Origin: Synechococcus sp. GreenBA-s
Lineage (GTDB): Bacteria; Cyanobacteriota; Cyanobacteriia; PCC-6307; Cyanobiaceae
Assembly: GCF_024345855.1 (NCBI RefSeq)
Contig: NZ_JAGQBX010000003.1
Coordinates: 1-64,000, forward strand
Direction: 5' to 3'
DNA: 64,000 bases
Part shown: one piece after another, positions 1-64,000 of the stretch
How positions within the stretch are numbered: position 1 is the first letter of the stretch
Layout: every line of letters starts with the position of its first letter
Program-made: the position numbers and the translations under genes
The notes under the pieces: generated by a model
Told to the model about the DNA's origin: nothing
Database searches by the model: none
The model's input: only the letters and a program-made list of their open reading frames with translations

Positions 1-71
1 CCACACCAACCCCAACCCCAACCCCTACGCCCTTGTAGGCATGCTATGGCGCACCTCCGCGGTGGCGGGGG

Positions 72-899
72 CTACGCGGTGGGCCTGCGACCGGGGCGTA
101 GCCGGAACCACTGGGTGATCACATATTTGCGGCCCTCCTGCACCGGCAGGGCTTCATGAAGGGTCGCGTGGTTGACGCTGCCGTCGGCGTGGAGGTTGTT
201 CCAGGCCAGGCCCAGGCCTGCCACCGGCGTGAAGCGACGGCCGATCCGTGGAAACGCGGTTTCGCCGCCCAGCTGGACCGCATTGAGATAGACCATTAGC
301 GTCCAGGTGCGCTGTCCTCCAAGACTGGCGTGTTCCTCGTATTCCGCCGTGCCGGGAGTGAACCAGTCGGTGTGCGCACGGAAGCATTGACCGGTGTCAT
401 AGCGCTGGCCCTGCATCGGTTCCGCCAGGGCAGATTCCACCCCGAACAGGGACGTGAAGCGGCGATTAAGCTTCTCAGTCAGCGAGGGGGCCACCTGCGT
501 CAGATGGCAGGTCTGGCTGGTGCGGTAGTCGGCGGCGCCTGTGGTCACGGTGGAGGGCACCAGGGAGCGATCAATCGCATGGATCAGCTCGCTGCATTCC
601 TCGCGGCTCAGCAGCTCGGGGATCTCCAGGATCTGGGCCAGCGGCGTATCGAGTCGCCAAGCCCGTGGCTGATGGGCGGGATCGAGCAGGGGCGTCTCGG
701 CCGGGTCCGTGCAGGCCTCTGGCGGGACTGGATCGCCGCTGGATGTACCCAGCAGCTCTGGCGCCTGCAGTTCCTCCGCGACCTGACGGGCATCGCAGCC
801 GTGGGCGAGAGCGCGTCGCAGCAACTCATGCCGGTCGCAGCCGCGATCGCGATTGAGGCGCAACCAGTCGCGCCACTCGGGGGGGAGAGGGAGAGCCAC
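72..899 (-). CDS. Prolyl-4-hydroxylase-type 2OG-Fe(II) dioxygenase
   Basis: Likely cytoplasmic 2-oxoglutarate- and Fe(II)-dependent dioxygenase of the prolyl 4-hydroxylase superfamily, about 275 aa from a GTG start. The double-stranded beta-helix signature is intact: HTD at about H176/D178, distal H248, and K258 ten residues later to bind 2OG, in the family spacing HxD...H-x9-K. Residues 1-45 form a short helical, Arg-rich N-terminal domain of a kind I associate with bacterial 2OG oxygenases. The open frame runs on to 1271, but that part overlaps the divergent glycosyltransferase and reads as low-complexity, so the GTG at 899 (or a TTG near 935) is preferred. The substrate is unknown. The neighbour is a GlcNAc-transferase-like protein of the family that modifies hydroxyproline in eukaryotic Skp1, so a protein prolyl substrate is the natural guess. 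Family confidence is high, start moderate. Confidence 0.85.
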   Translation of the reverse strand: MALPLPPEWRDWLRLNRDRGCDRHELLRRALAHGCDARQVAEELQAPELLGTSSGDPVPPEACTDPAETPLLDPAHQPRAWRLDTPLAQILEIPELLSREECSELIHAIDRSLVPSTVTTGAADYRTSQTCHLTQVAPSLTEKLNRRFTSLFGVESALAEPMQGQRYDTGQCFRAHTDWFTPGTAEYEEHASLGGQRTWTLMVYLNAVQLGGETAFPRIGRRFTPVAGLGLAWNNLHADGSVNHATLHEALPVQEGRKYVITQWFRLRPGRRPTA

Positions 900-962
900 G
901 CTGCGGCGCCCGGCGACCTGGCTCTTCCCTTCTAGGCTAACCAACCGCGGGCTTGCAACGGC

Positions 963-1943
963 GTGGACACGGCAGAGCTGTTCATCCAGATCGCCAGTTA
1001 TCGCGATCCCCAGCTGGGCCCCACCGTGGCCGATCTGCTCGCCAGGGCCCGCCATCCCGAGCGTCTGCGGCTGGGGATCTGCCTGCAGACCGGCGATGAT
1101 GATGGAGAGGCGTGCGGGGTGGCCTCCCTGCCCGGGGGAGAGGCGCTTCGCGGCGCTGAACTGCGGCTCGACTGCACACCCGCCGAGACCAGCCGCGGCT
1201 GCTGCTGGGCCCGGGCCCGCACGCAGAGGCTCTGGCGGGGGGAGCCCTTCACCCTGCAGATCGACAGCCACATGCGTGTGGTGCCCGACTGGGACGTGGA
1301 GCTGGTGGCGATGTGGCGCCGTTGCGAAGATCCCGCTGCGGTGATCAGCAGCTATCCCAATGCCTTCACGCTACCGGAACAGTGCGACACGGCCCAGCTA
1401 CCGCTGCTGGCGCCCCTCGGCTTCGATGCCCATGACGGCCTGCTGCGCCAGCAGGGGATCAACACGTTTGCCAATCCCCGGGAATTGCCCGATCGGCCCC
1501 TGCCCGGGGCCCTGATCGGAGGCTGCATGCTGTTCGGCCCGGGGCGAATGATCGAGGAGGTTCCCTACGACCCGGATCTTTATTTTTACGGCGAGGAAAT
1601 TTCGCTGGCGCTGCGCCTGTGGACCAGCGGCTTCAATCTCTATAACCCTGATCGCGTTCTGTTCTTTCATCTCTACAAAGCTGCCGGCCTCAGCCACATC
1701 ACCCACTGGGCCGAACACCCCGACTGGGATCAGCTCAACCAGCGGTCCGTTCAGCGGCTGCAAGCCCTGATTCAGGGCGACGGACTGGAGGAGCCCTTTG
1801 GCCTGGGCCGGGCCCGCAGCCTCCAGAGCTGGCAGCAGTGGAGCGGTATCGATCTGATGAGTCGGCAGATCAGCCCGGAAGCCTGGGCAGGATGCTTCCG
1901 CCCGCCGCCGGCCTGCAGCGGAGTAGAGGCGTCTCCGGGCTGA
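963..1943 (+). CDS. GlcNAc-transferase-like glycosyltransferase (PF11397 / GT60-like)
   Basis: A 326-aa glycosyltransferase starting at GTG. The N-terminus (FIQIASYRDPQL at about 7-18, then RHPERLRLGICLQ at about 30-42) matches the opening of the PF11397 GlcNAc family, which contains Dictyostelium Skp1 GlcNAc-transferase Gnt1. A metal/nucleotide-sugar motif, DSH, lies at 101-103 within QIDSHMRVVPDWD. Near the C-terminus come the typical FYGEEISLALRLW block (about 205-217) and a FFHLY segment. No signal peptide or membrane segment is visible, so it should act in the cytosol. It is divergently arranged with the prolyl-hydroxylase-type gene across 63 bp, suggesting shared regulation and a hydroxylation-then-glycosylation pair. 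The acceptor is unknown; cyanobacteria have no Skp1. Family call is strong; donor and acceptor are inference. Confidence 0.85.
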   Translation: MDTAELFIQIASYRDPQLGPTVADLLARARHPERLRLGICLQTGDDDGEACGVASLPGGEALRGAELRLDCTPAETSRGCCWARARTQRLWRGEPFTLQIDSHMRVVPDWDVELVAMWRRCEDPAAVISSYPNAFTLPEQCDTAQLPLLAPLGFDAHDGLLRQQGINTFANPRELPDRPLPGALIGGCMLFGPGRMIEEVPYDPDLYFYGEEISLALRLWTSGFNLYNPDRVLFFHLYKAAGLSHITHWAEHPDWDQLNQRSVQRLQALIQGDGLEEPFGLGRARSLQSWQQWSGIDLMSRQISPEAWAGCFRPPPACSGVEASPG

Positions 1944-2229
1944 TCGGCACACGCTCCGGGGCCAGCCAGTGAACGGGTCACCCTGACGGGGAGCGGCGGG
2001 GTCCATGGCGGGCAGGAGGGTTCCGCTTCTGCGGGCAGCTTTCAGGCCCCTCCCTCGAACGGTCATCCGGGCGGGCAGCGTGGCAGCGGTGATGAGAGTG
2101 CAGATGGCCAGCAGCGGCAGGGGCAAAGGCAGTGTGTCGTTGCGGCCGGAGCACCGCTTCCGTCCTGAGTGGCGACCCAAAGGGGTGCATGGCCGAGGGC
2201 GGTGCTGATGCGCAAGGGCTGCAGAGAAC

Positions 2230-2418
2230 TCAGCGGCGTTTCCGATCCCCCGACCAGATGCGCTCCAGCGACCGACGGAACTCCTGCTCCGTCATCGGCC
2301 TGGCCAGGCGACGGCCACGCAGGGTGCTACCGATCCACCAGAGCTGCAGACCCCCAAAGACAAGGGCAAACAGCCCCAGCTGGACATAGCCCCAGTTCAG
2401 ATCGGCATAGGCCGCCAA
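2230..2418 (-). CDS. Small single-pass membrane protein
   Basis: A 62-aa protein with one hydrophobic segment (about residues 11-30, YVQLGLFALVFGGLQLWWIG) followed by a basic, positively charged C-terminal tail. Composition is protein-like, and the gene fills the gap upstream of the divergent secreted-protein gene that starts at 2503. I do not recognise a family or function. The 286 bp between it and the glycosyltransferase (1944-2229) show no further gene, RNA or strong hairpin to me. Confidence 0.55.
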   Translation of the reverse strand: MAAYADLNWGYVQLGLFALVFGGLQLWWIGSTLRGRRLARPMTEQEFRRSLERIWSGDRKRR

Positions 2419-2502
2419 GCTGCAGGGTTGTGACCAATGCCCCGAATGGGGGTGCAGCGCCGGCCATCGCCCGCGATGCTGCAGGGGTCAGTTGAACAAG
2501 CC

Positions 2503-3066
2503 ATGGCATCTGCATCCCGCTTTTTGCCGCTCATGCTGCTTGGCGGGCTGAGCAGCGCCGCAGTCGCTGCTCAGCCCGCCTCAACCCTCAGCCTGCAGGG
2601 CGTGAGCTTTCAGGTGAACACGAAAGGGGCAGGATCGGTGCAGCAGCTGGTGGTGAAGGCCAAGGAGAACGGCCACGCCTTCCCGGTGGTGAAGCAGGAA
2701 CTTCTCGGCTCCCTCACCGGCAGTGAGGTGGAAGACCTCAACAGCGATGGCCGGCCGGAGCTGCTCTTGTATGTGATGAGCGCCGGCAGCGGGAGCTACG
2801 GCTCGGTGCTGGCCTGGAGTGCCAGCAAGGGCCGCACCCTGCTGCCAATCAGCATGCCGGATTTAAGCGGCAAATTAGCCCAGGGCTACATGGGCCACGA
2901 TCAATTCGCTGTGGTGGAAACCACGCTGATGCGGCGCTTCCCGATCTATCGCCCGGGCGACACCAATGCCAAACCCACGGGCGGCACCCGCCAGATCAGC
3001 TACAAGCTAGTGAAGAGTGAGGCGGGCTTCCTATTCAAGCCAGTGGGCGACACCATCTTCCAGTGA
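2503..3066 (+). CDS. Secreted PliI-like (I-type lysozyme inhibitor-like) protein
   Basis: The chosen ATG at 2503 gives 187 aa opening with a clear signal peptide (hydrophobic residues about 8-20, AVAA cleavage region). The mature domain has EDLNSDGRPELLLYVMSAG followed by SGSYGSVLA, an arrangement of a D-x-D-x-D-G repeat followed by an SGSGSYG loop that I associate with periplasmic inhibitors of I-type lysozyme (PliI). The family would bind animal-type lysozymes and protect peptidoglycan, acting in the periplasm or outside the cell. The frame is open 66 bases further upstream, but the earlier ATG gives no signal peptide. It is followed 58 bp later by another secreted protein. The family call rests on remembered motif similarity, so it is moderate; a generic secreted protein is the alternative. 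Confidence 0.65.
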   Translation: MASASRFLPLMLLGGLSSAAVAAQPASTLSLQGVSFQVNTKGAGSVQQLVVKAKENGHAFPVVKQELLGSLTGSEVEDLNSDGRPELLLYVMSAGSGSYGSVLAWSASKGRTLLPISMPDLSGKLAQGYMGHDQFAVVETTLMRRFPIYRPGDTNAKPTGGTRQISYKLVKSEAGFLFKPVGDTIFQ

Positions 3067-3124
3067 GGCGTTGATCCCCAACGGGTAGCTGAACAGCTCC
3101 AGCAAAGACTCGACTGCGATAGCC

Positions 3125-3538
3125 ATGACGCTGCTGAATCGCCTTGCCGCCGCCAGCCTGATCAGCGGCGGACTGATGCTGCCGGCCCAGGCTTACGACC
3201 TGCAATACCGCCAGAACGGCACTACCTTCACGGCGCCGCAGCTGAGGGAGATCTTCAATGGCAGCCTGCCGGCGCAGTACGACCAACGCTTTGCCGACCA
3301 GCGATGGACCACCTACCTGCTGCTCGACGCGCACGCGAACAAAAACCTGGTGGCGATCACCCTGGGACTTAGCCCGCGCGTGGGCCCAAGCCAGGCGCTG
3401 CTGCCGGTGGCTACGTTCAGCGTGATCGAGCCCCTGCCTCGCACACCGGCGCAATGGCGACAGCTGCTGGGAGGCGTGGCGAGCCAATACGCCCGGCTCA
3501 TGCTCGACAACCGCAGCCGGATCCTCAACCAACATTGA
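3125..3538 (+). CDS. Secreted hypothetical protein
   Basis: A 137-aa protein with an N-terminal signal peptide (MTLLNRLAAASLISGG, AQA cleavage near residue 23). The mature part has no cysteine and no recognised domain; it is mildly basic, with several Gln/Arg-rich stretches. It lies 58 bp after the PliI-like gene on the same strand and may be co-transcribed with it. I cannot assign a function. No gene is visible between its stop and the terminator near 3712. Confidence 0.6.
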   Translation: MTLLNRLAAASLISGGLMLPAQAYDLQYRQNGTTFTAPQLREIFNGSLPAQYDQRFADQRWTTYLLLDAHANKNLVAITLGLSPRVGPSQALLPVATFSVIEPLPRTPAQWRQLLGGVASQYARLMLDNRSRILNQH

Positions 3539-3711
3539 GGCGATCGCTAGCAAATACCGCCGCAAGCAACATCTTGGCCTGGGATCACGACTGTGCTGAT
3601 GCCGCCGGATAAGGAACTAGACGGAGAAACCGCGGCCGCCAGCCGCTGTTGAACCTTCCCCTGCGCCCACGGCTCAGCCCCAGATCATTCGCGGCCTCTG
3701 GTGACACCACC

Positions 3712-3736
3712 AAAAACCCCCGCCGCAGCGGGGGTT
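3712..3736 (-). terminator. Rho-independent terminator for the secreted protein at 3780-4124
   Basis: Read on the minus strand: AACCCCCGC, loop TGCG, GCGGGGG, then TTTTT. The 7-bp G/C stem (9 bp with the A-T pairs) is closed by C-UGCG-G, a UNCG-type tetraloop, and ends in a T run 44 bp after the stop of the minus-strand gene. Confidence 0.8.
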
Positions 3737-3779
3737 GAAGCGTGAGGAGGAAACCCCCATCCGGTGCGCTTAGCGCTGT

Positions 3780-4124
3780 TCAGTTCTCTTCAATGCGATC
3801 GATGGTGCCGTTGGCCTCCACGTCACAGCTGCCATGCAGCACCACACCGTTGCGCTTCAGCTTGTAGTCGTAAATCAGGCCATATTTCTTGATGTCCTTG
3901 AGAGTCGTTTCACCGGAATCGATGGATTCCTTCAGCGTGGCAGCCAGATTCACCCGCACATCAGACATGGGCACGCCATTGCGAGCCGAAGCCTGCGTTT
4001 TGCAGATTCCACCCAGCCGTTGAATCATGGCCTGAATCTTGGCGTCATCATCAGCACGGGCCATCGTGGGGGCCATGGCAGCCAAGCTCAAGGCGGCAGC
4101 GGCAACGAAGGGAAGCTTTCGCAT
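3780..4124 (-). CDS. Secreted hypothetical protein with two cysteines
   Basis: From the ATG at 4124 the product is 114 aa, with a canonical signal peptide (MRKLPFVAAAALSLAAMAP, ARA cleavage near residue 24). The mature domain begins DDDAKIQAMIQRLGGICK and contains two cysteines (about C37 and C97) that could form a disulfide in the periplasm. An upstream in-frame ATG at 4229 would bury the signal peptide, so it is rejected. It is a single-gene unit with its own strong terminator. The family is not recognised. Confidence 0.7.
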   Translation of the reverse strand: MRKLPFVAAAALSLAAMAPTMARADDDAKIQAMIQRLGGICKTQASARNGVPMSDVRVNLAATLKESIDSGETTLKDIKKYGLIYDYKLKRNGVVLHGSCDVEANGTIDRIEEN

Positions 4125-4268
4125 AGATGGTGTTCGGAGAAGAGGGTTCCAACCCAGGAACCAAACAACAGTATGCAGCCAGAAGAAGCGAACTGCCAGG
4201 CAACCTTTAGGGGATGTTGCAATTGACATCCTCCACCAAGGAACGCCCCCGCCAGGCTTGCGTTTGCC

Positions 4269-5065
4269 TTACATCTCAGCGTGATGTGATCGCGAGATGC
4301 CGACTTGTGGGCGACGACTATCCGCAAGGCGCAAGCATCTCCGCTCCGACAAGACAATCAGCACGCCCAGTTCATCATCCAGTGCAACGGAAATTGGCCA
4401 GACGTCCAATCCACGCCGATGCCGATCCAGCCAGTGCTCGAGGTCTGCATCAGCCGGGATGACGCGCACCCGCATCGACGAGGCCTTGCGGATCTTCTCA
4501 GCGGCTCCCTTGGGCCGCATGCCGCGCAGCTGCTGCAGGACAGCCGTCAGATCCATCAGGCCACTGCGGTGGATCTGGGAGATGGTCTCGATCCGTCGAT
4601 TGAAGCGCTTCAGCTGGGAGAGCGGGTGACCTCCATGGCCCAGCTCAGAAGCTGTTGCGGATCCGCCGGGTCGCGGAACCGGGCGACGCGGAGCTTCAGG
4701 TCGTTCACCGCGTGGACGCGACTGCCCTCCTTACAGATCCTCAGTTCGATGTCCGCGATGCAGGCCTGCGCCAGGGGCTCCCAGCGGGCGAGAGACGTCG
4801 AGCTGCGGCCAGGGGGCGGTGCAGGCCATTGCCCCTTGCGATGGCCCTCCAGGCACAGGTCCCGGGCTCGCTCCACGTCCTCGTCGCGACGGTGCTGGAG
4901 CGGGGCCAGGGAGAACTCCCGGACCTGGACCCCCTGAACCAGTTCCCGCACATAGATGAACGAGCTGCGGCCGTATCGACGCAGCCGGAACCGCGCCCGC
5001 CGGGCCACCAACTCGTGAGCGAAGTGGTCCCAGGCATCGACCCGATGAGAAAGGCGAGACGGCAA
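4269..5065 (-). pseudogene. Frameshifted integrase-like (tyrosine recombinase) remnant
   Basis: Two minus-strand reading frames, 5065-4610 and 4556-4269, join into one protein if a single-base shift near 4612-4622 is corrected: translation passes from the end of the first frame (WAMEVTRSP) straight into QLKRFNRRIETISQ in the other. The first part looks like an Arm/N-terminal DNA-binding region (RRYGRSSFIYVRELVQG), the second like the helical core-binding (SAM-like) domain of cyanobacterial tRNA-associated integrases, ending RVIPADADLEHWLDRH. No R...HxxR...Y catalytic domain follows before the stop at 4269. Location about 190 bp from the 3' end of a tRNA gene supports integrase origin. The identification is by pattern only. 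Confidence 0.45.
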
Positions 5066-5111
5066 GGCTGGGGTTCGTCGACTCGCAGGAGTATTCCCGG
5101 AAGCCCTCCGG

Positions 5112-5139
5112 ATTGGTTGTGAACCTGTTCACAACCAAT
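5112..5139. repeat. Perfect 28-bp palindrome (13-bp arms, 2-nt centre)
   Basis: ATTGGTTGTGAAC and its exact reverse complement GTTCACAACCAAT are separated by CT. The palindrome lies 47 bp upstream of the ATG of the integrase-like remnant and 115 bp from the tRNA-Met 3' end. It may be an operator, a recombinase binding site, or a hairpin. Confidence 0.85.
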
Positions 5140-5221
5140 GGCTCCAACGGGCCTCAAGCGGCTACAACCTGCTCACCTGAGTCCCAGGTGTGGAATCCTC
5201 CAGAACCCAGTCCCAGACAGC

Positions 5222-5244
5222 AAAAAGCCCCGCCGCAGCGGGGC
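5222..5244 (-). terminator. Rho-independent terminator after tRNA-Met
   Basis: Minus strand: GCCCCGC, loop TGCG, GCGGGGC, then TTTTT. It begins 9 bp past the tRNA 3' end and shares its stem core and UNCG loop with the terminator at 3712-3736. Confidence 0.85.
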
Positions 5245-5253
5245 AATCGAAAG

Positions 5254-5327
5254 TGGCTCGGGGGAGACTTGAACTCCCGACCTTGGGGTTATGAATCCCA
5301 CGCTCTAACCAGCTGAGCTACCGAGCC
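5254..5327 (-). tRNA. tRNA-Met (anticodon CAT)
   Basis: A 74-nt cloverleaf: acceptor GGCTCGG/CCGAGCC, D stem GCTC/GAGC, anticodon loop TTCATAA with CAT, T-arm GGGAG TTCAAGT CTCCC, discriminator A. No CCA is encoded. The acceptor differs from the initiator type, so elongator Met is most likely; a lysidine-modified Ile2 tRNA with the same anticodon cannot be excluded. The innermost anticodon-stem pair is an A-C mismatch. Confidence 0.93.
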
Positions 5328-5379
5328 CCGGTGGTTGGAGTTTAGACGATGGCCTGTTGGGGCCTGGAGGCGACGGGAC

Positions 5380-6471
5380 TCAGGCGCGTCCGGGCAGGAA
5401 CTGGAGGGGGTTCACGGCACCCTGGCCAGGGGGGTGGATCTCGAAGTGGAGGTGAGGGCCGGTGCTGCGGCCGGTGCTGCCCATGTAGCTGATCACCTGG
5501 CCCTGGGCGACGACCTCACCGGCGCGCACGGCCAGGCGGCTGTTGTGGGCGTACAGGGTGCGGGTGCCATCGGGGTGGCGCAGTTCCACCAGGTAGCCGT
5601 AACCGCCGTCATGCCAACCGGAGGACACGACCTGACCGGTCTGGGCGGCGACGATCGGAGTTCCGACGTTGTTGGCCACGTCGATGCCCTTGTGCATGCG
5701 GCCCCAGCGCCAGCCGTAGCCCGAGGAGAACACGCCCTGGGTGGGCCAGATCATGCCGCTGCTGAAGGGACGGTTGGGATCGGTGTTGGGCTGGGGGTCG
5801 CCACCGAAGTTGGGAAGCTCGGGCCAGCTGAGGCCGCCGCTGGTGGTGGGGCTGAGGCCGAGCACCATGCGGCTGCGACCGGGGGACGACTGGGCCAGGC
5901 GGATCTGGGTGCCCACCACCAGGCGCGCGGCCTCCAGGCCGGGGTTCAGCCGCAGCAGCTCGGCGATGGTGCGGTTGGTGCGATTGGCGAGGTCCACCAG
6001 GGTCTCTCGGCTGCGCACCCGGGTGCTCTCTTCCGCCACAGGGGTGGGGGGCGCCTGCAGCGGCGGTGTGCGGCGCAGCTCGCTGGTGTCGATGGCGGCG
6101 AGCTGCTTGACCTGGCGGCTGGACTGGCTGGGGAGCACCAGCCAGTCACCGGGCTTGAAGGCGTGGTCCTCGTTGACGTCGTTCAGGCGGGCCAGGCGGG
6201 TCTCATCGAGGGCCAGCTGGTTGGCGAGCTGTTCGATCGCGACCTCGGAGCGGACCTTGACCCAGAGACGGTCAGTGCTGGGCAGCGCGGCGATCAGCTG
6301 GGCGGGCGCTGTGGGCTCAAGACCGGCGTCGGGAGCGCTGGAGATCTGGGCGAGGTCGGGGAGGGGAAGGGAGGAACGGGAATCGGCGAGGCCGGGAATG
6401 GCCACGGCGCCGGCGACACCGAGCAGTGATGTGCCCGCCAGCGTGATTGTGAGCAGTTTTGAAGGCTTCAT
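5380..6471 (-). CDS. LysM-containing M23 (LytM-type) peptidase
   Basis: A 363-aa envelope protein. An N-terminal hydrophobic signal segment (about 8-26) precedes two LysM-like peptidoglycan-binding modules (about 70-115 and 150-193; the second contains LVDLANRTNRTIAELLRLNPG). A C-terminal M23 metallopeptidase domain begins near residue 240: zinc ligands H260/D264 in HKGID, YAHN near 308, and the HLHFE motif near 342. All ligands are present, so it is probably an active endopeptidase cleaving peptidoglycan cross-bridges in the periplasm, or an activator of amidases. It is read toward tRNA-Met, 52 bp downstream, with no terminator between, so the tRNA may be co-transcribed. The 240 bp upstream hold no gene I can support. 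Confidence 0.93.
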   Translation of the reverse strand: MKPSKLLTITLAGTSLLGVAGAVAIPGLADSRSSLPLPDLAQISSAPDAGLEPTAPAQLIAALPSTDRLWVKVRSEVAIEQLANQLALDETRLARLNDVNEDHAFKPGDWLVLPSQSSRQVKQLAAIDTSELRRTPPLQAPPTPVAEESTRVRSRETLVDLANRTNRTIAELLRLNPGLEAARLVVGTQIRLAQSSPGRSRMVLGLSPTTSGGLSWPELPNFGGDPQPNTDPNRPFSSGMIWPTQGVFSSGYGWRWGRMHKGIDVANNVGTPIVAAQTGQVVSSGWHDGGYGYLVELRHPDGTRTLYAHNSRLAVRAGEVVAQGQVISYMGSTGRSTGPHLHFEIHPPGQGAVNPLQFLPGRA

Positions 6472-6711
6472 GCAGGTTCACCCATCGGACAAGACCCGGT
6501 GGAGAAGCCGACATCCCCGAGCCGCGCAGAATGTAACCGCTGGAACCTGCCCCAGCAAGTTGCCATGGTCACTGTTTTTGTCGGCTGGTTGGAAAATCAC
6601 CACAGCCGCCAACCCTAGGTGGTGGGCCAGGCGGCACCCCTGCCCGTAGTGCCCTGGCCCCGATCGCGGCCCCGCGCGACACCACGCTCGCCAGCCCATG
6701 AGACAGGCCGC

Positions 6712-7212
6712 TCAGGCGTCCTCCGGCCCCGGACCATCCCCGTCGCCGTCCAGCTGGCGCAGGGCCTCGAACAGCACCACCCCCACGGCCACCGAGAGGT
6801 TGAGGCTGCGCACTCCACCACCATTCTCAACTGAGCCCCGCATTGGGATCGTCAGGCTGGCGTCGGCCTCGGCCAGCAGCTCGGGCGGCAGGCCATCGCT
6901 CTCGCGGCCGAACAGCAGCCAGTCGTCGGTTCGGTAAACCGTACGGTGGTAGGAGTGGCTGGCGTGGCGGCTCAGGGCCAGCAGTCGGCCGCCGCGGGCG
7001 CTGCGGTGCTGCTGAAACGCCTCCCAGTCGGCATGGCGATGCAGCGGCACCCAGGGCCAGTAGTCGAGACCGGCGCGCTTGAGGGTGCGGTCGCTGATCT
7101 CAAAACCGAGGGGTTCGATCAGGTGCAGTTCGCTGGCGGTGGCGGCGCAGCTGCGGGCGACGTTGCCGGTGTTGGGGGGGATCTCGGGCTGATACAGCAC
7201 GACGCGGGGCAT
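6712..7212 (-). CDS. trmL: tRNA (cytidine/uridine-34 2'-O)-methyltransferase TrmL
   Basis: A 166-aa SPOUT-family methyltransferase that 2'-O-methylates the wobble nucleotide of certain leucine tRNAs. The start at 7212 gives the family N-terminus VVLYQPEIPPNTGNVARSC. Hallmarks of the knotted SAM site follow: LIEPLGFEISDRTLKRAGLDYW at about 35-56, LLFGRESDGLP near 101, and the C-terminal IPMRG...SLNLSVAVGVVLFE block. Length fits the family. It lies 26 bp after cobU and is the last gene of the psb32-pxcA-cobU-trmL run. In-frame sequence upstream of 7212 overlaps cobU and is low-complexity, so it is excluded. Confidence 0.93.
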   Translation of the reverse strand: MPRVVLYQPEIPPNTGNVARSCAATASELHLIEPLGFEISDRTLKRAGLDYWPWVPLHRHADWEAFQQHRSARGGRLLALSRHASHSYHRTVYRTDDWLLFGRESDGLPPELLAEADASLTIPMRGSVENGGGVRSLNLSVAVGVVLFEALRQLDGDGDGPGPEDA

Positions 7213-7238
7213 GGAGCAGGGCCGACTCGGGCTGATCC

Positions 7239-7835
7239 TCAGGCGTCGTCGGGCACGGGCAGGCCCAGGGCCAGCAGATCCAGGGCTCGGCCCTGAACCA
7301 CCAGCCACGCCTGCCGGCTTACGGCCACCAGGCACCGCTCCAGCCGCCCCAGCCGATCGCGGAACAGGCCGCCGATGGCCGTCGGCGGCACCACGCCCCA
7401 GCCGGTCTCCTCACACACCAGCACCACGGGCAGGGCCAGAGCCTGCAGCGCTTCCAGCAGCTCGCTCTCGCACTGGCGCCAGGCTTCCGCCTCCAGCGCG
7501 ATGTGGTGGGCGAGCCAGGTGCCCAGGGCGTCGATCAGCAGCACGGGCGACTCGCCCTGGCGGGGCTGCTCCGCCAACGCTCGAAGGGCAGCGGCCAGCT
7601 CGCCGCCCGCCTCCAGGGTCTGCCAGCTGCTCGGGCGGCGGCGGCGATGGCGCTCTAGCCGCTGCTGCCAGCTGGCATCGCCTGCCCGCTCGGGCCCGGT
7701 TGCCACGTAGAGCACCGGCCGGCCACTGCCGGCGGCCAGGTGCTCGGCCCAGCGGCTCTTGCCACTGCGGCTCGGCCCGGTGACCACCACCAGCCCCGCC
7801 GCAGGCAGGGCCGGTGGTGGAGCGTCAACCGCCAC
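7239..7835 (-). CDS. cobU: Adenosylcobinamide kinase / guanylyltransferase CobU
   Basis: A 198-aa bifunctional enzyme of nucleotide-loop assembly in cobalamin (pseudocobalamin in most cyanobacteria) synthesis: it phosphorylates adenosylcobinamide and transfers GMP to it. The P-loop GPSRSGKS is at residues 20-27, the RLERHRRRRPSSW segment near 58-70 provides the guanylylation region, and LLIDALGTWLAHH near 100 and VCEETGWGVVPP near 140 are CobU/CobP signatures. The start overlaps the 3' end of pxcA by 11 bp, implying translational coupling. Other cobalamin-linked genes in the window are metH and cobN, both far away. Confidence 0.94.
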   Translation of the reverse strand: MAVDAPPPALPAAGLVVVTGPSRSGKSRWAEHLAAGSGRPVLYVATGPERAGDASWQQRLERHRRRRPSSWQTLEAGGELAAALRALAEQPRQGESPVLLIDALGTWLAHHIALEAEAWRQCESELLEALQALALPVVLVCEETGWGVVPPTAIGGLFRDRLGRLERCLVAVSRQAWLVVQGRALDLLALGLPVPDDA

Positions 7836-8970
7836 CGTTCATGTTGCGCAGGGTCGCCACCGAGGACGGCGAGACGCGGTTGAGGTAGCGGAAGATCCAG
7901 TACTTGAAGATCGTGGCCAGCACCACCGGGAAGGTGGCGATGAACAACATGATGAAGTGTTCCTGGTGCGGCAGGCCCAGGTGCTCCTCCACCCCCTCCA
8001 GCAGCACCGACCAGCCCTCCGGGCTGTGGAAGCCCACGAAGATGTCGGTGAACAAGATGATCGCGAAGGCCTTGGCGCTGTCGCTCAGGCCGTAGACGGC
8101 CTCATCGATGAAGCCGCGCAGCACCTGAATCTCGCGCCGCCCCAGCAGGCACACCAGGGCGAAGCCCAGCAGGGCGGCGCCATCCCCGAGGATGTTCTTG
8201 ATCGCCTCGGTGCTCTCCCCGTCGGCCTCGTCCTTGAGCTCCTTGGCCCGGTCGGTGAGGCGCTCATGCATCTCCTCGTTGGTGTAAGGCTCCCGGCCCT
8301 TCAGGAGCGCATCAAATTCCAGCTCCGCCTTGAAGACGCGCAGTCTCTCGACGGCCTTCTCCTCGAGCTGGGGCTTGGTGAAGCTGAGGAAGGCCACATC
8401 CGGCGCGAAGCGATCCACCAGCGGTGAGATCACCAGGGAACGGCTGAGCTGCTGCACGAGCAGGGGCACCAGCACCAGCAGCAGCAGGATCCGGAGCGAC
8501 ACCAGCGTCGAGTCGCGGCGGCGCCGGAAGCCGGCCACCACCGAGGCCTCGGCCTCCGGGTCGAGCTGGCGGCGCATGCCGTCGAACACCCCCAGCAGGC
8601 TGCGGGGCAGCATCTCCGGCGCCCGCGACATGGCCGGCAGGCTTGAGGGGTTGCGGCCGTAGCGGGCGGTGACCACCTCGATCAGATGCAGCTGGCGCAG
8701 CTCCTGGCCATCGAGTTCGGCCCGGTGCTGTTCCAGGCCCTCCAGCGTGTCGCGGCAGATCTGCAGGGCCGTGCGGAAGCGGCGCAGCATCTGGGCCTGG
8801 GTCTGGCGCGGAATGCTCAGCTCCAGCTCGGGGCGCACCGGCCGGTCGTTGTAATACTCCAGCTCCAGTCCCTGGATCAGTAGAGCAGCCTCGTAGGCCT
8901 TCTCCAGATCGCTGCTGATGTCGGTGTTGCTGGCCCGCTCGAAGCGGGCCGTCCAGTCGGTCAGGCCCAT
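7825..8970 (-). CDS. pxcA: PxcA/CemA-type proton extrusion protein
   Basis: A 381-aa multi-pass membrane protein of the CemA/PxcA (CotA) family, needed for light-driven proton extrusion and tied to inorganic carbon uptake. A long, soluble, Arg/Glu-rich N-terminal half (to about 150) is followed by hydrophobic segments near 158-175 (LRILLLLVLVPLLVQQL), 265-280, 303-318 and 340-358. The family C-terminal signature HEHFIMLFIATFPVVLATIFKYWIFRYLNR-type block is present, read here as GLPHQEHFIMLF followed by ATIFKYWIFRYLNRVSPS. It sits 7 bp after the Psb32-like gene and overlaps cobU. Confidence 0.93.
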   Translation of the reverse strand: MGLTDWTARFERASNTDISSDLEKAYEAALLIQGLELEYYNDRPVRPELELSIPRQTQAQMLRRFRTALQICRDTLEGLEQHRAELDGQELRQLHLIEVVTARYGRNPSSLPAMSRAPEMLPRSLLGVFDGMRRQLDPEAEASVVAGFRRRRDSTLVSLRILLLLVLVPLLVQQLSRSLVISPLVDRFAPDVAFLSFTKPQLEEKAVERLRVFKAELEFDALLKGREPYTNEEMHERLTDRAKELKDEADGESTEAIKNILGDGAALLGFALVCLLGRREIQVLRGFIDEAVYGLSDSAKAFAIILFTDIFVGFHSPEGWSVLLEGVEEHLGLPHQEHFIMLFIATFPVVLATIFKYWIFRYLNRVSPSSVATLRNMNGGG

Positions 8971-8977
8971 GGATGGA

Positions 8978-9694
8978 TCAGCGGGAGAAGATCCACCAGG
9001 TGATCATCGGCACCAGGGTTCCCACCACCAGCAGCACCACCACCCACAGGAAGGCGTTGCTGCTGGCCGTCTCCTCGGCGGTGGGGACGTTGGTCTCCAC
9101 TGGGAGGCGCTCGATCAGCTGGGGCGGGCCGGGATCCTCCTGACCCTGGAGCACGGCCTGCAGGCGGGTGAGGGCATCGATCGAGGCCTGGCGGTAACGG
9201 GCCCCCTCGCGCAGCGGCAGGCCCATGGTGCTCGTGCCGGTGCTGGCGAGCAGGCTCCGGGGCAGGGTGTCCGCCAGGTCGGGGGACGCCACCACGGCGC
9301 CGCTGTTGTTCTGGGACTCGATCAACAGCAGCAGCTGACGTTCGGCCGCCTCGGGATCCTGGGTCTTCCAGCGCTCCAGCAGCTGCTGGCCGAGGTCCTC
9401 CAGGGGCAAGCCGTAGTCGAGCCGGCGCAGGGTCACCAGCCGGGCCTGCACCTGCTGCTGGTCCAGCTCCTCCAGGCGCTTCTCAAGATCCGAAGCGGCG
9501 GCGCGGCTGAGCAGATCCGCCGTGTCGAGCACGTGGCCGGGGGGCGGCGCCAGGGGGAAGTCCTTGGGGCCGGTGGCCAGGGCGGCCGGGGCCTGGGCGA
9601 GGCCCAGCAGCAGCACCAGGGCGAGCAGGAGGCCCTGGAGACCGCGCCAGGCCCGCTGCGGCAGGTCTGGCGTCGACAGGCGAGAGAGTCCCAT
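8978..9694 (-). CDS. psb32: Psb32-like TPM-domain thylakoid/periplasmic protein
   Basis: About 238 aa from the ATG at 9694; an upstream in-frame ATG at 9736 gives a longer, Pro/Ser-rich leader. A signal peptide (GLLLALVLLLGLAQAPAALA) precedes a TPM domain (TLP18.3/Psb32/MOLO-1) starting with VLDTADLLSRAAASDLEKRLEEL, and one C-terminal transmembrane helix (AFLWVVVLLVVGTLVPMITWW) ends the protein. Such proteins associate with photosystem II and help protect or repair it. The stop lies 7 bp before pxcA, so both are probably one transcript serving thylakoid function. Family certain, exact ortholog name probable. Confidence 0.85.
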   Translation of the reverse strand: MGLSRLSTPDLPQRAWRGLQGLLLALVLLLGLAQAPAALATGPKDFPLAPPPGHVLDTADLLSRAAASDLEKRLEELDQQQVQARLVTLRRLDYGLPLEDLGQQLLERWKTQDPEAAERQLLLLIESQNNSGAVVASPDLADTLPRSLLASTGTSTMGLPLREGARYRQASIDALTRLQAVLQGQEDPGPPQLIERLPVETNVPTAEETASSNAFLWVVVLLVVGTLVPMITWWIFSR

Positions 9695-9797
9695 GGGGTC
9701 CGGGGAGGAAGGGGCCAGGGGGGAGGAAGGCAGCATCTGCCAAGTCTGCCGTCAGGCGGCACGGCTGTCGCGCATCAGGCGCATCAGCTGTCGCGCC

Positions 9798-10271
9798 TCA
9801 GCTGGCCAGGCTGTCGCGGTGCAGCAGGGCCACCACCTCCAGGATCTGGTCCGCCCGGCCGTCGGCCAGGGCCAGCCGCTGGCCGAGCTCCTGCAGGAAC
9901 TGCTCCTCGTTCGGCGACACGGTGCGGTCCGCCCACACCAGCTGGGCCGCCAGGGCCAGGCTGGTCTCCCGCTGGCCGACATCGAGGTGGGGAATGGCGG
10001 CATTGACCAGATGTCCCCAGCCACCGGCATTCAGCTGGTCCAGCAACACGTCAAACAGCTCGCCCATGGCCTGCTCCGAGAGGCCGCGGTAGGGGGTGCG
10101 GTACTCCAGGGCCTGGCGCAGGGCCCGGGCCTCCTGGCGTCCCAGGGTTCCGTCGCAGGCCACGGCGGCCAGGGCCACCGCCGCGAAGGCCTCGGGGGCC
10201 GTGCGGATAACGCCCTGGGCTGCGGGATCCGTGGTGGCGGATCCGGCCGCTGATGCTGAGGTCTCGCCCAT
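9798..10271 (-). CDS. TerB-like (tellurite-resistance TerB fold) protein
   Basis: A 157-aa all-helical soluble protein resembling the TerB family. Features are an Ala-rich first helix with ACDGTLGRQEARALRQAL and a second repeat VWADRTVSPNEEQFLQELGQRLAL, the acidic D-x-x-hydrophobic-x-x-x-E motifs typical of the paired TerB metal-binding helices. The role in cyanobacteria is unknown; TerB proteins are linked to metal or stress responses at the membrane. The start at 10271 is preferred because the open frame upstream overlaps the promoter region of the divergent CCB gene. The gap to the Psb32-like gene is 103 bp. Confidence 0.75.
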   Translation of the reverse strand: MGETSASAAGSATTDPAAQGVIRTAPEAFAAVALAAVACDGTLGRQEARALRQALEYRTPYRGLSEQAMGELFDVLLDQLNAGGWGHLVNAAIPHLDVGQRETSLALAAQLVWADRTVSPNEEQFLQELGQRLALADGRADQILEVVALLHRDSLAS

Positions 10272-10372
10272 GCCGTCGTGGTCGCTGCGCCCATTCCAAC
10301 AGGGCCGTCCGGGCAACGCAGCCGCCGGTGTGGCTGTGAGAACGTGGCCAGCAACACGGCGGCGAATCATCG

Positions 10373-11068
10373 ATGGGGTTGGGGGCGCGGCTGAGCCTGG
10401 CGGCGGGGGTGTTGGGACTGGCCCTCTGCCTGCTCAACCAGTTCACCGCTCCGGAGCTCACACCCGCCCTCGACCGGGCCGGCGTGCTGGCCAGTGTGCT
10501 AGCGGTGGGGCTGATGCTCGTGGCGATCCTCTGGACCCGGGCCATGCCCGCGGCGCCGGAGCGGGTGGCCATGCCGGGCGAGCAGGGCCTGGAGCTGGCC
10601 CCGGACCTGCCCGAGGCGCTGCGGCAGGAGCTGGGCTGGGGCAGCCAGCTGCTGCTCACCGCCACCCCCGGCGCCTCGCTGCTGCTGCACTGGCGCGGCC
10701 GCACCCTGCTGCGGCGTGGCCTGTTGGACCCCCGGCCGTTTGCGCCGGGGGCCATCTGCCAGCGGGCCCTGGCCACGGGCCGGCCCGTTTCGCTCGTGAA
10801 CCTGGCCCTCTACCCCGGCCGCGGGGAATTCGCCGGACTGCCGCTGGGGATCCCGGCGGTGATCGTCCAGCCGATCGGCGCCGAGGGGGTCCTGCTGCTG
10901 GCGGGCTGGTCGCCGCGCTGCTTCAGCCGCAGCGATGAGACCTGGCTGGAGGGCTGGGCCCGCAAGCTCAGAACTCCACTGGAGCAGCTGGCTTGCGCGC
11001 CTTCGTCCCCCCCGCCCCCGGCGGCGGCAGGGTCAGCTGCGAATTCACCCGCCCCCCCGGCGTCGTGA
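10373..11068 (+). CDS. CCB2/CCB4-type cofactor assembly of complex C subunit B
   Basis: A 231-aa membrane-anchored protein with two N-terminal transmembrane helices (about 5-21 and 38-56) and a soluble domain. The family (PF11152) covers CCB2/CCB4, which attach haem ci covalently to cytochrome b6 on the stromal/cytoplasmic side of the thylakoid. Recognised pieces are LLNQFTAPELTPALDRAGVLAS, LLLHWRGRTLLRRG, and VIVQPIGAEGVLLLAGWSPRCFS. The last 101 bp overlap lptC on the other strand; the overlap encodes a Pro/Ala/Ser-rich tail. It is divergent from the TerB-like gene across 101 bp. Confidence 0.88.
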   Translation: MGLGARLSLAAGVLGLALCLLNQFTAPELTPALDRAGVLASVLAVGLMLVAILWTRAMPAAPERVAMPGEQGLELAPDLPEALRQELGWGSQLLLTATPGASLLLHWRGRTLLRRGLLDPRPFAPGAICQRALATGRPVSLVNLALYPGRGEFAGLPLGIPAVIVQPIGAEGVLLLAGWSPRCFSRSDETWLEGWARKLRTPLEQLACAPSSPPPPAAAGSAANSPAPPAS

Positions 11069-12176
11069 ACACCGCCTGGCCCTGCTTGCCGATCGCGCCC
11101 TCCAGGCGCGCGGCACGCGTCACCTGGCGGTAGGCGGAGCGGCTGAGCACCACATCCCCCACGGCCTCGAAGCGGCCCGTGCTCCAGTTCCAACGGCACG
11201 ACTGCGCCCGCAGGGTCTCGCCCGGCTGCTGCAGGGCGCAGGCGGCGGGCACCACCACCAGCTCCCGCTGGAGGTCGATGTCGAGCGCGTTGCCCTGGAT
11301 GGCCAGCTTGTCGAGCTGGCCGCGGAAGGGGGTGGCGGTGCGCAGGGTCTGGCCGGCGAGGTCCCAGCGGCTGCGCTGGGCCTCCAGCCAGCCCTTGCGG
11401 CCCGGGTCGCTCACCCGCACCGGCGCCAGCAGGTCCACGAAGCCCTGGCGCAGGTTCCCCTCCAGGGCACTGGCCGTGATCACCTGGCCGTCACTCCGGC
11501 GGCCCCGCACCGGCCCGGCGGCCTGCAGCAGTCCGCTGCCCGGCGACCAATCGGCCCTCCTGACCTTCAGGATCTCCTGGGCGACCGGGCGGACCGCCGG
11601 CTCCGCCGGGGCCGATGCAGCGGCGCCAGCGGTGCGGGCTGTCTTGGTGCGGGTGGGGTCCCAGCGCTCCAGCTGGGGCTGGCCGCGCAGCTCCAGGCGA
11701 TCCTGCTGGAGCAGGAAGCGGGCCTTCTGCGCCGTGAGCCTGGAGCGGCGGTCCGTCGCCACCGCCCGGGAATCCATCACCATCAGCTCCTGGCGGGGCA
11801 GCCAGCGCACCTGCTGGGAGCGGATCACCACGGGGTCCTGGCCCAGCAGGGTGATGCGCACATCCCCCTCCAGCTGGATCAGCTCCCCGTCGTTGAGCAC
11901 CGTGCCCACCCGGGCCGACACGCGGTAGTGGGGTTTGCCGCGCAGGTAGGTCACCCCCTCGAGGTTGCGGGCCTGGGCCAGGCGGCGCTCGATGTCGTAG
12001 CGGGCCTCGGGGCTGGTGAGCTCCCAGGCCGGCTCGCCCTTGGCGTTCTGCTGGCGAAGGTTGAGGGAGCGGAACACGAAGGGCTCGGGGGCCTGCTTCT
12101 TGGCGGGGGGCTGGACGCAGCCCACCAGGGCCACCAGGGCCAGCGGCGCCAGCGCGCGCGGGACGGGCCCCATCAC
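10968..12176 (-). CDS. lptC: LptC-like lipopolysaccharide export lipoprotein
   Basis: A 402-aa protein with a lipoprotein signal (ALVALVGC, lipobox Cys at 20) and repeating beta-jellyroll content typical of LptC/LptA/OstA proteins: VFRSLNLRQQNAKGEPAWELTSPEARYD, ARVGTVLNDGELIQLEGDVRI, LEGNLRQGFVDLLAPVRVSDP. LptC carries LPS from the LptBFG transporter to the periplasmic bridge. It is about twice the length of the E. coli protein, as I recall is usual in cyanobacteria. The start is GTG at 12176 or ATG at 12173; both overlap the metG stop, so it is translationally coupled to metG. The 3' end overlaps the CCB gene. Confidence 0.85.
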   Translation of the reverse strand: MMGPVPRALAPLALVALVGCVQPPAKKQAPEPFVFRSLNLRQQNAKGEPAWELTSPEARYDIERRLAQARNLEGVTYLRGKPHYRVSARVGTVLNDGELIQLEGDVRITLLGQDPVVIRSQQVRWLPRQELMVMDSRAVATDRRSRLTAQKARFLLQQDRLELRGQPQLERWDPTRTKTARTAGAAASAPAEPAVRPVAQEILKVRRADWSPGSGLLQAAGPVRGRRSDGQVITASALEGNLRQGFVDLLAPVRVSDPGRKGWLEAQRSRWDLAGQTLRTATPFRGQLDKLAIQGNALDIDLQRELVVVPAACALQQPGETLRAQSCRWNWSTGRFEAVGDVVLSRSAYRQVTRAARLEGAIGKQGQAVFTTPGGRVNSQLTLPPPGAGGTKARKPAAPVEF

Positions 12177-13771
12177 AGGGGGGCGTCCAGTTCGAGCCGG
12201 GCCATCACCGGCGAGGGCTCCGGCAGGGTGGCGCCGGGCACCAGGCCGCCCCAGGCCAGCTGCTCCAGCCAGGCCCTGCTGTCAGGAGTGCCGCCATCCG
12301 GGTTGGCGCCGCCCAGGGTCCCGATCCCAGAATCCAGCGGCGTCTGGCCGAGCTGCGCGAGCATCCGCGCCGAGAGTTCCGGCAGCAGCGGCGCCAGCAG
12401 CAAGCCCACGTGGCGGGCGGCCTCCAGCACGGCGTAGAGGTCGGCGGCCACCTGATCGCGGGTCCCCTCCTGCTTCATCCGGCTCCAGGGGGCCTGCTCG
12501 TTCAGGTAGCCGTTGGCGGCGATGGCCAGCTGCAGGGCGGCCTCGGCGGCACTGCGGAACTCCAGGGCCTCCAGCCCGTTCAGGGCCTGGCTGCGGGCGG
12601 TGGCGGCCGCCTGGGCCAGCGGGTGCGTGGGCTCCAGGCCACCGCCGGCGGGGGGAACACACTCCTCGAACCAGCGGCGGGCCATGGCGCTGGTGCGGTT
12701 GAGCAGGTTCCCGATCGTGTTGGCCAGATCGTTGTTCACCAGGTCGGTGAAGCGCTGCTGCTGGAAATCGCCGTCATCGCCGAAGGGGATGTCGCGCAGC
12801 AGATACCAGCGCACCGCATCGCGGCCGCAGCGCTCCAGCAGCTCCGCCGGATCGAGCACGTTCCCCAGCGACTTGCCCATCTTCTGGCCCTCGCGGGTGA
12901 GGAAGCCGTGGCCGAACACCTTGCCCGGCAGCTCCAGGCCCGCCGACAGCAGCATCGCCGGCCAGTACACGGCGTGGAAGCGCAGGATGTCCTTGCCGAT
13001 CACGTGCACCGAGGCGGGCCAGCCGCGGGCGATCGCCGCCTCCAGTTCCGGCTCCTCCCCGGGTTCCAGCAGGGCCGTGAGATAGCCCAGCAGCGCGTCG
13101 AACCACACATAGAAGGTATGGCCCCCGTGGCCGGGCACCGGGATGCCCCAGGGCAGATTCACCCGCGAAATCGAGAAGTCGCGCAGACCCTGCTTCACGA
13201 AGTTCTCCACCTCCCGGCGGCGGCTGGCCGGCTGGATGAAGCCCTCACGGGCGATGAGCGCCTCGATCGCCTCCTGATAGCGCGAGAGGCGGAAGAAGAG
13301 GTTCAGCTCATCGCGCCATTCCAGCGGCCGCCGGTGGGTGGGGCACTCCGGGTCCTGGGCCTCGTGGGGATCGTCCTTGAACTCCTCGCAGGCCACGCAG
13401 TACCAGCCCTGCTGGCGCCCCTCCACGATGTCGCCGCTGGCTTCCACCCGCGCGAAGAACTGCTCGACGATGCGGCGATGGCGCGGGTCGGTGGTGCGGA
13501 TCAGCCGGTCGTTGCTGATCTGCCAGCGCTCCCAGAGGTCGCGGTACTGGGCGCTGACGGCGTCGCAGTGGGCCTGGGGGCTGAGGCCGGCCGCCTCGGC
13601 GGTGCGCTGGATCTTCTGGCCGTGTTCATCGCAGCCGGTGATGAAGATCACGGGCTCACCCTTCAGCCGCTGGTAGCGGGCCACCGCATCACAGGCCAGG
13701 GTCGTGTAGGCGCTGCCGAGGTGTGGCTTGTCGTTGACGTAGTAAAGCGGCGTGGTGAGGGTGAAGGTCAT
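12173..13771 (-). CDS. metG: Methionyl-tRNA synthetase
   Basis: A 532-aa class I aminoacyl-tRNA synthetase that charges tRNA-Met in the cytoplasm. The N-terminus TLTTPLYYVNDKPHLGSAYTT holds the HIGH-equivalent HLGS. A zinc-knuckle insertion has CVAC and a C/H pair near 125-145 (CVACEEFKDD, ECPTH). The KMSKS loop reads KMGKS near 297-301, a variant seen in other MetG enzymes. An anticodon-binding helical domain follows, with no C-terminal EMAP/tRNA-binding extension, consistent with the short cyanobacterial form. It is followed without a gap by lptC and diverges from the FAD oxidoreductase across 101 bp. Confidence 0.97.
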   Translation of the reverse strand: MTFTLTTPLYYVNDKPHLGSAYTTLACDAVARYQRLKGEPVIFITGCDEHGQKIQRTAEAAGLSPQAHCDAVSAQYRDLWERWQISNDRLIRTTDPRHRRIVEQFFARVEASGDIVEGRQQGWYCVACEEFKDDPHEAQDPECPTHRRPLEWRDELNLFFRLSRYQEAIEALIAREGFIQPASRRREVENFVKQGLRDFSISRVNLPWGIPVPGHGGHTFYVWFDALLGYLTALLEPGEEPELEAAIARGWPASVHVIGKDILRFHAVYWPAMLLSAGLELPGKVFGHGFLTREGQKMGKSLGNVLDPAELLERCGRDAVRWYLLRDIPFGDDGDFQQQRFTDLVNNDLANTIGNLLNRTSAMARRWFEECVPPAGGGLEPTHPLAQAAATARSQALNGLEALEFRSAAEAALQLAIAANGYLNEQAPWSRMKQEGTRDQVAADLYAVLEAARHVGLLLAPLLPELSARMLAQLGQTPLDSGIGTLGGANPDGGTPDSRAWLEQLAWGGLVPGATLPEPSPVMARLELDAPL

Positions 13772-13872
13772 GCGGCTGTCAGGCTGGCCGGGCGGTTCAG
13801 CCCCTAGCCGGGCGCGGATCCTACCCAGCCTGTTCCCTGTCAGCCTGGCGCCTGAGCCCGGCCCCCCTCCCG

Positions 13873-15666
13873 ATGCCGACCCCCCGTGAGCAGGCCCAGG
13901 TCGTGGTGTGGGGCGGCGGCACCGGCGGGGTGGCGGCGGCCCTGCAGGCGGCCCGCGGCGGCGCCGACACCCTGCTGCTCACCCCTGGCGCCTGGCTGGG
14001 GGGGATGGTGAGCGCCGCCGGCGTGTGCGCCCCGGATGGCAACGAGCTCAGCCCCTGGCAGACGGGCCTCTGGGGCGCCTTCTTGCGGGAGCTGCTGCGC
14101 TGCGAGCCCGAGGGTCTGGACCAGAACTGGGTGAGCTGTTTCGGCTATCGGCCCGCCACGGCCGAGGCGATCCTGCGGCGCTGGTGCCAGGCGGAACCGC
14201 GGCTGCGCTGGTGGCCGGGGGTGCGCCTGAAGGCGGTGCGGCGGCGCGGCAGCCGGATCCACAGCCTCGAGCTGCAGCGCGAGGGCCAGCCCCTGGCCGT
14301 GGATCTGGAGCTGCTCATCGATGGCAGCGACCGCGGCGATCTGTTCCCCCTGGCCGATGCGCCCTACCGGCTGGGCTGGGAGGCGCGGGAGCTGTGGGAC
14401 GAACCGAGCGCGCCGGGGCAGGCCGCCCTCGACCTCGACCCGTTCTTCGAGGAACAGCCGCTGCAGTCGCCCACCTGGGTGGTGATGGGCCAGCTGGCCG
14501 AGGGGCCGATGCCGCCCGCGACCCAGGGCTTACCCGCCCCGTTCGCGGCCGCCGCCGAGGCCTTCGGGCTGGAGCGCACCATCACCTACGGCCGCCTGCC
14601 CGGCGGTCTGGTGATGCTCAACTGGCCCCTGCACGGCAACGACTGGCACGGCCAGCTCGACCGCCTGTTCCACGCCGATCCGGCCCGCCGCGCCTCCCTC
14701 TACCAGGACATGCGCGAGCACAGCCTCACCTTTGCCACGGCCCTGCAGGAGGCCTCCGGCGGCTGGCTCCGCCCGGGCCGCTGTTTTCCAGGCTTCGGCG
14801 ACGGCGCCCTGGAGGGACCGGAGGCCCTGGCGCTGATGCCCTACTGGCGCGAGGGCCGGCGGCTGGTGGGCCGGGAGCTGGTGATCGAGCAGCAGCTCCT
14901 GCCCCAGGGGCCGGGCGCATCGATCGCCGCCCTGCCCCTCGATGCCGGTGGCCACACCACCGCCATCGCCGTGGGCAACTACGCCAACGACCACCACTAC
15001 CCCGGCGACGACTGGCCCCTGGCCCCCAAGAGCTGCCGCTGGGGCGGCCGCTGGAGCGGCACGCCCTTTGCGATCCCCTACGGCGCCCTGCTCAGCGCCG
15101 GGGTCGACAACCTGCTGGCCGCCGACAAGTGCTGCAGCGTCAGCCACATGGCCAATGGGGCCACCCGGTTACAGCCCCTGGTGTTCAACATCGGCCAGGC
15201 GGCCGGGGCCGCCGCCGCCCTGAGCCTGCACCTGGGCGTCAGCCCGGCCGAGCTGCCGGTGCGGCAGCTGCAGGAGGCGCTGATCGGCGATGCCCAGGCC
15301 CCCGCCGGGCCCGTGCCCCTCTGGGACACCCCCTGGCACCACCCCCACTGGGCGGAGCGCCAGCGGGCCGTGCTGGATGAGCCCACCCTGCTGGCGGCCG
15401 ATGGCAGCCTCAGCGGCCGCAGCGCCGGGCTGAACCCCCAGCGCGGGCCGGCGGAGCCGGGGGAGTCGCTGTGGCAGGGGCAGGTGAGCGCCGATGGCGA
15501 GGGCGGCTACCGCTTCCACAACGGCGGCGGCAGCTGGCCGCTGATCACCCTGGAGCCGGCCCTGCACCGCTGGCTGCAGCAACTCGATGGACCCCGCAGC
15601 GTGGAGCTGGTGGGCAGCCTCAACCCCTGGGGGCCCTGGCTGCGGGCCTCACGGCTGGCGCGCTGA
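13873..15666 (+). CDS. FAD-dependent oxidoreductase (PF12831-like)
   Basis: A 597-aa flavoprotein. The dinucleotide-binding motif GGGTGGVAAALQAARGG at about 15-31 is followed by LGGMVSAAGVCAPDG, the pattern of the FAD_oxidored/PF12831 group, in which a Cys or Gly follows the second Gly pair. Later blocks include LLIDGSDRGDLFPLADAPYRLG and DNLLAADKCCSVSHMANGATRLQPLVFNIGQAAG, the FAD-closing region. No signal peptide is visible. The substrate is unknown; family members include bacterial enzymes of polysaccharide or secondary metabolism. The C-terminal 60 residues form a small beta-rich domain. The 3' end overlaps the RNase II gene by 18 bp. Confidence 0.82.
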   Translation: MPTPREQAQVVVWGGGTGGVAAALQAARGGADTLLLTPGAWLGGMVSAAGVCAPDGNELSPWQTGLWGAFLRELLRCEPEGLDQNWVSCFGYRPATAEAILRRWCQAEPRLRWWPGVRLKAVRRRGSRIHSLELQREGQPLAVDLELLIDGSDRGDLFPLADAPYRLGWEARELWDEPSAPGQAALDLDPFFEEQPLQSPTWVVMGQLAEGPMPPATQGLPAPFAAAAEAFGLERTITYGRLPGGLVMLNWPLHGNDWHGQLDRLFHADPARRASLYQDMREHSLTFATALQEASGGWLRPGRCFPGFGDGALEGPEALALMPYWREGRRLVGRELVIEQQLLPQGPGASIAALPLDAGGHTTAIAVGNYANDHHYPGDDWPLAPKSCRWGGRWSGTPFAIPYGALLSAGVDNLLAADKCCSVSHMANGATRLQPLVFNIGQAAGAAAALSLHLGVSPAELPVRQLQEALIGDAQAPAGPVPLWDTPWHHPHWAERQRAVLDEPTLLAADGSLSGRSAGLNPQRGPAEPGESLWQGQVSADGEGGYRFHNGGGSWPLITLEPALHRWLQQLDGPRSVELVGSLNPWGPWLRASRLAR

Positions 15667-17694
15667 GCGGTGGCCCACCAGGCGCAGCACGTCGCCATCG
15701 GGATCGGCCTCCTGCACCGACACCTGCACCCCATCCCCCGGCCCGCACGACTCGCGCACCACCACCACCAGGTCCATGGCCAGGGCCTCCAGCCGCACCA
15801 GGGCCAGGCCGTCCTGGGGCCGCAGCCAGCGCAGCACCAGCCCGTCCCAGCGGTCGCGGCGGTGCTCGGCGAACCACACCTGCTGCCAGTGGCGCTGGTC
15901 TTCGCGGCTGATCTGGATCCCCTGGCGCAGGGAGGGTTCCAGGGCCTCCAGCTCCTGCCCGATCTGCTCGGCGCTGAGGGGGGTGGTGCCGCTGAGCAGG
16001 GCCAGCAGCTGGCGCTGGGTGATCAGATCGCCATAGCGGCGGATCGGTGAGGTGGCCTGCACGTAGGCCTCCAGACCCAGGGAGAAGTGGGGTGCCACCT
16101 GCGGGCTGGTGAGGCCCCGGCTCAGACCCTTGCGCAGGGCGGCATGGCGCACCGGTCCCGGTGGGAGGGCATCGAGCTCGGCGGCGGGGGGCAGCTCGCA
16201 GGTCGGCTGGCTGCGGAAGGGCAGGGCCAGGCCCTGCTCGCGGCCCAGCTCGGCCACCACGGCGCCGGCGAGGATCATGGCCTCGGCCACCATCAGCCTT
16301 GAGGCGGAAGGTTCCACGACCTCCAGCTCGGCCTGATCGCCGGCCCGACGGAAGCGGCCCTCCGGCTGGTCCATCAGCAGGGCGCCGCGGGCTTCGCGCC
16401 AGCGACGGCGGGTCAGCAGCAGGCCGTGCAGCCGTTCCAGGTCGTCGTCCTGGGGCGGGGCGTACTCGATCAGCTCGTCGGCATCGCCATAGCTGAGCCG
16501 GTAGATCGGCCGGATCCAGCTGCGCTGCAGTTGGCGCTCGGCGATGGCGCCATCCGCCTTCAGCCGCACGGCCACGCTCCAGGCGGCACAGCGGCGGCCC
16601 TGGCTCAGGCTCATTGGCCCCTCCGCCAGGGCCACCGGGAACATCGGCACCGAGCCGGCCGCCAGGTAGAGGCTGCTGGCCCGGCGCCGGGCCTCCAGAT
16701 CCAGCGGTGATCCGGCGGGCACCAGCCGGTCGGGATCGGCCACGTGGATCCAGATCCACGGGCGGCCCTCGCCGTCGCGCTCCAGGGCCAGGGCGTCGTC
16801 CACCTCGCGGGTGTCGGCGTCGTCGATGGTCACGCTGCGCTGCGCGGTGAGATCCAGGCGCGCCTCGTCGCCCGGCCACGGCTCCTCGGCCCGGGTGGCC
16901 AGGGCTGCGGCCTCGGCCTCCAGGGCCGGATCGAATCCCGTCGACCAGGCGGTGCCCGCCAGGCAACGCAGCTGGTGGCGGTCCCACAGGCCCAGATCCG
17001 CCAGCAGGCGCCGGATCTCCGCCAGCTGCGGCGGGCAGGAGAGCTCCTGCAGCAGCAGCCGCAGTGGCGGGGCGAGTCCCGGATCGCCGGTGCTGGCGCC
17101 ATGGGGCGCGGCAGCCAGATCCAGCAGGGCCTGCAGCTGGGCGTTCTGCTCCACGCTCAGGCCGGCCAGGTCCAGGGGCTGGCGCAGGCGCAGCAGAGCG
17201 ATCCACTCCCGGTGGCGCTGCTGCTGCAGGGCGCCATGGCGCCGCTCGCGGCGCAGCTGGCGCAGGTCCGCCAGGGGGCGGCGCTGGAAGCGGGACTGCT
17301 TGCAGCGGAACAGATCCTGGTCCTGCAGGGCCAGCCAACCGGCGGCGCGGTGCAGGGGGTCGTCCTGGGGGCTGAGCAGGCCCACCAGCTCGGCCAGATC
17401 GATCCAGTCGTCCTGGTCGTCGAGCAGCAGCCAGGCGGCGGCCAGGTCCCGTCGGCTCGGATGCGCCGCAGCGAGGGCATCGGGGCTGAGGCGCCAGGGG
17501 GAGGCTCCGAGGGAGCCCGCTTCGCTGCAGCCGGAGGGGAGGGGGTGGATCGGTTCGAGGTCGCGGAGCGGCAACCGCTCGGACTTCGCCTCGAAGCCGA
17601 TCAGGACAGAAGCTTTGGAGCCCTGGATCGCGGTGACCAGCGCCAGGCGCGGCCCGGAACGGGCATGGACGCCGACGAGATCACCGCAATGCAA
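15649..17694 (-). CDS. rnb: RNase II/R-family exoribonuclease
   Basis: A 681-aa 3'-5' exoribonuclease. The catalytic RNB domain has TIDDADTREVDDALALERDG near 290-309, with the four Asp metal ligands (D-x6-D-x-DD style). Downstream come HVADPDRLVPAGSPLDLEARRR and the PIRRYGDLITQRQLL block near 555. The C-terminus (from about 600) is a short S1-like OB fold. The N-terminal region lacks an obvious pair of cold-shock domains, so it is closer to the short cyanobacterial RNase II than to full RNase R. It lies 16 bp after rpsR in an rpmG-rpsR-rnb run, linking ribosomal protein synthesis with RNA turnover. Confidence 0.93.
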   Translation of the reverse strand: MHCGDLVGVHARSGPRLALVTAIQGSKASVLIGFEAKSERLPLRDLEPIHPLPSGCSEAGSLGASPWRLSPDALAAAHPSRRDLAAAWLLLDDQDDWIDLAELVGLLSPQDDPLHRAAGWLALQDQDLFRCKQSRFQRRPLADLRQLRRERRHGALQQQRHREWIALLRLRQPLDLAGLSVEQNAQLQALLDLAAAPHGASTGDPGLAPPLRLLLQELSCPPQLAEIRRLLADLGLWDRHQLRCLAGTAWSTGFDPALEAEAAALATRAEEPWPGDEARLDLTAQRSVTIDDADTREVDDALALERDGEGRPWIWIHVADPDRLVPAGSPLDLEARRRASSLYLAAGSVPMFPVALAEGPMSLSQGRRCAAWSVAVRLKADGAIAERQLQRSWIRPIYRLSYGDADELIEYAPPQDDDLERLHGLLLTRRRWREARGALLMDQPEGRFRRAGDQAELEVVEPSASRLMVAEAMILAGAVVAELGREQGLALPFRSQPTCELPPAAELDALPPGPVRHAALRKGLSRGLTSPQVAPHFSLGLEAYVQATSPIRRYGDLITQRQLLALLSGTTPLSAEQIGQELEALEPSLRQGIQISREDQRHWQQVWFAEHRRDRWDGLVLRWLRPQDGLALVRLEALAMDLVVVVRESCGPGDGVQVSVQEADPDGDVLRLVGHRSARQP

Positions 17695-17710
17695 GGGCCG
17701 AAGGAGGGCG

Positions 17711-17932
17711 TCAGCCCTCGGGGTTCACGAAGGGCAGCAGGGCCACGATGCGGGCGCGCTTCACGGCATTGGTGAGGTCGCGCTGCTGCTTGGCGGTGAG
17801 GCCCGTGAGACGGCGGGGCAGGATCTTGCCGCGCTCGGTGATGAACTTCTTGAGCAGATCGACATCCTTGTAGTCGATCGGGTCGCCGGGCTTGATCGGC
17901 GAGAGGCGCTTCTTGAAGAAGGAACTACTCAT
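17711..17932 (-). CDS. rpsR: 30S ribosomal protein S18
   Basis: A 73-aa basic protein of the small-subunit platform, near the S6/S11 region. Signature text: [58 protein letters not shown]. Full length. It sits 64 bp after rpmG, in the usual cyanobacterial L33-S18 order. Confidence 0.98.
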
Positions 17933-17996
17933 GGCTGAACGGAAAGAAGGGGGTGCTGTGGGTCTGGGGTCTGGGGCTCAGGGATCGCCGCTGCGA

Positions 17997-18191
17997 TCAC
18001 TTGATCTCCTTGTGGACCGTCGACTTGTTGCAGTGGGGGCAGAACTTCTTGAGTTCGATCCGTTCAGTCGTGTTGCGGCGGTTCTTCTCGGTGGTGTAGC
18101 GAGACACCCCAGGAGAGCGCTTGGCGGGGTTGGACCGGCATTCCGTGCACTCGAGAGTGATCACGATCCGGACGCCCTTGTTTTTGGCCAT
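17997..18191 (-). CDS. rpmG: 50S ribosomal protein L33
   Basis: A 64-aa basic protein starting [18 protein letters not shown]. It carries the paired zinc-binding cysteines CTEC near 15-18 and CPHC near 53-56, so it is the C+ (zinc-containing) form. The long open frame extending upstream to 18578 lies over pheT on the other strand and is excluded. It diverges from pheT across 120 bp. Confidence 0.98.
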
Positions 18192-18311
18192 GGAAGGACG
18201 TTGCGCCGCTGATGCGATGCGGGATTGACAGTGATCAACCATACCCCGCCGCCTTCCCCCTCTTGCGCAGGCCCTTTCTTTAGAGTCGCCAGCTGTGCGA
18301 TTGAACAGGCC

Positions 18312-20780
18312 ATGCGGGTCTCGCTCCAATGGCTCCGGGAGCTGGTGGCCTGTGATCTGCCCCCCGCCGACCTGGCCGAGAAGCTGTCGGTGGCGGGCTT
18401 CGAGGTGGAGGAGATCGAGGATCTCGCGACCCGCGCCGCCGGCGTGGTGGTGGGCTTCGTGGAAGCCCGCGAGCAACACCCCAATGCCGACAAGCTCAGC
18501 GTGTGCACGGTGGCGATCGGCGCGGCCGAACCCCTGCAGATCGTCTGCGGCGCCGCAAACGTGCGTGCCGGCATCCACGTGGCCGTGGCCACGGTGGGCG
18601 CCTATCTGCCCGCCGCGGACCTCACGATCAAGCCCGCCGAACTGCGCGGCGTGGCCAGCAGCGGCATGATCTGCTCGCTCGCCGAGCTGGGCCTTGCCAG
18701 CGATTCCGACGGCATCGTCATCCTCGACGACGCGCTCGATGCCGTGCCGGCGCTCGGTACCCCCGTCGGAGCGAGCCTCGGCCTCGATGACCAGGTGCTG
18801 GAGCTGGCCATCACCGCCAACCGGCCCGATGGCCTCTCAATGCTGGGCATCGCCCGCGAGGTGGCGGCCCTGACGGCCTCGCCCCTCACCCTGCCGGCGG
18901 CGGCCCCGGTGGTGACGGCTGAGCCCCTGGCGGCGACCCGCGACGCCCAGGCTGCGATCGAGGTGGGCGGGCTGTTCAGCGTCACCGCCCTGAGCGGCGT
19001 GCGGGTGGGCCCGTCGCCCCGCTGGCTGCAGACCCGGCTGGAGCGGGCCGGACTGCGGCCGATCAACACCGTTGTGGACATCACCAACCTGGTGATGCTG
19101 GAAACCGGTCAGCCCCTGCATGCCTTCGACCGCGAGCGTCTGGCGGCCCTGGCCGGCGGCCCGCTCGAGCCCGCAGCCCTCGGCCTGCGCCAGGCCCGCG
19201 CCGCCGAGGCCTTCGCCGCCCTGGATGGCTCGGAGCACAGCCTGAGCCCCGATGCCCTGGTGGTGACCGTGGCCGACCAGCCCGTGGCCCTGGCCGGCGT
19301 GATCGGCGGCGGCAACAGCAGCGTGCAGGACGACACCAGCGCCATCTGGCTGGAGGCGGCCCTGTTCGCGCCCCAGGCCGTGCGTCGCAGCGCCCGCAGC
19401 GTGGGCCTGCGCACCGATGCCAGCAGCCGCTTCGAGAAGGGCCTGCCCCGCGAGGTGACCCTGGCCGCCGCCGACCGAGCCGTGGCCCTGCTTCAGGAGC
19501 TGGCCGGCGCCACGGTGGAGGGCCGCTGGCTGCACCAGCGCCCCGAGCTGCCGCGCCAGCCCCTGCGCCTGGAGCGCGATGCCCTGCACCAGCTGCTGGG
19601 TCCGGTGGACCTTGGCGACGGCGACTTCGGCGACCTGCCCGACGCCGAAGTCGAGCAGATCCTCAGTGCCCTGGGCTGCGGCCTTACGGCCGACGACGAC
19701 GGCTGGGACGTGGTGGTGCCGCCCTCCCGCGCCATGGATCTGACCCGGCCGGTGGACCTGATCGAGGAGGTGGCGCGCCTGGTGGGCTACGACCGCTTCG
19801 CCAGCCACCTGCCCGATCCCATCGCCCCCGGTGGGCTCAGCCCCGAGCAGCAGGCCGAGCGGCGACTGCGGGTCGCCCTGGTGCAGGCGGGCCTGCAGGA
19901 GACGTGCAGCCTCTCGCTCACGGCCGCCAGCTCCAGCCTGCAGCGCCAGGATCCGGCGGCGGCCGAGCGCATCCCCCTGGCGAATCCGCTGCTGGCGGAC
20001 TACGGCCACCTGCGCTCCGATCTGGTGGAGGAGCTGCTGCTGGCGGCCCGTCGCAACCTCCAGGCCGGCCGGCCCGGCTTCTGGGCCTTTGAGATCGGCC
20101 ATGTGTTTCAGGCCAGCGGCAAGGGCGAGCGGCAGCGGCTGCAGCTGGCCGGCGTGATCTGCGGCAGCCGCAGCTCCGAGCTGTGGAGCAGCGGCGGCAA
20201 GCCCCAGGCCCCCGACTACTTCCAGGCCCGTGGCGTGCTGCAGCGGGCCCTGGAGGCCCTCAAGCTGCCCACGGAGGACCGCCGCCTGGGCGACCAGCCG
20301 CTGCTGCACCCCGGCCGGGCCGCCCAGCTGGTGGTGGAGGGCCGACCGGCCGGCTGGTTCGGCCAGCTCCACCCCGACCAGGCCGAGGCGCTCGACCTAC
20401 CCGCCCTCACCCACGTGTTCCAGCTGGAGCTGCCGGCGCTGCTCACGGCGGCGACCCGCCGCAACCGCTGGCAACCGGCCTTCGCCCCCTTCGCCACCGT
20501 GCCGGCCTCCGAGCGCGACCTGGCCCTGGTGGTGCCGGATGCCGTCGCCAGCGCCCAGCTGCTCACGGCGATCCGGAAAGCCGGCAAGCCGCTGCTGGAG
20601 CAGGCCGAGCTGATCGATCGCTATGCGGGTGAGCAGGTGGCGGCAGGGTCCTGCAGCCTGGCCTTCCGGCTGCGCTACCGCGCCCCCAGCCGCACCCTCA
20701 CCGACGTCGAGGTGGAGACGGCCCACCAGACGATCCGGGCGGCCCTGGAAAAGCAGTTCGGCGCGCAGCTCAGGGCCTGA
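18312..20780 (+). CDS. pheT: Phenylalanyl-tRNA synthetase beta subunit
   Basis: An 822-aa subunit of the alpha2beta2 enzyme that charges tRNA-Phe. In order: N-terminal EMAP/tRNA-binding OB fold (about 40-150, ADKLSVCTV...GAANVRAG), B3/B4 editing region with [26 protein letters not shown] near 255, B5 domain, an inactive synthetase-like core, and the C-terminal FDX-ACB anticodon domain ([16 protein letters not shown] onward). The start at 18312 ([11 protein letters not shown]) matches the family; the extra 29 upstream codons do not. The alpha subunit gene is not in the window, which is normal for cyanobacteria. Confidence 0.97.
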
Positions 20781-20813
20781 GGTTCCGTCCTCGGCCCCGG
20801 CCAGGGGTGCCTG

Positions 20814-22175
20814 TCAGCTCCGCTCCAGAACGGCCACGGCCTCCACGTGGCTGGTCTGGGGGAAGAAGTCCACGGGCTGGATCCAGCGCAGTTCCAGCGC
20901 CGTTTCAGCCGTGAGCAGGGCTAGGTCCCGGGCCAGGGTGGCGGGGTTGCAGCTGATGTAGACGACGCGCTTCGGGGGGGCGGCCTGGATCGCCGCCAGG
21001 GCGGCCGGGCTCAGGCCCTTGCGGGGCGGATCCACCAGCAGGCCGTCGGCGTGCACGAGGTGCTCCGCCAGCATCGCCTCCACGTCGGTCTGGTGGAAGG
21101 TGGCCCGCTCCAGGCCGTTGCGCTGCGCATTGGCCCGCGCCTGCTCCACCGAGGCGGCATGGGATTCCAGCCCGATCACATGGGCGCCATGGGCCGCCAG
21201 GGGCAGGCTGAAGGTGCCGATGCCGCAGTAGGCGTCCACGATGTTCTGACGCTCCAGGGCCCCGAAGGCCTCGAGCAGCAGAGGCACCACCCGCTCGGCC
21301 TGCTCGGTGTTCACCTGGAAGAAGGTGTCGGCGCCGATGCGCAGCTCCTGGCCGGCAAAGCGCTCCGCCAGCCAGCCCCGGCCGCTGAGGGTGAGGGTCT
21401 GCGGCCCCATCACCGCGTTGCTGGCCCGGGGCTGCAGGTTCAGACACACCCCCACCACCTCGGGCCAGCTGGCCCGCCAGCGCTCGGCCAGGTCATGGAG
21501 CCCGTCCAGCTCGGCATGGCTGCTCACCAGGGTGATCAGCACCTCGCCGCTGTGGTGCCCCACCCGCAGGGCCAGATGGCGCAGGCCGCCGCCGCCGCTG
21601 AGGTTCACGTCCACCGGCCAGCCCGTCTCCTCCAGATCGGCCTTGATCGGTTCGATCAGCGCATCAATGCGGGGATCGAGCACCGGGCAGCGGTTCAGAT
21701 TCACGATCTTGTGGCTGCCGCGCCGGTAGTAGCCCGCCCGCAGCAGGCCATCCTCCGTGCGCTCCAGCGGGATCACGGCCCGGTTGCGGTAGCCGAGGCT
21801 GCGCTCGCAGCTCAGCAGGGGCCGCAGCGGTGGCTCAAAGCCGCCGAGGCGCCGCAGGGTCTGCTGCACCAGCTCCTGCTTCCAGCGGGCCTGGCCCGCA
21901 TCACTGGCGTGCTGGAGGCTGCAGCCGCCGCACTTCTCCGCAAGGATGCAGGCCGGTTTGCGGCGTTCGGGGGCCGGCTGTTCCACGCCGATCAGGTCGG
22001 CCTCCAGGTGGCGCTTGGCGATCCGCCGCACCCGCACGGCCACCACTTCGCCGGGAAGGGTGCCCGGCACGAACACCGCCAGACCCTGCCAGCGGCCCAC
22101 GCCCTGGCCGTCGTGGCCGAGGCCATCAATGGTGAGTTCCAGGCGCTCGCCGAGCTTGCAGGGGGGGGCGGGCAT
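20814..22175 (-). CDS. rlmD: 23S rRNA (uracil-C5)-methyltransferase RlmD/RumA family
   Basis: A 453-aa SAM-dependent enzyme forming 5-methyluridine in 23S rRNA (U1939-type). An N-terminal TRAM RNA-binding domain (about 8-65) is followed by the iron-sulfur cysteines C-x5-C-x2-C in ILAEKCGGCSLQH. The SAM site is NIVDAYCGIGTFSLPLAA near 317, the catalytic base/nucleophile region is VYISCNPATLARDL near 410, and DPPRKGLS is present. All catalytic residues appear intact. RlmC/RlmD/TrmA specificity cannot be settled from sequence alone. It diverges from apcD. Confidence 0.9.
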   Translation of the reverse strand: MPAPPCKLGERLELTIDGLGHDGQGVGRWQGLAVFVPGTLPGEVVAVRVRRIAKRHLEADLIGVEQPAPERRKPACILAEKCGGCSLQHASDAGQARWKQELVQQTLRRLGGFEPPLRPLLSCERSLGYRNRAVIPLERTEDGLLRAGYYRRGSHKIVNLNRCPVLDPRIDALIEPIKADLEETGWPVDVNLSGGGGLRHLALRVGHHSGEVLITLVSSHAELDGLHDLAERWRASWPEVVGVCLNLQPRASNAVMGPQTLTLSGRGWLAERFAGQELRIGADTFFQVNTEQAERVVPLLLEAFGALERQNIVDAYCGIGTFSLPLAAHGAHVIGLESHAASVEQARANAQRNGLERATFHQTDVEAMLAEHLVHADGLLVDPPRKGLSPAALAAIQAAPPKRVVYISCNPATLARDLALLTAETALELRWIQPVDFFPQTSHVEAVAVLERS

Positions 22176-22260
22176 CGGCCGGAGCGAACGAGCGGAACCT
22201 CGACCCTATCGGTGCGTAACACCTGCACCGCCCGAGGCCAGTGGAGCCCACCGATCTGGA

Positions 22261-22266
22261 TACACT
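22261..22266 (+). promoter_or_regulatory. Possible -10 element of apcD
   Basis: TACACT lies 22 bp before the apcD ATG, preceded by TGGA. No convincing -35 is visible 17 bp upstream (GTGGAG). If used, the leader would be only about 16 nt. Weak evidence. Confidence 0.3.
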
Positions 22267-22288
22267 GGCCGGGCGCACGGTGGTTTCA

Positions 22289-22783
22289 ATGAGCGTCGTT
22301 CGGGATCTGATCCTTCAGGCAGACGATCAGCTTCGCTATCCCACCGGCGGCGAACTGCGCTCGATCGTCGAGTTCCTCTCCAACGGCCCCAGCCGCCTCA
22401 ACGTGGTGCGGGTGCTGACCGACAACGAGAAGAAGATCGTTGACGAGGCGGCCCGCCAGCTGTTCAGCCGCAGGCCCGAGTACGTCGCCCCCGGCGGCAA
22501 CGCCTACGGCCAGAAGCAGCGGGCCCAGTGCCTACGCGATTTCAGCTGGTATCTGCGCCTGGTGACCTACGGCGTGCTCTCCGGCAGCACCGAGCTGATC
22601 CAGAAGATCGGCCTCGAGGGGGCCCGCGAGATGTACAACAGCCTCGGCGTCCCCATGCCCGGCATGGTCGAGTCGATGCGGGCCCTTAAGGAGGCCTCCC
22701 TGGCCCTGCTCAGCACCGACGACAGCGAGCTCGCTGCCCCCTATTTCGATTTTCTGATCCAGGGGATGCAGACCCCGTCCTGA
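22289..22783 (+). CDS. apcD: Allophycocyanin-B alpha subunit
   Basis: A 164-aa phycobiliprotein of the phycobilisome core; ApcD is a terminal emitter that passes energy to photosystem I or II. The start MSVVRDLILQADDQLRYPTG matches ApcD rather than ApcA (which begins MSIV...) or ApcF. The bilin-binding cysteine is C81 in QKQRAQCLRDFSWYLRL, after the conserved PGGNAYGQ. The C-terminus keeps LGVPMPGMVESM and YFDFLIQGM. It is alone here, away from the apcAB-C cluster, with its own terminator. An upstream GTG at 22241 adds 16 unlikely residues. Confidence 0.95.
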   Translation: MSVVRDLILQADDQLRYPTGGELRSIVEFLSNGPSRLNVVRVLTDNEKKIVDEAARQLFSRRPEYVAPGGNAYGQKQRAQCLRDFSWYLRLVTYGVLSGSTELIQKIGLEGAREMYNSLGVPMPGMVESMRALKEASLALLSTDDSELAAPYFDFLIQGMQTPS

Positions 22784-22809
22784 CCGGCGGTTCGTCGATC
22801 CGAGATCAA

Positions 22810-22834
22810 AAGGCCGCCCATGGGCGGCTTTTTT
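22810..22834 (+). terminator. Rho-independent terminator of apcD
   Basis: The perfect palindrome GCCGCCCATGGGCGGC is followed by TTTTTT and preceded by an A run; it lies 29 bp past the apcD stop. Confidence 0.88.
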
Positions 22835-22997
22835 GTGGCCGGTTGCTTGGTGAGGGTTCGTGATCGGACGGCCGGTGAAGACCCATGGCCGGAGCACCCG
22901 TGGGCTGGATTCCCTCAAAACGCTCAGGAGCGCCGCGAGCGCACCCATGGTCCGTCAGTCGTACCAGCAGTCTCATCCGGGACCCCAGCCTGGCCCT

Positions 22998-23013
22998 GCC
23001 ATGCGTCTCACCT
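22998..23013 (+). repeat. Left copy of a 16-bp direct repeat
   Basis: GCCATGCGTCTCACCT; 15 of 16 bases match the copy at 24261-24276. It overlaps the left arm of the 12-bp stem-loop. Confidence 0.7.
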
Positions 23014-23058
23014 AAGACGTGCGACGCAGCTCTAGACGCTGAGGCCTGAGACGCATGG
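22999..23058. repeat. Stem-loop with perfect 12-bp arms
   Basis: CCATGCGTCTCA at 22999-23010 and its exact complement TGAGACGCATGG at 23047-23058 enclose a 36-nt loop. No T run follows, so it is not a typical terminator. It may be an RNA structure or an element end. Confidence 0.75.
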
Positions 23059-24109
23059 ATGCAAACCGGAGCAAGCGTGCTGCGCATCTCGTCTGCGACC
23101 ATTTCAAGACCTGGCGTGGGTCCCATTCAATCTGGGAGAGACGCGATGGCGCTTCGCCCGGGCAGGGCGCTGATCACCAGCAACGGGTGGGCAAGGCGTC
23201 ACGACACTGGTGCCTAACGGAATTGCTGCCATCGAGGCAAGGCCACAGGCCGGGGGCCTGCAAAGCCAATTCGAAGGGCGACAGGTGCCCAACGAACGTC
23301 GAGACAGGCCACGACCAACCGCCAGTGACAGGGCTAGCCCATGGCGTGAAGCGCAAATCCTTGATGGGACCAATTCCTGGTCTTGTAACGGACCCAGATG
23401 GGACGATCAGGACAGTTCCTGACAGATCGGCAGAGGCGGCTGGCGTGGCCCCAGTCGCGGAAGGTGGTCGTTGCCTGCCTCCAGGGAGCCGCTGTCTCGA
23501 GCAACGCTCGGCAGCCGCCCATCGACCCAATCCAGCCTCATACAGCTGCGTACCTGTGTCTGCAGCAGGTACGCGGGGACAGAAACCGCAGAGCTGCAGT
23601 GGTTCTGACTGTGTTTCATCTGCCTGGACATGGACAGGACACAGAACTGGAGGGCTGGCATTCTGGGGAGACGATGGGCGGAAAGGATTTCACGTCAGTC
23701 GGTCTGTGGTCGGTGCCTGACTTCACAGGGAACGATCCAGCGGATCTCCAGGAACCATGCGGCGAAGGGGACGCCAGAAGGCAGGGTCTCCATGGGCATG
23801 ACAAATGAGATCTCCAAAAAATCCGATCTTGAAGCTTCTGCTGGTCGCAACGACGTCCCATCTGCACGGCCTTGAGACGCCACAGTTCTGAGATCTGAAC
23901 AGCAGATGGCGCTCCTCCTCACCAGGGGAGTCAGTCCTCTCCCATCCGATACCACCACAGAAGGCGCTCCATCCCATCGCGCGATTGGGCTGAACATCCA
24001 CTGCCGTTCGGGAGACGATTGTCACTCACGGTGGGTCGCCTGAGTCTTGATGATTCAGGCCAGAATTTGGGCAAAGCCAGAAGTTCTGGAATCCTGGAGC
24101 TGTGAAGCA

Positions 24110-24185
24110 GCGGAAACGTGGAGATGCTGAGGCGTGGAGAGGCTGTGGCATTGAGAGGTCAAGGCGTGGAGAGGTGGAGGCTGGA
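24110..24185 (+). repeat. Purine-rich imperfect repeats (GCGTGGAGAGG)
   Basis: GGCGTGGAGAGG occurs twice (near 24132 and 24163) among related GGAGATG and GTGGAGG units. It gives a purine-rich strand with no coding sense that I can find. Confidence 0.5.
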
Positions 24186-24260
24186 ATCCGAGAGCCAAGG
24201 ACTGCGGCGCACCAGGAATCATCCGATCAGGCCTCACGGCCGAGACTCGCAGTGAGTCCC

Positions 24261-24276
24261 GCCATGGGTCTCACCT
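24261..24276 (+). repeat. Right copy of the 16-bp direct repeat
   Basis: GCCATGGGTCTCACCT, followed by GGGTCGCCTAAG. A related GGGTCGCCTGAG follows CTCACGGT near 24030. It lies 8 bp past the stop of the J-domain gene. Confidence 0.7.
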
Positions 24277-24283
24277 GGGTCGC

Positions 24284-25390
24284 CTAAGAGGCTGGTTTTC
24301 GGTACAGCTCCTTGAGCAGCTGATAGGCCTCGTTGAGTCGGCGCATCGCGTCGGCGGAGCCGCCGGCATCGGGATGGTGGCGCTGGGCCTGGTCGCGGTA
24401 GGCCTCGCGGATCTCCGCGAGGCTGATCGGCACATTGGGATCGGTGGGCAGCTCCAGCAGGCGCAGGGCGCCATGCACGGTGAGGGTGTGATCGAGGACG
24501 TGAAAGGAGGTGCCGCGCTTCTGGCGACTGCGGGCCCACTGCACGAACCGCGTGATCAGGGTGGGCACCCGCAACGCCAGGGTGCTGCCGCTGAAGGGAT
24601 CCTCCAGGATGCCGGCGGCGAGGATCACCCGCTCGAAGCTGGCGGGACCCTCCTCCCATTGCGGGGCCATCGAAGCGAGGATCTGCTGGGCCAGGCTCCA
24701 GGTGAAGGGTCGTCCCTCGCTCTGGTCGGAACGGGGCCAGAGCTCCCGGGCCAGCCACACCATGGCGGCCTCCAGGGCCTGGGCATTGGCGGGCTGGCCA
24801 TAGATCTCCAGCCAATGGCTCTGGCAGGCCAGGGCCGCCGCCGCCAGATGCTCCGCGCTGATCAGCGCCAGGCCCGGTTCCCGACCCGGGGCCGGCCGTG
24901 GCGGGTGGAGGCTGCGCCGGATCTCCTTCCCCTGGCGCCTGACGAATCCGGGCAGATCAATCCCGCCACCCCCGGCGCCTGAAGCCGCGGCACGGCCAGG
25001 GACCTTCCTCTCGATGGTCTCATCCTGGACCTGAGCCTGGTCTCGCAGACAGTCCAAGGCGGAATAGACGAGAACAATGGCCCCCGTCTCGTTGAGGTCC
25101 GAGTCGTGGCCGTCCTGGGTTGAAGCGGTGGTCGTGGCTTCTGAGGGCTCACCAGCGCCATCGCCAGCCTCGACTCCTGGGGCCTCGCTGAGGGCTTGCA
25201 GCAGGTCCGGCTCATCCTCCTCGTCATCGTCCTCCACACCGTCGAAGAGCTGCTCCAGCAACCGCTGCACGATGTGGCCGCGGTTGCGCAGGCCCCACTC
25301 CGCCTTGAAGGCATCGATCCGCTCCAGCAGGGATTCGCTCAGCTCCAGGCTGATGCGGCGTCGCGCCTCCCCCTGACCGTCGCCCACCAT
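24284..25390 (-). CDS. Ribbon-helix-helix / J-domain fusion protein
   Basis: A 368-aa protein with an unusual order of parts. Residues 8-52 (RRRISLELSESLLERIDAFK..., RNRGHIVQRLLEQLF) look like a ribbon-helix-helix DNA-binding or dimerisation unit. Then comes an acidic run (VEDDDEEDEPD) and a low-complexity linker to about 150. A helical middle domain of unknown type (about 175-300) follows. The C-terminus is a J domain with the HPD motif at 339-341 (RHHPDAGG...RRLNEAYQLLKELY), placed last rather than first as in classical DnaJ. The HPD implies stimulation of a DnaK ATPase. Target unknown; it could couple Hsp70 to a DNA-bound or multimeric client. Confidence 0.8.
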   Translation of the reverse strand: MVGDGQGEARRRISLELSESLLERIDAFKAEWGLRNRGHIVQRLLEQLFDGVEDDDEEDEPDLLQALSEAPGVEAGDGAGEPSEATTTASTQDGHDSDLNETGAIVLVYSALDCLRDQAQVQDETIERKVPGRAAASGAGGGGIDLPGFVRRQGKEIRRSLHPPRPAPGREPGLALISAEHLAAAALACQSHWLEIYGQPANAQALEAAMVWLARELWPRSDQSEGRPFTWSLAQQILASMAPQWEEGPASFERVILAAGILEDPFSGSTLALRVPTLITRFVQWARSRQKRGTSFHVLDHTLTVHGALRLLELPTDPNVPISLAEIREAYRDQAQRHHPDAGGSADAMRRLNEAYQLLKELYRKPAS

Positions 25391-25412
25391 GCCGCCCAGT
25401 CCGCGCCCGAGC

Positions 25413-27365
25413 CTATCGGCCCATCAGGCCTTTCATGAACACCTGCTGGGCATCCACCGCCTGCTGGTAGCGCTCCATCAGCAACTGGCTCATGCGCGCC
25501 GGCGCCAGGTTGGCCGGAGTCGCGCCCGTCAGGACCCCATCGGCAGCACCGAGGGAGCGGTTGATGAGGGGCATCGGCGGGAGGGGTTGGATCCAGGCCG
25601 GCATCAGCTGGGGCGGACGTGGCCTGGGCACCTGCCTGCTGGCAGGAGCAGCCGGCGCGGCAGGGGCCGCATTGGTGGCCGGCATAGCCACGGCTCGCCG
25701 CGGTGCCGGGGCAGGAGCTGGGCGTGGTGCGCCGCCACCGTCCTGGCCGGTGGCGATGGCCGGTGGGGCAGCGGCGGGACGGGCACGCCGCGCGGCGGCG
25801 GCTTCAGCCCGTGCCACCTCGAGCTGCCGCTGCCGCTGCTGCAGCTGGGCCAGCTGCGACGTGGGCACCACGCTGAGCAGATGGCCCGGGGTGGCATCCG
25901 CGGGGTACACCATGCTGACCTTGAGGCGGCTGATCTGGCCCGGCTGGAGGTTGAGGGTGGCCAGGGGCAGGCTCTCGCCGGAGCGCATGCCCACATGCAC
26001 CTCCCGGTAGCCCTCATCGGTCTCGATGCCGATCGAGCCCCGGAAGGCGGTGAAGGTGCGGCCATTGGCCGTGGGATGGCTGAAGACCAGCTCGTGGGGG
26101 CCAGCCCCCTGCAGGGCGAAGTCGAGATCGAAGCGCACCCCGTAGGTGCCCACGTTGTCGAGGGAGGAATCCACCATGCGGCTGGCCAGGGGATTCACCT
26201 GGATCTCGCCGGTGCCGAAGTTGTGGCGATTGGTACTGGTCAGGGGCACGTGCAAGGGGCCCTGGGCCAGGTCGTGGTTGAGGGAGGCCTGATAGCCATC
26301 GCCGATCGACACGCCCGCCACCCGCGAAAAGACCGTGCGGTTCTGGATTTCGGCGAGACGATCGAGGTAGATCCGGCCCGGCGCCAGCCGCCCCTGGTCG
26401 AGAACCGCCACGATGTCGCCGTCGCTCCGAGGATCCTGGGCGGCCACCACGGCCATCTGGAAGGGGCCGTCACTGCGGCCCCGCAGCAGACCGTTGGCGA
26501 TGCCCTTGGCGGGCAGCTGGGTGCTGAAGAGCACCATGCGGCTGCGGGGCGGGATCACCACGGCGTCCGTGAGGCGCCGATCGAGCTGGCGCCGCAGCAT
26601 CTGAATCGCGGTGGCATCGCCGGGGCCCGTGTTCCAGGGCCTGGGGCCGAGCGGCTTCACCCCCATCAGGTAGTTGGGCAGGTAGGGCGCCTCGAAGCTG
26701 TTGCGCACGGCCCCCTGCTCGAAGCGCAGGGTCACCGGGTAGTCGCCGGGGTTGATCAGGATCGTGGCGAGGGTCAACTCACCACGGCGCCTGCCGCCGT
26801 AGCCCATGCGGCTGGCGTCCTGGGGGTTGTACTTGTGGTGGACGTGCAGCCCGAACTCGCCGTTGAACGTGTAGGCGGCGTTGGCCAGCGGCTGGTTGGT
26901 CTCGGCGCTCAGGCCGCTGCCAGGGGCGGTGCTCACGAGGATGCCCGGACCGAGCACCTCCTCGGGCTGGTTGGAGTGCAGCACCGGCACGTTGTTGAAG
27001 CGTCCCTGCAGGGGCCGGGCCGTCTGGCCGGCCATCAGGGCCACGTAGGCGCGTGCCGGCTCGGCCGCAAGGGTTGCACCCGCCACCACGGCGAGCGTCA
27101 CGAACCGGATGGGGGCGAGGGGGCCTGCTGCTCTCAAAATGATGACGGCGTCCTGGGATGGGGCCTTGTCGGCGTGGGCTTCCGGCTCCAGATTTGACCC
27201 CTGGATCCTGCACGGGTTGAAGTCATGGTGAAGCCCGTGGCTGGGACCCTGGCCGAAACCATGTTGGGACCCGTGGTTGGACTCTTGGTTGATCGCGCGG
27301 AAACGGCGCAGGGACAGGCCGGTAAGCGGGCCGGTAAGGGGAAGGCGGAGGGAGGGGTTAGCCAT
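25413..27365 (-). CDS. DUF3370-family secreted protein
   Basis: About 650 aa from the ATG at 27365, cyanobacterial DUF3370 family, function unknown. A hydrophobic signal (FVTLAVVAGATLAAEPARAY) begins only near residue 80. A TTG near 27135 would place it at the N-terminus, and the 77 residues before it are His/Gln/Gly-rich and repeat-like, so the true start may be that TTG. The core (about 95-490) is beta-rich and contains NGEFGLHVHHKYNP, LTLATILINPGDYPVTL and STNRHNFGTGEIQVNPLA. The tail from about 500 is Ala/Pro/Arg-rich and ends with a short helical segment. Likely exported to the periplasm or outer surface. Confidence 0.8.
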   Translation of the reverse strand: MANPSLRLPLTGPLTGLSLRRFRAINQESNHGSQHGFGQGPSHGLHHDFNPCRIQGSNLEPEAHADKAPSQDAVIILRAAGPLAPIRFVTLAVVAGATLAAEPARAYVALMAGQTARPLQGRFNNVPVLHSNQPEEVLGPGILVSTAPGSGLSAETNQPLANAAYTFNGEFGLHVHHKYNPQDASRMGYGGRRRGELTLATILINPGDYPVTLRFEQGAVRNSFEAPYLPNYLMGVKPLGPRPWNTGPGDATAIQMLRRQLDRRLTDAVVIPPRSRMVLFSTQLPAKGIANGLLRGRSDGPFQMAVVAAQDPRSDGDIVAVLDQGRLAPGRIYLDRLAEIQNRTVFSRVAGVSIGDGYQASLNHDLAQGPLHVPLTSTNRHNFGTGEIQVNPLASRMVDSSLDNVGTYGVRFDLDFALQGAGPHELVFSHPTANGRTFTAFRGSIGIETDEGYREVHVGMRSGESLPLATLNLQPGQISRLKVSMVYPADATPGHLLSVVPTSQLAQLQQRQRQLEVARAEAAAARRARPAAAPPAIATGQDGGGAPRPAPAPAPRRAVAMPATNAAPAAPAAPASRQVPRPRPPQLMPAWIQPLPPMPLINRSLGAADGVLTGATPANLAPARMSQLLMERYQQAVDAQQVFMKGLMGR

Positions 27366-27417
27366 CGCGGCGGGCTGGGGCCGGCCGCTAGAACGTTTCA
27401 ATCCTGAAGATTTTCCC

Positions 27418-27600
27418 ATGCTTCCGCCCTTCTTCTGCTGTGCCGATGGAGAAAGCGCTCTGCAGCAGCGCCGCCGCCATCAGGAACGCAAGCTTCAGGC
27501 CCTGACGTTCTGGCGTGACGGCCTCGAACGCCAGCTGGCCGCCATCAACGCCGCCATCAGCACGTTGCAGCGCCAGATGGAGCAGCCAGGCGACGCCTGA
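27418..27600 (+). CDS. Small conserved-type cysteine/coiled-coil protein
   Basis: A 60-aa product starting MLPPFFCCADGESALQQRRR, with a CC pair at 7-8 and then an amphipathic helix rich in Gln/Arg (LQALTFWRDGLERQLAAINAAISTLQRQM) that could form a coiled coil. It diverges from the DUF3370 gene and overlaps the 3' end of the sigma factor gene by 44 bp. It reads like a real small protein, but I cannot name a family. Confidence 0.55.
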   Translation: MLPPFFCCADGESALQQRRRHQERKLQALTFWRDGLERQLAAINAAISTLQRQMEQPGDA

Positions 27601-28312
27601 GCAGCTCCAGGCCCAGGCGCAGCTGACGGTGCACGGTGCTCGGGCTCGTGTGCCAGCGCCGCGCCACCTGCCGCAGGCTCTCGCCCTGAAGCACCACGGC
27701 CCTGATCGCCTGCTGGGGCCGTCCGGCGAGCTGATCCAGCACCGCCAGGGCCTCGCCCGCCCCCTCCGCGATCGGCTCGGGCTCTTCGGCCTCGGGCTCG
27801 CTGATCCGGTCCAGGGGCACGAGCCGCACCCGGGCGGGACACTGCTGAAGACCCTGCCACTGCTGCTCGCTCAGGCCCAGGACCTGGCGCAGACGCTCCG
27901 CCGTCGGTCTGGGTTGACCGGCTGCCGAGAGCTCCTGGCAGGCGCTGGCTAGGCGCCGCTCCAGCTCCTGGCGGCGGCGGGAGACGCGCACCAGAGGCCC
28001 ATGGTCGCGAAGGTAGTGAAGGATGGCCCCGCGGATGTGGGGCCGGGCGAAGGCCTCGAAGGGCACCCCCTGGCCGCTGCGATACAGCTCCGCGGCCCGC
28101 AGCAGCCCCAGCAGCCCCACCTGGTTCAGGTCGTCGCGGGGTTCGGGGCTGACGCCGGCATAGTGGATCGCGATCGGCTGCACCAGGCCGATGTAGCGCT
28201 CCACCCGCTGGTTGCGCCGGTGCTGGGCGCTGGAGGCGGCGGGATTGCGCCGCTGGCGGCAGGGCCGGGACTGGGGGCTGCCCGGCTGAGGATGGGGACG
28301 GTGCGACGCCAT
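27557..28312 (-). CDS. Type-3 (SigF-like) RNA polymerase sigma factor
   Basis: A 251-aa sigma-70 family factor. Region 2 spans about 35-110: RYIGLVQPIAIHYA, DDLNQVGLLGLLRAAELY, PFEAFARPHIRGAILHYLRDHGPLVRVSRR. A variable region 3 follows. Region 4 is near 205-240, with the HTH GESLRQVARRWHTSPSTVHRQLRLGLELL. Region 1 is absent, and the RDHGPLVRVSRR junction is typical of SigB/SigF/SigJ-type factors, which in cyanobacteria control motility, stress or envelope genes. It lies 113 bp after the Ap4A phosphorylase gene on the same strand. No anti-sigma factor is visible nearby. Confidence 0.88.
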   Translation of the reverse strand: MASHRPHPQPGSPQSRPCRQRRNPAASSAQHRRNQRVERYIGLVQPIAIHYAGVSPEPRDDLNQVGLLGLLRAAELYRSGQGVPFEAFARPHIRGAILHYLRDHGPLVRVSRRRQELERRLASACQELSAAGQPRPTAERLRQVLGLSEQQWQGLQQCPARVRLVPLDRISEPEAEEPEPIAEGAGEALAVLDQLAGRPQQAIRAVVLQGESLRQVARRWHTSPSTVHRQLRLGLELLRRRLAAPSGAATC

Positions 28313-28425
28313 GGCGGATCAGGGTTGGTGAGGGGTTCGGAGCCCTTGGGGCCCTGTTCCACAAAGCCCTGAACGGCCGTGGCCCGGCCAGCGTGGAATC
28401 ACCTGAGTTGCGGCCGAAGCAGGCC

Positions 28426-29289
28426 TCAGCTCCGCTCCGGCTCGGCCACCGCCTGCAGCAGCGCCATGGGCCCATGGCGCTCCAGCCAGGCCAGGTCGGA
28501 GTGCTCGGTGAGCAGCAGGCAGCCCGCAAAGCCCAGGGCGTTGACGCTGAAGCCCGCCCAGTGCTCCTGATGGCGGCGGATGGTCAGGAACCAGTCGTCG
28601 TCGAACAGGAGGTTGTAGGGGTGGCGCGGCGCCGGATCCTGGCTGGGGCAACCCAGCCCCAGGGCGGCGGCATGCTCGCGGTAGAGCTGCGGAAGATCAG
28701 CCGAGGCCGCTCCTGCTGGCCCGGCTGCCGATCCAGCCGGGCGGCGGCGGCTGAGGCGGTAACGCCAGGGCCAGGGCCCCTGGGAACCCTGCAGCTGGGC
28801 CAGGTGAGCGGCGGCCAGGGGACAGCTGGCCTCACCGGCCTGGCGCGGCAGCAGCTGCAGGTGCCGGTGGGGTTGGCTGGCACCGGCGGCGGCGCAGCTG
28901 TTGAAGAACCACAGCCCGCCCGTATCGCCGCCCACCTGCTCCACCGCGGCCCAGTCGTGGGAGTCGAGCCAGCCGGCCTGGGGCTGCCACTGCTGGGTGA
29001 TCAGCAGCACATGGCCCTGCTGCACGGGGAACTTGTTGAGCAGCAGCAGATGGCGATCACCCAGGCGACTCACCTCCAGGCGAGGGTCCCAGGGCAGAAA
29101 GGGATTGGGCCGGGGGCCGGAGCTGCGCAGGTGCTTGGGCGTGGCGGACACGAGCCGCCGCACCACAAAGGGCTCCCAGGCACCCGGGCTGACCAGCTCC
29201 GTGGCCAGGGGCACTAGGGCCCCGCTCTCCAGGGCGGAGGCGCTGCGGGCGAGGGCCGCCTGCCAGTAGGTCTGGGGCCGTGGCAGCAC
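28426..29289 (-). CDS. Ap4A phosphorylase (ATP adenylyltransferase)
   Basis: A 287-aa GalT/HIT-superfamily enzyme that phosphorolyses diadenosine tetraphosphate to ATP and ADP. The catalytic motif is HRHLQLLP near 139-146 (H-x-H-x-Q-x-x-P), preceded by FFNSCAAAGASQPHRHL. The N-terminus has NPFLPWDPRLEV and LLLLNKFPVQQGHVLLITQ, the C-terminus YNLLFDDDWFLTIRR, all typical of the Apa1/Apa2 family. It sits 6 bp after the SpoIID-like gene. Ap4A is a stress-related nucleotide, and the next gene downstream encodes a sigma factor. Confidence 0.92.
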   Translation of the reverse strand: MLPRPQTYWQAALARSASALESGALVPLATELVSPGAWEPFVVRRLVSATPKHLRSSGPRPNPFLPWDPRLEVSRLGDRHLLLLNKFPVQQGHVLLITQQWQPQAGWLDSHDWAAVEQVGGDTGGLWFFNSCAAAGASQPHRHLQLLPRQAGEASCPLAAAHLAQLQGSQGPWPWRYRLSRRRPAGSAAGPAGAASADLPQLYREHAAALGLGCPSQDPAPRHPYNLLFDDDWFLTIRRHQEHWAGFSVNALGFAGCLLLTEHSDLAWLERHGPMALLQAVAEPERS

Positions 29290-29295
29290 GGCTGC

Positions 29296-30318
29296 TCAGC
29301 TCGGGCCGGCCTTGAGCCGGGCCAGGGAGGCCCCCTGGTAGTAACGACCCAGGATGGCGTTGTAGGGCTGTCCCTGGCTGGCCAGGGCCTGGGCGCCCTC
29401 CTGGCTCATGCTGGCGCCCAGGTGGCCGTGGGCCTCGGCGCTGATCTGGCTGTTGGCCGCATAGAGGCTCTCGACGATGCCGCCCTGGTAGCTCAGAATG
29501 ATGCCGGCGGTCTGGCGGGCAGCCTGACGGGTGCGCTCGGTGCTGCTTGCCAGCCCGTTGTAGGCCTGCCAGCGGGTGGTGTCGCCCAGGTGCCAGTGGG
29601 CACTGGCGGGCCGGGCCATGTGGGCAAGGGCGTAGGAGCGGGCGGCCACCGCCTGGGCCTTAAGGGCCTCCAGGTTCCAGGAACTGGGCATTTCCGAGCC
29701 CACCACCGAGGCGATGTAGTCCTCCAGGGAGAGGTGGTTCACCAGCCGCAGGCGGCCGTCCTCGTACACCAGCCGCAGCCGGCCCATATAGGCCTTGCCG
29801 TTGATCAGCAGGGCCTGGCCCGCACTGGTCTCCAGCCAGGCCTCGCCATCCACGCCGGCGGCGCCGAGATCGGGCCCCTGGCCGGCGCTGCCCTGCTGCA
29901 GTACCGCCCCATCGCGGCTGCGCAGCCACCAGGGACCGGTGGCCCCCAGGCTGGGATTACCGCCCTGCCGCAGCAGGGCCACGCGGATCTCCAGGTTCAG
30001 GGGGGTACCCGCCGCCGGTTCCGCCAGGGAGAGGGAGCCAGGGGCCTCCGGACCGGCAGCCTGGGCCCGCTGCGACTGGACACCGCGCAGATCCTCGCGG
30101 GCGTCATCGGCGACGGCCCGCGGCGGTGGCGCCTCCAGCAGGGCCGCCAGCATCGGGCCGCTGAGGGTGGTGCGCTGGGGCATCAGCCCCTGGGCGGCGA
30201 AGCCGATCACCAGGGCGCCCATGCCCATCGGAGCTCCCAGCAGCACAGTGCGCACGTGCTGGCGGCGCCACAGGCGCAGGGGATGCAGGTGGGCCAATCG
30301 CTTCAGCCGCCGTGGCAC
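29296..30318 (-). CDS. SpoIID/LytB-domain protein
   Basis: About 340 aa from a GTG at 30318; an ATG at 30387 is the alternative but would overlap phzF by 85 bp. A membrane segment or signal anchor (TVLLGAPMGMGALVIGFAAQGL) is near residue 22. The SpoIID domain fills the C-terminal half: LSLEDYIASVVGSEMPSSWNLEALKAQAVAARSYAL-type block (about 210-245), then STERTRQAARQTAGIIL and a final YYQGASLARL. In Bacillus SpoIID is a lytic transglycosylase acting on denuded glycan; cyanobacterial relatives are likely envelope enzymes or amidase enhancers. The key Glu of the SEMP motif is present. Confidence 0.85.
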   Translation of the reverse strand: MPRRLKRLAHLHPLRLWRRQHVRTVLLGAPMGMGALVIGFAAQGLMPQRTTLSGPMLAALLEAPPPRAVADDAREDLRGVQSQRAQAAGPEAPGSLSLAEPAAGTPLNLEIRVALLRQGGNPSLGATGPWWLRSRDGAVLQQGSAGQGPDLGAAGVDGEAWLETSAGQALLINGKAYMGRLRLVYEDGRLRLVNHLSLEDYIASVVGSEMPSSWNLEALKAQAVAARSYALAHMARPASAHWHLGDTTRWQAYNGLASSTERTRQAARQTAGIILSYQGGIVESLYAANSQISAEAHGHLGASMSQEGAQALASQGQPYNAILGRYYQGASLARLKAGPS

Positions 30319-31298
30319 ACGGACCAGTCGCAGGGTCCCCAGGGGCCCCCTGCCGCGCCATAGCCAGCGTCCACGCGCCCATCCCATAGGAGGTGGCCTG
30401 TTCCGGTGAGCCGCACCAGCCCGGGGGCCGGTACTTCGCAGTGCATTCCACCACGGCGCTGGGAACACTGCCATCCGACCACCCGCTGGCGCTCCAGCCG
30501 GGCACACCACCAGGGGGCCACCAGGGCATGGGCCGAGCCCGTCACCGGATCCTCCGCGATCCCCAGGTCCGGTGCGAAGAAGCGCAGCTGATAGTCGGCT
30601 CCGCAGCCGAGAACGGCGGGTCGCTGCGCCGGGTCCAGGTCCGCCAGGCCCTGCATCAGCACCAGGCCCCGGCGGTCCGGCCCCTGCAGTCGCTCCGCGA
30701 CCCCTGCCAGGTCCGCCAGCGCAAAGCCGTCGGGCAGCAGGGCCACCCGGTAGCCCAGGGCCGAGCCCCAGTAACCCAGGGGCTCCACGCCCAGCAGCTC
30801 CGCCAGGTAGGGGGGCGTCATCTCTGCCGTGAGGCCGCCGCTGGGCAGATCCAGGCTGATGGCGACGGGACTGCGGGCGACGGGCCCGCCGCCGGCAGGC
30901 TGGCTGGCCTGGCGCTGGCGGGGATGGAGCTGCACCCGCAGGCCGCCGCTGCGGCTGTGGAGCCGCAGTTCCGCCCCCGGCGCCAGCTGCCCCCAGTGGC
31001 CCAGGGCCAGGGCCGCCGCCAGGGTGGCGTGGCCGCAGAGGGGCACCTCACAGCTGGGGGTGAACCAGCGCAGGGCCCAGGCGCCATCGGCCAGGGGCAA
31101 CAGAAAGGCCGTCTCGGACTGGTTGAAGCTGGCGGCCAGGGCCTGCATCCAGCCAGCGGCGGCCGGCTGCTCCAGCCGCACCACCGCCGCGCCATTGCCC
31201 TGCAACGGGCCCGCCGCAAAGGCCTCCACCAGCAGGGCCTGCACTGGCGCTGGGGAGCCGGCGGCCTGACCAGGGGCGGGCGTGGCCTCCGGACTCAT
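30303..31298 (-). CDS. PhzF-family isomerase-like protein
   Basis: A 331-aa PhzF/epimerase-fold protein. N-terminal signature VEAFAAGPLQGNGAAVVRLE near 27-46; the catalytic Glu is in FNQSETAFLLPL near 63; CGHATLAAALAL near 92 is the second phosphate/substrate loop; DLGIAEDPVTGSAHALVAPW near 246 is the family C-terminal motif. The family includes PhzF of phenazine synthesis but most members have unknown metabolites. There are no phenazine genes nearby. Its start overlaps the stop of gpsA by 4 bp, so it is coupled to gpsA. Confidence 0.9.
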   Translation of the reverse strand: MSPEATPAPGQAAGSPAPVQALLVEAFAAGPLQGNGAAVVRLEQPAAAGWMQALAASFNQSETAFLLPLADGAWALRWFTPSCEVPLCGHATLAAALALGHWGQLAPGAELRLHSRSGGLRVQLHPRQRQASQPAGGGPVARSPVAISLDLPSGGLTAEMTPPYLAELLGVEPLGYWGSALGYRVALLPDGFALADLAGVAERLQGPDRRGLVLMQGLADLDPAQRPAVLGCGADYQLRFFAPDLGIAEDPVTGSAHALVAPWWCARLERQRVVGWQCSQRRGGMHCEVPAPGLVRLTGTGHLLWDGRVDAGYGAAGGPWGPCDWSVCHGG

Positions 31299-32293
31299 GC
31301 CGGCCGTCCCGCGGCCTCGGTTCCCGCCTCTGCCGAGCCGGCGGCCAGGGGGCTGGCCGCAGCCCCCTGGAGCACCGGCAGGCGCTCCTCCTTGAGGTCG
31401 CGTTCCATCAGGCGGCGCACGGCCTGGCGCGGCTCGGCGGTGCCCCGGATCAGGGCCAGCACCTCGGCGCTGATCGGCAGATGCCAGCCCCTCTCCCCGG
31501 CCAGGGCCATCACCGCCGCTGCCGTGGAGACCCCCTCCACGGTGGCGCCGATCCGAGCGATGGCCGCCTCGCTGGCCACGCCCTCGGCCAGCAGCAGCCC
31601 GTAGCGGTAGTTGCGGCTCAAGGAACTGTTGGCCGTTGCCAGCAGGTCGCCCAGGCCAGCCAGGCCGTAGAGGCTGCCAGGTTCGCCGCCCAGCTCGCCG
31701 ATCACCAGACCCATCTCCACCAGGGCGCGGCAGAGCAGCGAGGCCTTGGCATTGGCCCCCAGCCCGAGGCCATCGCAGACCCCGGCCGCCACCGCCATCA
31801 CGTTCTTGAGGGCCCCGGCCACCTCGGTGCCGGTGGGATCACCGTTGGTGTAGAGCCGCAGCCGCTCCGAGCTGAGGGCATGCTGCAGCCGGCGCGCCAG
31901 GGCGCCGTGCTCGGAGGCCAGCACACTCGCGGCCGGCAGGCCCTGGGCCAGCTCCGCCGCCAGGTTGGGGCCGCTCAGCACCAGCAGCGGGATGGCGGAA
32001 TTGTGGCGGGCCCAGAGCTGGGCCGGTGTGCAGCGCTGCTCCAGATCGATGCCCTTGCTGCAGCTCACCAGCGGCAAATCGGCTGGCCAGGCCGGGCCCA
32101 GCCGGGCGGCCAGGTCGCGCACGCCCGCCATCGCCACCGCCACCAGCACCAGGTCCTGGCCCTGGAGCACGGCGGCCGGGTCGCCGCCCCTGCTGCGGGT
32201 CCAGCCCTGCACGTCGTGGCCCTGGTCGCTGAACAGCCGGGCCAGGGTCTCGCCCCAGGCACCCAGTCCCAGCACGCCGATCTTCAGGCCCAT
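31295..32293 (-). CDS. gpsA: Glycerol-3-phosphate dehydrogenase [NAD(P)+]
   Basis: A 332-aa enzyme reducing dihydroxyacetone phosphate to sn-glycerol-3-phosphate for phospholipids. Rossmann motif GVLGLGAWGETLARL at about 6-20; the substrate-lysine block CSKGI near 90; GPNLAAELAQGLPAA near 125; the active-site GALKNVMAVAAGVCDGLGLGANAKA near 178; GLAGLGDLLATANSSLSRNYRYG near 235. A slightly earlier in-frame ATG at 32311 adds six residues. It is the first gene of a gpsA-phzF-spoIID-Ap4A phosphorylase run. Confidence 0.96.
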   Translation of the reverse strand: MGLKIGVLGLGAWGETLARLFSDQGHDVQGWTRSRGGDPAAVLQGQDLVLVAVAMAGVRDLAARLGPAWPADLPLVSCSKGIDLEQRCTPAQLWARHNSAIPLLVLSGPNLAAELAQGLPAASVLASEHGALARRLQHALSSERLRLYTNGDPTGTEVAGALKNVMAVAAGVCDGLGLGANAKASLLCRALVEMGLVIGELGGEPGSLYGLAGLGDLLATANSSLSRNYRYGLLLAEGVASEAAIARIGATVEGVSTAAAVMALAGERGWHLPISAEVLALIRGTAEPRQAVRRLMERDLKEERLPVLQGAAASPLAAGSAEAGTEAAGRPA

Positions 32294-32350
32294 GGGGCCA
32301 TCATGGGCCATGGACCGAGCCGGCCCGCGGGCGCCGATCGCCGCTGCGGT

Positions 32351-32737
32351 TCACACCTTGGCGGCATGGGCCTGGAGCACCTCCAGGGGAATCACCTCCA
32401 GGGCGCTCTGCTCACAGGCCTCGAGGCGCACGGCCGGGGGCACCCCGTCCTCGTAGGCCTCGAGCCAGCGCGCGGCGCACACACACCAGTGGTCGCCGGG
32501 CCTGAGGCCCGGAAAGCCGTAGGCGGGCGCCGGGGTGGAGAGGTCGTTGCCCTGGGCACGGGTGTAGCTGAGGAAGCGCTCATCCACCACGCAGCAGACC
32601 GTGTGGCGGCCCAGGTCGGCGCCGTTGGTGCGGCAGCTGCCATCGCGGAACCAGCCGGTCATGGGCTCACAGCTGCAGATCTGCAGCGGGTCGCCGAGCA
32701 CGTTGAGGGCCTGGCTGGCGGGCGGGGTTGGGGTCAC
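32351..32737 (-). CDS. DUF2237-family Cys-rich protein
   Basis: About 128 aa from a GTG near 32737; the ATG at 32854 overlaps the divergent gene's upstream region and adds a low-complexity leader. Family text: NVLGDPLQICSCEPMTGWFRDGSC, GRHTVCCVVDERFLSYTRAQGNDLSTP, FPGLRPGDHWCVCAARWLEAYEDG. The eight or so conserved Cys residues suggest metal binding or disulfides. Function of DUF2237 is unknown; it is widespread in bacteria. Confidence 0.88.
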   Translation of the reverse strand: MTPTPPASQALNVLGDPLQICSCEPMTGWFRDGSCRTNGADLGRHTVCCVVDERFLSYTRAQGNDLSTPAPAYGFPGLRPGDHWCVCAARWLEAYEDGVPPAVRLEACEQSALEVIPLEVLQAHAAKV

Positions 32738-32873
32738 AGCGATCCGGGTCAGGGGCGCGATCAGGAGTGGCCCACGGCCCGAGTCTGGCGAAGGAGTGGC
32801 ACAAAATGCGGCCGGGGAGTTGACGGAATCGGGGGGGAGCGCGTTAAAGGTCATTCACCACCGACCCCCCTAC

Positions 32874-33101
32874 ATGAGCTGGGACTTCACCGAAGACGCC
32901 GCCTTCCTGGCGCTGTGCGACGCCTTCAAGGAGAGCGGTGAAACCTCGGCCATCGAATTCCTGGCCAACGGCGAGGGCGCCTTCCACTTCCAGGAACTCA
33001 CCCAGAACGCCGCCGGTGAGGGCCTCGACCTCAGTGACTCCGACGACCTCGAGGAGTTCCAGCAGGAGGTGCTGGAGACCCTGGAGGCCATCTGCAGCTG
33101 A
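32874..33101 (+). CDS. Small acidic conserved-type protein
   Basis: A 75-aa strongly acidic protein starting MSWDFTEDAAFLALCDAFKE, with helical periodicity and a Glu/Asp-rich C-terminal third (DLSDSDDLEEFQQEVLETLE). Two cysteines (C15, C74). No family recognised; soluble and likely cytoplasmic. Longer upstream extension of the frame crosses the DUF2237 gene and is rejected. It is followed by a G/C hairpin near 33148. Confidence 0.65.
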   Translation: MSWDFTEDAAFLALCDAFKESGETSAIEFLANGEGAFHFQELTQNAAGEGLDLSDSDDLEEFQQEVLETLEAICS

Positions 33102-33147
33102 GGGAATGGGTGGCCGCGGTGCGGCCGTCGGTGATCGAGGCTCCCTG

Positions 33148-33167
33148 CCGCCCCGGCCTTGGGGCGG
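33148..33167. terminator. G/C hairpin between convergent genes
   Basis: CCGCCCC, 6-nt loop, GGGGCGG, 46 bp after the stop of the acidic protein and 38 bp before the stop of the converging gene. No T run, so termination is plausible but unproven. Confidence 0.4.
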
Positions 33168-33205
33168 GAGAGCCCTCACCCACCTGAGGGCCTCAGCCCT
33201 CGACG

Positions 33206-33478
33206 TCAGCCGTAGAAGAACGCGATCTCCTTCTCCTTGAGCCCCTCCCAGCCGGCGGCCTTGAGGCGGGCATCGAGGCTGGCCTGGTCGAGGTGCTTGG
33301 AGCCGGTCTTGACGATGCGGTTGCGCATCGACTTCTTGACGCCGCTCCGGGCCCGCTGGCTCTCCAGATCCATCACCTCGTTGTAGAGGGCGAGCATCTC
33401 GGGGGGGATCGGGGTGCCGTCGAGGTCGAGACCTGCGGCAATGGCGTCATCGACGCCGCCGGGACCGGCAATGGCCAT
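33206..33478 (-). CDS. Small conserved-type hypothetical protein
   Basis: A 90-aa soluble protein. The middle PIPPEMLALYNEVMDLESQRARSG and the basic KKSMRNRIVKTGSKHLDQ region look helical; it ends KEKEIAFFYG. No cysteine, signal or membrane segment. It is 66 bp past the metH stop on the same strand and may be read through from metH. Function unknown. Confidence 0.65.
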   Translation of the reverse strand: MAIAGPGGVDDAIAAGLDLDGTPIPPEMLALYNEVMDLESQRARSGVKKSMRNRIVKTGSKHLDQASLDARLKAAGWEGLKEKEIAFFYG

Positions 33479-33544
33479 GGGAGAGGAGCTGGGCTGGCCC
33501 AGGCTGCCACGGCCGGCGGCGGCCCTGCGGCGAGCGGCCTGGCG

Positions 33545-36500
33545 TCAGGCGCTGAAGTAGCGCGCCTGACTGTGCAGGGCCACCAGGGCGGTGGTGCTTT
33601 GCTCGGGCTCCAGCTGGTCGCTCTCATCCATCGAGAGGCCGATCCGCTCGGCGCCGAGCCAGGCGAGCTGCTGCCGGGAATCCGCCACGTTGGGGCAGGC
33701 GGGATAGCCGAAGGAGTAGCGGCTGCCGCGGTAGCGCTGGGCCAGCAGGTCCCGCAGGGGCATGCCTTCCGGATCGGCGCAGCCGAGCTCGCGGCGGATG
33801 CGGGCGTGCACCCACTCCGCCAGGGCCTCGGCCATCTGCACCCCCAGGCCGTGAAAATAGAGGTAGTCGGTGTACTGGTCGGCCTGGAACAGCGTGCGGG
33901 CGAAGGCACTGGCCGTCTCGCCCATGGTGACCGCCTGCATCGGCAGCACATCGCTGGGCTGGAGCCGTCCATCGCCATCGGCACGGGCATCGCGGTAGAA
34001 GTCGGCGATGCAATAGCGGTTGCCGGAGCGCTGGCGCGGCAGGGCGAAGCGGCCCAGCTCGCGGCTGCGCTCGCTGGGATCGAACACCACCAGGGCGTTG
34101 CCCTCACGCCCGCAGGGGTAGTAGCCGTAGGCCAGCCGCGGGGTGAGCAGCTGCTCCGCCAGGCAGCGGTCCATCCACTGCTGCAGCACCGGCTCGGCCT
34201 TCTCGGCCAGCATCGCCTCGTAGTCCTCGCGCGACTGGCCCTGGGCCTTGCGCAGCTGCCACTGGCCGGCGAACAGGGCGTTGCGATCCAGGTAGGCGAA
34301 CACTTCCGCCAGGGGGATCTGGGATTCATCCAGCACCTGGCTGCCCCAGAAGGGCGGCACCAGGGCAGGCTCCTCGGCCACGGCTTCGGAGCGGTGGTCG
34401 TTGGGCCCTGCGGCGACGGCAGGGGCACCGGCATCGGCACTGGAACTGGCCCCGGGAGCCGTTCCGGCGGGATCCCCGGCCGGCACGCCGGCAGCGTCGT
34501 CTGCCGTAGCGGATACGAGCCCCAGGCCCTCGGGGGCCCCGGCGAGGAAGCCCGCCCCGTTGTCCCAGGTGCCGGCTTCCCGGGCCGCCACGTAGGCGTC
34601 CATGAAGCGCAGGTCGGCGAAGGCATCGCGGCCGTAGATCACCTGGCCCCGGTACACCGAGCGGCAGTCCTTGTTGACGAACCGCGGCGTGAGGGCGGCG
34701 CCGCCGAGGATCACCGGCACGCTGATGCCGGCGTCATTGAAGGCCTCGAGGTTGTCCTTCATGAAGGCGGTGGATTTCACCAGCAGGCCACTCATGGCGA
34801 TGCAGTCGGCGTTGTGCTGGCGCTGGGCCTCGATGATCGCCTCCACCGGCTGCTTGATGCCCAGGTTGATCACCTCATAGCCGTTGTTGGTGAGGATGAT
34901 GTCCACCAGGTTCTTGCCGATGTCGTGCACATCGCCCTTCACCGTGGCGATCAGGAACTTGGCCTTGGCGCTGCGCTGGCCGGCCTCGGCGCCCTCCAGC
35001 GTGTCCATCAGCGGCTCGAGGAAAGCCACGGCCGCCTTCATCGTTTCGGCGCTCTGCAGCACGAAGGGCAGTTGCATCTGGCCGCTACCAAACAGCTCAC
35101 CCACCACCTTCATGCCATCGAGCAGAAAGGTGTTGATGATCTCGAGCGGTTGGTACTGCTCAAGACCGAGCTTCAGTGCATCGTCAAGGCCGATGCGCTC
35201 GCCGTCGATGATGTGCTGCTTGAGCCGCTCCTCGATGGGCAGATCGGCGAGCTGCGGTCCGGAGGCCCGGGCCTCCTTGGCGCTCACCCCCTCGAACAGC
35301 TTGGTGAGTTCGGTGAGCGGGTCGTAGACGCAGACCCCGTTCTCGAAGCGGCGCCGATCGTCGATCAGATCGCGGCACACCTGCTGGTGCTCCTCGCTGA
35401 TCTTCACCAGCGGCAGGATCTTGGCCGGGCTCACGATCGCCGCATCCATGCCGGCCTCACAGCAGTCGTGCAGGAACACGGAATTGAGCACGATGCGGGC
35501 CGCCGGTGAGAGGCCGAAGCTCACATTGCTGACGCCGAGCACCACGTGCACCCCCGGCAGATCGGTGCGAATGCGGCGGATGGCCTGCACCGTGGCCAGG
35601 GCATTTTCGCGGTCCTCCTCGATGCCGGTGGAGATCGGCAGGGCCAGGGGGTCGTAGAAGATCTCGTGGGCCGGGATGCCGAACTCCAGGGCATCGCGGT
35701 AGGCGCGCTGGGCGATCACGAACTTGCGCTCGGCCGTGCGGGCCATGCCCTCCTCATCGATGGTGCCCACCACCACGCCGGCGCCATAGGTCTTGGCCAG
35801 CTCCAGCACCTTGAAGAAGCGCTCGTCGCCGTCTTCGTAGTTGGTGGAGTTGAGGATGCACTTGCCGCCGGCCACCTTGAGGCCGGCCTCCATCTTCTGC
35901 CACTCGGTGGAATCGAGCATCAGCGGCAGGTTCACGTTCGTGACCAGCCGGCTCACCAGTTCGCGCATGTCGCGCTCGCCGTCGCGTCCCACATAGTCGA
36001 CGTTCACGTCGAGCACGTGGGCGTTCTCCTTCACCTGGCCGCGGGCCACGGCCACCAGGCCGTCCCAGTCTTCCTCGGCCAGCAGCTCGCGCACCTTCTT
36101 GGAGCCGCTGGCATTGAGGCGCTCGCCGATGATCAGGAAGGAGTTGTCCTGCAGATAGGGCGTGGTGCCGTAGATCGAGGCGGCGGCAGGCTCATAGGCC
36201 AGGGCCGGGCGCGGATCCTCAAGGCTTGCCCGCAGCTCCGGTGTACGCACGCGGCGCTCGGCAGGTTTCATCTCCACCGCCAGCTCCGCCAGGGCGCCGA
36301 TGTGGGCCGGCGTGGTGCCACAGCAGCCGCCGATCACCTGCACGCCGAGGTCTTCCACGAAGTGCAGCAGCTGCATCTTCATCTCCAGCGGCGTGAGCCG
36401 GTAGTGGGCCAACCCGCCGATGTTCTCCGGCAGACCCGCATTGGGGATGCAGCTCACCACAAACGGGCTGTGCTCGCTCAGGTAGCGGATGTGCTCCTTC

Positions 36501-37312
36501 ATCTGCTCCGGGCCCGTGGCGCAGTTGAGACCGAGCACATCGATGGGGAACGGCTCGAGGATCGCCACCACTGCGGCGATGTCCGAGCCCACCAGCATCG
36601 TGCCGGTGGTCTCCATGGTCACGCTCACCATCAGCGGCCGCCGCTGGCCGGTCCTGGCAAAGGCCTGCTCGATGCCCTGCAGCGCCGCCTTGATCTGCAG
36701 CACGTCCTGGCAGGTCTCGACGATGAACAGGTCCACGTCGCCGGCGATCAGGCCCTCGGCCTGCTCAGCGAAGGAGTCGCGCAGCTCATCGAAGCCCACG
36801 TGGCCCAGGGTGGGCAGCTTGGTGGTGGGGCCCATGGAGCCCGCCACGAAGCGGGGCTTCTCGGGGGTGCTGTAGGCATCCGCCATCTCCCGCGCCAGCT
36901 CGGCGGCCCGCTGGTTGATGGCGAAGGCCTGGTCCTGCAGGTCGTATTCCGCCAGCACGATCGAGGCCGCCCCGAAGGTGTCGGTCTCGATCACGTCGGC
37001 ACCCACCTCCAGGAACTGGCGGTGCACCGCCTGCACCGCATCGGGGCGGGTGAACACCAGCTGCTCGTTGCAGCCCTCCAGGGCCGGCCCGCCGAAGTCC
37101 TCGGCCGTCAGGTCCATCTGCTGCAGCGAGGTGCCCGTGGCGCCGTCGAACACCAGCACCGGCCGCTCGGGGCTGTGCAGCCGCTCCAGGAAGCCCATCC
37201 GCGCCGGGCGCTCCCGGGCCGCTGGGGCGGCGGCCGGTGCGCCTGTGGCCTTCTCACTGGGGTTCACGCCAGTGGTGACGGGGCCCCTGGGGGCGGCGGG
37301 GGTGCGGGTCAT
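33545..37312 (-). CDS. metH: Cobalamin-dependent methionine synthase
   Basis: A 1255-aa modular enzyme transferring methyl from 5-methyl-THF to homocysteine through cobalamin. Order: homocysteine/zinc domain (about 40-340; [10 protein letters not shown] and [11 protein letters not shown] carry the Cys ligands), pterin domain (about 370-640; [26 protein letters not shown]), cap and B12-binding domain (DVHDIGKNL with the lower-ligand His near 785), then the AdoMet reactivation domain (about 1000-1250; PACPNVADS). An Ala/Pro/Gly-rich insert near 915-985 separates the B12 and reactivation domains. The first 38 residues are low-complexity; M39 (GFLERLHS) is another possible start. The ATG overlaps the ilvE stop by one base (TGATG). 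Confidence 0.97.
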
Positions 37313-38229
37313 CAGCCGTCCAGGCGCACGCGGGTGACCCAGTGGTCATAGGCGGGATCGCGGCCCTCCGTGATCGCGGTGAGGCGCTCGCGCAGCCGTT
37401 CCATCAACGGGCGCTGGGCGGGCAGGTCGGTGCTCTCCACCCGGCGCACCGGCGTCACCTTGGCGGCGGTGCCGCTGAGGAACACCTCATCGGCCACGAA
37501 CAGCTCACTCTTGTCCACCGCCCGCTCGACCACCTCGACGCCCATGGCCTTGGCCAGCTCGATCACGCTGGCACGGGTGATCCCCTCGAGGATGTCCTGG
37601 TCGACGCCGGGGGTGATCAGCACTCCGTCGCGCACGATGAACAGGTTCATGCCGCTGGCCTCACTCACCTTGCCGCGGCTGTTCATCAGGATGGCCTCGT
37701 CGAAGCCGCTCTTCACCGCTTCGGTCTTGGCCAGGGAGCTGGTGATGTAGGCGCCGCTGATCTTGCCGCGCAGGGGCAGGGAGCGGTCCTCCTGGCGGGT
37801 CCAGGAGCTGATGCGGCAGCTCACGCCCTCGGGGGAGAGATAGTCGCCCAGTTCCAGGCCGTAGATCAGGAAGTCGGTCTCGATGTTATGCAGCCGCGGC
37901 GCGATGCCCAGGTCGCTGGTCCACACGAACGGGCGCAGATAGACCGGACAGGTGGGCTTGTTGGCCCGCAGGAACGCCACGATCGCGCTGTGAATCGTGT
38001 CTTCGTTCAGCTCGGTGAGCAGCAGCCGCGCGCTCTGGCTCAGACGGCGGGCGTGGCGATCGGCGCGGAACAGCAGGATCTCGTTCGGATCCGCCGGATT
38101 GGGCAGGGCCCGCATCCCCCCGAAGGCGCCGGTGCCGTAGTGCAGGGCGTGGGTCGCCACCGAGATGGTGGCGTCTTCAAACAGCACGCACTTGCCGTCA
38201 AACCAGGCATAGGGCAGGAACTGATGCAT
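37312..38229 (-). CDS. ilvE: Branched-chain amino acid aminotransferase
   Basis: A 305-aa fold-type IV PLP enzyme catalysing the last step of Leu/Ile/Val synthesis. Family text: [38 protein letters not shown] at the N-terminus, the PLP Lys in [18 protein letters not shown] near 160, [20 protein letters not shown] near 188, and [13 protein letters not shown] near 255. Full length. It is the first gene of an ilvE-metH pair, both amino-acid enzymes, and diverges from cobN across 109 bp. Confidence 0.96.
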
Positions 38230-38338
38230 GGGGCTGGCGGGGGGAGTGCGGTGCTGGGGCGGAACGGGCGGCCGGAGCGGCCACGGATGGCACCGATCTT
38301 CTCACCGCCGCCTCCGCGCCAGCCCCCAGGATGGGGCC

Positions 38339-41300
38339 ATGCATCGGCTCGCGGCGGTTCCCGGCAGCACCAGCCCCCTGGAGGGTCCCAGCTTCGTGGA
38401 GCAGCCCGGCGCTCCGCTGGTGGTGCTCAGCAGCGCCGATACCGACCTCAGCGGTCTGGCGACCCTTCTGGCGGCGCGCCCCGAGCTGCCGGAGCTGCGG
38501 GGCCTCAACCTGGCGGCCCTGGAGCACCCGGCCGTGCTCGACCACTACCTGCGCACCAGCCTGGGCCAGACCCAGGTGGTGCTGGTGCGGCTCCTCGGCG
38601 GCCGGGGGCACTGGAGCTATGGACTGGAGCAGCTGCGGGGCTGGGCGGCGGCGCCCGGGCGGCAGCTGGTGGTGACGGCCGGCACGGCCGAGGAGGAGCA
38701 GGCCCTGGCGGCGCTGGGCACGGTGGAGCCGGAGCTGGCGATCGCCCTGGGGCGCTGCCTGCGCGAGGGGGGCGAGGCCAACCTGCTGGCCGTAGTCTCG
38801 GCCCTGGCGCTCCTGGCGGGTGGTGAACAGCCGGCAGCGCCGGCCGTGCTGCCCAGCCCCGATCCCCTGCCGTTCGACTGGCGCGATGAGCCCGGCGATC
38901 GGGTGGGGGTGATCCTCTACCGGGCCCTGCGCCAGGCGGGAGACCTGGCCCTGGCCGAGGCGATCCTGGCGGCCCTGCGCCAGCGGGGCCTCTGCCCGCG
39001 GGCCCTGTGGGTGAGCGGCCTGCGCGAGGGCGCCGTGCAGCGCGGCGTGGCCGATCTGCTCGGCCGCGAGCGGTTGCAGGTGGTGCTCTGCACCACGTCG
39101 TTCGCCTCGGTGCAGTTCGAGGAGGCGGGGCTGGGGGCGCCCCTGTGGGAGGCCCTGGCGGTGCCGGTACTGCAGGTGCTCTGCAGTACCCAGGGGCGCG
39201 CGGCCTGGGCGGAGAGCTCCATCGGCCTGGCGCCCCTGGATCTCACCCTGCAGGTGGCCCTGCCGGAGCTGGACGGGCGGATCACCACCCGGGTGGGGGC
39301 CTTCAAGGAGCTGGTCGGGGCCGACGGCCGGCTGGCCACGGGCCTGCACCGCTACGAACCCGACCGGGAGCGGCTCGGCTGGATCGCCGAGCTGGCCGGG
39401 CGCTGGGCGGACCTGCGCCGCACCCCGGCGGCGGAGCGGCGCCTGGCCCTGGTGCTGGCCAACTACCCCACCCGCAACGCCAGGCTGGCCAACGGCGTGG
39501 GCCTCGACACCCCCGCCAGCGCCGCCGCGATGCTGGGCTGGCTGGCCGAGGCCGGCTACGACCTGGGCGAGGGGGCCCTGCCGGCCACGGGCGATGCCCT
39601 GATCCAGCGCCTGCTGGCGGGCCGCACCAACGACCCGGAGAGCCACCACCGCCCGCCCCTGGCCCACCTGCCCCTGGCCGACTATCTGGGCTGGTACGGC
39701 GAGCTGCCGGCGGCGGGCCGGGAGCGACTGGAGGCCCGCTGGGGCCCTCCCGCGGCCGATCCCAGCCTGGCGGCCGCAGGCTTCCCGATCCAGGGCCTGC
39801 GCTTCGGGCGGGTGTGCCTGCTGATCCAGCCCGAGCGCGGCTACGACCGCGACCCCAGCCTCAGCTACCACTGCCCCGACCTGCCGCCGCCCCACGCCTA
39901 CCTGGCCCAGTACCTGTGGCTGCGGCAGGAGGCGGGGGTGCAGCTGGTGTGCCACGTGGGCAAGCACGGCAACCTCGAGTGGCTGCCGGGCAAGGGCCTG
40001 GGCCTCTCGGGCGACTGCTACCCGGAGTGGGCCCTGGGCCCGCTGCCCCACGTCTACCCCTTCATCGTCAACGACCCCGGCGAGGGCTCCCAGGCCAAGC
40101 GCCGCGCCCAGGCGGTGATCCTCGATCACCTCACCCCGCCCCTGGGCCGCGCCGGCCTGCACGGCGACCTGCGGCAGCTGGAGGCCCTGATCGACGAGTA
40201 CTGGGAGGCGACCCAGCTGGGCAGTGAGCGGGCGGGGATCCTGCGGGAGCAGGTGCTGACGCGCCTGGCGGAGCTGGACCTGCCCATGGGACGTGGCGGC
40301 GGCTCACGGACAGGGGCGGACGCCATGCCCGGGGCGACAGCCCGACAGGACGGCGAGGCGCGCCTGGAGGCGGCCGATGGCTATCTCTGCGAGCTGAAGG
40401 AGGCCCAGATCCGCACCGGGCTGCACATCTTCGGCCACCTGCCCGAACCCGGCGCCCTGGCGGAGCTGTTGCTCTGCCTAGCCCGCCCGCCCGTGGCGGA
40501 GGGGGCCGGCCTCACCCAGGCCCTGGCGGCCGACCTGGGTCTGGCCTTCGACCCCTGGGCCGAGGCCGAGGAGAGCCCATTGGACACCGCCGACCGTGGG
40601 CGCCTATCGGAGCTGGGCTGCGCGTCGGCCCGCCATGGAGGCGACGGCATCGCCTGGCTGGAGGAGCGGGCCCTGGAGCTGATGGTGGAGCTGCTCGAGC
40701 CCGGAGAGACCCCCGGGCCAGGGGGCCAGCCTCCAGGCCCCGCCACGGCCGCCGTTCTCGAGCGCCTGCGGCGCCGGCTGGTGCCGGATCTGCTGCGCTG
40801 CGGCGAGGCCGAGCGCCAGGCCTTCCTGACGGCGGTGGCCGGAGGCCGCATCGCCGCCGGCCCCTCCGGCGCCCCCACCCGCGGCCGCCCGGACCTGCTG
40901 CCGACGGGCCGCAACTTCTACAGCGTGGACCTGCGGGGCCTGCCCAGCGAAGCCGCCTGGGACCTGGGACGCCGCAGCGCCGAACTGCTGCTGGAGCTGC
41001 ACCTGCAGGAGGAGGGCGAGCCCCTGCGCCGGCTGGCCCTCTCGGTGTGGGGCACGGCCACCATGCGCAACGGCGGTGAGGACATCGCCCAGGCCCTGGC
41101 CTTGATGGGCGTGCGTCCGGTGTGGGATGGCCCCACGCGCCGCCTGGTGGACCTGGAGCTGATCCAGCTGGCGGACCTGGGCCGGCCGCGGGTGGATGTG
41201 ACACTGCGCATCTCCGGCCTGTTCCGCGATGCCTTCCCCCAACTGGTGAGCTGGGTGAACCGTGCCACGGCCCTGGTGGCCGCCCAGCCGGAACCGGAGG

Positions 41301-42088
41301 CGGACAACCCCCTGGCCGCCGCCGCCCGCCGCGACGGCCACGCCGGCCGGGTGTACGGCTCGGCGCCGGGGGCCTATGGCGCCGGCCTGCAGGGACTGAT
41401 CGACAGCGGCCAGTGGGAGGAGCGCCGCGACCTGGGCGAGGCCTTTCTGAACTGGAGCGGCTGGCGCTACGAGAGCCCCAGCGCAGACCAGCGCTGCGAG
41501 GCAGTGGCCGACCGCCCGGGCCTGGAGCAGCGGCTGCAGGAGGTGCAGGTGGTGCTGCACAACCAGGACAACCGCGAGCACGACCTGCTCGACTCCGACG
41601 ACTACTACCAGTTCCAGGGGGGGCTGAGCGCGGCCACCGAGGCGGTGCGGGGCACGGCCCCGGCCCTCTGGTTCGGCGACCACTCCCGCTCCCAGCGGCC
41701 CCGGCTGCACCGGATCGAGCGCGAGTTCGACAAGGTGATCCGCTCGCGCCTGCTCAACCCCCGCTGGATCGGAGCGATGCAGCGCCACGGCTACAAGGGC
41801 GGCTTCGAGATGGCCGCCAGCCTCGACTACCTGTTCGCCTACGACGCCAGCAGCGGCCGCGTGCCGGACTGGAGCTACGGCGCCCTCAGCGACCAGTGGC
41901 TCGGCGATCCGGCCGTGCTCGACTTCCTGCGGCGCTGCAATCCCTGGGCGCTGCGGGACATGGCCGAGCGGCTGCTGGAGGCCCACCACCGCGGCCTCTG
42001 GACCTCCGCGACGGCGTCCCAACTGGAGCGGCTGCGGGAGCGGGTGCTGGAGGCCGAGGCGTTGGTGGAGGGGGCGGCAGGCCCCTGA
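38339..42088 (+). CDS. cobN: Cobaltochelatase CobN subunit
   Basis: A 1249-aa large chelatase subunit of the CobN/ChlH family, which inserts Co2+ into hydrogenobyrinate a,c-diamide with ATPase partners. Recognised blocks: [22 protein letters not shown] near 182, [21 protein letters not shown] near 538, [28 protein letters not shown]-like stretch near 565, [19 protein letters not shown] near 685, and [26 protein letters not shown] near 1080. It is distinguished from ChlH by the overall match to the CobN C-terminal half. A variable Gly/Ala insert (about 655-680) breaks the middle. The start ATG at 38339 is preferred over one at 38228 that overlaps ilvE. The 3' end nearly abuts the convergent gene. 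Confidence 0.93.
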   Translation: [1249 protein letters not shown]

Positions 42089-42091
42089 CCC

Positions 42092-42622
42092 TCAGCTGGT
42101 GATGTCCTTGGCCCAGGCCTTGAAGGTGTCGGTGGAGCCGGGCTTGGCGGACTGCTGGGAGATCTGGGGCTGGGCCTGGGCGCTGGCCTGCTCCTTCTCC
42201 TGCTTGATCGCCGCCGGACCGCCGGGGGCGTTCACCGCCACGGCCGAACCCTTCATCCGCTCGCCGAGTTCAGCACTGCTGAGTCGTTCGGCGAAGGTCT
42301 TCTTGACGGGCTTGGGCACACCGCCAGTGAGGTTGATCTCGGCTTCGACCGTCTCGGCACCGGGCAGGCCGGGGCTGCGCATCTTGGCCTGGGCCTCCAT
42401 GGAGGCCACCTCATCCACCAGCTCCTTCATGCCGGGGCTGCTGGCGGTACCGGGGAAGGTGTGGCGGATGGTGTTGGAGCGACGCATGAAGGCCAGGTCG
42501 CCCACGCTCTTGGCCGCGTCGGGATCGAGGAAGAAGGTCTCCTCCTTCTTCGGGGCCTGGGGAGCGGCATTGCCACTGGTGATGGACTTCTTGGAACCCA
42601 GCAGGCGATCAAACAGGCCCAT
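42092..42622 (-). CDS. Cyanobacterial-type hypothetical protein
   Basis: A 176-aa soluble, mostly disordered-looking protein. It starts MGLFDRLLGSKKS and has SVGDLAFMRRSNTIRHTFPGT near 38-58, GVPKPVKKTFAERLSSAELGERMKG near 105-129, and a Gln/Ser-rich tail. Lys/Ser richness suggests interaction or regulation rather than catalysis. The ATG at 42622 is chosen because upstream in-frame sequence overlaps the PHP gene. Function unknown. Confidence 0.7.
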   Translation of the reverse strand: MGLFDRLLGSKKSITSGNAAPQAPKKEETFFLDPDAAKSVGDLAFMRRSNTIRHTFPGTASSPGMKELVDEVASMEAQAKMRSPGLPGAETVEAEINLTGGVPKPVKKTFAERLSSAELGERMKGSAVAVNAPGGPAAIKQEKEQASAQAQPQISQQSAKPGSTDTFKAWAKDITS

Positions 42623-42651
42623 CGGCGGGGTGCGGAAAAGCTGATGGAACC

Positions 42652-43335
42652 CTAGCGGCCGTGGAGCTCCAGACCGTGGGTATCCGTACCGCAACTTCGC
42701 AGAAGCCCAAGGCCCTCCAGCTGCGCGGCGATCGACTCGCACACCAGCGGCGTGGGCTGCCAGCGGGGCTGCATGGCGTAGTCGTACCAGGCCTCACCGC
42801 CATCCAGGCCCAGCTCGGCCGCCGCCGTGATCAGGCGGGCGAAGGGCAGCCGGTAGCGGGCCGGGTGGGCCAGCAGCGCCAGGCCGCCGGCGCCGTGGAT
42901 ACGCCGCACCACCTCCCCGGCCCGCAGGGTCTCCCCCACGGGCGCACGGCCCTGGCGGTAGGGGGCCAGGGCCGTGCTGGCCTCGCTGCCGGTCTCGTCA
43001 AAGCCGAGGGCGAGCACGTGCACCAGGCAACCCTCCAGCAGGCAGCTGATCTCCACGCCGCTCCAGAGCGTGGGCACCGCCGTCCCCCGTTCAGCCTCGG
43101 CAGCCAGCCAGAGCCGCAGGGGCGCCAGGGCGGCCGTGCTGTGGTGGTCGGTCACCGCCAGGTGGCGCAGGCCCAAGGCCACGGCCTGCTCCCCCAGCCG
43201 CTCGGGGGCCAGGCTGCCGTCGCTGCAGAGGGTGTGGCAGTGGAAGTTGAGCTCACCGGGGCAGCTGCCGGCATGGACCCCCGCCAGCACCGCCGCCAGG
43301 GGATGCGGGTGGGCAGCGGACCCGCTCACGCCCAC
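42652..43335 (-). CDS. PHP-domain phosphoesterase
   Basis: About 227 aa from a GTG next to the hemJ stop. PHP metal-binding motifs are present: NFHCHTLCSDGSLAPERL near 30 (HxH), AVTDHHSTAAL near 60 (DHH), GVEISC near 93, LALLAHPARYRLPF near 156, and GTDTHG near the C-terminus. This is the TrpH-like standalone group (3',5'-nucleotide or nuclease activities). Cytoplasmic. It follows hemJ with effectively no gap. Confidence 0.9.
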   Translation of the reverse strand: MGVSGSAAHPHPLAAVLAGVHAGSCPGELNFHCHTLCSDGSLAPERLGEQAVALGLRHLAVTDHHSTAALAPLRLWLAAEAERGTAVPTLWSGVEISCLLEGCLVHVLALGFDETGSEASTALAPYRQGRAPVGETLRAGEVVRRIHGAGGLALLAHPARYRLPFARLITAAAELGLDGGEAWYDYAMQPRWQPTPLVCESIAAQLEGLGLLRSCGTDTHGLELHGR

Positions 43336-43336
43336 C

Positions 43337-43927
43337 TCAGGCCACTCCGCCGGCGGCCTCCCGTTCGGCGCGGAGCCGCCGCCAGCGGGCATAGAACTGA
43401 ATGGAGGCGGCCATGAACACCACGAGCCCCACGATGAACCAGGTGGCCGCGCCCGTAGGGAACTGGGTCTTGAACACCACCAGCATCACCACGATCACCA
43501 GCAGCAGGGTGGGCAGCTCATTGAGGGCCCGCAGCTGCTTGGGACTCCAGGCGCAGGTGCCCGCCTGAAGCTGGCCCATCAGCCGGTAGCAGAAGGCGTG
43601 GTAGGCCAGCAGGGCCGCCACGAAGCCGAGCTTGGCGTGCATCCAGCCCTGCTGCAGCCAGGCCGGCTGGGCGATCAGCAGCCCGGCGGCCATGGCCACC
43701 GTCACGATCAGGCCCGGGGTGGTGATGATGTTGGCCAGACGCCGCTCCATCAGGGCGTACTGGGCCTGGAAGGCCTGGCGCAGGGCGGGCTCCAGCTCCT
43801 CGGCCTCGCGGTGGTAGATGAACAGCCGCACCAGGTAGAAGAGCCCGGCGAACCACACCACCACGCCCACGATGTGGAGCGTCTTGAACCAGAGGTAGGC
43901 CTCGGGGGGGAGCGCCGCCAGGGTCAT
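43337..43927 (-). CDS. hemJ: HemJ protoporphyrinogen IX oxidase
   Basis: A 196-aa integral membrane protein with four to five hydrophobic helices, oxidising protoporphyrinogen IX to protoporphyrin IX, the common precursor of haem and chlorophyll. Family text: YLWFKTLHIVGVVVWFAGLFYLVRLFIYHREA at the N-terminus (conserved His), TPGLIVTVAMAAGL, GWMHAKLGFVAALLAYH near 95, and LNELPTLLLVIVVMLVVFKT. It is the main Protox of most cyanobacteria. Its ATG overlaps the stop of the preceding small gene by one base (TGATG). Confidence 0.93.
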   Translation of the reverse strand: MTLAALPPEAYLWFKTLHIVGVVVWFAGLFYLVRLFIYHREAEELEPALRQAFQAQYALMERRLANIITTPGLIVTVAMAAGLLIAQPAWLQQGWMHAKLGFVAALLAYHAFCYRLMGQLQAGTCAWSPKQLRALNELPTLLLVIVVMLVVFKTQFPTGAATWFIVGLVVFMAASIQFYARWRRLRAEREAAGGVA

Positions 43928-44160
43928 CAGCGGGTGGGGCCGAACAGGCCATCAAGGTAGAGCTCCCGCACTTCGGGACGGGCTCCGCCCTGCTGCACCA
44001 GGAACTGGGCCAGGGCGCTCTGCAGCAGGCGGTTGGCATCCAGGCCGGGGCGGGCCTGCAGGTAGGTGTCCACGGCGGCGGCCAGCTCCCTCGGCAGCTC
44101 CACATCCAGCCCGGTGGTCGCAGCGGGATCGGCACTACGGGTGGGGTGACCGAGGGGCAT
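43927..44160 (-). CDS. Small RHH-like (DUF2811-like) protein
   Basis: About 77 aa. After a disordered lead (MPLGHPTRSADPAAT), a strand LDVELPRELAAAV and helices TYLQARPGLDANRLLQSALAQFLVQQG resemble a ribbon-helix-helix or the cyanobacterial DUF2811 pattern; it ends EVRELYLDGLFG. Possibly DNA-binding. An upstream ATG at 44217 overlaps the photolyase end. It is coupled to hemJ by TGATG. Family label tentative. Confidence 0.65.
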   Translation of the reverse strand: MPLGHPTRSADPAATTGLDVELPRELAAAVDTYLQARPGLDANRLLQSALAQFLVQQGGARPEVRELYLDGLFGPTR

Positions 44161-44213
44161 CAGGGCGACATCTGGTGGAGGGAGGCCCACAATCCGGGAC
44201 TTCCGTCCCCCTG

Positions 44214-45764
44214 TCAAGCGACGCCGGGGGCGCCGGGTTGGCGGTGGCGTGTGGCGGTCTGACGGATGGCCTGCAGCTGCGCCGGATCGAGCCGATCGAG
44301 CTGCGCGATCACCAGGGCCATGCGCGGATTGGCCGCCAGCAGCGGCCGCTGGCGGGCCAGGAAATCCCAGTAGAGGGCGTTGAACGGGCAGGCGGCCTCG
44401 CCCTGGCGCTGCTTGGGGTCATAGCGGCAGCCCTTGCAGTAGGTGCCCATCCGGTTGATGTAGGCGCCACTGGCCGCGTAGGGCTTGCTAGCCAGCAGGC
44501 CGCCATCGGCGAACAGGCCCATGCCCAGCACATTGGTCTGCATCACCCAGTCGAAGCCGTCGATGAACATCCGGTGGAACCAGGCGGTGAGGTCCGCCGG
44601 ATCCAGGCCGGCAATCAGGCCGTAATTGGCCAGCACCATCAGCCGCTGGATGTGGTGGGCGTAGCCGCTGGCCCTGAGCTCCCCGAGCACGGTGTCGAGG
44701 CAGGCCATGCCGCTCCCCCCCAGCTGTTCGAACCAGGCCGGCAGCGGCGCGCTGTGGCCGAAGTGATTGCGGCTGGGGTAATCGGCCCCGAACCAGTGGT
44801 AGAGGCCGTGGGTGTATTCCCGCCAGCCCAGGATCTGGCGGATCACCCCCTCCAGGCTGGCCAGGGGCACGCCCTGCTCCAGGCCCGCCGTCTCAAGGCA
44901 CCGGATCACCTCCAGCGGCTGCAACAGGCCCAGGTTGAGGTAGGGCGAGAGCAGGGCATGCCAGAGGGTGGGCTGACCGCTCACCATCGCGTCCTGGTAG
45001 GGGCCGAAGCCCGCCAGGCGGGTGGCGATGAAGTGCTCAAGCACCTGCAGGGCCTGGGCGCGCGTCACCGCCCAGCCAAAGGGTTCCAGCTCCCCCGGCA
45101 GGGGGTCGAGGCCCGCGGCGGCGCGCTCGGCGTCGATCCGCCGCACCTTGGCGATCACGGACCGGGTGGTGGCATCGGGCTCGAAGCGCAGGGGCTCCGG
45201 CCCCCGCAGCCCCTTGGGTGGCGCCTTGCGGTTCTCGGCATCGAAGTTCCACTGGCCCCCCAGGGGCTGGGCCGCCTTGCCCTCCCCCTCCATCAGCACC
45301 CCGAAGCGGCGCCGGCCCTCCCGGTAGAACAGCTCCAACCGACGTTGCTTGTAGCGCCCGGCCCAGGCGGCGAAGTCCTCGCGGCTCCAGAGGAAGGCGT
45401 GCGAGGGCAGCCACACCAGCTGCACCGGTAGCGCCAGGGCCTCAATCGCCCGGCGGAACTCCCGATCCGCCGGTTCCATCAGCCGCAGTTCGCTGATGCC
45501 GTGCGCAGCGATCCAGGAGCGCACGGCATCACCGAAGCTCGCCGCTTCGCCGTGGTCGACGGCCCAGCCCTCGGCCTGCAGCTCGCCGGCGAAGTGGCGC
45601 ATGGCGCTCCACACCAGCACCAGCTTCTGGCGGTGGTAGGCCCGCCGCGCCAGCACCGAGTCGCTCTCCACCAGCAGCACCCGCGCCTCACCAGGAGCAG
45701 CGCTGGCCAGGGCCGCCTGGTGGGCGTGGAGCTGGTCGCCCAGCACCCAGATCCCGAGGGTCAT
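44214..45764 (-). CDS. FeS-type bacterial (6-4) photolyase / cryptochrome (PhrB/CryB-like)
   Basis: A 516-aa flavoprotein of the iron-sulfur bacterial cryptochrome and photolyase group, which repairs UV (6-4) photoproducts using FAD, a lumazine antenna and a [4Fe-4S] cluster. The four cluster cysteines are visible at C355, C443, C446 and C459, with the same 88-3-13 spacing as remembered for Agrobacterium PhrB. Other blocks: the N-terminal Rossmann LGIWVLGDQLHAHQAAL, and LEGVIRQILGWREYTHGLYHW near 304. Length fits. It is downstream of uvrC and a flavin reductase on the same strand. Confidence 0.93.
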   Translation of the reverse strand: MTLGIWVLGDQLHAHQAALASAAPGEARVLLVESDSVLARRAYHRQKLVLVWSAMRHFAGELQAEGWAVDHGEAASFGDAVRSWIAAHGISELRLMEPADREFRRAIEALALPVQLVWLPSHAFLWSREDFAAWAGRYKQRRLELFYREGRRRFGVLMEGEGKAAQPLGGQWNFDAENRKAPPKGLRGPEPLRFEPDATTRSVIAKVRRIDAERAAAGLDPLPGELEPFGWAVTRAQALQVLEHFIATRLAGFGPYQDAMVSGQPTLWHALLSPYLNLGLLQPLEVIRCLETAGLEQGVPLASLEGVIRQILGWREYTHGLYHWFGADYPSRNHFGHSAPLPAWFEQLGGSGMACLDTVLGELRASGYAHHIQRLMVLANYGLIAGLDPADLTAWFHRMFIDGFDWVMQTNVLGMGLFADGGLLASKPYAASGAYINRMGTYCKGCRYDPKQRQGEAACPFNALYWDFLARQRPLLAANPRMALVIAQLDRLDPAQLQAIRQTATRHRQPGAPGVA

Positions 45765-45813
45765 CGGCCGCGTACCGGGATGAGCTCAGGGGACCGGCGA
45801 GGGGATCGTCCTG

Positions 45814-46191
45814 TCATGCCGGGGCCTCCCCGGCCAGCCGGCAGGCCCGGCGGGCCACGGCCGCCACATAGCCCCGCTCCACCGGACCCGCCGCCGGGCT
45901 GAGGTGCCCGTCGCGGCAATCCACCGTGAGCCGCTCGCGGTGGCCCTGCTGATCGCCCACCTTCATGCGCAGCTGGAAGTGATGCTTGGCGCTGCGGGTG
46001 ATCTCATCCCCACACACCGGTCCCATGCAGATGCCGGGGGCCGCCTGGGCGGCCATGGGCAGGGCCAGGGGCGCCAGGAGCGTCACGACCAGCAGCAGGG
46101 CCAGGACCAGACCACGCAGGAGAGCGCTCAGCCGCTCCTCCAGCCGGGATATCAGCCGGGATATCAGCCCTGCGAACCACCGGTCCTGCAC
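45814..46191 (-). CDS. Secreted hypothetical protein
   Basis: About 125 aa from a GTG at 46191, 8 bp after the uvrC stop. A basic N-terminus and hydrophobic segment (LLRGLVLALLLVVTLLAPLALPM, AQA cleavage) form a signal peptide. The mature part has four cysteines (PGICMGPVCGDEI, VDCRDGH, RACRLAG), compatible with disulfides. Function unknown. The longer open frame upstream lies inside uvrC and is excluded. Confidence 0.65.
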   Translation of the reverse strand: MQDRWFAGLISRLISRLEERLSALLRGLVLALLLVVTLLAPLALPMAAQAAPGICMGPVCGDEITRSAKHHFQLRMKVGDQQGHRERLTVDCRDGHLSPAAGPVERGYVAAVARRACRLAGEAPA

Positions 46192-46199
46192 GTGCGCGT

Positions 46200-48287
46200 T
46201 CAACCGGCCAACTCCAGGGGGCGTTCCGCCACCCTCCCATCCTCGCCGGCGGTTGCCTCGCCAGGGGGCTCCACGGCCTGGAGCTCGCCGAAGCCCTCGG
46301 GGTGGAAGTACTCCCACACCTGCCGGGCCAGGGCCGGCCCCAGACCCGGCGCGGCCGCCAGGGTCTCGGGGCTGGCCAGCTGGATGGCATCGATCGAGCG
46401 GAAGTGGGCCAGCAGCTCCTTGATCCGCTTGGGTCCCAGCCCCGGGATCTCGGAGAGCCGCGAGCGCTTCATCCGCTCGCCCCGCTGCTGGCGGTGGAAG
46501 CTCACGGCGAAGCGGTGGGCCTCATCGCGCAGGCGCCGCAGCAGCTGCACCCCCAGCTGGTCCGGGTCGGTGTCCAGGGGCTGCTTGGCACCGGGCAGGA
46601 ACACCTCCTCACGCTGCTTGGCCAGGGAGCAGACCACCAGCTCCTCGTCGAGGTTGAGCTCCCGCAGGGCCTCCATCACGGCCGAGAGCTGACCCTTGCC
46701 GCCGTCGATCATCACCACATCGGGCCAGTCGTTGAGGCCGCCGGTGTGCAGGGCACTGCCTGCCGCCCGCCGCAGCTCCCGCACGTCGGCCCCCTCCGCC
46801 TTGGCCTGGCTCCAGCGCCGGAAGCGCCGCCGCATAATCTCCGCCATGGCCATGAAGTCGTCGGAGTGGCCGGCCTGGATCGAGCTGCTCTGGATCTTGT
46901 ACTTGCGGTAGTGCTGCTTGGCAGGCAGCCCGTCGAGGAACACCACCTGGGAGGCCACGGCGTCGCTGCCCTGGATGTGGCTGATGTCGTAGCCCTCGAT
47001 GCGGCGCGGCGGGCTCGGCAGCTCCAGCAGCTGGGCGAGATCTTCGGTGGCCAGCTGGTGCTGCTCGGCCGTGCGCTGGGCCCGCTCCAGTTCGTAGGCG
47101 GCGTTGCGCTCCACCAGCTCGATCAGCTCGGCCTTCTGCTGGCGCTGGGGCACCGCCAGCTTCACCTTGCGACCCCGCCGCTCCGTGAGCCACTCCTCGA
47201 TCAGGGTCTGCTGGGGCAGGGGGTGCTGCAGCAGCAGCTCCGGCGGGATCTCCACCGGCTCCACCTGGCTGTAGTGCTCCTCCACCACGCGCTGCAGGAT
47301 CAGACCCAGGGTCCGCTGCCGCTCCGGGCTGGGGGGCAGATCGCCGCCGGCGCCCTGCTCCGCCGGGGGCAGGCCCGCGGCATCGGCCGTGTAGCCGAGC
47401 CGCCCCACCAGCTTGCCGGCCCGCATCTGGAACAGCTGCACCGCCGCCACCCGCCCGTCGGCCGCCAGGGCCAGCACATCGCGGCTCACGGAGCTGTCCC
47501 CAACGCTCATCTTCTGGTCCGCCGTGAGGGTGTCGAGGCCCTGCAGCTGGTCGCGCACCCGGGCCGCCGCCTCGAATTCCAGCCGCTCGGCGTACTTCTC
47601 CATCTGGAGCTCCAGCAGCTCCACCAGTTCCTCGTTGCGGCCCTGGAACACCATCGCCACCTGGCGCAGGGTGCGGTGGTAGTCGTCCGAGCTGATCTTC
47701 TGCTGGCACACCCCCGGGCAGCGGCCGATGGCGTAGTTGAGGCAGGTGCGGTCCTTGTGGAGGGGCTGGGGCCGCTGCCGCAGCGGAAACACCCGCTTGA
47801 CCAGGGCCAGGGTGCGCCGCAGCAGGCCCACGTCCACGTAGGGGCCGTAGAAGCGATCCAGGGGCGAGCGGAAGCGTCGCTGGCGCGTGATGAAGATGCG
47901 CGGGTAGGCCTCGCTCCAGGTGATGCAGAGGTAGGGGTATTTCTTGTCGTCCTTGAGCAGCACGTTGAAGTGCGGCTGGTGGTGCTTGATCAGGTTCGAC
48001 TCCAGCGCCAGGGCCTCGGCCTCGCTGTCGGTCACGATGAACTCGATCTCGCACACCTGACGCACCATCAGGGTGATGCGCGGGCTGTGCTTCGGGCCGC
48101 CCTGGAAGTAGGTGCGCACCCGGTTGCGCAGCACCTTGGCCTTACCGATGTAAAGGATGCGGTCGTCGGCATCGCGCATCAGGTAGCAGCCCGGCTCCGG
48201 AGGCACCTGCCGGAGCCGGGCCCTGAGGCGCTCAGGTTGCTGCAGCAGGGGCCGGGCGGCGGCGCCGGCGGGTTCGGGCAGGCCCAC
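46200..48287 (-). CDS. uvrC: Excinuclease ABC subunit C
   Basis: A 695-aa nucleotide excision repair endonuclease that makes both incisions around UvrB-bound damage. Order: GIY-YIG domain ([24 protein letters not shown] near 32-55), Cys-bearing region, UVR motif ([28 protein letters not shown] near 215), RNase H-like UvrC domain ([24 protein letters not shown] near 430), and C-terminal helix-hairpin-helix pair ([16 protein letters not shown]). GTG start, immediately after the flavin reductase stop. Confidence 0.97.
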
Positions 48288-48773
48288 TCAGCCGCCGTAC
48301 TGCCAGCCGGTGGCGGAGAGCTCCAGGGCGGCGCCGTCGCGGTGCAGCACGGCGGTCTTGACCTGACCCACGAACACCGTGTGGTCGCCGGCGGCCACCT
48401 GGCCCACCAGCTCGCACTCCACCGCACCGAGGGCGTCGTCGAGCACGGGCAGGCCCAGCTCGCCCAGCTGGAAGGGGGCGGCGTCAAAGCGGCCGCCGAT
48501 GCCCTTCTGGGGCTTGAAGAACACGGCCGCCAGGTCCTTCTGGTCAGCGGAGAGCACGTTGAGGGAGAACTTGCCGGTGCGCTGGATGATGCCGTTGCTG
48601 GTGGAGTCCGCCCGCACGGCCATCACCACCAGGGGCGGCTCAAAGGAGCCCTGGGTCACCCAGCTGGCGGTGAAGCCGTTCACCTCCTCGCCCTCGGCCA
48701 CGCCGCAGATGAACACGCCATGGGGGATCTTGCGCAGCAGGGTCTTCTTGGCGTCGGCATTCAGGCTGGCCAT
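48288..48773 (-). CDS. Flavin reductase-like FMN-binding protein
   Basis: A 161-aa protein of the flavin reductase/DIM6 split-barrel family. Family text: [41 protein letters not shown] near 12-52, and [15 protein letters not shown]. It binds FMN or FAD and reduces it with NAD(P)H, or acts as a flavin-bound domain like that at the C-terminus of cyanobacterial flavodiiron proteins. It abuts uvrC with no gap. The role in that setting is unclear. Confidence 0.9.
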
Positions 48774-48835
48774 GGGTCCTCGCACTGCATCGGGCTTCCG
48801 GCCTGACTCTAGAAAGGGGCCTGCGCCCACCGCCC

Positions 48836-49330
48836 ATGAAGGCCCTCTACCCCGGCAGCTTCGATCCCCTCACCCTGGGGCACCTGGATCTGATCGAGCG
48901 GGCCGCCCGCCTGTTCGACGGCCTGGTGGTGGCGGTGCTGCAGAACCCGAGCAAGAACCCCACCTTCCCGGTGGAGCAGCGCCTGGATCAGATCCGCACG
49001 GCCACGGCCCACCTGCCGCAGGTGGAGGTGGCCAGCTTCGACGGCCTCACCGTGGCCTTCACCCAGACCTGTGGCGCCGGCGTGATCCTGCGGGGCCTGC
49101 GCGCCATGAGCGATTTCGAATTCGAGCTGCAGATCGCCCACACCAACAAGAGCCTGGCCCCGGGCCTGGAGACGCTGTTCATGGCCACGGCCACGGCCCA
49201 CAGCTTCCTGAGCAGCTCGGTGGTGAAGGAGGTGGCCCGCTTCGGCGGCCCGGTGGGTCACATGGTGCCCCAAGGAGTGGCGCGGGATCTGGCCGCGTTC
49301 TTTAATCGGACATCTCCCGAACAGCGGTGA
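48836..49330 (+). CDS. coaD: Phosphopantetheine adenylyltransferase
   Basis: A 164-aa nucleotidyltransferase making dephospho-CoA from 4'-phosphopantetheine and ATP. The motif [20 protein letters not shown] near 5-24 holds the TxGH ATP site; [25 protein letters not shown] near 84-108 and [15 protein letters not shown] near 124 are family landmarks. Full length. Its stop overlaps the start of the next gene. Confidence 0.97.
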
Positions 49331-50274
49331 TGTCCGAGGCGCAACTCAGCTCCGTGCTCGATCAGCTGGACCAGCTGGAGGAAATCGTCCTGGACGGCAC
49401 GCGGGTTCCCTTCAGCGGCGGCCGCCTGGTGAACGAGCAGGACGCCATCGAGGCGATGGACGCCGTGCGCGAGGCCCTGCCGCCCCAGCTCTCCCAGGCC
49501 GAGGAGCTGCTGCGCCAGAAGGAGGAGTTCATCGGCCAGGCCCGCCAGAAGGCCGAGGAGATCGTCAACCAGGCCCGCCAGCAGCGCGAGCAGCTGATCA
49601 GCGCCCAGGCGATCCGCCAGGAGGCCGAGCGCCAGGTGGCCGAGCTGCGGGAGCAGGCCCGCCAGCAGTGCGAGCAACTGCTGCTCCAGACCCGCCAGCA
49701 GGTGGCCCAGGCCGAGCAGGAGCACCAGACGCGCCTGGCCCAGATGGAACAGCAGTTCGGCCTGCGCCGCCAGCAGCTGGAGCAGGAGGCCCTGCAGCGC
49801 CGCCAGCAGCTCGACAACGAGGCCACCGAGCTCAAGCGACAGCTGGTGGAGCAGCACGAGCGCAACCGCCAGCAGAGCCTGGCCGAGCTGGAGCAGATCC
49901 GCCAGGAGGCCGTGCGCCTGCAGCAGACCAGCCAGGCCGAGGCCGAGCGGGTCCACGCCGATGCCCTGCAGTTCCGCCAGCAGACCCAGCAGCAGTGCGA
50001 GGCCCTGATCAGCCGCAGCCGCCAGGAGTCGGCCTCGATCCAGGAGGGCGCCAACCGCTACGCCGAGCAGGTGCTGGGCGAACTGGAGGGCCGCCTGCAG
50101 GACATGGGCAAGGTGGTGATGGCGGGCCGGCGCGAGCTGGTGAAGCTGCAGAGCGTGGATCCCACCAGCCTGGCCGGCCAGGCCAGCGCACCTGAGGGCA
50201 ACTCGGCGGCGGTGCCCATCAGCCGGGCCCGCCGGGCTGCCGAGCGGCTGCGCCAGGCGGCTGGCAAGGGCTGA
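49327..50274 (+). CDS. cdv3: Cdv3/DivIVA-like coiled-coil division protein
   Basis: A 315-aa protein dominated by a long coiled coil (about 55-250; Gln/Glu/Arg heptads such as [21 protein letters not shown]). The N-terminus ([34 protein letters not shown]) matches the start of the cyanobacterial DivIVA-like factor Cdv3, needed for septum placement. The next-to-coaD position is, as I recall, the same in Synechocystis (slr0847-slr0848). Start is GTG at 49327 or ATG at 49330, overlapping coaD. No membrane segment. The basic C-terminus ([16 protein letters not shown]) may bind acidic partners. Confidence 0.82.
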
Positions 50275-50298
50275 GGGACTCTGAGCTGAAGCTCCGGA

Positions 50299-50330
50299 AC
50301 GACCTGGCGCCGAGGTCGACCCCAGGTCGT
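50299..50330. terminator. Inverted repeat between convergent cdv3 and dacB
   Basis: ACGACCTGG and CCAGGTCGT are exact complements around a 14-nt loop, between the stops of cdv3 (50274) and dacB (50343). No T run. A bidirectional terminator is likely. Confidence 0.5.
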
Positions 50331-50342
50331 GGTGCTGTGGGC

Positions 50343-51710
50343 TCAGATCGCCGGGCAGAGCCCCGGCAGCTGGCTCTCCCGCAGGATCCGCCCGATGGTC
50401 GTGTTGGGGGCAGCAGCCCCGTTGCTGATGGCACTCACGTAACGGGGCCCCTCGGCGGTATCGAGCACGCCACTGATGGAGCGCACGCCCGAGATGGTGC
50501 CGGTCTTGCCGCGGAAGCGGCCGTCCAGGCTGGTGCCCCTGTAGAGGTTCCGCAGGGTGCCCCGCTGGCCGGCGACGGCCATGGAGGCCTGGTAGTTGGC
50601 GGCATAGGGGTGCTGCGCCATGCGCAGCAGCAGCGCCGCCAGCAACCGGCTGGTGAGGCGGTTACTGCGCGACAGTCCACTGCCGTCGACCACCACGACC
50701 CCCTCCATCGGCAGGCCCTGGGCGGCCAGCCACTGCATGGCAGCGCCGCGGGCCTGGGCCAGGTCCCAGCTGGTGCTGGCCTGACGCAACAGCACCTCGG
50801 CGGTGAAGTTGTGGCTCTCGGTGTTGGCCAGGCTCAGCAGCCCGTGCATCCCCACCGAGGGCTCCTCGTAGAGCAGGGTGGCGTTGCTGCCGTCGATCGC
50901 ACCGGGGGCACTGGACGGAACGACGCTGAAGGCCACCTGGCCCCCCTGGCGCCGGATCTCCTGTCCCAGCAGCCGCTGCAGCCGATCCGGCGGATTGGGA
51001 ACCGCCATGTCGATGGCGTTGCTGGTGAGGGCCAGGCGGGTGATCGGGGCGCCGTAGGCCTCGGCCCGATCCCCCCAGTGCCAGTCGCTGGGCCACCAGC
51101 GCTGGCTGGGCTCCTCCACGAGCTGGATCCGCACCGGCGCCGCCGCCGGCTCACCGGGACCGCCGCCGCTGCCCAGGGCGAGCTTGGCGAAGCGGCGCAG
51201 CTGGGTCAGGCCCAGGTCGGGGTCGCCCTCGCCGGTGATGCGCAGGCTGCCGTCCTGTAGGCGCCACAGGCGCGTGGTGAGCCGGTAGTCGGGGCCCAGG
51301 CGGTCCAGGGCGATGGCCGTGCTGATCAGCTTCTGGTTGGAGGCCGGAATGCGGGGACGCCGGCCGTTGATGTCGGCCAGCAGCCGGCCGCTGGGGTCGG
51401 CCACCGACACGCTCCAGACCGCCGCCTCGCCACCCACCACGGCGGCCAGGCGCTGCTGCAGGGCCGGGCAGCTGACCTGGCTCTGCAGCCGGGGCAGGCC
51501 GATCGGTGGTGGCGCCGCCGGGAAGGAGGTGGTGGCGGTGAGGCTCTGGGCCCGCAGCGGCGGCGCCATCAGGGCCGTCAGCGCCAGGCCGGCGCCCAGG
51601 CCTGCGGTTGTGCCGCGCCTGAGGGCCAGTCGACTCAAGGACCCAGCCCTGAATCGGAGCAGGCGACTGGGGGAGGGCCCATCTGGCCTTGCCGTCTCAG
51701 GGTGTGCCAT
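50343..51710 (-). CDS. dacB: D-alanyl-D-alanine carboxypeptidase/endopeptidase (PBP4, S13)
   Basis: A 455-aa penicillin-binding protein. A hydrophobic signal segment (GLGAGLALTALMAPPL) near 37-52 exports it. The catalytic triad motifs are intact: S124-x-x-K127 in PASNQKL, SRSN (SxN) near 355, and KTG in FRGKTGTISG near 402. The large insert between SxxK and SxN is typical of S13 enzymes. It trims or cleaves D-Ala peptides in the periplasm. The stop of the DUF4330 gene is one base before its start. Confidence 0.94.
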   Translation of the reverse strand: MAHPETARPDGPSPSRLLRFRAGSLSRLALRRGTTAGLGAGLALTALMAPPLRAQSLTATTSFPAAPPPIGLPRLQSQVSCPALQQRLAAVVGGEAAVWSVSVADPSGRLLADINGRRPRIPASNQKLISTAIALDRLGPDYRLTTRLWRLQDGSLRITGEGDPDLGLTQLRRFAKLALGSGGGPGEPAAAPVRIQLVEEPSQRWWPSDWHWGDRAEAYGAPITRLALTSNAIDMAVPNPPDRLQRLLGQEIRRQGGQVAFSVVPSSAPGAIDGSNATLLYEEPSVGMHGLLSLANTESHNFTAEVLLRQASTSWDLAQARGAAMQWLAAQGLPMEGVVVVDGSGLSRSNRLTSRLLAALLLRMAQHPYAANYQASMAVAGQRGTLRNLYRGTSLDGRFRGKTGTISGVRSISGVLDTAEGPRYVSAISNGAAAPNTTIGRILRESQLPGLCPAI

Positions 51711-51711
51711 C

Positions 51712-52239
51712 TCAGGACTCCAGCTTCAGGCCGGTGACCGAACCGCCGACCCGGAAGGCACTGCCCTCCAGCTCGATCGGGGCGCCCACCTTGATGGCCT
51801 GGTTGCCGAACACCACCCCCTCGGCGGTCTTGCGGCCCTCCCCCTCGAGCACGAAGCGGGCATCCAGGGTGCTGAAGGTGGCCTGGTTGGGATCGGCGGC
51901 GCTCACCACCTTGCCGTCGGGGGTGAGGGTGGAGATGCGCCGCGGCAGGGCGATCACCTCCCTGATGCCCACCTTGCCGTGGGGCTGGTTGCGGATCACG
52001 ATGGCGAGCTTGCCGTCCTGGCGGGCCGAGGCGATCAGCGCCGCCGGATCGGCCGCCGGGATGCCGCGCACATCCACCAGCACCGTCACCGGCCGCAGGC
52101 CGCCGGTGGCCTTGGCGATGGCGCCGCTGAGCTTGGGGCTCCAGATCACGCCGGCGGCGGCCAGCAGCACCGCCAGGGCGGCTCCCGCATCCACCAGGCC
52201 GATCCGGCGCGGGCGGGGGGAGGAATCGGCAGCGGCCAT
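51712..52239 (-). CDS. DUF4330-family membrane-anchored protein
   Basis: A 175-aa protein with one N-terminal transmembrane helix (IGLVDAGAALAVLLAAAGVIW near 13-33) and a beta-rich soluble domain. Text such as VTVLVDVRGIPAADPAALIASARQDGKLAIVIRNQPHGKV fits DUF4330, a cyanobacterial family of unknown function. It is read straight into dacB with no gap, so envelope work is plausible. Confidence 0.82.
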   Translation of the reverse strand: MAAADSSPRPRRIGLVDAGAALAVLLAAAGVIWSPKLSGAIAKATGGLRPVTVLVDVRGIPAADPAALIASARQDGKLAIVIRNQPHGKVGIREVIALPRRISTLTPDGKVVSAADPNQATFSTLDARFVLEGEGRKTAEGVVFGNQAIKVGAPIELEGSAFRVGGSVTGLKLES

Positions 52240-52315
52240 GGCGCATCGGCAGACGCTGAACTGTACGGAGGGCCGCCGGGTCCCACAAGGGCCGGCGGCC
52301 CGGCCCCGCCCCCTG

Positions 52316-53002
52316 TCAGTTGCGCAGGCCCTCGATGAAGCGATCCACCGCCGCCAGACCGCGACCGACGCCGCCGGCGCCGCCCAGGGCCTCGGCCTGC
52401 TGCTCGGCATCCGGCCTGGTCTCGAAGCTGGCGGCGAAGCGATGGCCGTCCGGGTCGCGGCGGTAGAGCTCCCAGGGGTCGGGGAAGGCCCGGCGCAGGG
52501 CCCCCTCGGCCGTGGGGATCAGGGCGTAGGCCGCCTGCCAGCCGGAGAGAAAGCCCTTGCGCCGCTCGCGGGCCACGCTGCCGATGCCCACGGCGGCGTC
52601 CTCCAGGCTGCCGTTGAGCAGCACCACCGGCCCGCGGTGCTGGCCGCAGACCGCCTCCACCTCCTCGTAGTCCGCCGGGGAGGGGGCCACCAGGATCAGG
52701 ACGCCCTCGCTGCCGCCGTCGGCCTGCTGCAGGCGCATCAGGTCCCGCAGGCTGGCCAGCTGGCCGGCCTGCTCGGGCGCATCGCGCTTGGCCAGGGCCG
52801 TGGCCCCCGCATCGGGGAACAGCAGCCGCAGGTTGGGGAAGCGCGGCGTGAGCGCGGCACCGAGGCGCAGGGCCACGGGCATCAGCCGCAGACCCTCGAA
52901 GCGGAATTCGGTGGTCCAGAGGCCCTTGGGCTCGGTCACCAGGGCGGCGGCCAGCGCCTCCAGGGCCTCGGCCTCGGCCGCGCGCAGATCAGCGGGGAGC
53001 AT
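52316..53002 (-). CDS. DUF1995-family protein
   Basis: A 228-aa protein of the DUF1995 family, shared by cyanobacteria and chloroplasts (plant LPA3-type and related). Recognised text: [58 protein letters not shown], and YRRDPDGHRFAASFETRPD. Soluble; no signal peptide. Plant members help photosystem assembly, but the cyanobacterial role is not known. The 103 bp between it and the desulfurase hold no gene. Confidence 0.82.
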   Translation of the reverse strand: MLPADLRAAEAEALEALAAALVTEPKGLWTTEFRFEGLRLMPVALRLGAALTPRFPNLRLLFPDAGATALAKRDAPEQAGQLASLRDLMRLQQADGGSEGVLILVAPSPADYEEVEAVCGQHRGPVVLLNGSLEDAAVGIGSVARERRKGFLSGWQAAYALIPTAEGALRRAFPDPWELYRRDPDGHRFAASFETRPDAEQQAEALGGAGGVGRGLAAVDRFIEGLRN

Positions 53003-53105
53003 CGAACCAGCACAGTTGGCGCGACCCTACCCAGGAGTGCCGGCGCCGGGTCAGGCCCCTGCTCCAGCCCTGGGGGGCAGCCGCGGAGTGCAGCCAGTGC
53101 CGGGC

Positions 53106-54317
53106 TCAGCCCACGGGCTCACCGGCGATCACCCGCAGCCGGCCCCGCTCCACCGCCCCGGGCACCCCCTCGAGGTCCGCCCCGGTCAACCAGGGGCCGA
53201 GGCTGATCCGCAGGCCGCTGGCGGCCTCGCCGTCGGGGTAGCCCATGGCCTGCAGGATCGGGCTGGGGGCCAGACCCCAGGGGTTGGCGCCCCGACCGCT
53301 GCTGCAGGCCGAGCCGCTGCTCACCGCGTAGCCCTGCTGCCAGATCGTCTGCACCAGGCGACGGCCGGAGATGGGCCGGCCGCTGGGGCTGGCCATCAGC
53401 AGGCTGATGTGGTGGGGCAGCCGCTCGGGGCCCTGGGAATCGAAGGGATCGGGGCCGCTGAGCCGCACCGCCGGCAGCTGCAGCAGCCGCTGCAGCAGGT
53501 CGTTGCGCAGATCGGCGATCGGATCGCGGCCGGCATGGGCCCGCAGCCGGGCATCGCAGAGATCGAGGGCCCGGGCCAGGCCGGCCACCAGCGCCACGGG
53601 CTCGGTGCCGCCGCGCCGGCCCGCCTCCTGACCGCCTCCGCCGATGAAGGGCTTGAGGGCCAGGTCGGGGCGCACCAGCAGGGCGCCGACACCGCGGGGG
53701 CCCTGCAGCTTGTGGGAGGCGAAGCTGAGCAGGTCGATCGGCAGGGCATCGAAGGCCACCGGCAGATGGCCCACCACCTGCACCGCATCCACGTGCAGCA
53801 GCACCCCGGCCCCACGGCAGCGCCGGCCGATTTGCTCGATCGGCTGCACCGTGCCCACCTCGCTCTGGCCCCAGATCAGCGACACCAGCCGCGTGGGCGG
53901 TGCCAGCAGGCGATCGAGGGCGTCGAGATCCACAACGCCCAGGTGATCCACCGGCAGCTTCTCCACCTGCCAGCCCCGCTGGGCCAGCTGGCCGGCGGCG
54001 GCCACGGTGGCGGGGTGTTCCACGGCCGAGATCAGCAGCCGGCCCGGCGGGCCATCGGCGGCGGCCCCCAGCAGGGCCATGTGGATCGATTCGGTGCCCC
54101 CCGAGGTGACGATCACCTGGTTGCTGCCGCAGCCGAGGATCTCGGCGATGCGCTGGCGGGACCGCTCCAGCCGTTCCGCGGCCGCCAGGCCGAAGCCATG
54201 CAAGCTGCTGGGGTTGGCCCAGGCCTCGGCATCCACGGCGGCCATGGCCTCCAGCACCTCCGGCGCCGGCGGGGTGGTGGCGCAGGAGTCGAGATAGATC
54301 GGCGGGGTGTAGGTCAT
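53106..54317 (-). CDS. Cysteine desulfurase-like class V aminotransferase
   Basis: A 403-aa PLP enzyme of the NifS/IscS group. N-terminus IYLDSCATTPPAPEVLEAMAAV (a Ser-Cys in place of the usual DNNATT), VTSGGTESIHMAL near 70, the PLP Asp/Gln region LLHVDAVQVVGHLP near 175, the Lys in FASHKLQGPRGVGAL near 202, and the mobile sulfur-carrying Cys loop SSGSACSSGRGANPWG near 340. It likely removes sulfur from cysteine for Fe-S or thio-modification. It lies 4 bp after dapF, whose C-terminal tail carries four cysteines. Confidence 0.92.
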   Translation of the reverse strand: MTYTPPIYLDSCATTPPAPEVLEAMAAVDAEAWANPSSLHGFGLAAAERLERSRQRIAEILGCGSNQVIVTSGGTESIHMALLGAAADGPPGRLLISAVEHPATVAAAGQLAQRGWQVEKLPVDHLGVVDLDALDRLLAPPTRLVSLIWGQSEVGTVQPIEQIGRRCRGAGVLLHVDAVQVVGHLPVAFDALPIDLLSFASHKLQGPRGVGALLVRPDLALKPFIGGGGQEAGRRGGTEPVALVAGLARALDLCDARLRAHAGRDPIADLRNDLLQRLLQLPAVRLSGPDPFDSQGPERLPHHISLLMASPSGRPISGRRLVQTIWQQGYAVSSGSACSSGRGANPWGLAPSPILQAMGYPDGEAASGLRISLGPWLTGADLEGVPGAVERGRLRVIAGEPVG

Positions 54318-54321
54318 CGCT

Positions 54322-55560
54322 TCAGCCCCCCAGGCCCCCCTCCCGCTCGAACCGGGCGCGGGTGCGCGATTCGAGGGAGTTGGCGGCGAGGGCCACGAGG
54401 TCGTCGAGTGAGGTGCCGCTGAGCAGGGCCTCCACGCGGGCGCGGGCCTCGGCGCTGGGGCAGTCGTCGGGGCGGATGCAACCGTTGCTGCAGACCGTGG
54501 CGCAGTCGATCGCCGGGGCTGCACTGGCGGCGGGAGCCGCGGCGGCGGGAGCACTCGAGGCCGGAGCACCGGAGGCCATGGCATCGGAGGCCGTGGCGCC
54601 GGGGGCCGCCGATCGGGCTGCGGCCGTGCCGGGCCGCGGGCGTTCGGCGGCCTCGCGCCGGGCGGCGGCCACCACGGCGGGATCGGGCACCACCCCGTCG
54701 AACACATGCTCGGCCGGGCCATCCATGAACACCTTGCCGCTGCCGGGATCCCAGTGGATCTGCAGGGGGCCGCCCGGAAGATCGAGCCGGGCCCGGTTCC
54801 CGCTCAGCCCCAGCCGGTGGCAGGCCACGAGGGTGGCGCAGGCGCCCGTGCCGCAGGCCAGGGTGGGGCCGGCGCCCCGCTCCCACACCCGCATCACCAG
54901 GTGGTCGGGGGCGAGCACCTGCACGAAGTGGACGTTGGTTTTCGCCGGGAAGGCCGGGTGCACCTCGAAGCCGGCACCGAAGCGCTCCAGGTCGATCTCG
55001 TCGACCGCGTCCACCGGGATCACCACGTGGGGGTTGCCCATGCCGGCGGCAGCCACGGCGAAGGCCTCGCCATCCACCACCAGCTCGCCCTGGGGCAGCC
55101 CGTCGGGCCCCACCTCCAGGGTGGTGGGCACCTGGGCCGGCTCCAGGAAGGGAGCGCCCATGTCGACGCGGATGGTGCCATCCGGCAGCAGCTCGGGCAC
55201 GATCCGGCCCGCCAGGGTGTCGATCTGCCAGGTGCGGCCCGGGCCGTCGCCGTCGCGGTCGGCCAGGAAGCGGGCCAGGCAGCGGATGCCGTTGCCGCAC
55301 ATCTCCGGCTCGCTGCCGTCGGCGTTGAAGATGCGCATGCGCAGCTCGCCGCCGGCGTTGGGCGGCAGGGCCAGGATCACTCCGTCGCCGCCGACGCCGA
55401 AGCGGCGATCACACAGCTGCGCGATCCACTCCGGCGTCAGACCGAACACGAAGTCCGGGTCCGGAACGGCGCCGTTGTCGAGCACCCGACCATCCAGCAG
55501 CAGAAAGTCGTTGCCTAATCCCTGATATTTGCTGAACTGGAGCACGCGACGCGGCCGCAA
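54322..55560 (-). CDS. dapF: Diaminopimelate epimerase with Cys-rich C-terminal extension
   Basis: A 412-aa protein; DapF itself ends near residue 290. The catalytic cysteines are C88 (PEMCGNGIRC) and C236 (TLACGTGACA), so epimerisation of LL- to meso-diaminopimelate for lysine and peptidoglycan should be intact. After GPAEHVFDGV comes an Ala-rich linker (about 292-350), then DCATVCSNGCIRPDDCPSAE with C353, C357, C361 and C367, and a conserved-looking helical end SLDDLVALAANSLESRTRARFE. The tail could bind an Fe-S cluster or zinc; this is inference. It diverges from hfq across 17 bp. Confidence 0.95.
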   Translation of the reverse strand: MRPRRVLQFSKYQGLGNDFLLLDGRVLDNGAVPDPDFVFGLTPEWIAQLCDRRFGVGGDGVILALPPNAGGELRMRIFNADGSEPEMCGNGIRCLARFLADRDGDGPGRTWQIDTLAGRIVPELLPDGTIRVDMGAPFLEPAQVPTTLEVGPDGLPQGELVVDGEAFAVAAAGMGNPHVVIPVDAVDEIDLERFGAGFEVHPAFPAKTNVHFVQVLAPDHLVMRVWERGAGPTLACGTGACATLVACHRLGLSGNRARLDLPGGPLQIHWDPGSGKVFMDGPAEHVFDGVVPDPAVVAAARREAAERPRPGTAAARSAAPGATASDAMASGAPASSAPAAAAPAASAAPAIDCATVCSNGCIRPDDCPSAEARARVEALLSGTSLDDLVALAANSLESRTRARFEREGGLGG

Positions 55561-55577
55561 GGTCGATCATCGATCCT

Positions 55578-55820
55578 ATGGGGAACCTCTTCGAGAGCCG
55601 CACCGGGGCCAGCTTTGATGCCTCCCAGCCCGGTGTGCGCACCCTGCAGGCCTGGGTGCGCAGCAGGAACCCCGTCAACGTGCAGCTGAGCGACGGCACC
55701 AAGCTGGATGGCGTCCTGCGCTGGGTCGACGCCGAGTTCCTGGCGCTGCAGCCTGACTACGAGAAGCAGCCGATCCTGATCAACCGCACGGCCGTGGCCG
55801 TGATCCGGATGCTGGCCTGA
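55578..55820 (+). CDS. hfq: Hfq, cyanobacterial form
   Basis: An 80-aa Sm-like RNA-binding protein. The Sm core is [32 protein letters not shown] followed by [15 protein letters not shown]. The usual YKHA motif is absent, as in other cyanobacterial Hfq proteins, which bind RNA poorly and act with the type IV pilus motor. Position divergent from dapF is the remembered cyanobacterial arrangement and supports the call. It is followed by leuS on the same strand. Confidence 0.88.
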
Positions 55821-55896
55821 CCCAGCCCAGAGTGCCCGCCAGCCGGGCCCATTCGGGCGGCTGTGGCACCATCACAGGCCAGTGTCCGGGCCTGTC

Positions 55897-58542
<2,646 letters not shown>

Positions 58543-58574
58543 GGGCAGGGCTTGGGAGCGCGAGGCCACCTGAC

Positions 58575-58615
58575 GGGGCCCCCGTCGGGGCCATGGCAGC
58601 TCCGACGAGGGCCCC
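58575..58615. terminator. Long G/C hairpin between convergent leuS and pgi
   Basis: GGGGCCCCCGTCGG (58575-58588) pairs with CCGACGAGGGCCCC (58602-58615) with one mismatch or bulge and a 13-nt loop. It begins 33 bp after leuS and ends 7 bp before the pgi stop. No T run; probably a bidirectional terminator. Confidence 0.55.
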
Positions 58616-58621
58616 ACGGCC

Positions 58622-60223
58622 TCAGTCGTGCAGGAACACCAGGCTCTCGGGCTTGCCCCAGTCGCCGCGGGCGCTGATGTGGCGGCGGTTGGCGCAGAGG
58701 TGGCGAAGGATCCAGTAGAGGGGCTCGGGGCTCTCCAGCCCCAGGTCCGCCTGCAGGCCCGCCAGGGTGTGCTCGCTGTCGTCCGCCAGCCGCTCCTCCA
58801 GCCGCACCTGCAGCGCCAGCAGGGCCGCAGCGGCCTGCTTGCCGGCCTCCACACCGGGCTGGTGGTAGGCGTTCACGTTCACCAGCTCGCCGTAGAGCCC
58901 CACGGCCCGCTCGAACAGGGCGATGAGGGCACCGAGGCTGTGGGCATCCAGGCGCTGCAGGGTGATGGTGAGGTTCTGGCGGCCCTCCTCGGTGAGGGCG
59001 GCGCGGGTGCCCTGCAGAAAGCCGTCGAGGAAATCGCCCGGGTTCTCGCCCTCCAGCGGCGGGATGTCGCCGGGATCTTCCAGCACCTCGATGAAGGTCA
59101 CGAAGAAGTTGTCGACGCCATCGCGCAGCTGCTGCACGTAGGCGTGCTGGTCGGTGGAGCCCTTATTGCCGTACACCGCCAGACCCTGGTGCACCACCTG
59201 GCCATCGCGGTCGAGCTTCTTGCCCAGGCTCTCCATCACCAGCTGCTGCAGGTAGCGGCTGAACACCTCCAGCCGGTCCCGGTAGGGCAGCACCACCATG
59301 TCGCGGCGACCCTGGCCGTCACCGGCGGCATACCAGGCGGCCGCCAGCAGGGCCGCGGGATTGGCCTCCAGCTCCGCCACGCGGGTGGCGGCATCCATGG
59401 CGCCGGCGCCGGCCAGGAAGGCGCGCATGTCGGCGCCGATCAGCACACCGGGCAGCAGGCCCACGGCACTGGTGATGCTGGTGCGGCCGCCCACCCAGTC
59501 GAACATGTCGAAACGGGCAAGCCAGCCGCCGGCCTCGGCCTCCTGGTCCAGGCGGCTGCCGAGCATGGTCACGGCCACGGCCTGGCGGGCCCAGCTGCCG
59601 CCGTGGGCCTCCAGGGCCCGCTTGGCCTGGAGCATGCCGATGTGGGGCTCGGGGGTGCCGCCCGACTTGCTCACCACCACCACCAGGGTGGTCTGCAGCC
59701 GCTGGCCCAGGGCCGCCAGGGTGCGGCGCATGCCGTCGGGATCGACGTTGTCGAAGAAGTGGAAGGGCAGGCCGTAGCCCGGATCCTGCAGGGCCCGCAC
59801 CATCAGCACCGGGCCCAGGCCCGAGCCGCCGATGCCGATCCAGAGCACGTCGGTGAAGCGCTTGCCGGGGGCCGGTGCGATCACTCCCGCCTGCACATCC
59901 CGGCCGAAGGCCTCGATCCGGTCCACCTCGGCGCGGATGTGATCACCCGCTGCGCCATCCGGCGCCAGCTCAGGGCTGCGCAGCCAGTAGTGGCCAACCT
60001 GGCGCCCCTCATCCGGGTTGGCGATCGCGCCGGCCTCCAGGGCCGCCATGGCCTCGAAGGCGCGGGCGAAGCGGGGCCGTAGCGCCTCCAGACGTTCCGG
60101 ATCGAGGGCCATGCGGCTGAGATCGAGCCAGAAGCCGAGGGCGGGGTCGTGCCACAGCAGGCCGCAGAACCGCCGCCAGAGGGCCTCGGGGCCGGCGCCG
60201 GCGGTGGCGGGGAGAAAGGTCAT
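58622..60223 (-). CDS. pgi: Glucose-6-phosphate isomerase
   Basis: A 533-aa enzyme interconverting glucose-6-P and fructose-6-P. Sugar-isomerase signatures: VLWIGIGGSGLGPVLMVRAL near 125-144, FHFFDNVDPDGMRRTLAAL near 152, VVSKSGGTPEPHIGM near 180, FDWVGGRTSITSAVGLLPGVLIG near 247, and YGNKGSTDQHAYVQQLRDG near 362 with the catalytic Glu/His region. The start at 60223 (MTFLPATAG) is chosen; the frame upstream overlaps the divergent gene and lacks family similarity. Confidence 0.95.
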   Translation of the reverse strand: MTFLPATAGAGPEALWRRFCGLLWHDPALGFWLDLSRMALDPERLEALRPRFARAFEAMAALEAGAIANPDEGRQVGHYWLRSPELAPDGAAGDHIRAEVDRIEAFGRDVQAGVIAPAPGKRFTDVLWIGIGGSGLGPVLMVRALQDPGYGLPFHFFDNVDPDGMRRTLAALGQRLQTTLVVVVSKSGGTPEPHIGMLQAKRALEAHGGSWARQAVAVTMLGSRLDQEAEAGGWLARFDMFDWVGGRTSITSAVGLLPGVLIGADMRAFLAGAGAMDAATRVAELEANPAALLAAAWYAAGDGQGRRDMVVLPYRDRLEVFSRYLQQLVMESLGKKLDRDGQVVHQGLAVYGNKGSTDQHAYVQQLRDGVDNFFVTFIEVLEDPGDIPPLEGENPGDFLDGFLQGTRAALTEEGRQNLTITLQRLDAHSLGALIALFERAVGLYGELVNVNAYHQPGVEAGKQAAAALLALQVRLEERLADDSEHTLAGLQADLGLESPEPLYWILRHLCANRRHISARGDWGKPESLVFLHD

Positions 60224-60363
60224 GGGCCCGGGCGGTGGCGTGTCGAGGCAGGGCGACGCTATCCGTGTTCGGTCCCATGGCAAAGCGGCGCAGGTTGCAA
60301 TCCGTCCAAAAATCCAGGTCTGGGCTGGGACTGTGTGGACCGCCACACAACCGTCCAGTGGCC

Positions 60364-60392
60364 TTGGTGACGATGAAGAAACTCCGTAGAAT
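60364..60392 (+). promoter_or_regulatory. Sigma-70-type promoter of the 60407 gene
   Basis: TTGGTG (-35) and TAGAAT (-10) are separated by 17 bp. The -10 ends 14 bp before the GTG start, so the leader would be short. The match is good for such GC-rich surroundings. Confidence 0.5.
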
Positions 60393-60406
60393 TCATACAA
60401 CCAACC

Positions 60407-61285
60407 GTGAGACCGCTTTCCGTGCCGCGCCGCCCCGCCGCGACCCAGCGCTGGAAAGCCCCCGCGAGCCTGTCCAGCCTGCGGCGGCGCCTGCTGATCG
60501 GACTGTTGGTGTCGTCCAGTGCCCTGCTCGGCGCGACCCAGGCACCACAGGTGGGTGTGGGAACGCTGATCAGCGGCCCCAGCCTCTCGGTGGGCTCCGC
60601 CGCTGATGTCAACGGCGGGCTGGTCAACGAGGGGCAGCGGCCCAACCCGGCCAGCTTCAGCCCCGGGGAACTGAAGGAACTCCAGCGCCGCTTCGGGGTG
60701 CATGGCCCCCAGCCGCGCCTGGCCCAGCTGTTCACCAGCGGCATGGACCAGCTCACGCCCCTGCGCAGCCACACGATCAATCGCCTCGAGGGCCTGCAGC
60801 CCTTTGTGCTGCGGGAGGGCCGCCGCAGCGGCATCAACCCGATGTTGCTGGCGGCGATCCTGTTCGATGAGATGCAGCACGCCAAGCCCGGCGAGGATCT
60901 GCCGATCGCGGCCCATTCCGGCCTGTTCAGCACCCACGGTCCGGCCCAGCTGGGCCTGAGCGAAATGGTGAAGCAGGGCCTGCTGCGGCCCGAGGCCGGC
61001 CCCGAGGACCTCCAGGCGGCCCGGGATCAGCTGCTGGATCCGGAGCGCAACGTGGCCCTGCTGGCCGGCAAGCTACTGCGCATCCTGCGGGAGCTCGACC
61101 AGAGCCCGGCCCGCACCCATGACGCCAGCCGCCTGCCCCGCCACGCCAAGACGGTCGCCACCCTGGCCTACCTGCACAACGGCAAGCTCGACTACCCCAC
61201 CCGCATCCTGCGCTACATGCAGGACCCCGAACTGCACGGCGTGATCTACGGCCAGCGCCGCGAACCGCTCTCGCCCCTGATCTGA
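60407..61285 (+). CDS. Exported lysozyme/transglycosylase-like protein
   Basis: A 292-aa protein from GTG. A basic N-terminus and hydrophobic segment (LLIGLLVSSSALLGATQAP near 29-47) form a signal anchor. The catalytic-like domain (about 125-250) has NPMLLAAILFDEMQHAKPGE, a possible active Glu, then SGLFSTHGPAQLGLSEMVKQGLL and DPERNVALLAGKLLRIL, the pattern of SLT/lysozyme-fold enzymes (Glu helix, G-x-x-Q, N-x-x-x-G). This suggests peptidoglycan cleavage in the periplasm. The next gene, on the opposite strand, is a peptidoglycan amidase. Family assignment is by motif layout only. Confidence 0.72.
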   Translation: MRPLSVPRRPAATQRWKAPASLSSLRRRLLIGLLVSSSALLGATQAPQVGVGTLISGPSLSVGSAADVNGGLVNEGQRPNPASFSPGELKELQRRFGVHGPQPRLAQLFTSGMDQLTPLRSHTINRLEGLQPFVLREGRRSGINPMLLAAILFDEMQHAKPGEDLPIAAHSGLFSTHGPAQLGLSEMVKQGLLRPEAGPEDLQAARDQLLDPERNVALLAGKLLRILRELDQSPARTHDASRLPRHAKTVATLAYLHNGKLDYPTRILRYMQDPELHGVIYGQRREPLSPLI

Positions 61286-61334
61286 TCGGGGCCGATCCGA
61301 GCGGATCGCAACGCATCGGGCCTGATCCGATCAG
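61282..61334. repeat. Inverted repeat containing both converging stop codons
   Basis: CTGATCGG (61282-61289) and CCGATCAG (61327-61334) are exact complements. The left arm holds the TGA of the lysozyme-like gene, the right arm the TGA of the amidase gene read on the minus strand. The loop holds further GATC-centred complementarity. Likely a shared terminator structure. Confidence 0.55.
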
Positions 61335-62230
61335 CAGAGCTTGCCGAGGGCGGCCAGACGCCGCTGCAGGGCCGACCAGTCGAAGCTGCGGGGATCGGCC
61401 CGAGCGCCCCCCAGATCCACGTGCCGGTGGGTGGTGATCGCCGTGGCCGGGATCGGGAACCGCCCCATCCAGTCCGCCAGCACCACCGCCAGGGCGTCGT
61501 ACTGGGCAGGGCTGTAGCCGCTGTGGGCGGGACCCTCATCCTCGCCATCGAGCGGCGTTTCCAGGCTCAGGTGCAGGGCGAAGTTGTTGACCGAACCGGC
61601 CAGGGCCCGGTTGCTCACCACCCAGGCGCCGTTGAAGGCTGAAAAGCCCGCCCCGAAGGCCCGCTCCCCGGGGTCGACGGCCTGCACGATGCGGCCGTCC
61701 TCGCCGATCAGGATGTGATAGCTCACCTGATCGTCGTCGTTGGCGTGGGGGGTGCGGAAGGTGTTGATCGCCGAGCCCATCCCATAGACGGTCTCGTGCA
61801 GCACCACCAGCCTGGGGGTGGGATCGAGGGCATTGCCGAAGGCGTCCTCGCGGAAGCGCTCGCCGTAGTTGCTGGGGTCGATGCGAATGGTGCTGCGGCG
61901 GCTGGGCAGGCTGGCCAGCTGGGCCTGCAGCCGCTGCTGCAGGCGGCGGTCCAGCCTCTGGCACTGGCGTCGCAGCGGGCTGCGCCAGGCGGCCTGGGGC
62001 GGTGGGGCCGGAGCCGGGACCCCAGGGGCCGAGTCGGAGGGGCGGCCCAGCTGGCGCAGCTGCTCGAGCAGCGACGGACGCTGGCTGCGATCACCGCCGC
62101 CAGCGCCCAGATCCCGGCCGAGCCAGCCCAGGCCGATGGCACTCAGGGCCAGAGCGGCCGCCAGGGGCAACAGCCAGTGGCGATGGGGCTCGATCCGGTG
62201 GTGCAGGGCACGGATGTTGCGGCTCAGCAT
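61331..62230 (-). CDS. N-acetylmuramoyl-L-alanine amidase (Amidase_2/AmpD-like)
   Basis: About 299 aa from ATG 62230. One transmembrane or signal segment (WLLPLAAALALSAIGLGWLG) near 19-38, a Pro/Arg-rich linker, then the amidase domain (about 120-290): LVVLHETVYGMGSAINTF with zinc His, VSYHILIGEDGRIVQAVDPGERAFGAG, and ITTHRHVDLGGARADPRSFDW with the other zinc ligands. It cleaves the amide between MurNAc and L-Ala in the periplasm. Its ATG overlaps the M61 stop region (62224-62230), suggesting coupling. Confidence 0.9.
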   Translation of the reverse strand: MLSRNIRALHHRIEPHRHWLLPLAAALALSAIGLGWLGRDLGAGGGDRSQRPSLLEQLRQLGRPSDSAPGVPAPAPPPQAAWRSPLRRQCQRLDRRLQQRLQAQLASLPSRRSTIRIDPSNYGERFREDAFGNALDPTPRLVVLHETVYGMGSAINTFRTPHANDDDQVSYHILIGEDGRIVQAVDPGERAFGAGFSAFNGAWVVSNRALAGSVNNFALHLSLETPLDGEDEGPAHSGYSPAQYDALAVVLADWMGRFPIPATAITTHRHVDLGGARADPRSFDWSALQRRLAALGKLC

Positions 62231-63945
62231 GGCAGCAGATCCAGCCAGCACTGGCGCCGCTCCCTGGCCTCGGGCGTGGCCTGGGGGTCCTCCTCCAGGG
62301 TCCAGCGCTCGGTGCGGGCGGGCTGGGAGCGCAGGGTCAGCGCGCGCAGCTGGCCGCGGCGGCAGATCAGCAGCTCCTGGGCCTGGCCGGGGGCCAGGCC
62401 GGGGCCCAGCTGCTCGGGCTTCCGCAGGCGCCGGCCCTCCAGGGCCAGCAGCTCATCGCCCACCATCACGCCGGCCGCCTCGGCGGGGCCATCGCGGTGC
62501 ACCCGGCTGGCCGTGAGCTCACCGGCCTCGCGGCGGGCCACCAGGCCGATCCAGGGGTGGGACGCCGCCACGGGAGTGAGCTGCAGGCCCACCGTGCCCA
62601 GGTAGCCGTCCAGGTCAGGATCCTCCAGCCCCTCCAGCCAGGCGGGCAGCAGCGCGGAGAGATCGGGCGCCACGGCGGCGAAGGCCGCCAGCAGATCCGC
62701 TTCGCGGTAACCCCGGCCCCACTGGCCCAGCTCCTGCCACAGCCCCCGCAGCACCGCCGCCAGGCAGGAGCCCTGGCGGTGCAGGTGCAGATCGAGCACC
62801 AGGGCCAGCACGGCGCCCTTGAGGTAGTAGCTGATCTGGCTGTCGGCCGCGTAGGCATCGGCGCGGTAGAGCTTCACCCAGGCCTCCTGGCTGCTGTCGC
62901 GCAGGCTCTGAACGCTGCGGCCCGGGGTGAGCCGGTAACGGCTGAGGTCCTCCCCCAGGTCGTTCAGGAGGTCCGCCGCGGAGGAGCGCCCCGCCAGCAG
63001 CGGCAGGAACTGGTCGAGGTAGCTGGTGATCCCCTCGGCGAACCACAGCGTCGGCACGATCGGCGGGCGCTGGTAGTCGATCGGTGTGAGCTCGGCGGGC
63101 CGCAGCCGCCGCACGTTCCACTGGTGCAGGTATTCGTGGCCGAACAGCTGCAGCAGCTTGCGCAGGCCGTTCGGCGTCTCCAGGGCGCGCCTCCCGTAGA
63201 CGAGCACGGTGCCGTGGTCGTGTTCCAGGCCGCCGTAGCCGTCGTCGGTGAGGTGCAGCACCACCAGGTAGTCGCGGCAGGGCGGCGGCCCGGAGCCCAT
63301 CAGACGGCAACAGCTCTCCGCCACTGCCGCCACGGCATCGAGCAGGGCGGGGAAGCGCTCGAGCAGCCAGTCGCCCTGCTCCGGCGTGCCTCCCCAGGTG
63401 ACCCAGCGGTGCGGCACCCCCCGCACCTCAAAGCGGTGCTCCCGGTGGGGGCCCACCTCCAGGGGGCTGTCGACCAGGGCATCGAAGTCGGGGGCCAGCC
63501 AGCTGCCATCGGCCTGCTCCGGCAGGGTGAGGAAAGGCCGCCAGCCCTCGGGCAGCTCCAGCCGCAGCCGATGCGGCGACCAGCGCTCCCCCTCCAGCTC
63601 CAGCACCACAGCCGCCAGGGCCAGAAAGCCGTGCTCACTGTCCAGATGGCAGGTGCGCACAGTGAGCTCGTTGGCCATCACCCGGTAGCGGATCTCCAGC
63701 TCGCCGGCGGAGGGATCACAGTCCAGCTCCCAGGAGGAGGGTTCCAGCCGCCGCAGCGCCAGGCGCCGCTGGCCCTGGTGCGCCTCCAGGCCCTCCAGCT
63801 GGCGCACGTAGTCGCGGATCAGGTAGGAGCCGGGGGTCCAGGCCGGCAGCCGCAGCCGCAGCACTGGCGTGCGAGACACCAGGCGCAGGCTCACCTCCAC
63901 CAGGTGCCGGTGGGGGGCCTGAAGATTCAGGAGCAGGTCAACCAC
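62224..63945 (-). CDS. M61-family metallopeptidase with PDZ domain
   Basis: A 573-aa peptidase of the glycyl-aminopeptidase family. The zinc motif is HEYLHQWNVRRLRP near 270 (HExxH, with WNVKRLRP-type continuation), with the third ligand Glu in WFAEGITSYLDQFL near 303. The N-terminal beta domain has LRLPAWTPGSYLIRDYVRQLEG near 32. A C-terminal PDZ-like domain (about 470-545; GPAEAAGVMVGDELLALEG) follows. Start is GTG at 63945. No clear signal peptide, so the location is uncertain. Confidence 0.93.
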   Translation of the reverse strand: MVDLLLNLQAPHRHLVEVSLRLVSRTPVLRLRLPAWTPGSYLIRDYVRQLEGLEAHQGQRRLALRRLEPSSWELDCDPSAGELEIRYRVMANELTVRTCHLDSEHGFLALAAVVLELEGERWSPHRLRLELPEGWRPFLTLPEQADGSWLAPDFDALVDSPLEVGPHREHRFEVRGVPHRWVTWGGTPEQGDWLLERFPALLDAVAAVAESCCRLMGSGPPPCRDYLVVLHLTDDGYGGLEHDHGTVLVYGRRALETPNGLRKLLQLFGHEYLHQWNVRRLRPAELTPIDYQRPPIVPTLWFAEGITSYLDQFLPLLAGRSSAADLLNDLGEDLSRYRLTPGRSVQSLRDSSQEAWVKLYRADAYAADSQISYYLKGAVLALVLDLHLHRQGSCLAAVLRGLWQELGQWGRGYREADLLAAFAAVAPDLSALLPAWLEGLEDPDLDGYLGTVGLQLTPVAASHPWIGLVARREAGELTASRVHRDGPAEAAGVMVGDELLALEGRRLRKPEQLGPGLAPGQAQELLICRRGQLRALTLRSQPARTERWTLEEDPQATPEARERRQCWLDLLPC

Positions 63946-63956
63946 GGGCAGCGCGC

Positions 63957-64000
63957 TCAGGCCACCAGCTCGACCCGGGCCCGGGGAAACTCCCGGGCGG
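63957..64000 (-). CDS. Partial CDS, 3' end only
   Basis: Reading on the minus strand from the window edge, one frame gives AREFPRARVELVA and a TGA at 63957-63959, 11 bp before the M61 start. Tight spacing suggests an upstream gene of the same run. Too short to identify. Confidence 0.35.
   Translation of the reverse strand, partial: AREFPRARVELVA

Follow-up and report, generated by a model that had tools for sequence, protein, structure and literature searches.

In the 2.85-Mb genome of a freshwater picocyanobacterium from the same genus as Vulcanococcus limneticus, two genes at the beginning of contig C23 encode a putative prolyl 4-hydroxylase (P4H) and a glycosyltransferase (GT) of the PF11397 family. 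What could these enzymes modify? A sequence-only reading of the window, the 64,000-nucleotide stretch that begins this contig, had proposed that they hydroxylate and then glycosylate a protein target, by analogy with the oxygen-sensing modification of Skp1 in protists and with the hydroxylation of EF-Tu in Pseudomonas.

The hydroxylase-glycosyltransferase gene pair and the adjacent Thr-Pro tail

The P4H and GT genes are both intact, and their starts are 63 bp apart (Table 1). The P4H gene has a GTG start at positions 897-899 and a TAG stop at 72-74 on the minus strand. The divergent order of the pair is kept in four other genomes (G003, G006, G503 and G623) and in SAR86. Compared with V. limneticus, the P4H gene contains ten synonymous and one nonsynonymous codon differences, and the GT gene nine synonymous and seven nonsynonymous ones. 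The divergent pair is also present in a third Vulcanococcus, with protein identity of 59-67%. That the pair is 97.6% identical to its V. limneticus counterpart, most of the differences being synonymous, and that it recurs in the third Vulcanococcus, argues that the pair is not a product of chance. No signal peptide was recognized by eye at the N terminus of either protein, hence both enzymes should be cytoplasmic.

Table 1. Coordinates, strands and supporting evidence for the gene pair in the window and for the viral cassettes.
Feature	Position	Strand	Evidence
End of (Thr-Pro)n tail, TPTPTPTPL*	1..38	+	direct reading
Prolyl 4-hydroxylase (P4H, P0002), 2OG-Fe(II) oxygenase	72..899	-	PF13640, PDB matches, model
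Divergent intergenic region, 63 bp	900..962	.	sequence
PF11397 (GT60-like) glycosyltransferase (GT), DxH motif	963..1943	+	PF11397, alignment, model
Viral cassettes	L259:57-5801, L294:5350-8838, L282:1-4208, L417, L438:1550-5511	one strand each in L259/L294/L282	

The P4H gene is followed, at a distance of 33 bp between the stop codons, by the end of a convergent gene. The window begins at the contig end within the (Thr-Pro)n coding repeat of this gene, so that only the last residues can be read (bases 3-38). In V. limneticus (L010/L012) the tail gene is intact (L010:10652-12721), with its X-Pro end just beyond P4H. The 689-aa product has a signal-peptide-like start (judged by eye), a FecR-like region, a beta-rich-looking middle part and an X-Pro tail. 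A Pfam search of this protein gave no match; the FecR-like label comes from similarity to neighbors matching PF04773. The tail consists of 58 X-Pro units, in which X is Thr in 50 cases, Ser in six, and Arg and Leu in one each. All four Thr codons and all four Pro codons occur in it, and this free use of synonymous codons indicates that the peptide is what is kept. Since the repeat unit is a hexamer, the length of the tail can vary without a change of frame, providing a simple route to length variation. In the source genome, contig C66 encodes the tail protein at 99% identity as far as the repeat, within which the contig breaks off; from synteny, rather than from sequence, we infer that C23:1 and C66:1 adjoin and that the assembly has split the tail gene over two contigs.

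The tail-protein gene is followed by a gene for a CHASE2-cyclase. The block formed by the GT, P4H, tail-protein and cyclase genes is 97.6% identical between the two species, compared to 83-93% at the other compared loci, and the flanks of the block differ, which suggests that its genes were transferred together. No plasmid match to the GT-P4H-tail cassette was found. Elsewhere in the window, an X-Pro match at 34412-34455 on the minus strand was dismissed, as it lies in the wrong frame of an apparent methionine synthase gene (33545-37312).

Sequence and structural models of the hydroxylase

The P4H protein matches PF13640 with a score above the cut-off (E=1.6e-12). Its best sequence match in the PDB is the P4H from Bacillus anthracis (E=6e-24); E-values of the P4H matches span 6e-24 to 4e-8, and no PHD-type enzyme was found among the matches of this search. 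The iron- and 2OG-binding residues H176-x-D178, H248 and K258 are present and invariant in 27 relatives, which agrees with the initial assignment of an intact 2OG-Fe(II) prolyl hydroxylase. The N terminus forms a three-helix domain of approximately 45 aa (W..W...N..RGC).

Models of both proteins were built by AlphaFold2, using alignments of 27 sequences each, and compared with the PDB by fold searches. The best fold match of the P4H model (pLDDT 86.7) is 3gze, the structure of the Chlamydomonas P4H in complex with (Ser-Pro)5, followed by 2jij/2jig and the B. anthracis P4H. The PBCV-1 P4H structure (5c5t) is ranked 22nd, the Pseudomonas EF-Tu hydroxylase 35th-42nd, and Dictyostelium PhyA only 48th. 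Judging from the model, P4H is an algal/collagen-type rather than a PHD/PhyA-type enzyme, and the suggested analogies to PhyA and to the EF-Tu hydroxylase are not borne out by this ranking. Tyr140 of the algal enzyme Cr-P4H touches the substrate proline (PMC9676403). This substrate-contacting tyrosine is absent from P4H, which has Phe173 three residues before the first iron ligand. Phenylalanine is also found here in most picocyanobacterial relatives, and tyrosine in SAR86 and in L137/L138. The substitution makes substrate binding less certain and leaves the fold assignment unaffected.

Some relatives (L131:6210-7685, L133:6118-7656, and also L132, L134 and L136) are longer, at about 500 aa. 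They have an additional domain at the N terminus with an HxD...H-like motif of its own, and are possibly tandem dioxygenases. An N-terminal domain common to P4H and the GT-oxygenase fusion described below was considered and rejected: the single-sequence match was weak (E=3.6e-4), and an HMM of the P4H N terminus missed the fusion at E<1e-3.

Sequence and structural models of the glycosyltransferase

The divergent gene had been identified as PF11397/GT60-like, and the PF11397 domain is confirmed (E=5e-59; 200.9 bits against a curated cut-off of 21). The GT is a single-domain protein of 326 aa with the motif D101-S-H103, in which D101 and H103 are invariant in 27 relatives. DxH in place of DxD is characteristic of GT27 and GT60 (PMC7185993). 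The 50 best fold matches of the GT model (pLDDT 92.4) are all polypeptide GalNAc-transferases, with TM-scores of about 0.5-0.6 normalized by query length, and the fold search places the enzyme in the GT-A fold near GT27. In the GT60 family, the Trypanosoma cruzi enzyme makes GlcNAc-alpha-Thr on mucins (PMC9472816). A small-molecule oxygenase or a lipid or glycan transferase would have spoken against a protein target; instead, both models match polypeptide-modifying enzymes, and P4H and GT look like protein modifiers by this comparison.

Conservation of the pair in bacteria

Among 400 genomes of the family Cyanobiaceae, PF11397 was found in 33, the P0002-type P4H in 41, and both in 26. All six genera with the GT are among the nine genera with the P4H, of 59 genera in total (p=2e-6); this count is safer than the count of genomes, since the genomes are related. 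The two genes are adjacent in six of the 26 genomes, being divergent in five (G000, G003, G006, G503, G623) and convergent in G733. The remaining 20 belong to the genus g24, and in all of them the genes are unlinked. The GT-P4H association within g24 is uninformative, as the GT is present in 15 and the P4H in 18 of its 19 near-complete genomes. In SAR86, a PF11397 GT and a P4H have the same divergent layout as in the window. No long X-Pro array was found in the SAR86 genomes, and none in the short flanks available for G003, G503, G623 and G733.

The single-copy P4H gene of most examined picocyanobacteria is located between gatB and coaE. In the source genome this gatB flank carries a GT-oxygenase fusion gene instead of P4H, and in G733 the GT gene has come to lie beside P4H at the gatB-coaE site. 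The gatB-P4H-coaE locus is conserved in L109, L111, L128, L131, L135 and L142, several of these being near genes for FecR-like proteins and CHASE2 adenylate cyclases. The (Thr-Pro)n cassette likewise has FecR-like and CHASE2-cyclase genes next to P4H; there may be a regulatory link.

Fusions of the GT to a 2OG oxygenase were identified in three genomes, namely the source genome, another cyanobacterium, in which GT, AhpC-type and 2OG domains form one protein, and an alphaproteobacterium, with a 2067-aa protein (L014:6045-12248) that combines Glyco_trans_1_2, three PF11397 and two 2OG-oxygenase domains. Other PF11397 fusions include glycosyltransferase or methyltransferase domains. The adjacency in six genomes, the SAR86 layout and the fusions show that the linkage is conserved. 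On the GT tree the association with an oxygenase changes about five or six times, indicating that it was gained or lost repeatedly. The PF11397 genes at L129:2137-2589 and at the GT loci of G238 and G625 look decayed or split, with stops and frame breaks, which suggests GT loss in some lineages. A decayed GT lies divergently beside P4H in G544.

The second locus and X-Pro arrays in the source genome

The fusion gene of the source genome is located on contig C9, where an FkbM methyltransferase gene is followed by a gene for the 632-aa PF11397-2OG oxygenase fusion (P0003) and, 1.3 kb further on, by a gene for an X-Pro protein. The latter contains 48 X-Pro units of the (PAPAPE) kind, almost without Ser or Thr, and then Asp/Ser repeats. 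By sequence, no convincing PDB relative was found for the oxygenase part of P0003. A pattern search of the 2.85-Mb genome revealed long Pro-X runs only at C9:51020-51303 and C66:1-218, all other runs being short. Both long arrays therefore fall at the two GT/oxygenase loci of the genome; if they were randomly placed, the chance of both lying within 2 kb of the two GT loci would be about 8e-6.

Some cyanobacteria have many X-Pro arrays distant from any GT, and X-Pro arrays were found near five of 50 bacterial GT loci and in none of 20 random windows, a difference not significant by itself. Individual loci include a PF13640 gene about 0.5 kb from a gene for an exported-looking protein with 24 Pro-Ala-type units in cyanobacterium G383 (L122:6911-7873), with no GT; a PT-rich glycoside-hydrolase-like protein gene directly followed by two PF11397 genes in Sphingomonas (L025:4381-10474); and, in Hyphomicrobium, a PF11397 gene at a distance of 2 kb from the gene for an RTX protein that contains 29 Pro-X units (L034:10992-15044).

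Pro-Thr arrays, glycosyltransferases and oxygenases in viral contigs

PF11397 relatives are encoded by at least 571 stretches in IMG/VR. Among the best 80 of these, eight have (Pro-Thr/Ser) arrays of at least eight units within 6 kb, compared to none of 154 control loci (p=1.5e-4). The reverse analysis used 190 viral loci selected, among the matches listed, solely by (Pro-Thr) arrays of at least 9 or at least 14 units; the 154 controls were selected by a random 15-mer (34 loci) or by (Pro-Ala) arrays of at least 9 units (120 loci). Among the matches listed, PF11397 is present in 13 of the 190 loci (p=4e-4) and a PF13640-type oxygenase in 20 (p=6e-6), and both are absent from all 154 controls. 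The GT and the 2OG oxygenase co-occur in seven of the 190 and are associated inside this set of listed matches (p=6e-5). After clustering of near-identical contigs, 170 clusters of listed matches include 12 with the GT, 15 with the oxygenase and six with both, compared to none in 140 control clusters. The viral loci are a convenience sample, and the control contigs may differ from them in phage type.

An HMM of the cyanobacterial P4H detected no oxygenase beside the viral GTs. A phage-type oxygenase query brought the count up to 20 in the Pro-Thr loci and to only one of 80 in the GT set, so that 79 of the best 80 of at least 571 GT-bearing loci have no recognized oxygenase within 6 kb. The cassettes of L259, L294 and L282 encode on one strand, in this order, a PT-repeat virion protein, a small Cys-rich protein in some cases, a 2OG oxygenase, a radical SAM/SPASM protein and the GT. 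L417 has a similar arrangement, and L438 lacks the radical SAM gene. For the PT protein of L438, the search gave a match to a minor tail protein family; the L282 oxygenase gave one to the B. anthracis P4H (E=8e-28). By sequence, these phage operons look like a tail-protein modification cassette.

Proposed function and alternative explanations

P4H and GT probably modify exported or virion proteins by hydroxylating and O-glycosylating their X-Pro repeat tails. What we infer about catalysis, substrate, sugar, linkage, sequence of steps and timing is as follows. The X-Pro tail, mainly Thr-Pro and Ser-Pro, would be extended and accessible and could be modified in the cytoplasm before or during export. 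Hydroxylation of the repeat prolines would be the task of P4H. The PF11397 enzyme would glycosylate that repeat with a sugar of the alpha-HexNAc type, attached to the newly formed hydroxyproline (Hyp) or to a neighboring Thr or Ser. In the source strain, the FecR-like exported protein of the convergent gene would provide the likeliest substrate with its (Thr-Pro)n tail, and the GT-oxygenase fusion may play the same role for the (Pro-Ala-Pro-Glu)n protein. Such modification could turn the tail into a rigid rod coated with sugar, a bacterial equivalent of mucins or of the hydroxyproline-rich glycoproteins of algae.

As there is hardly any Ser or Thr in (PAPAPE)n, Hyp would be its natural acceptor, but (Thr-Pro)n could receive the sugar on Hyp or on Thr. 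In phages having Pro-Thr arrays and a GT, linkage to Thr or Ser is favored where there is no oxygenase beside the GT. For the window pair, a Hyp-linked and a Thr/Ser-linked sugar seem about equally probable. Several observations weigh against the proposed function. P4H and GT are separable, as shown by the unlinked genes in 20 g24 genomes and by most viral GTs, which have no recognized oxygenase nearby. The lack of long X-Pro arrays in SAR86 and in the short flanks of G003, G503, G623 and G733, the cyanobacterial arrays distant from any GT, the bacterial comparison that is not significant by itself, Phe173 in place of Tyr140 and the splitting of the tail gene over two contigs point the same way. 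It is conceivable, though rather unlikely, that the two enzymes act independently, GT glycosylating Thr and Ser of Pro-Thr repeats directly with no need of Hyp, and P4H hydroxylating prolines for rod stiffness or for tuning of GT access. Consistent with this, the nearest GT folds are Ser/Thr-directed polypeptide GalNAc-transferases, T. cruzi GT60 modifies Thr of mucins, and six of the 13 phage Pro-Thr loci with a GT (among the matches listed) and most GT loci have no recognized oxygenase. However, the fusions and the 2OG-GT association in Pro-Thr loci (p=6e-5) suggest more than independent action, and the (Pro-Ala-Pro-Glu)n array almost lacks the Ser/Thr acceptor.

The mark envisaged by the sequence-only reading is improbable; in it, a cytosolic protein would be hydroxylated at one proline and receive a GlcNAc cap there, signaling oxygen or metabolic state. 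PhyA and Gnt1 belong to the same two broad families, and the closely matching B. anthracis P4H has a structure (5v7y) titled as interacting with and modifying EF-Tu. Nevertheless, PhyA and the Pseudomonas enzyme are poorer fold matches (ranks 35-48) than algal P4H, the genomic context consists of X-Pro repeat proteins and phage tail proteins, and the patchy distribution of the pair (of 400 genomes, 33 have the GT and 41 the P4H) is not that of a core regulator; nothing found here favors oxygen sensing. What stands of this proposal is a bacterial hydroxylation and glycosylation pair with a protein target, consistent with the conserved linkage, the fusions and the protein-modifier folds; what does not is the regulator of the Skp1 or EF-Tu style. 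Slightly less probable still are small molecules, lipids or glycans such as O-antigen as substrates, with the repeat-protein neighbors being incidental. The versatility of 2OG oxygenases, the FkbM methyltransferase gene adjoining the fusion gene, and the glycosyltransferase or methyltransferase domains in other PF11397 fusions could be explained in this way, but both folds are those of polypeptide-modifying enzymes, and the enrichment with Pro-Thr arrays, seen in both directions in the viral contigs, would be left unaccounted for. The window pair seems to belong to a module for the modification of X-Pro repeats that is common to bacteria and phages, and does not look like a bacterial Skp1 system.

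Comparison with known systems

The proposed module resembles the pathway of algal and plant hydroxyproline-rich glycoproteins, with Chlamydomonas P4H-1 acting on (Ser-Pro)n, in the P4H fold, the catalytic residues, the putative (Thr/Ser-Pro)n substrate, the linkage of a long X-Pro repeat in an exported-type protein to P4H and GT, and the putative hydroxylation and O-glycosylation of a cell-surface rod. It differs from that pathway in three respects: the GT is GT60-like instead of being a Hyp-arabinosyl- or galactosyltransferase; both enzymes, in which no signal peptide is evident, would be active in the cytoplasm; and Phe takes the place of Tyr140. With the PBCV-1 system it shares a microbial P4H whose putative substrates are Pro-X repeats encoded by the same genome; that virus, however, infects a eukaryotic alga, and we know of no GT60 partner of its enzyme.

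The combination of a prolyl hydroxylase and a GT60-family enzyme in the cytosol also occurs in the Skp1 PhyA-Gnt1 pathway of Dictyostelium and Toxoplasma. To our knowledge, Skp1 is absent from bacteria; moreover, unlike in that pathway, the P4H is of the algal/collagen type, and there is no sign of a regulatory substrate or of oxygen sensing in this locus. The enzymes of the Skp1 pathway are often fused in protists (PMC8724618). The GT shares its fold, the DxH motif and the association with Thr/Pro-rich repeats with GT27 polypeptide GalNAc-transferases and with T. cruzi OGNT (GT60), and differs from them in being a bacterial, oxygenase-paired single domain without a lectin domain.

Hydroxyproline- and mucin-type O-glycosylation are usually regarded as eukaryotic, and the decoration of Pro-Thr repeats with both hydroxyl groups and sugar has been described mainly from algae, plants and protists. 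A literature search, with incomplete coverage, found no description of a bacterial P4H-GT pair of this type. We tentatively suggest, at somewhat less than even probability, that (Pro-Thr/Ser)n repeats are the target of a mobile modification system that is widespread in bacteria and phages. In this system, a 2OG hydroxylase and a GT60-like transferase, joined by a radical SAM protein in some phages, may decorate the tails of surface proteins and the linkers of phage tail proteins. The sugar would be Hyp-linked in some members at least, and a common ancestry with the Hyp- and mucin-type O-glycosylation of eukaryotes is conceivable. The substrate question left by the annotations '2OG oxygenase' and 'GlcNAc transferase' becomes testable. 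If the proposed function is true, bacteria and phages would have their own form of this glycosylation, its enzymes and substrate being encoded by neighboring genes and offering small enzymes for making glycosylated Pro-Thr rods; this would explain the phage Pro-Thr linkers beside glycosyltransferases and oxygenases, and would bear on the origin of GT60/GT27 and of Hyp glycosylation.
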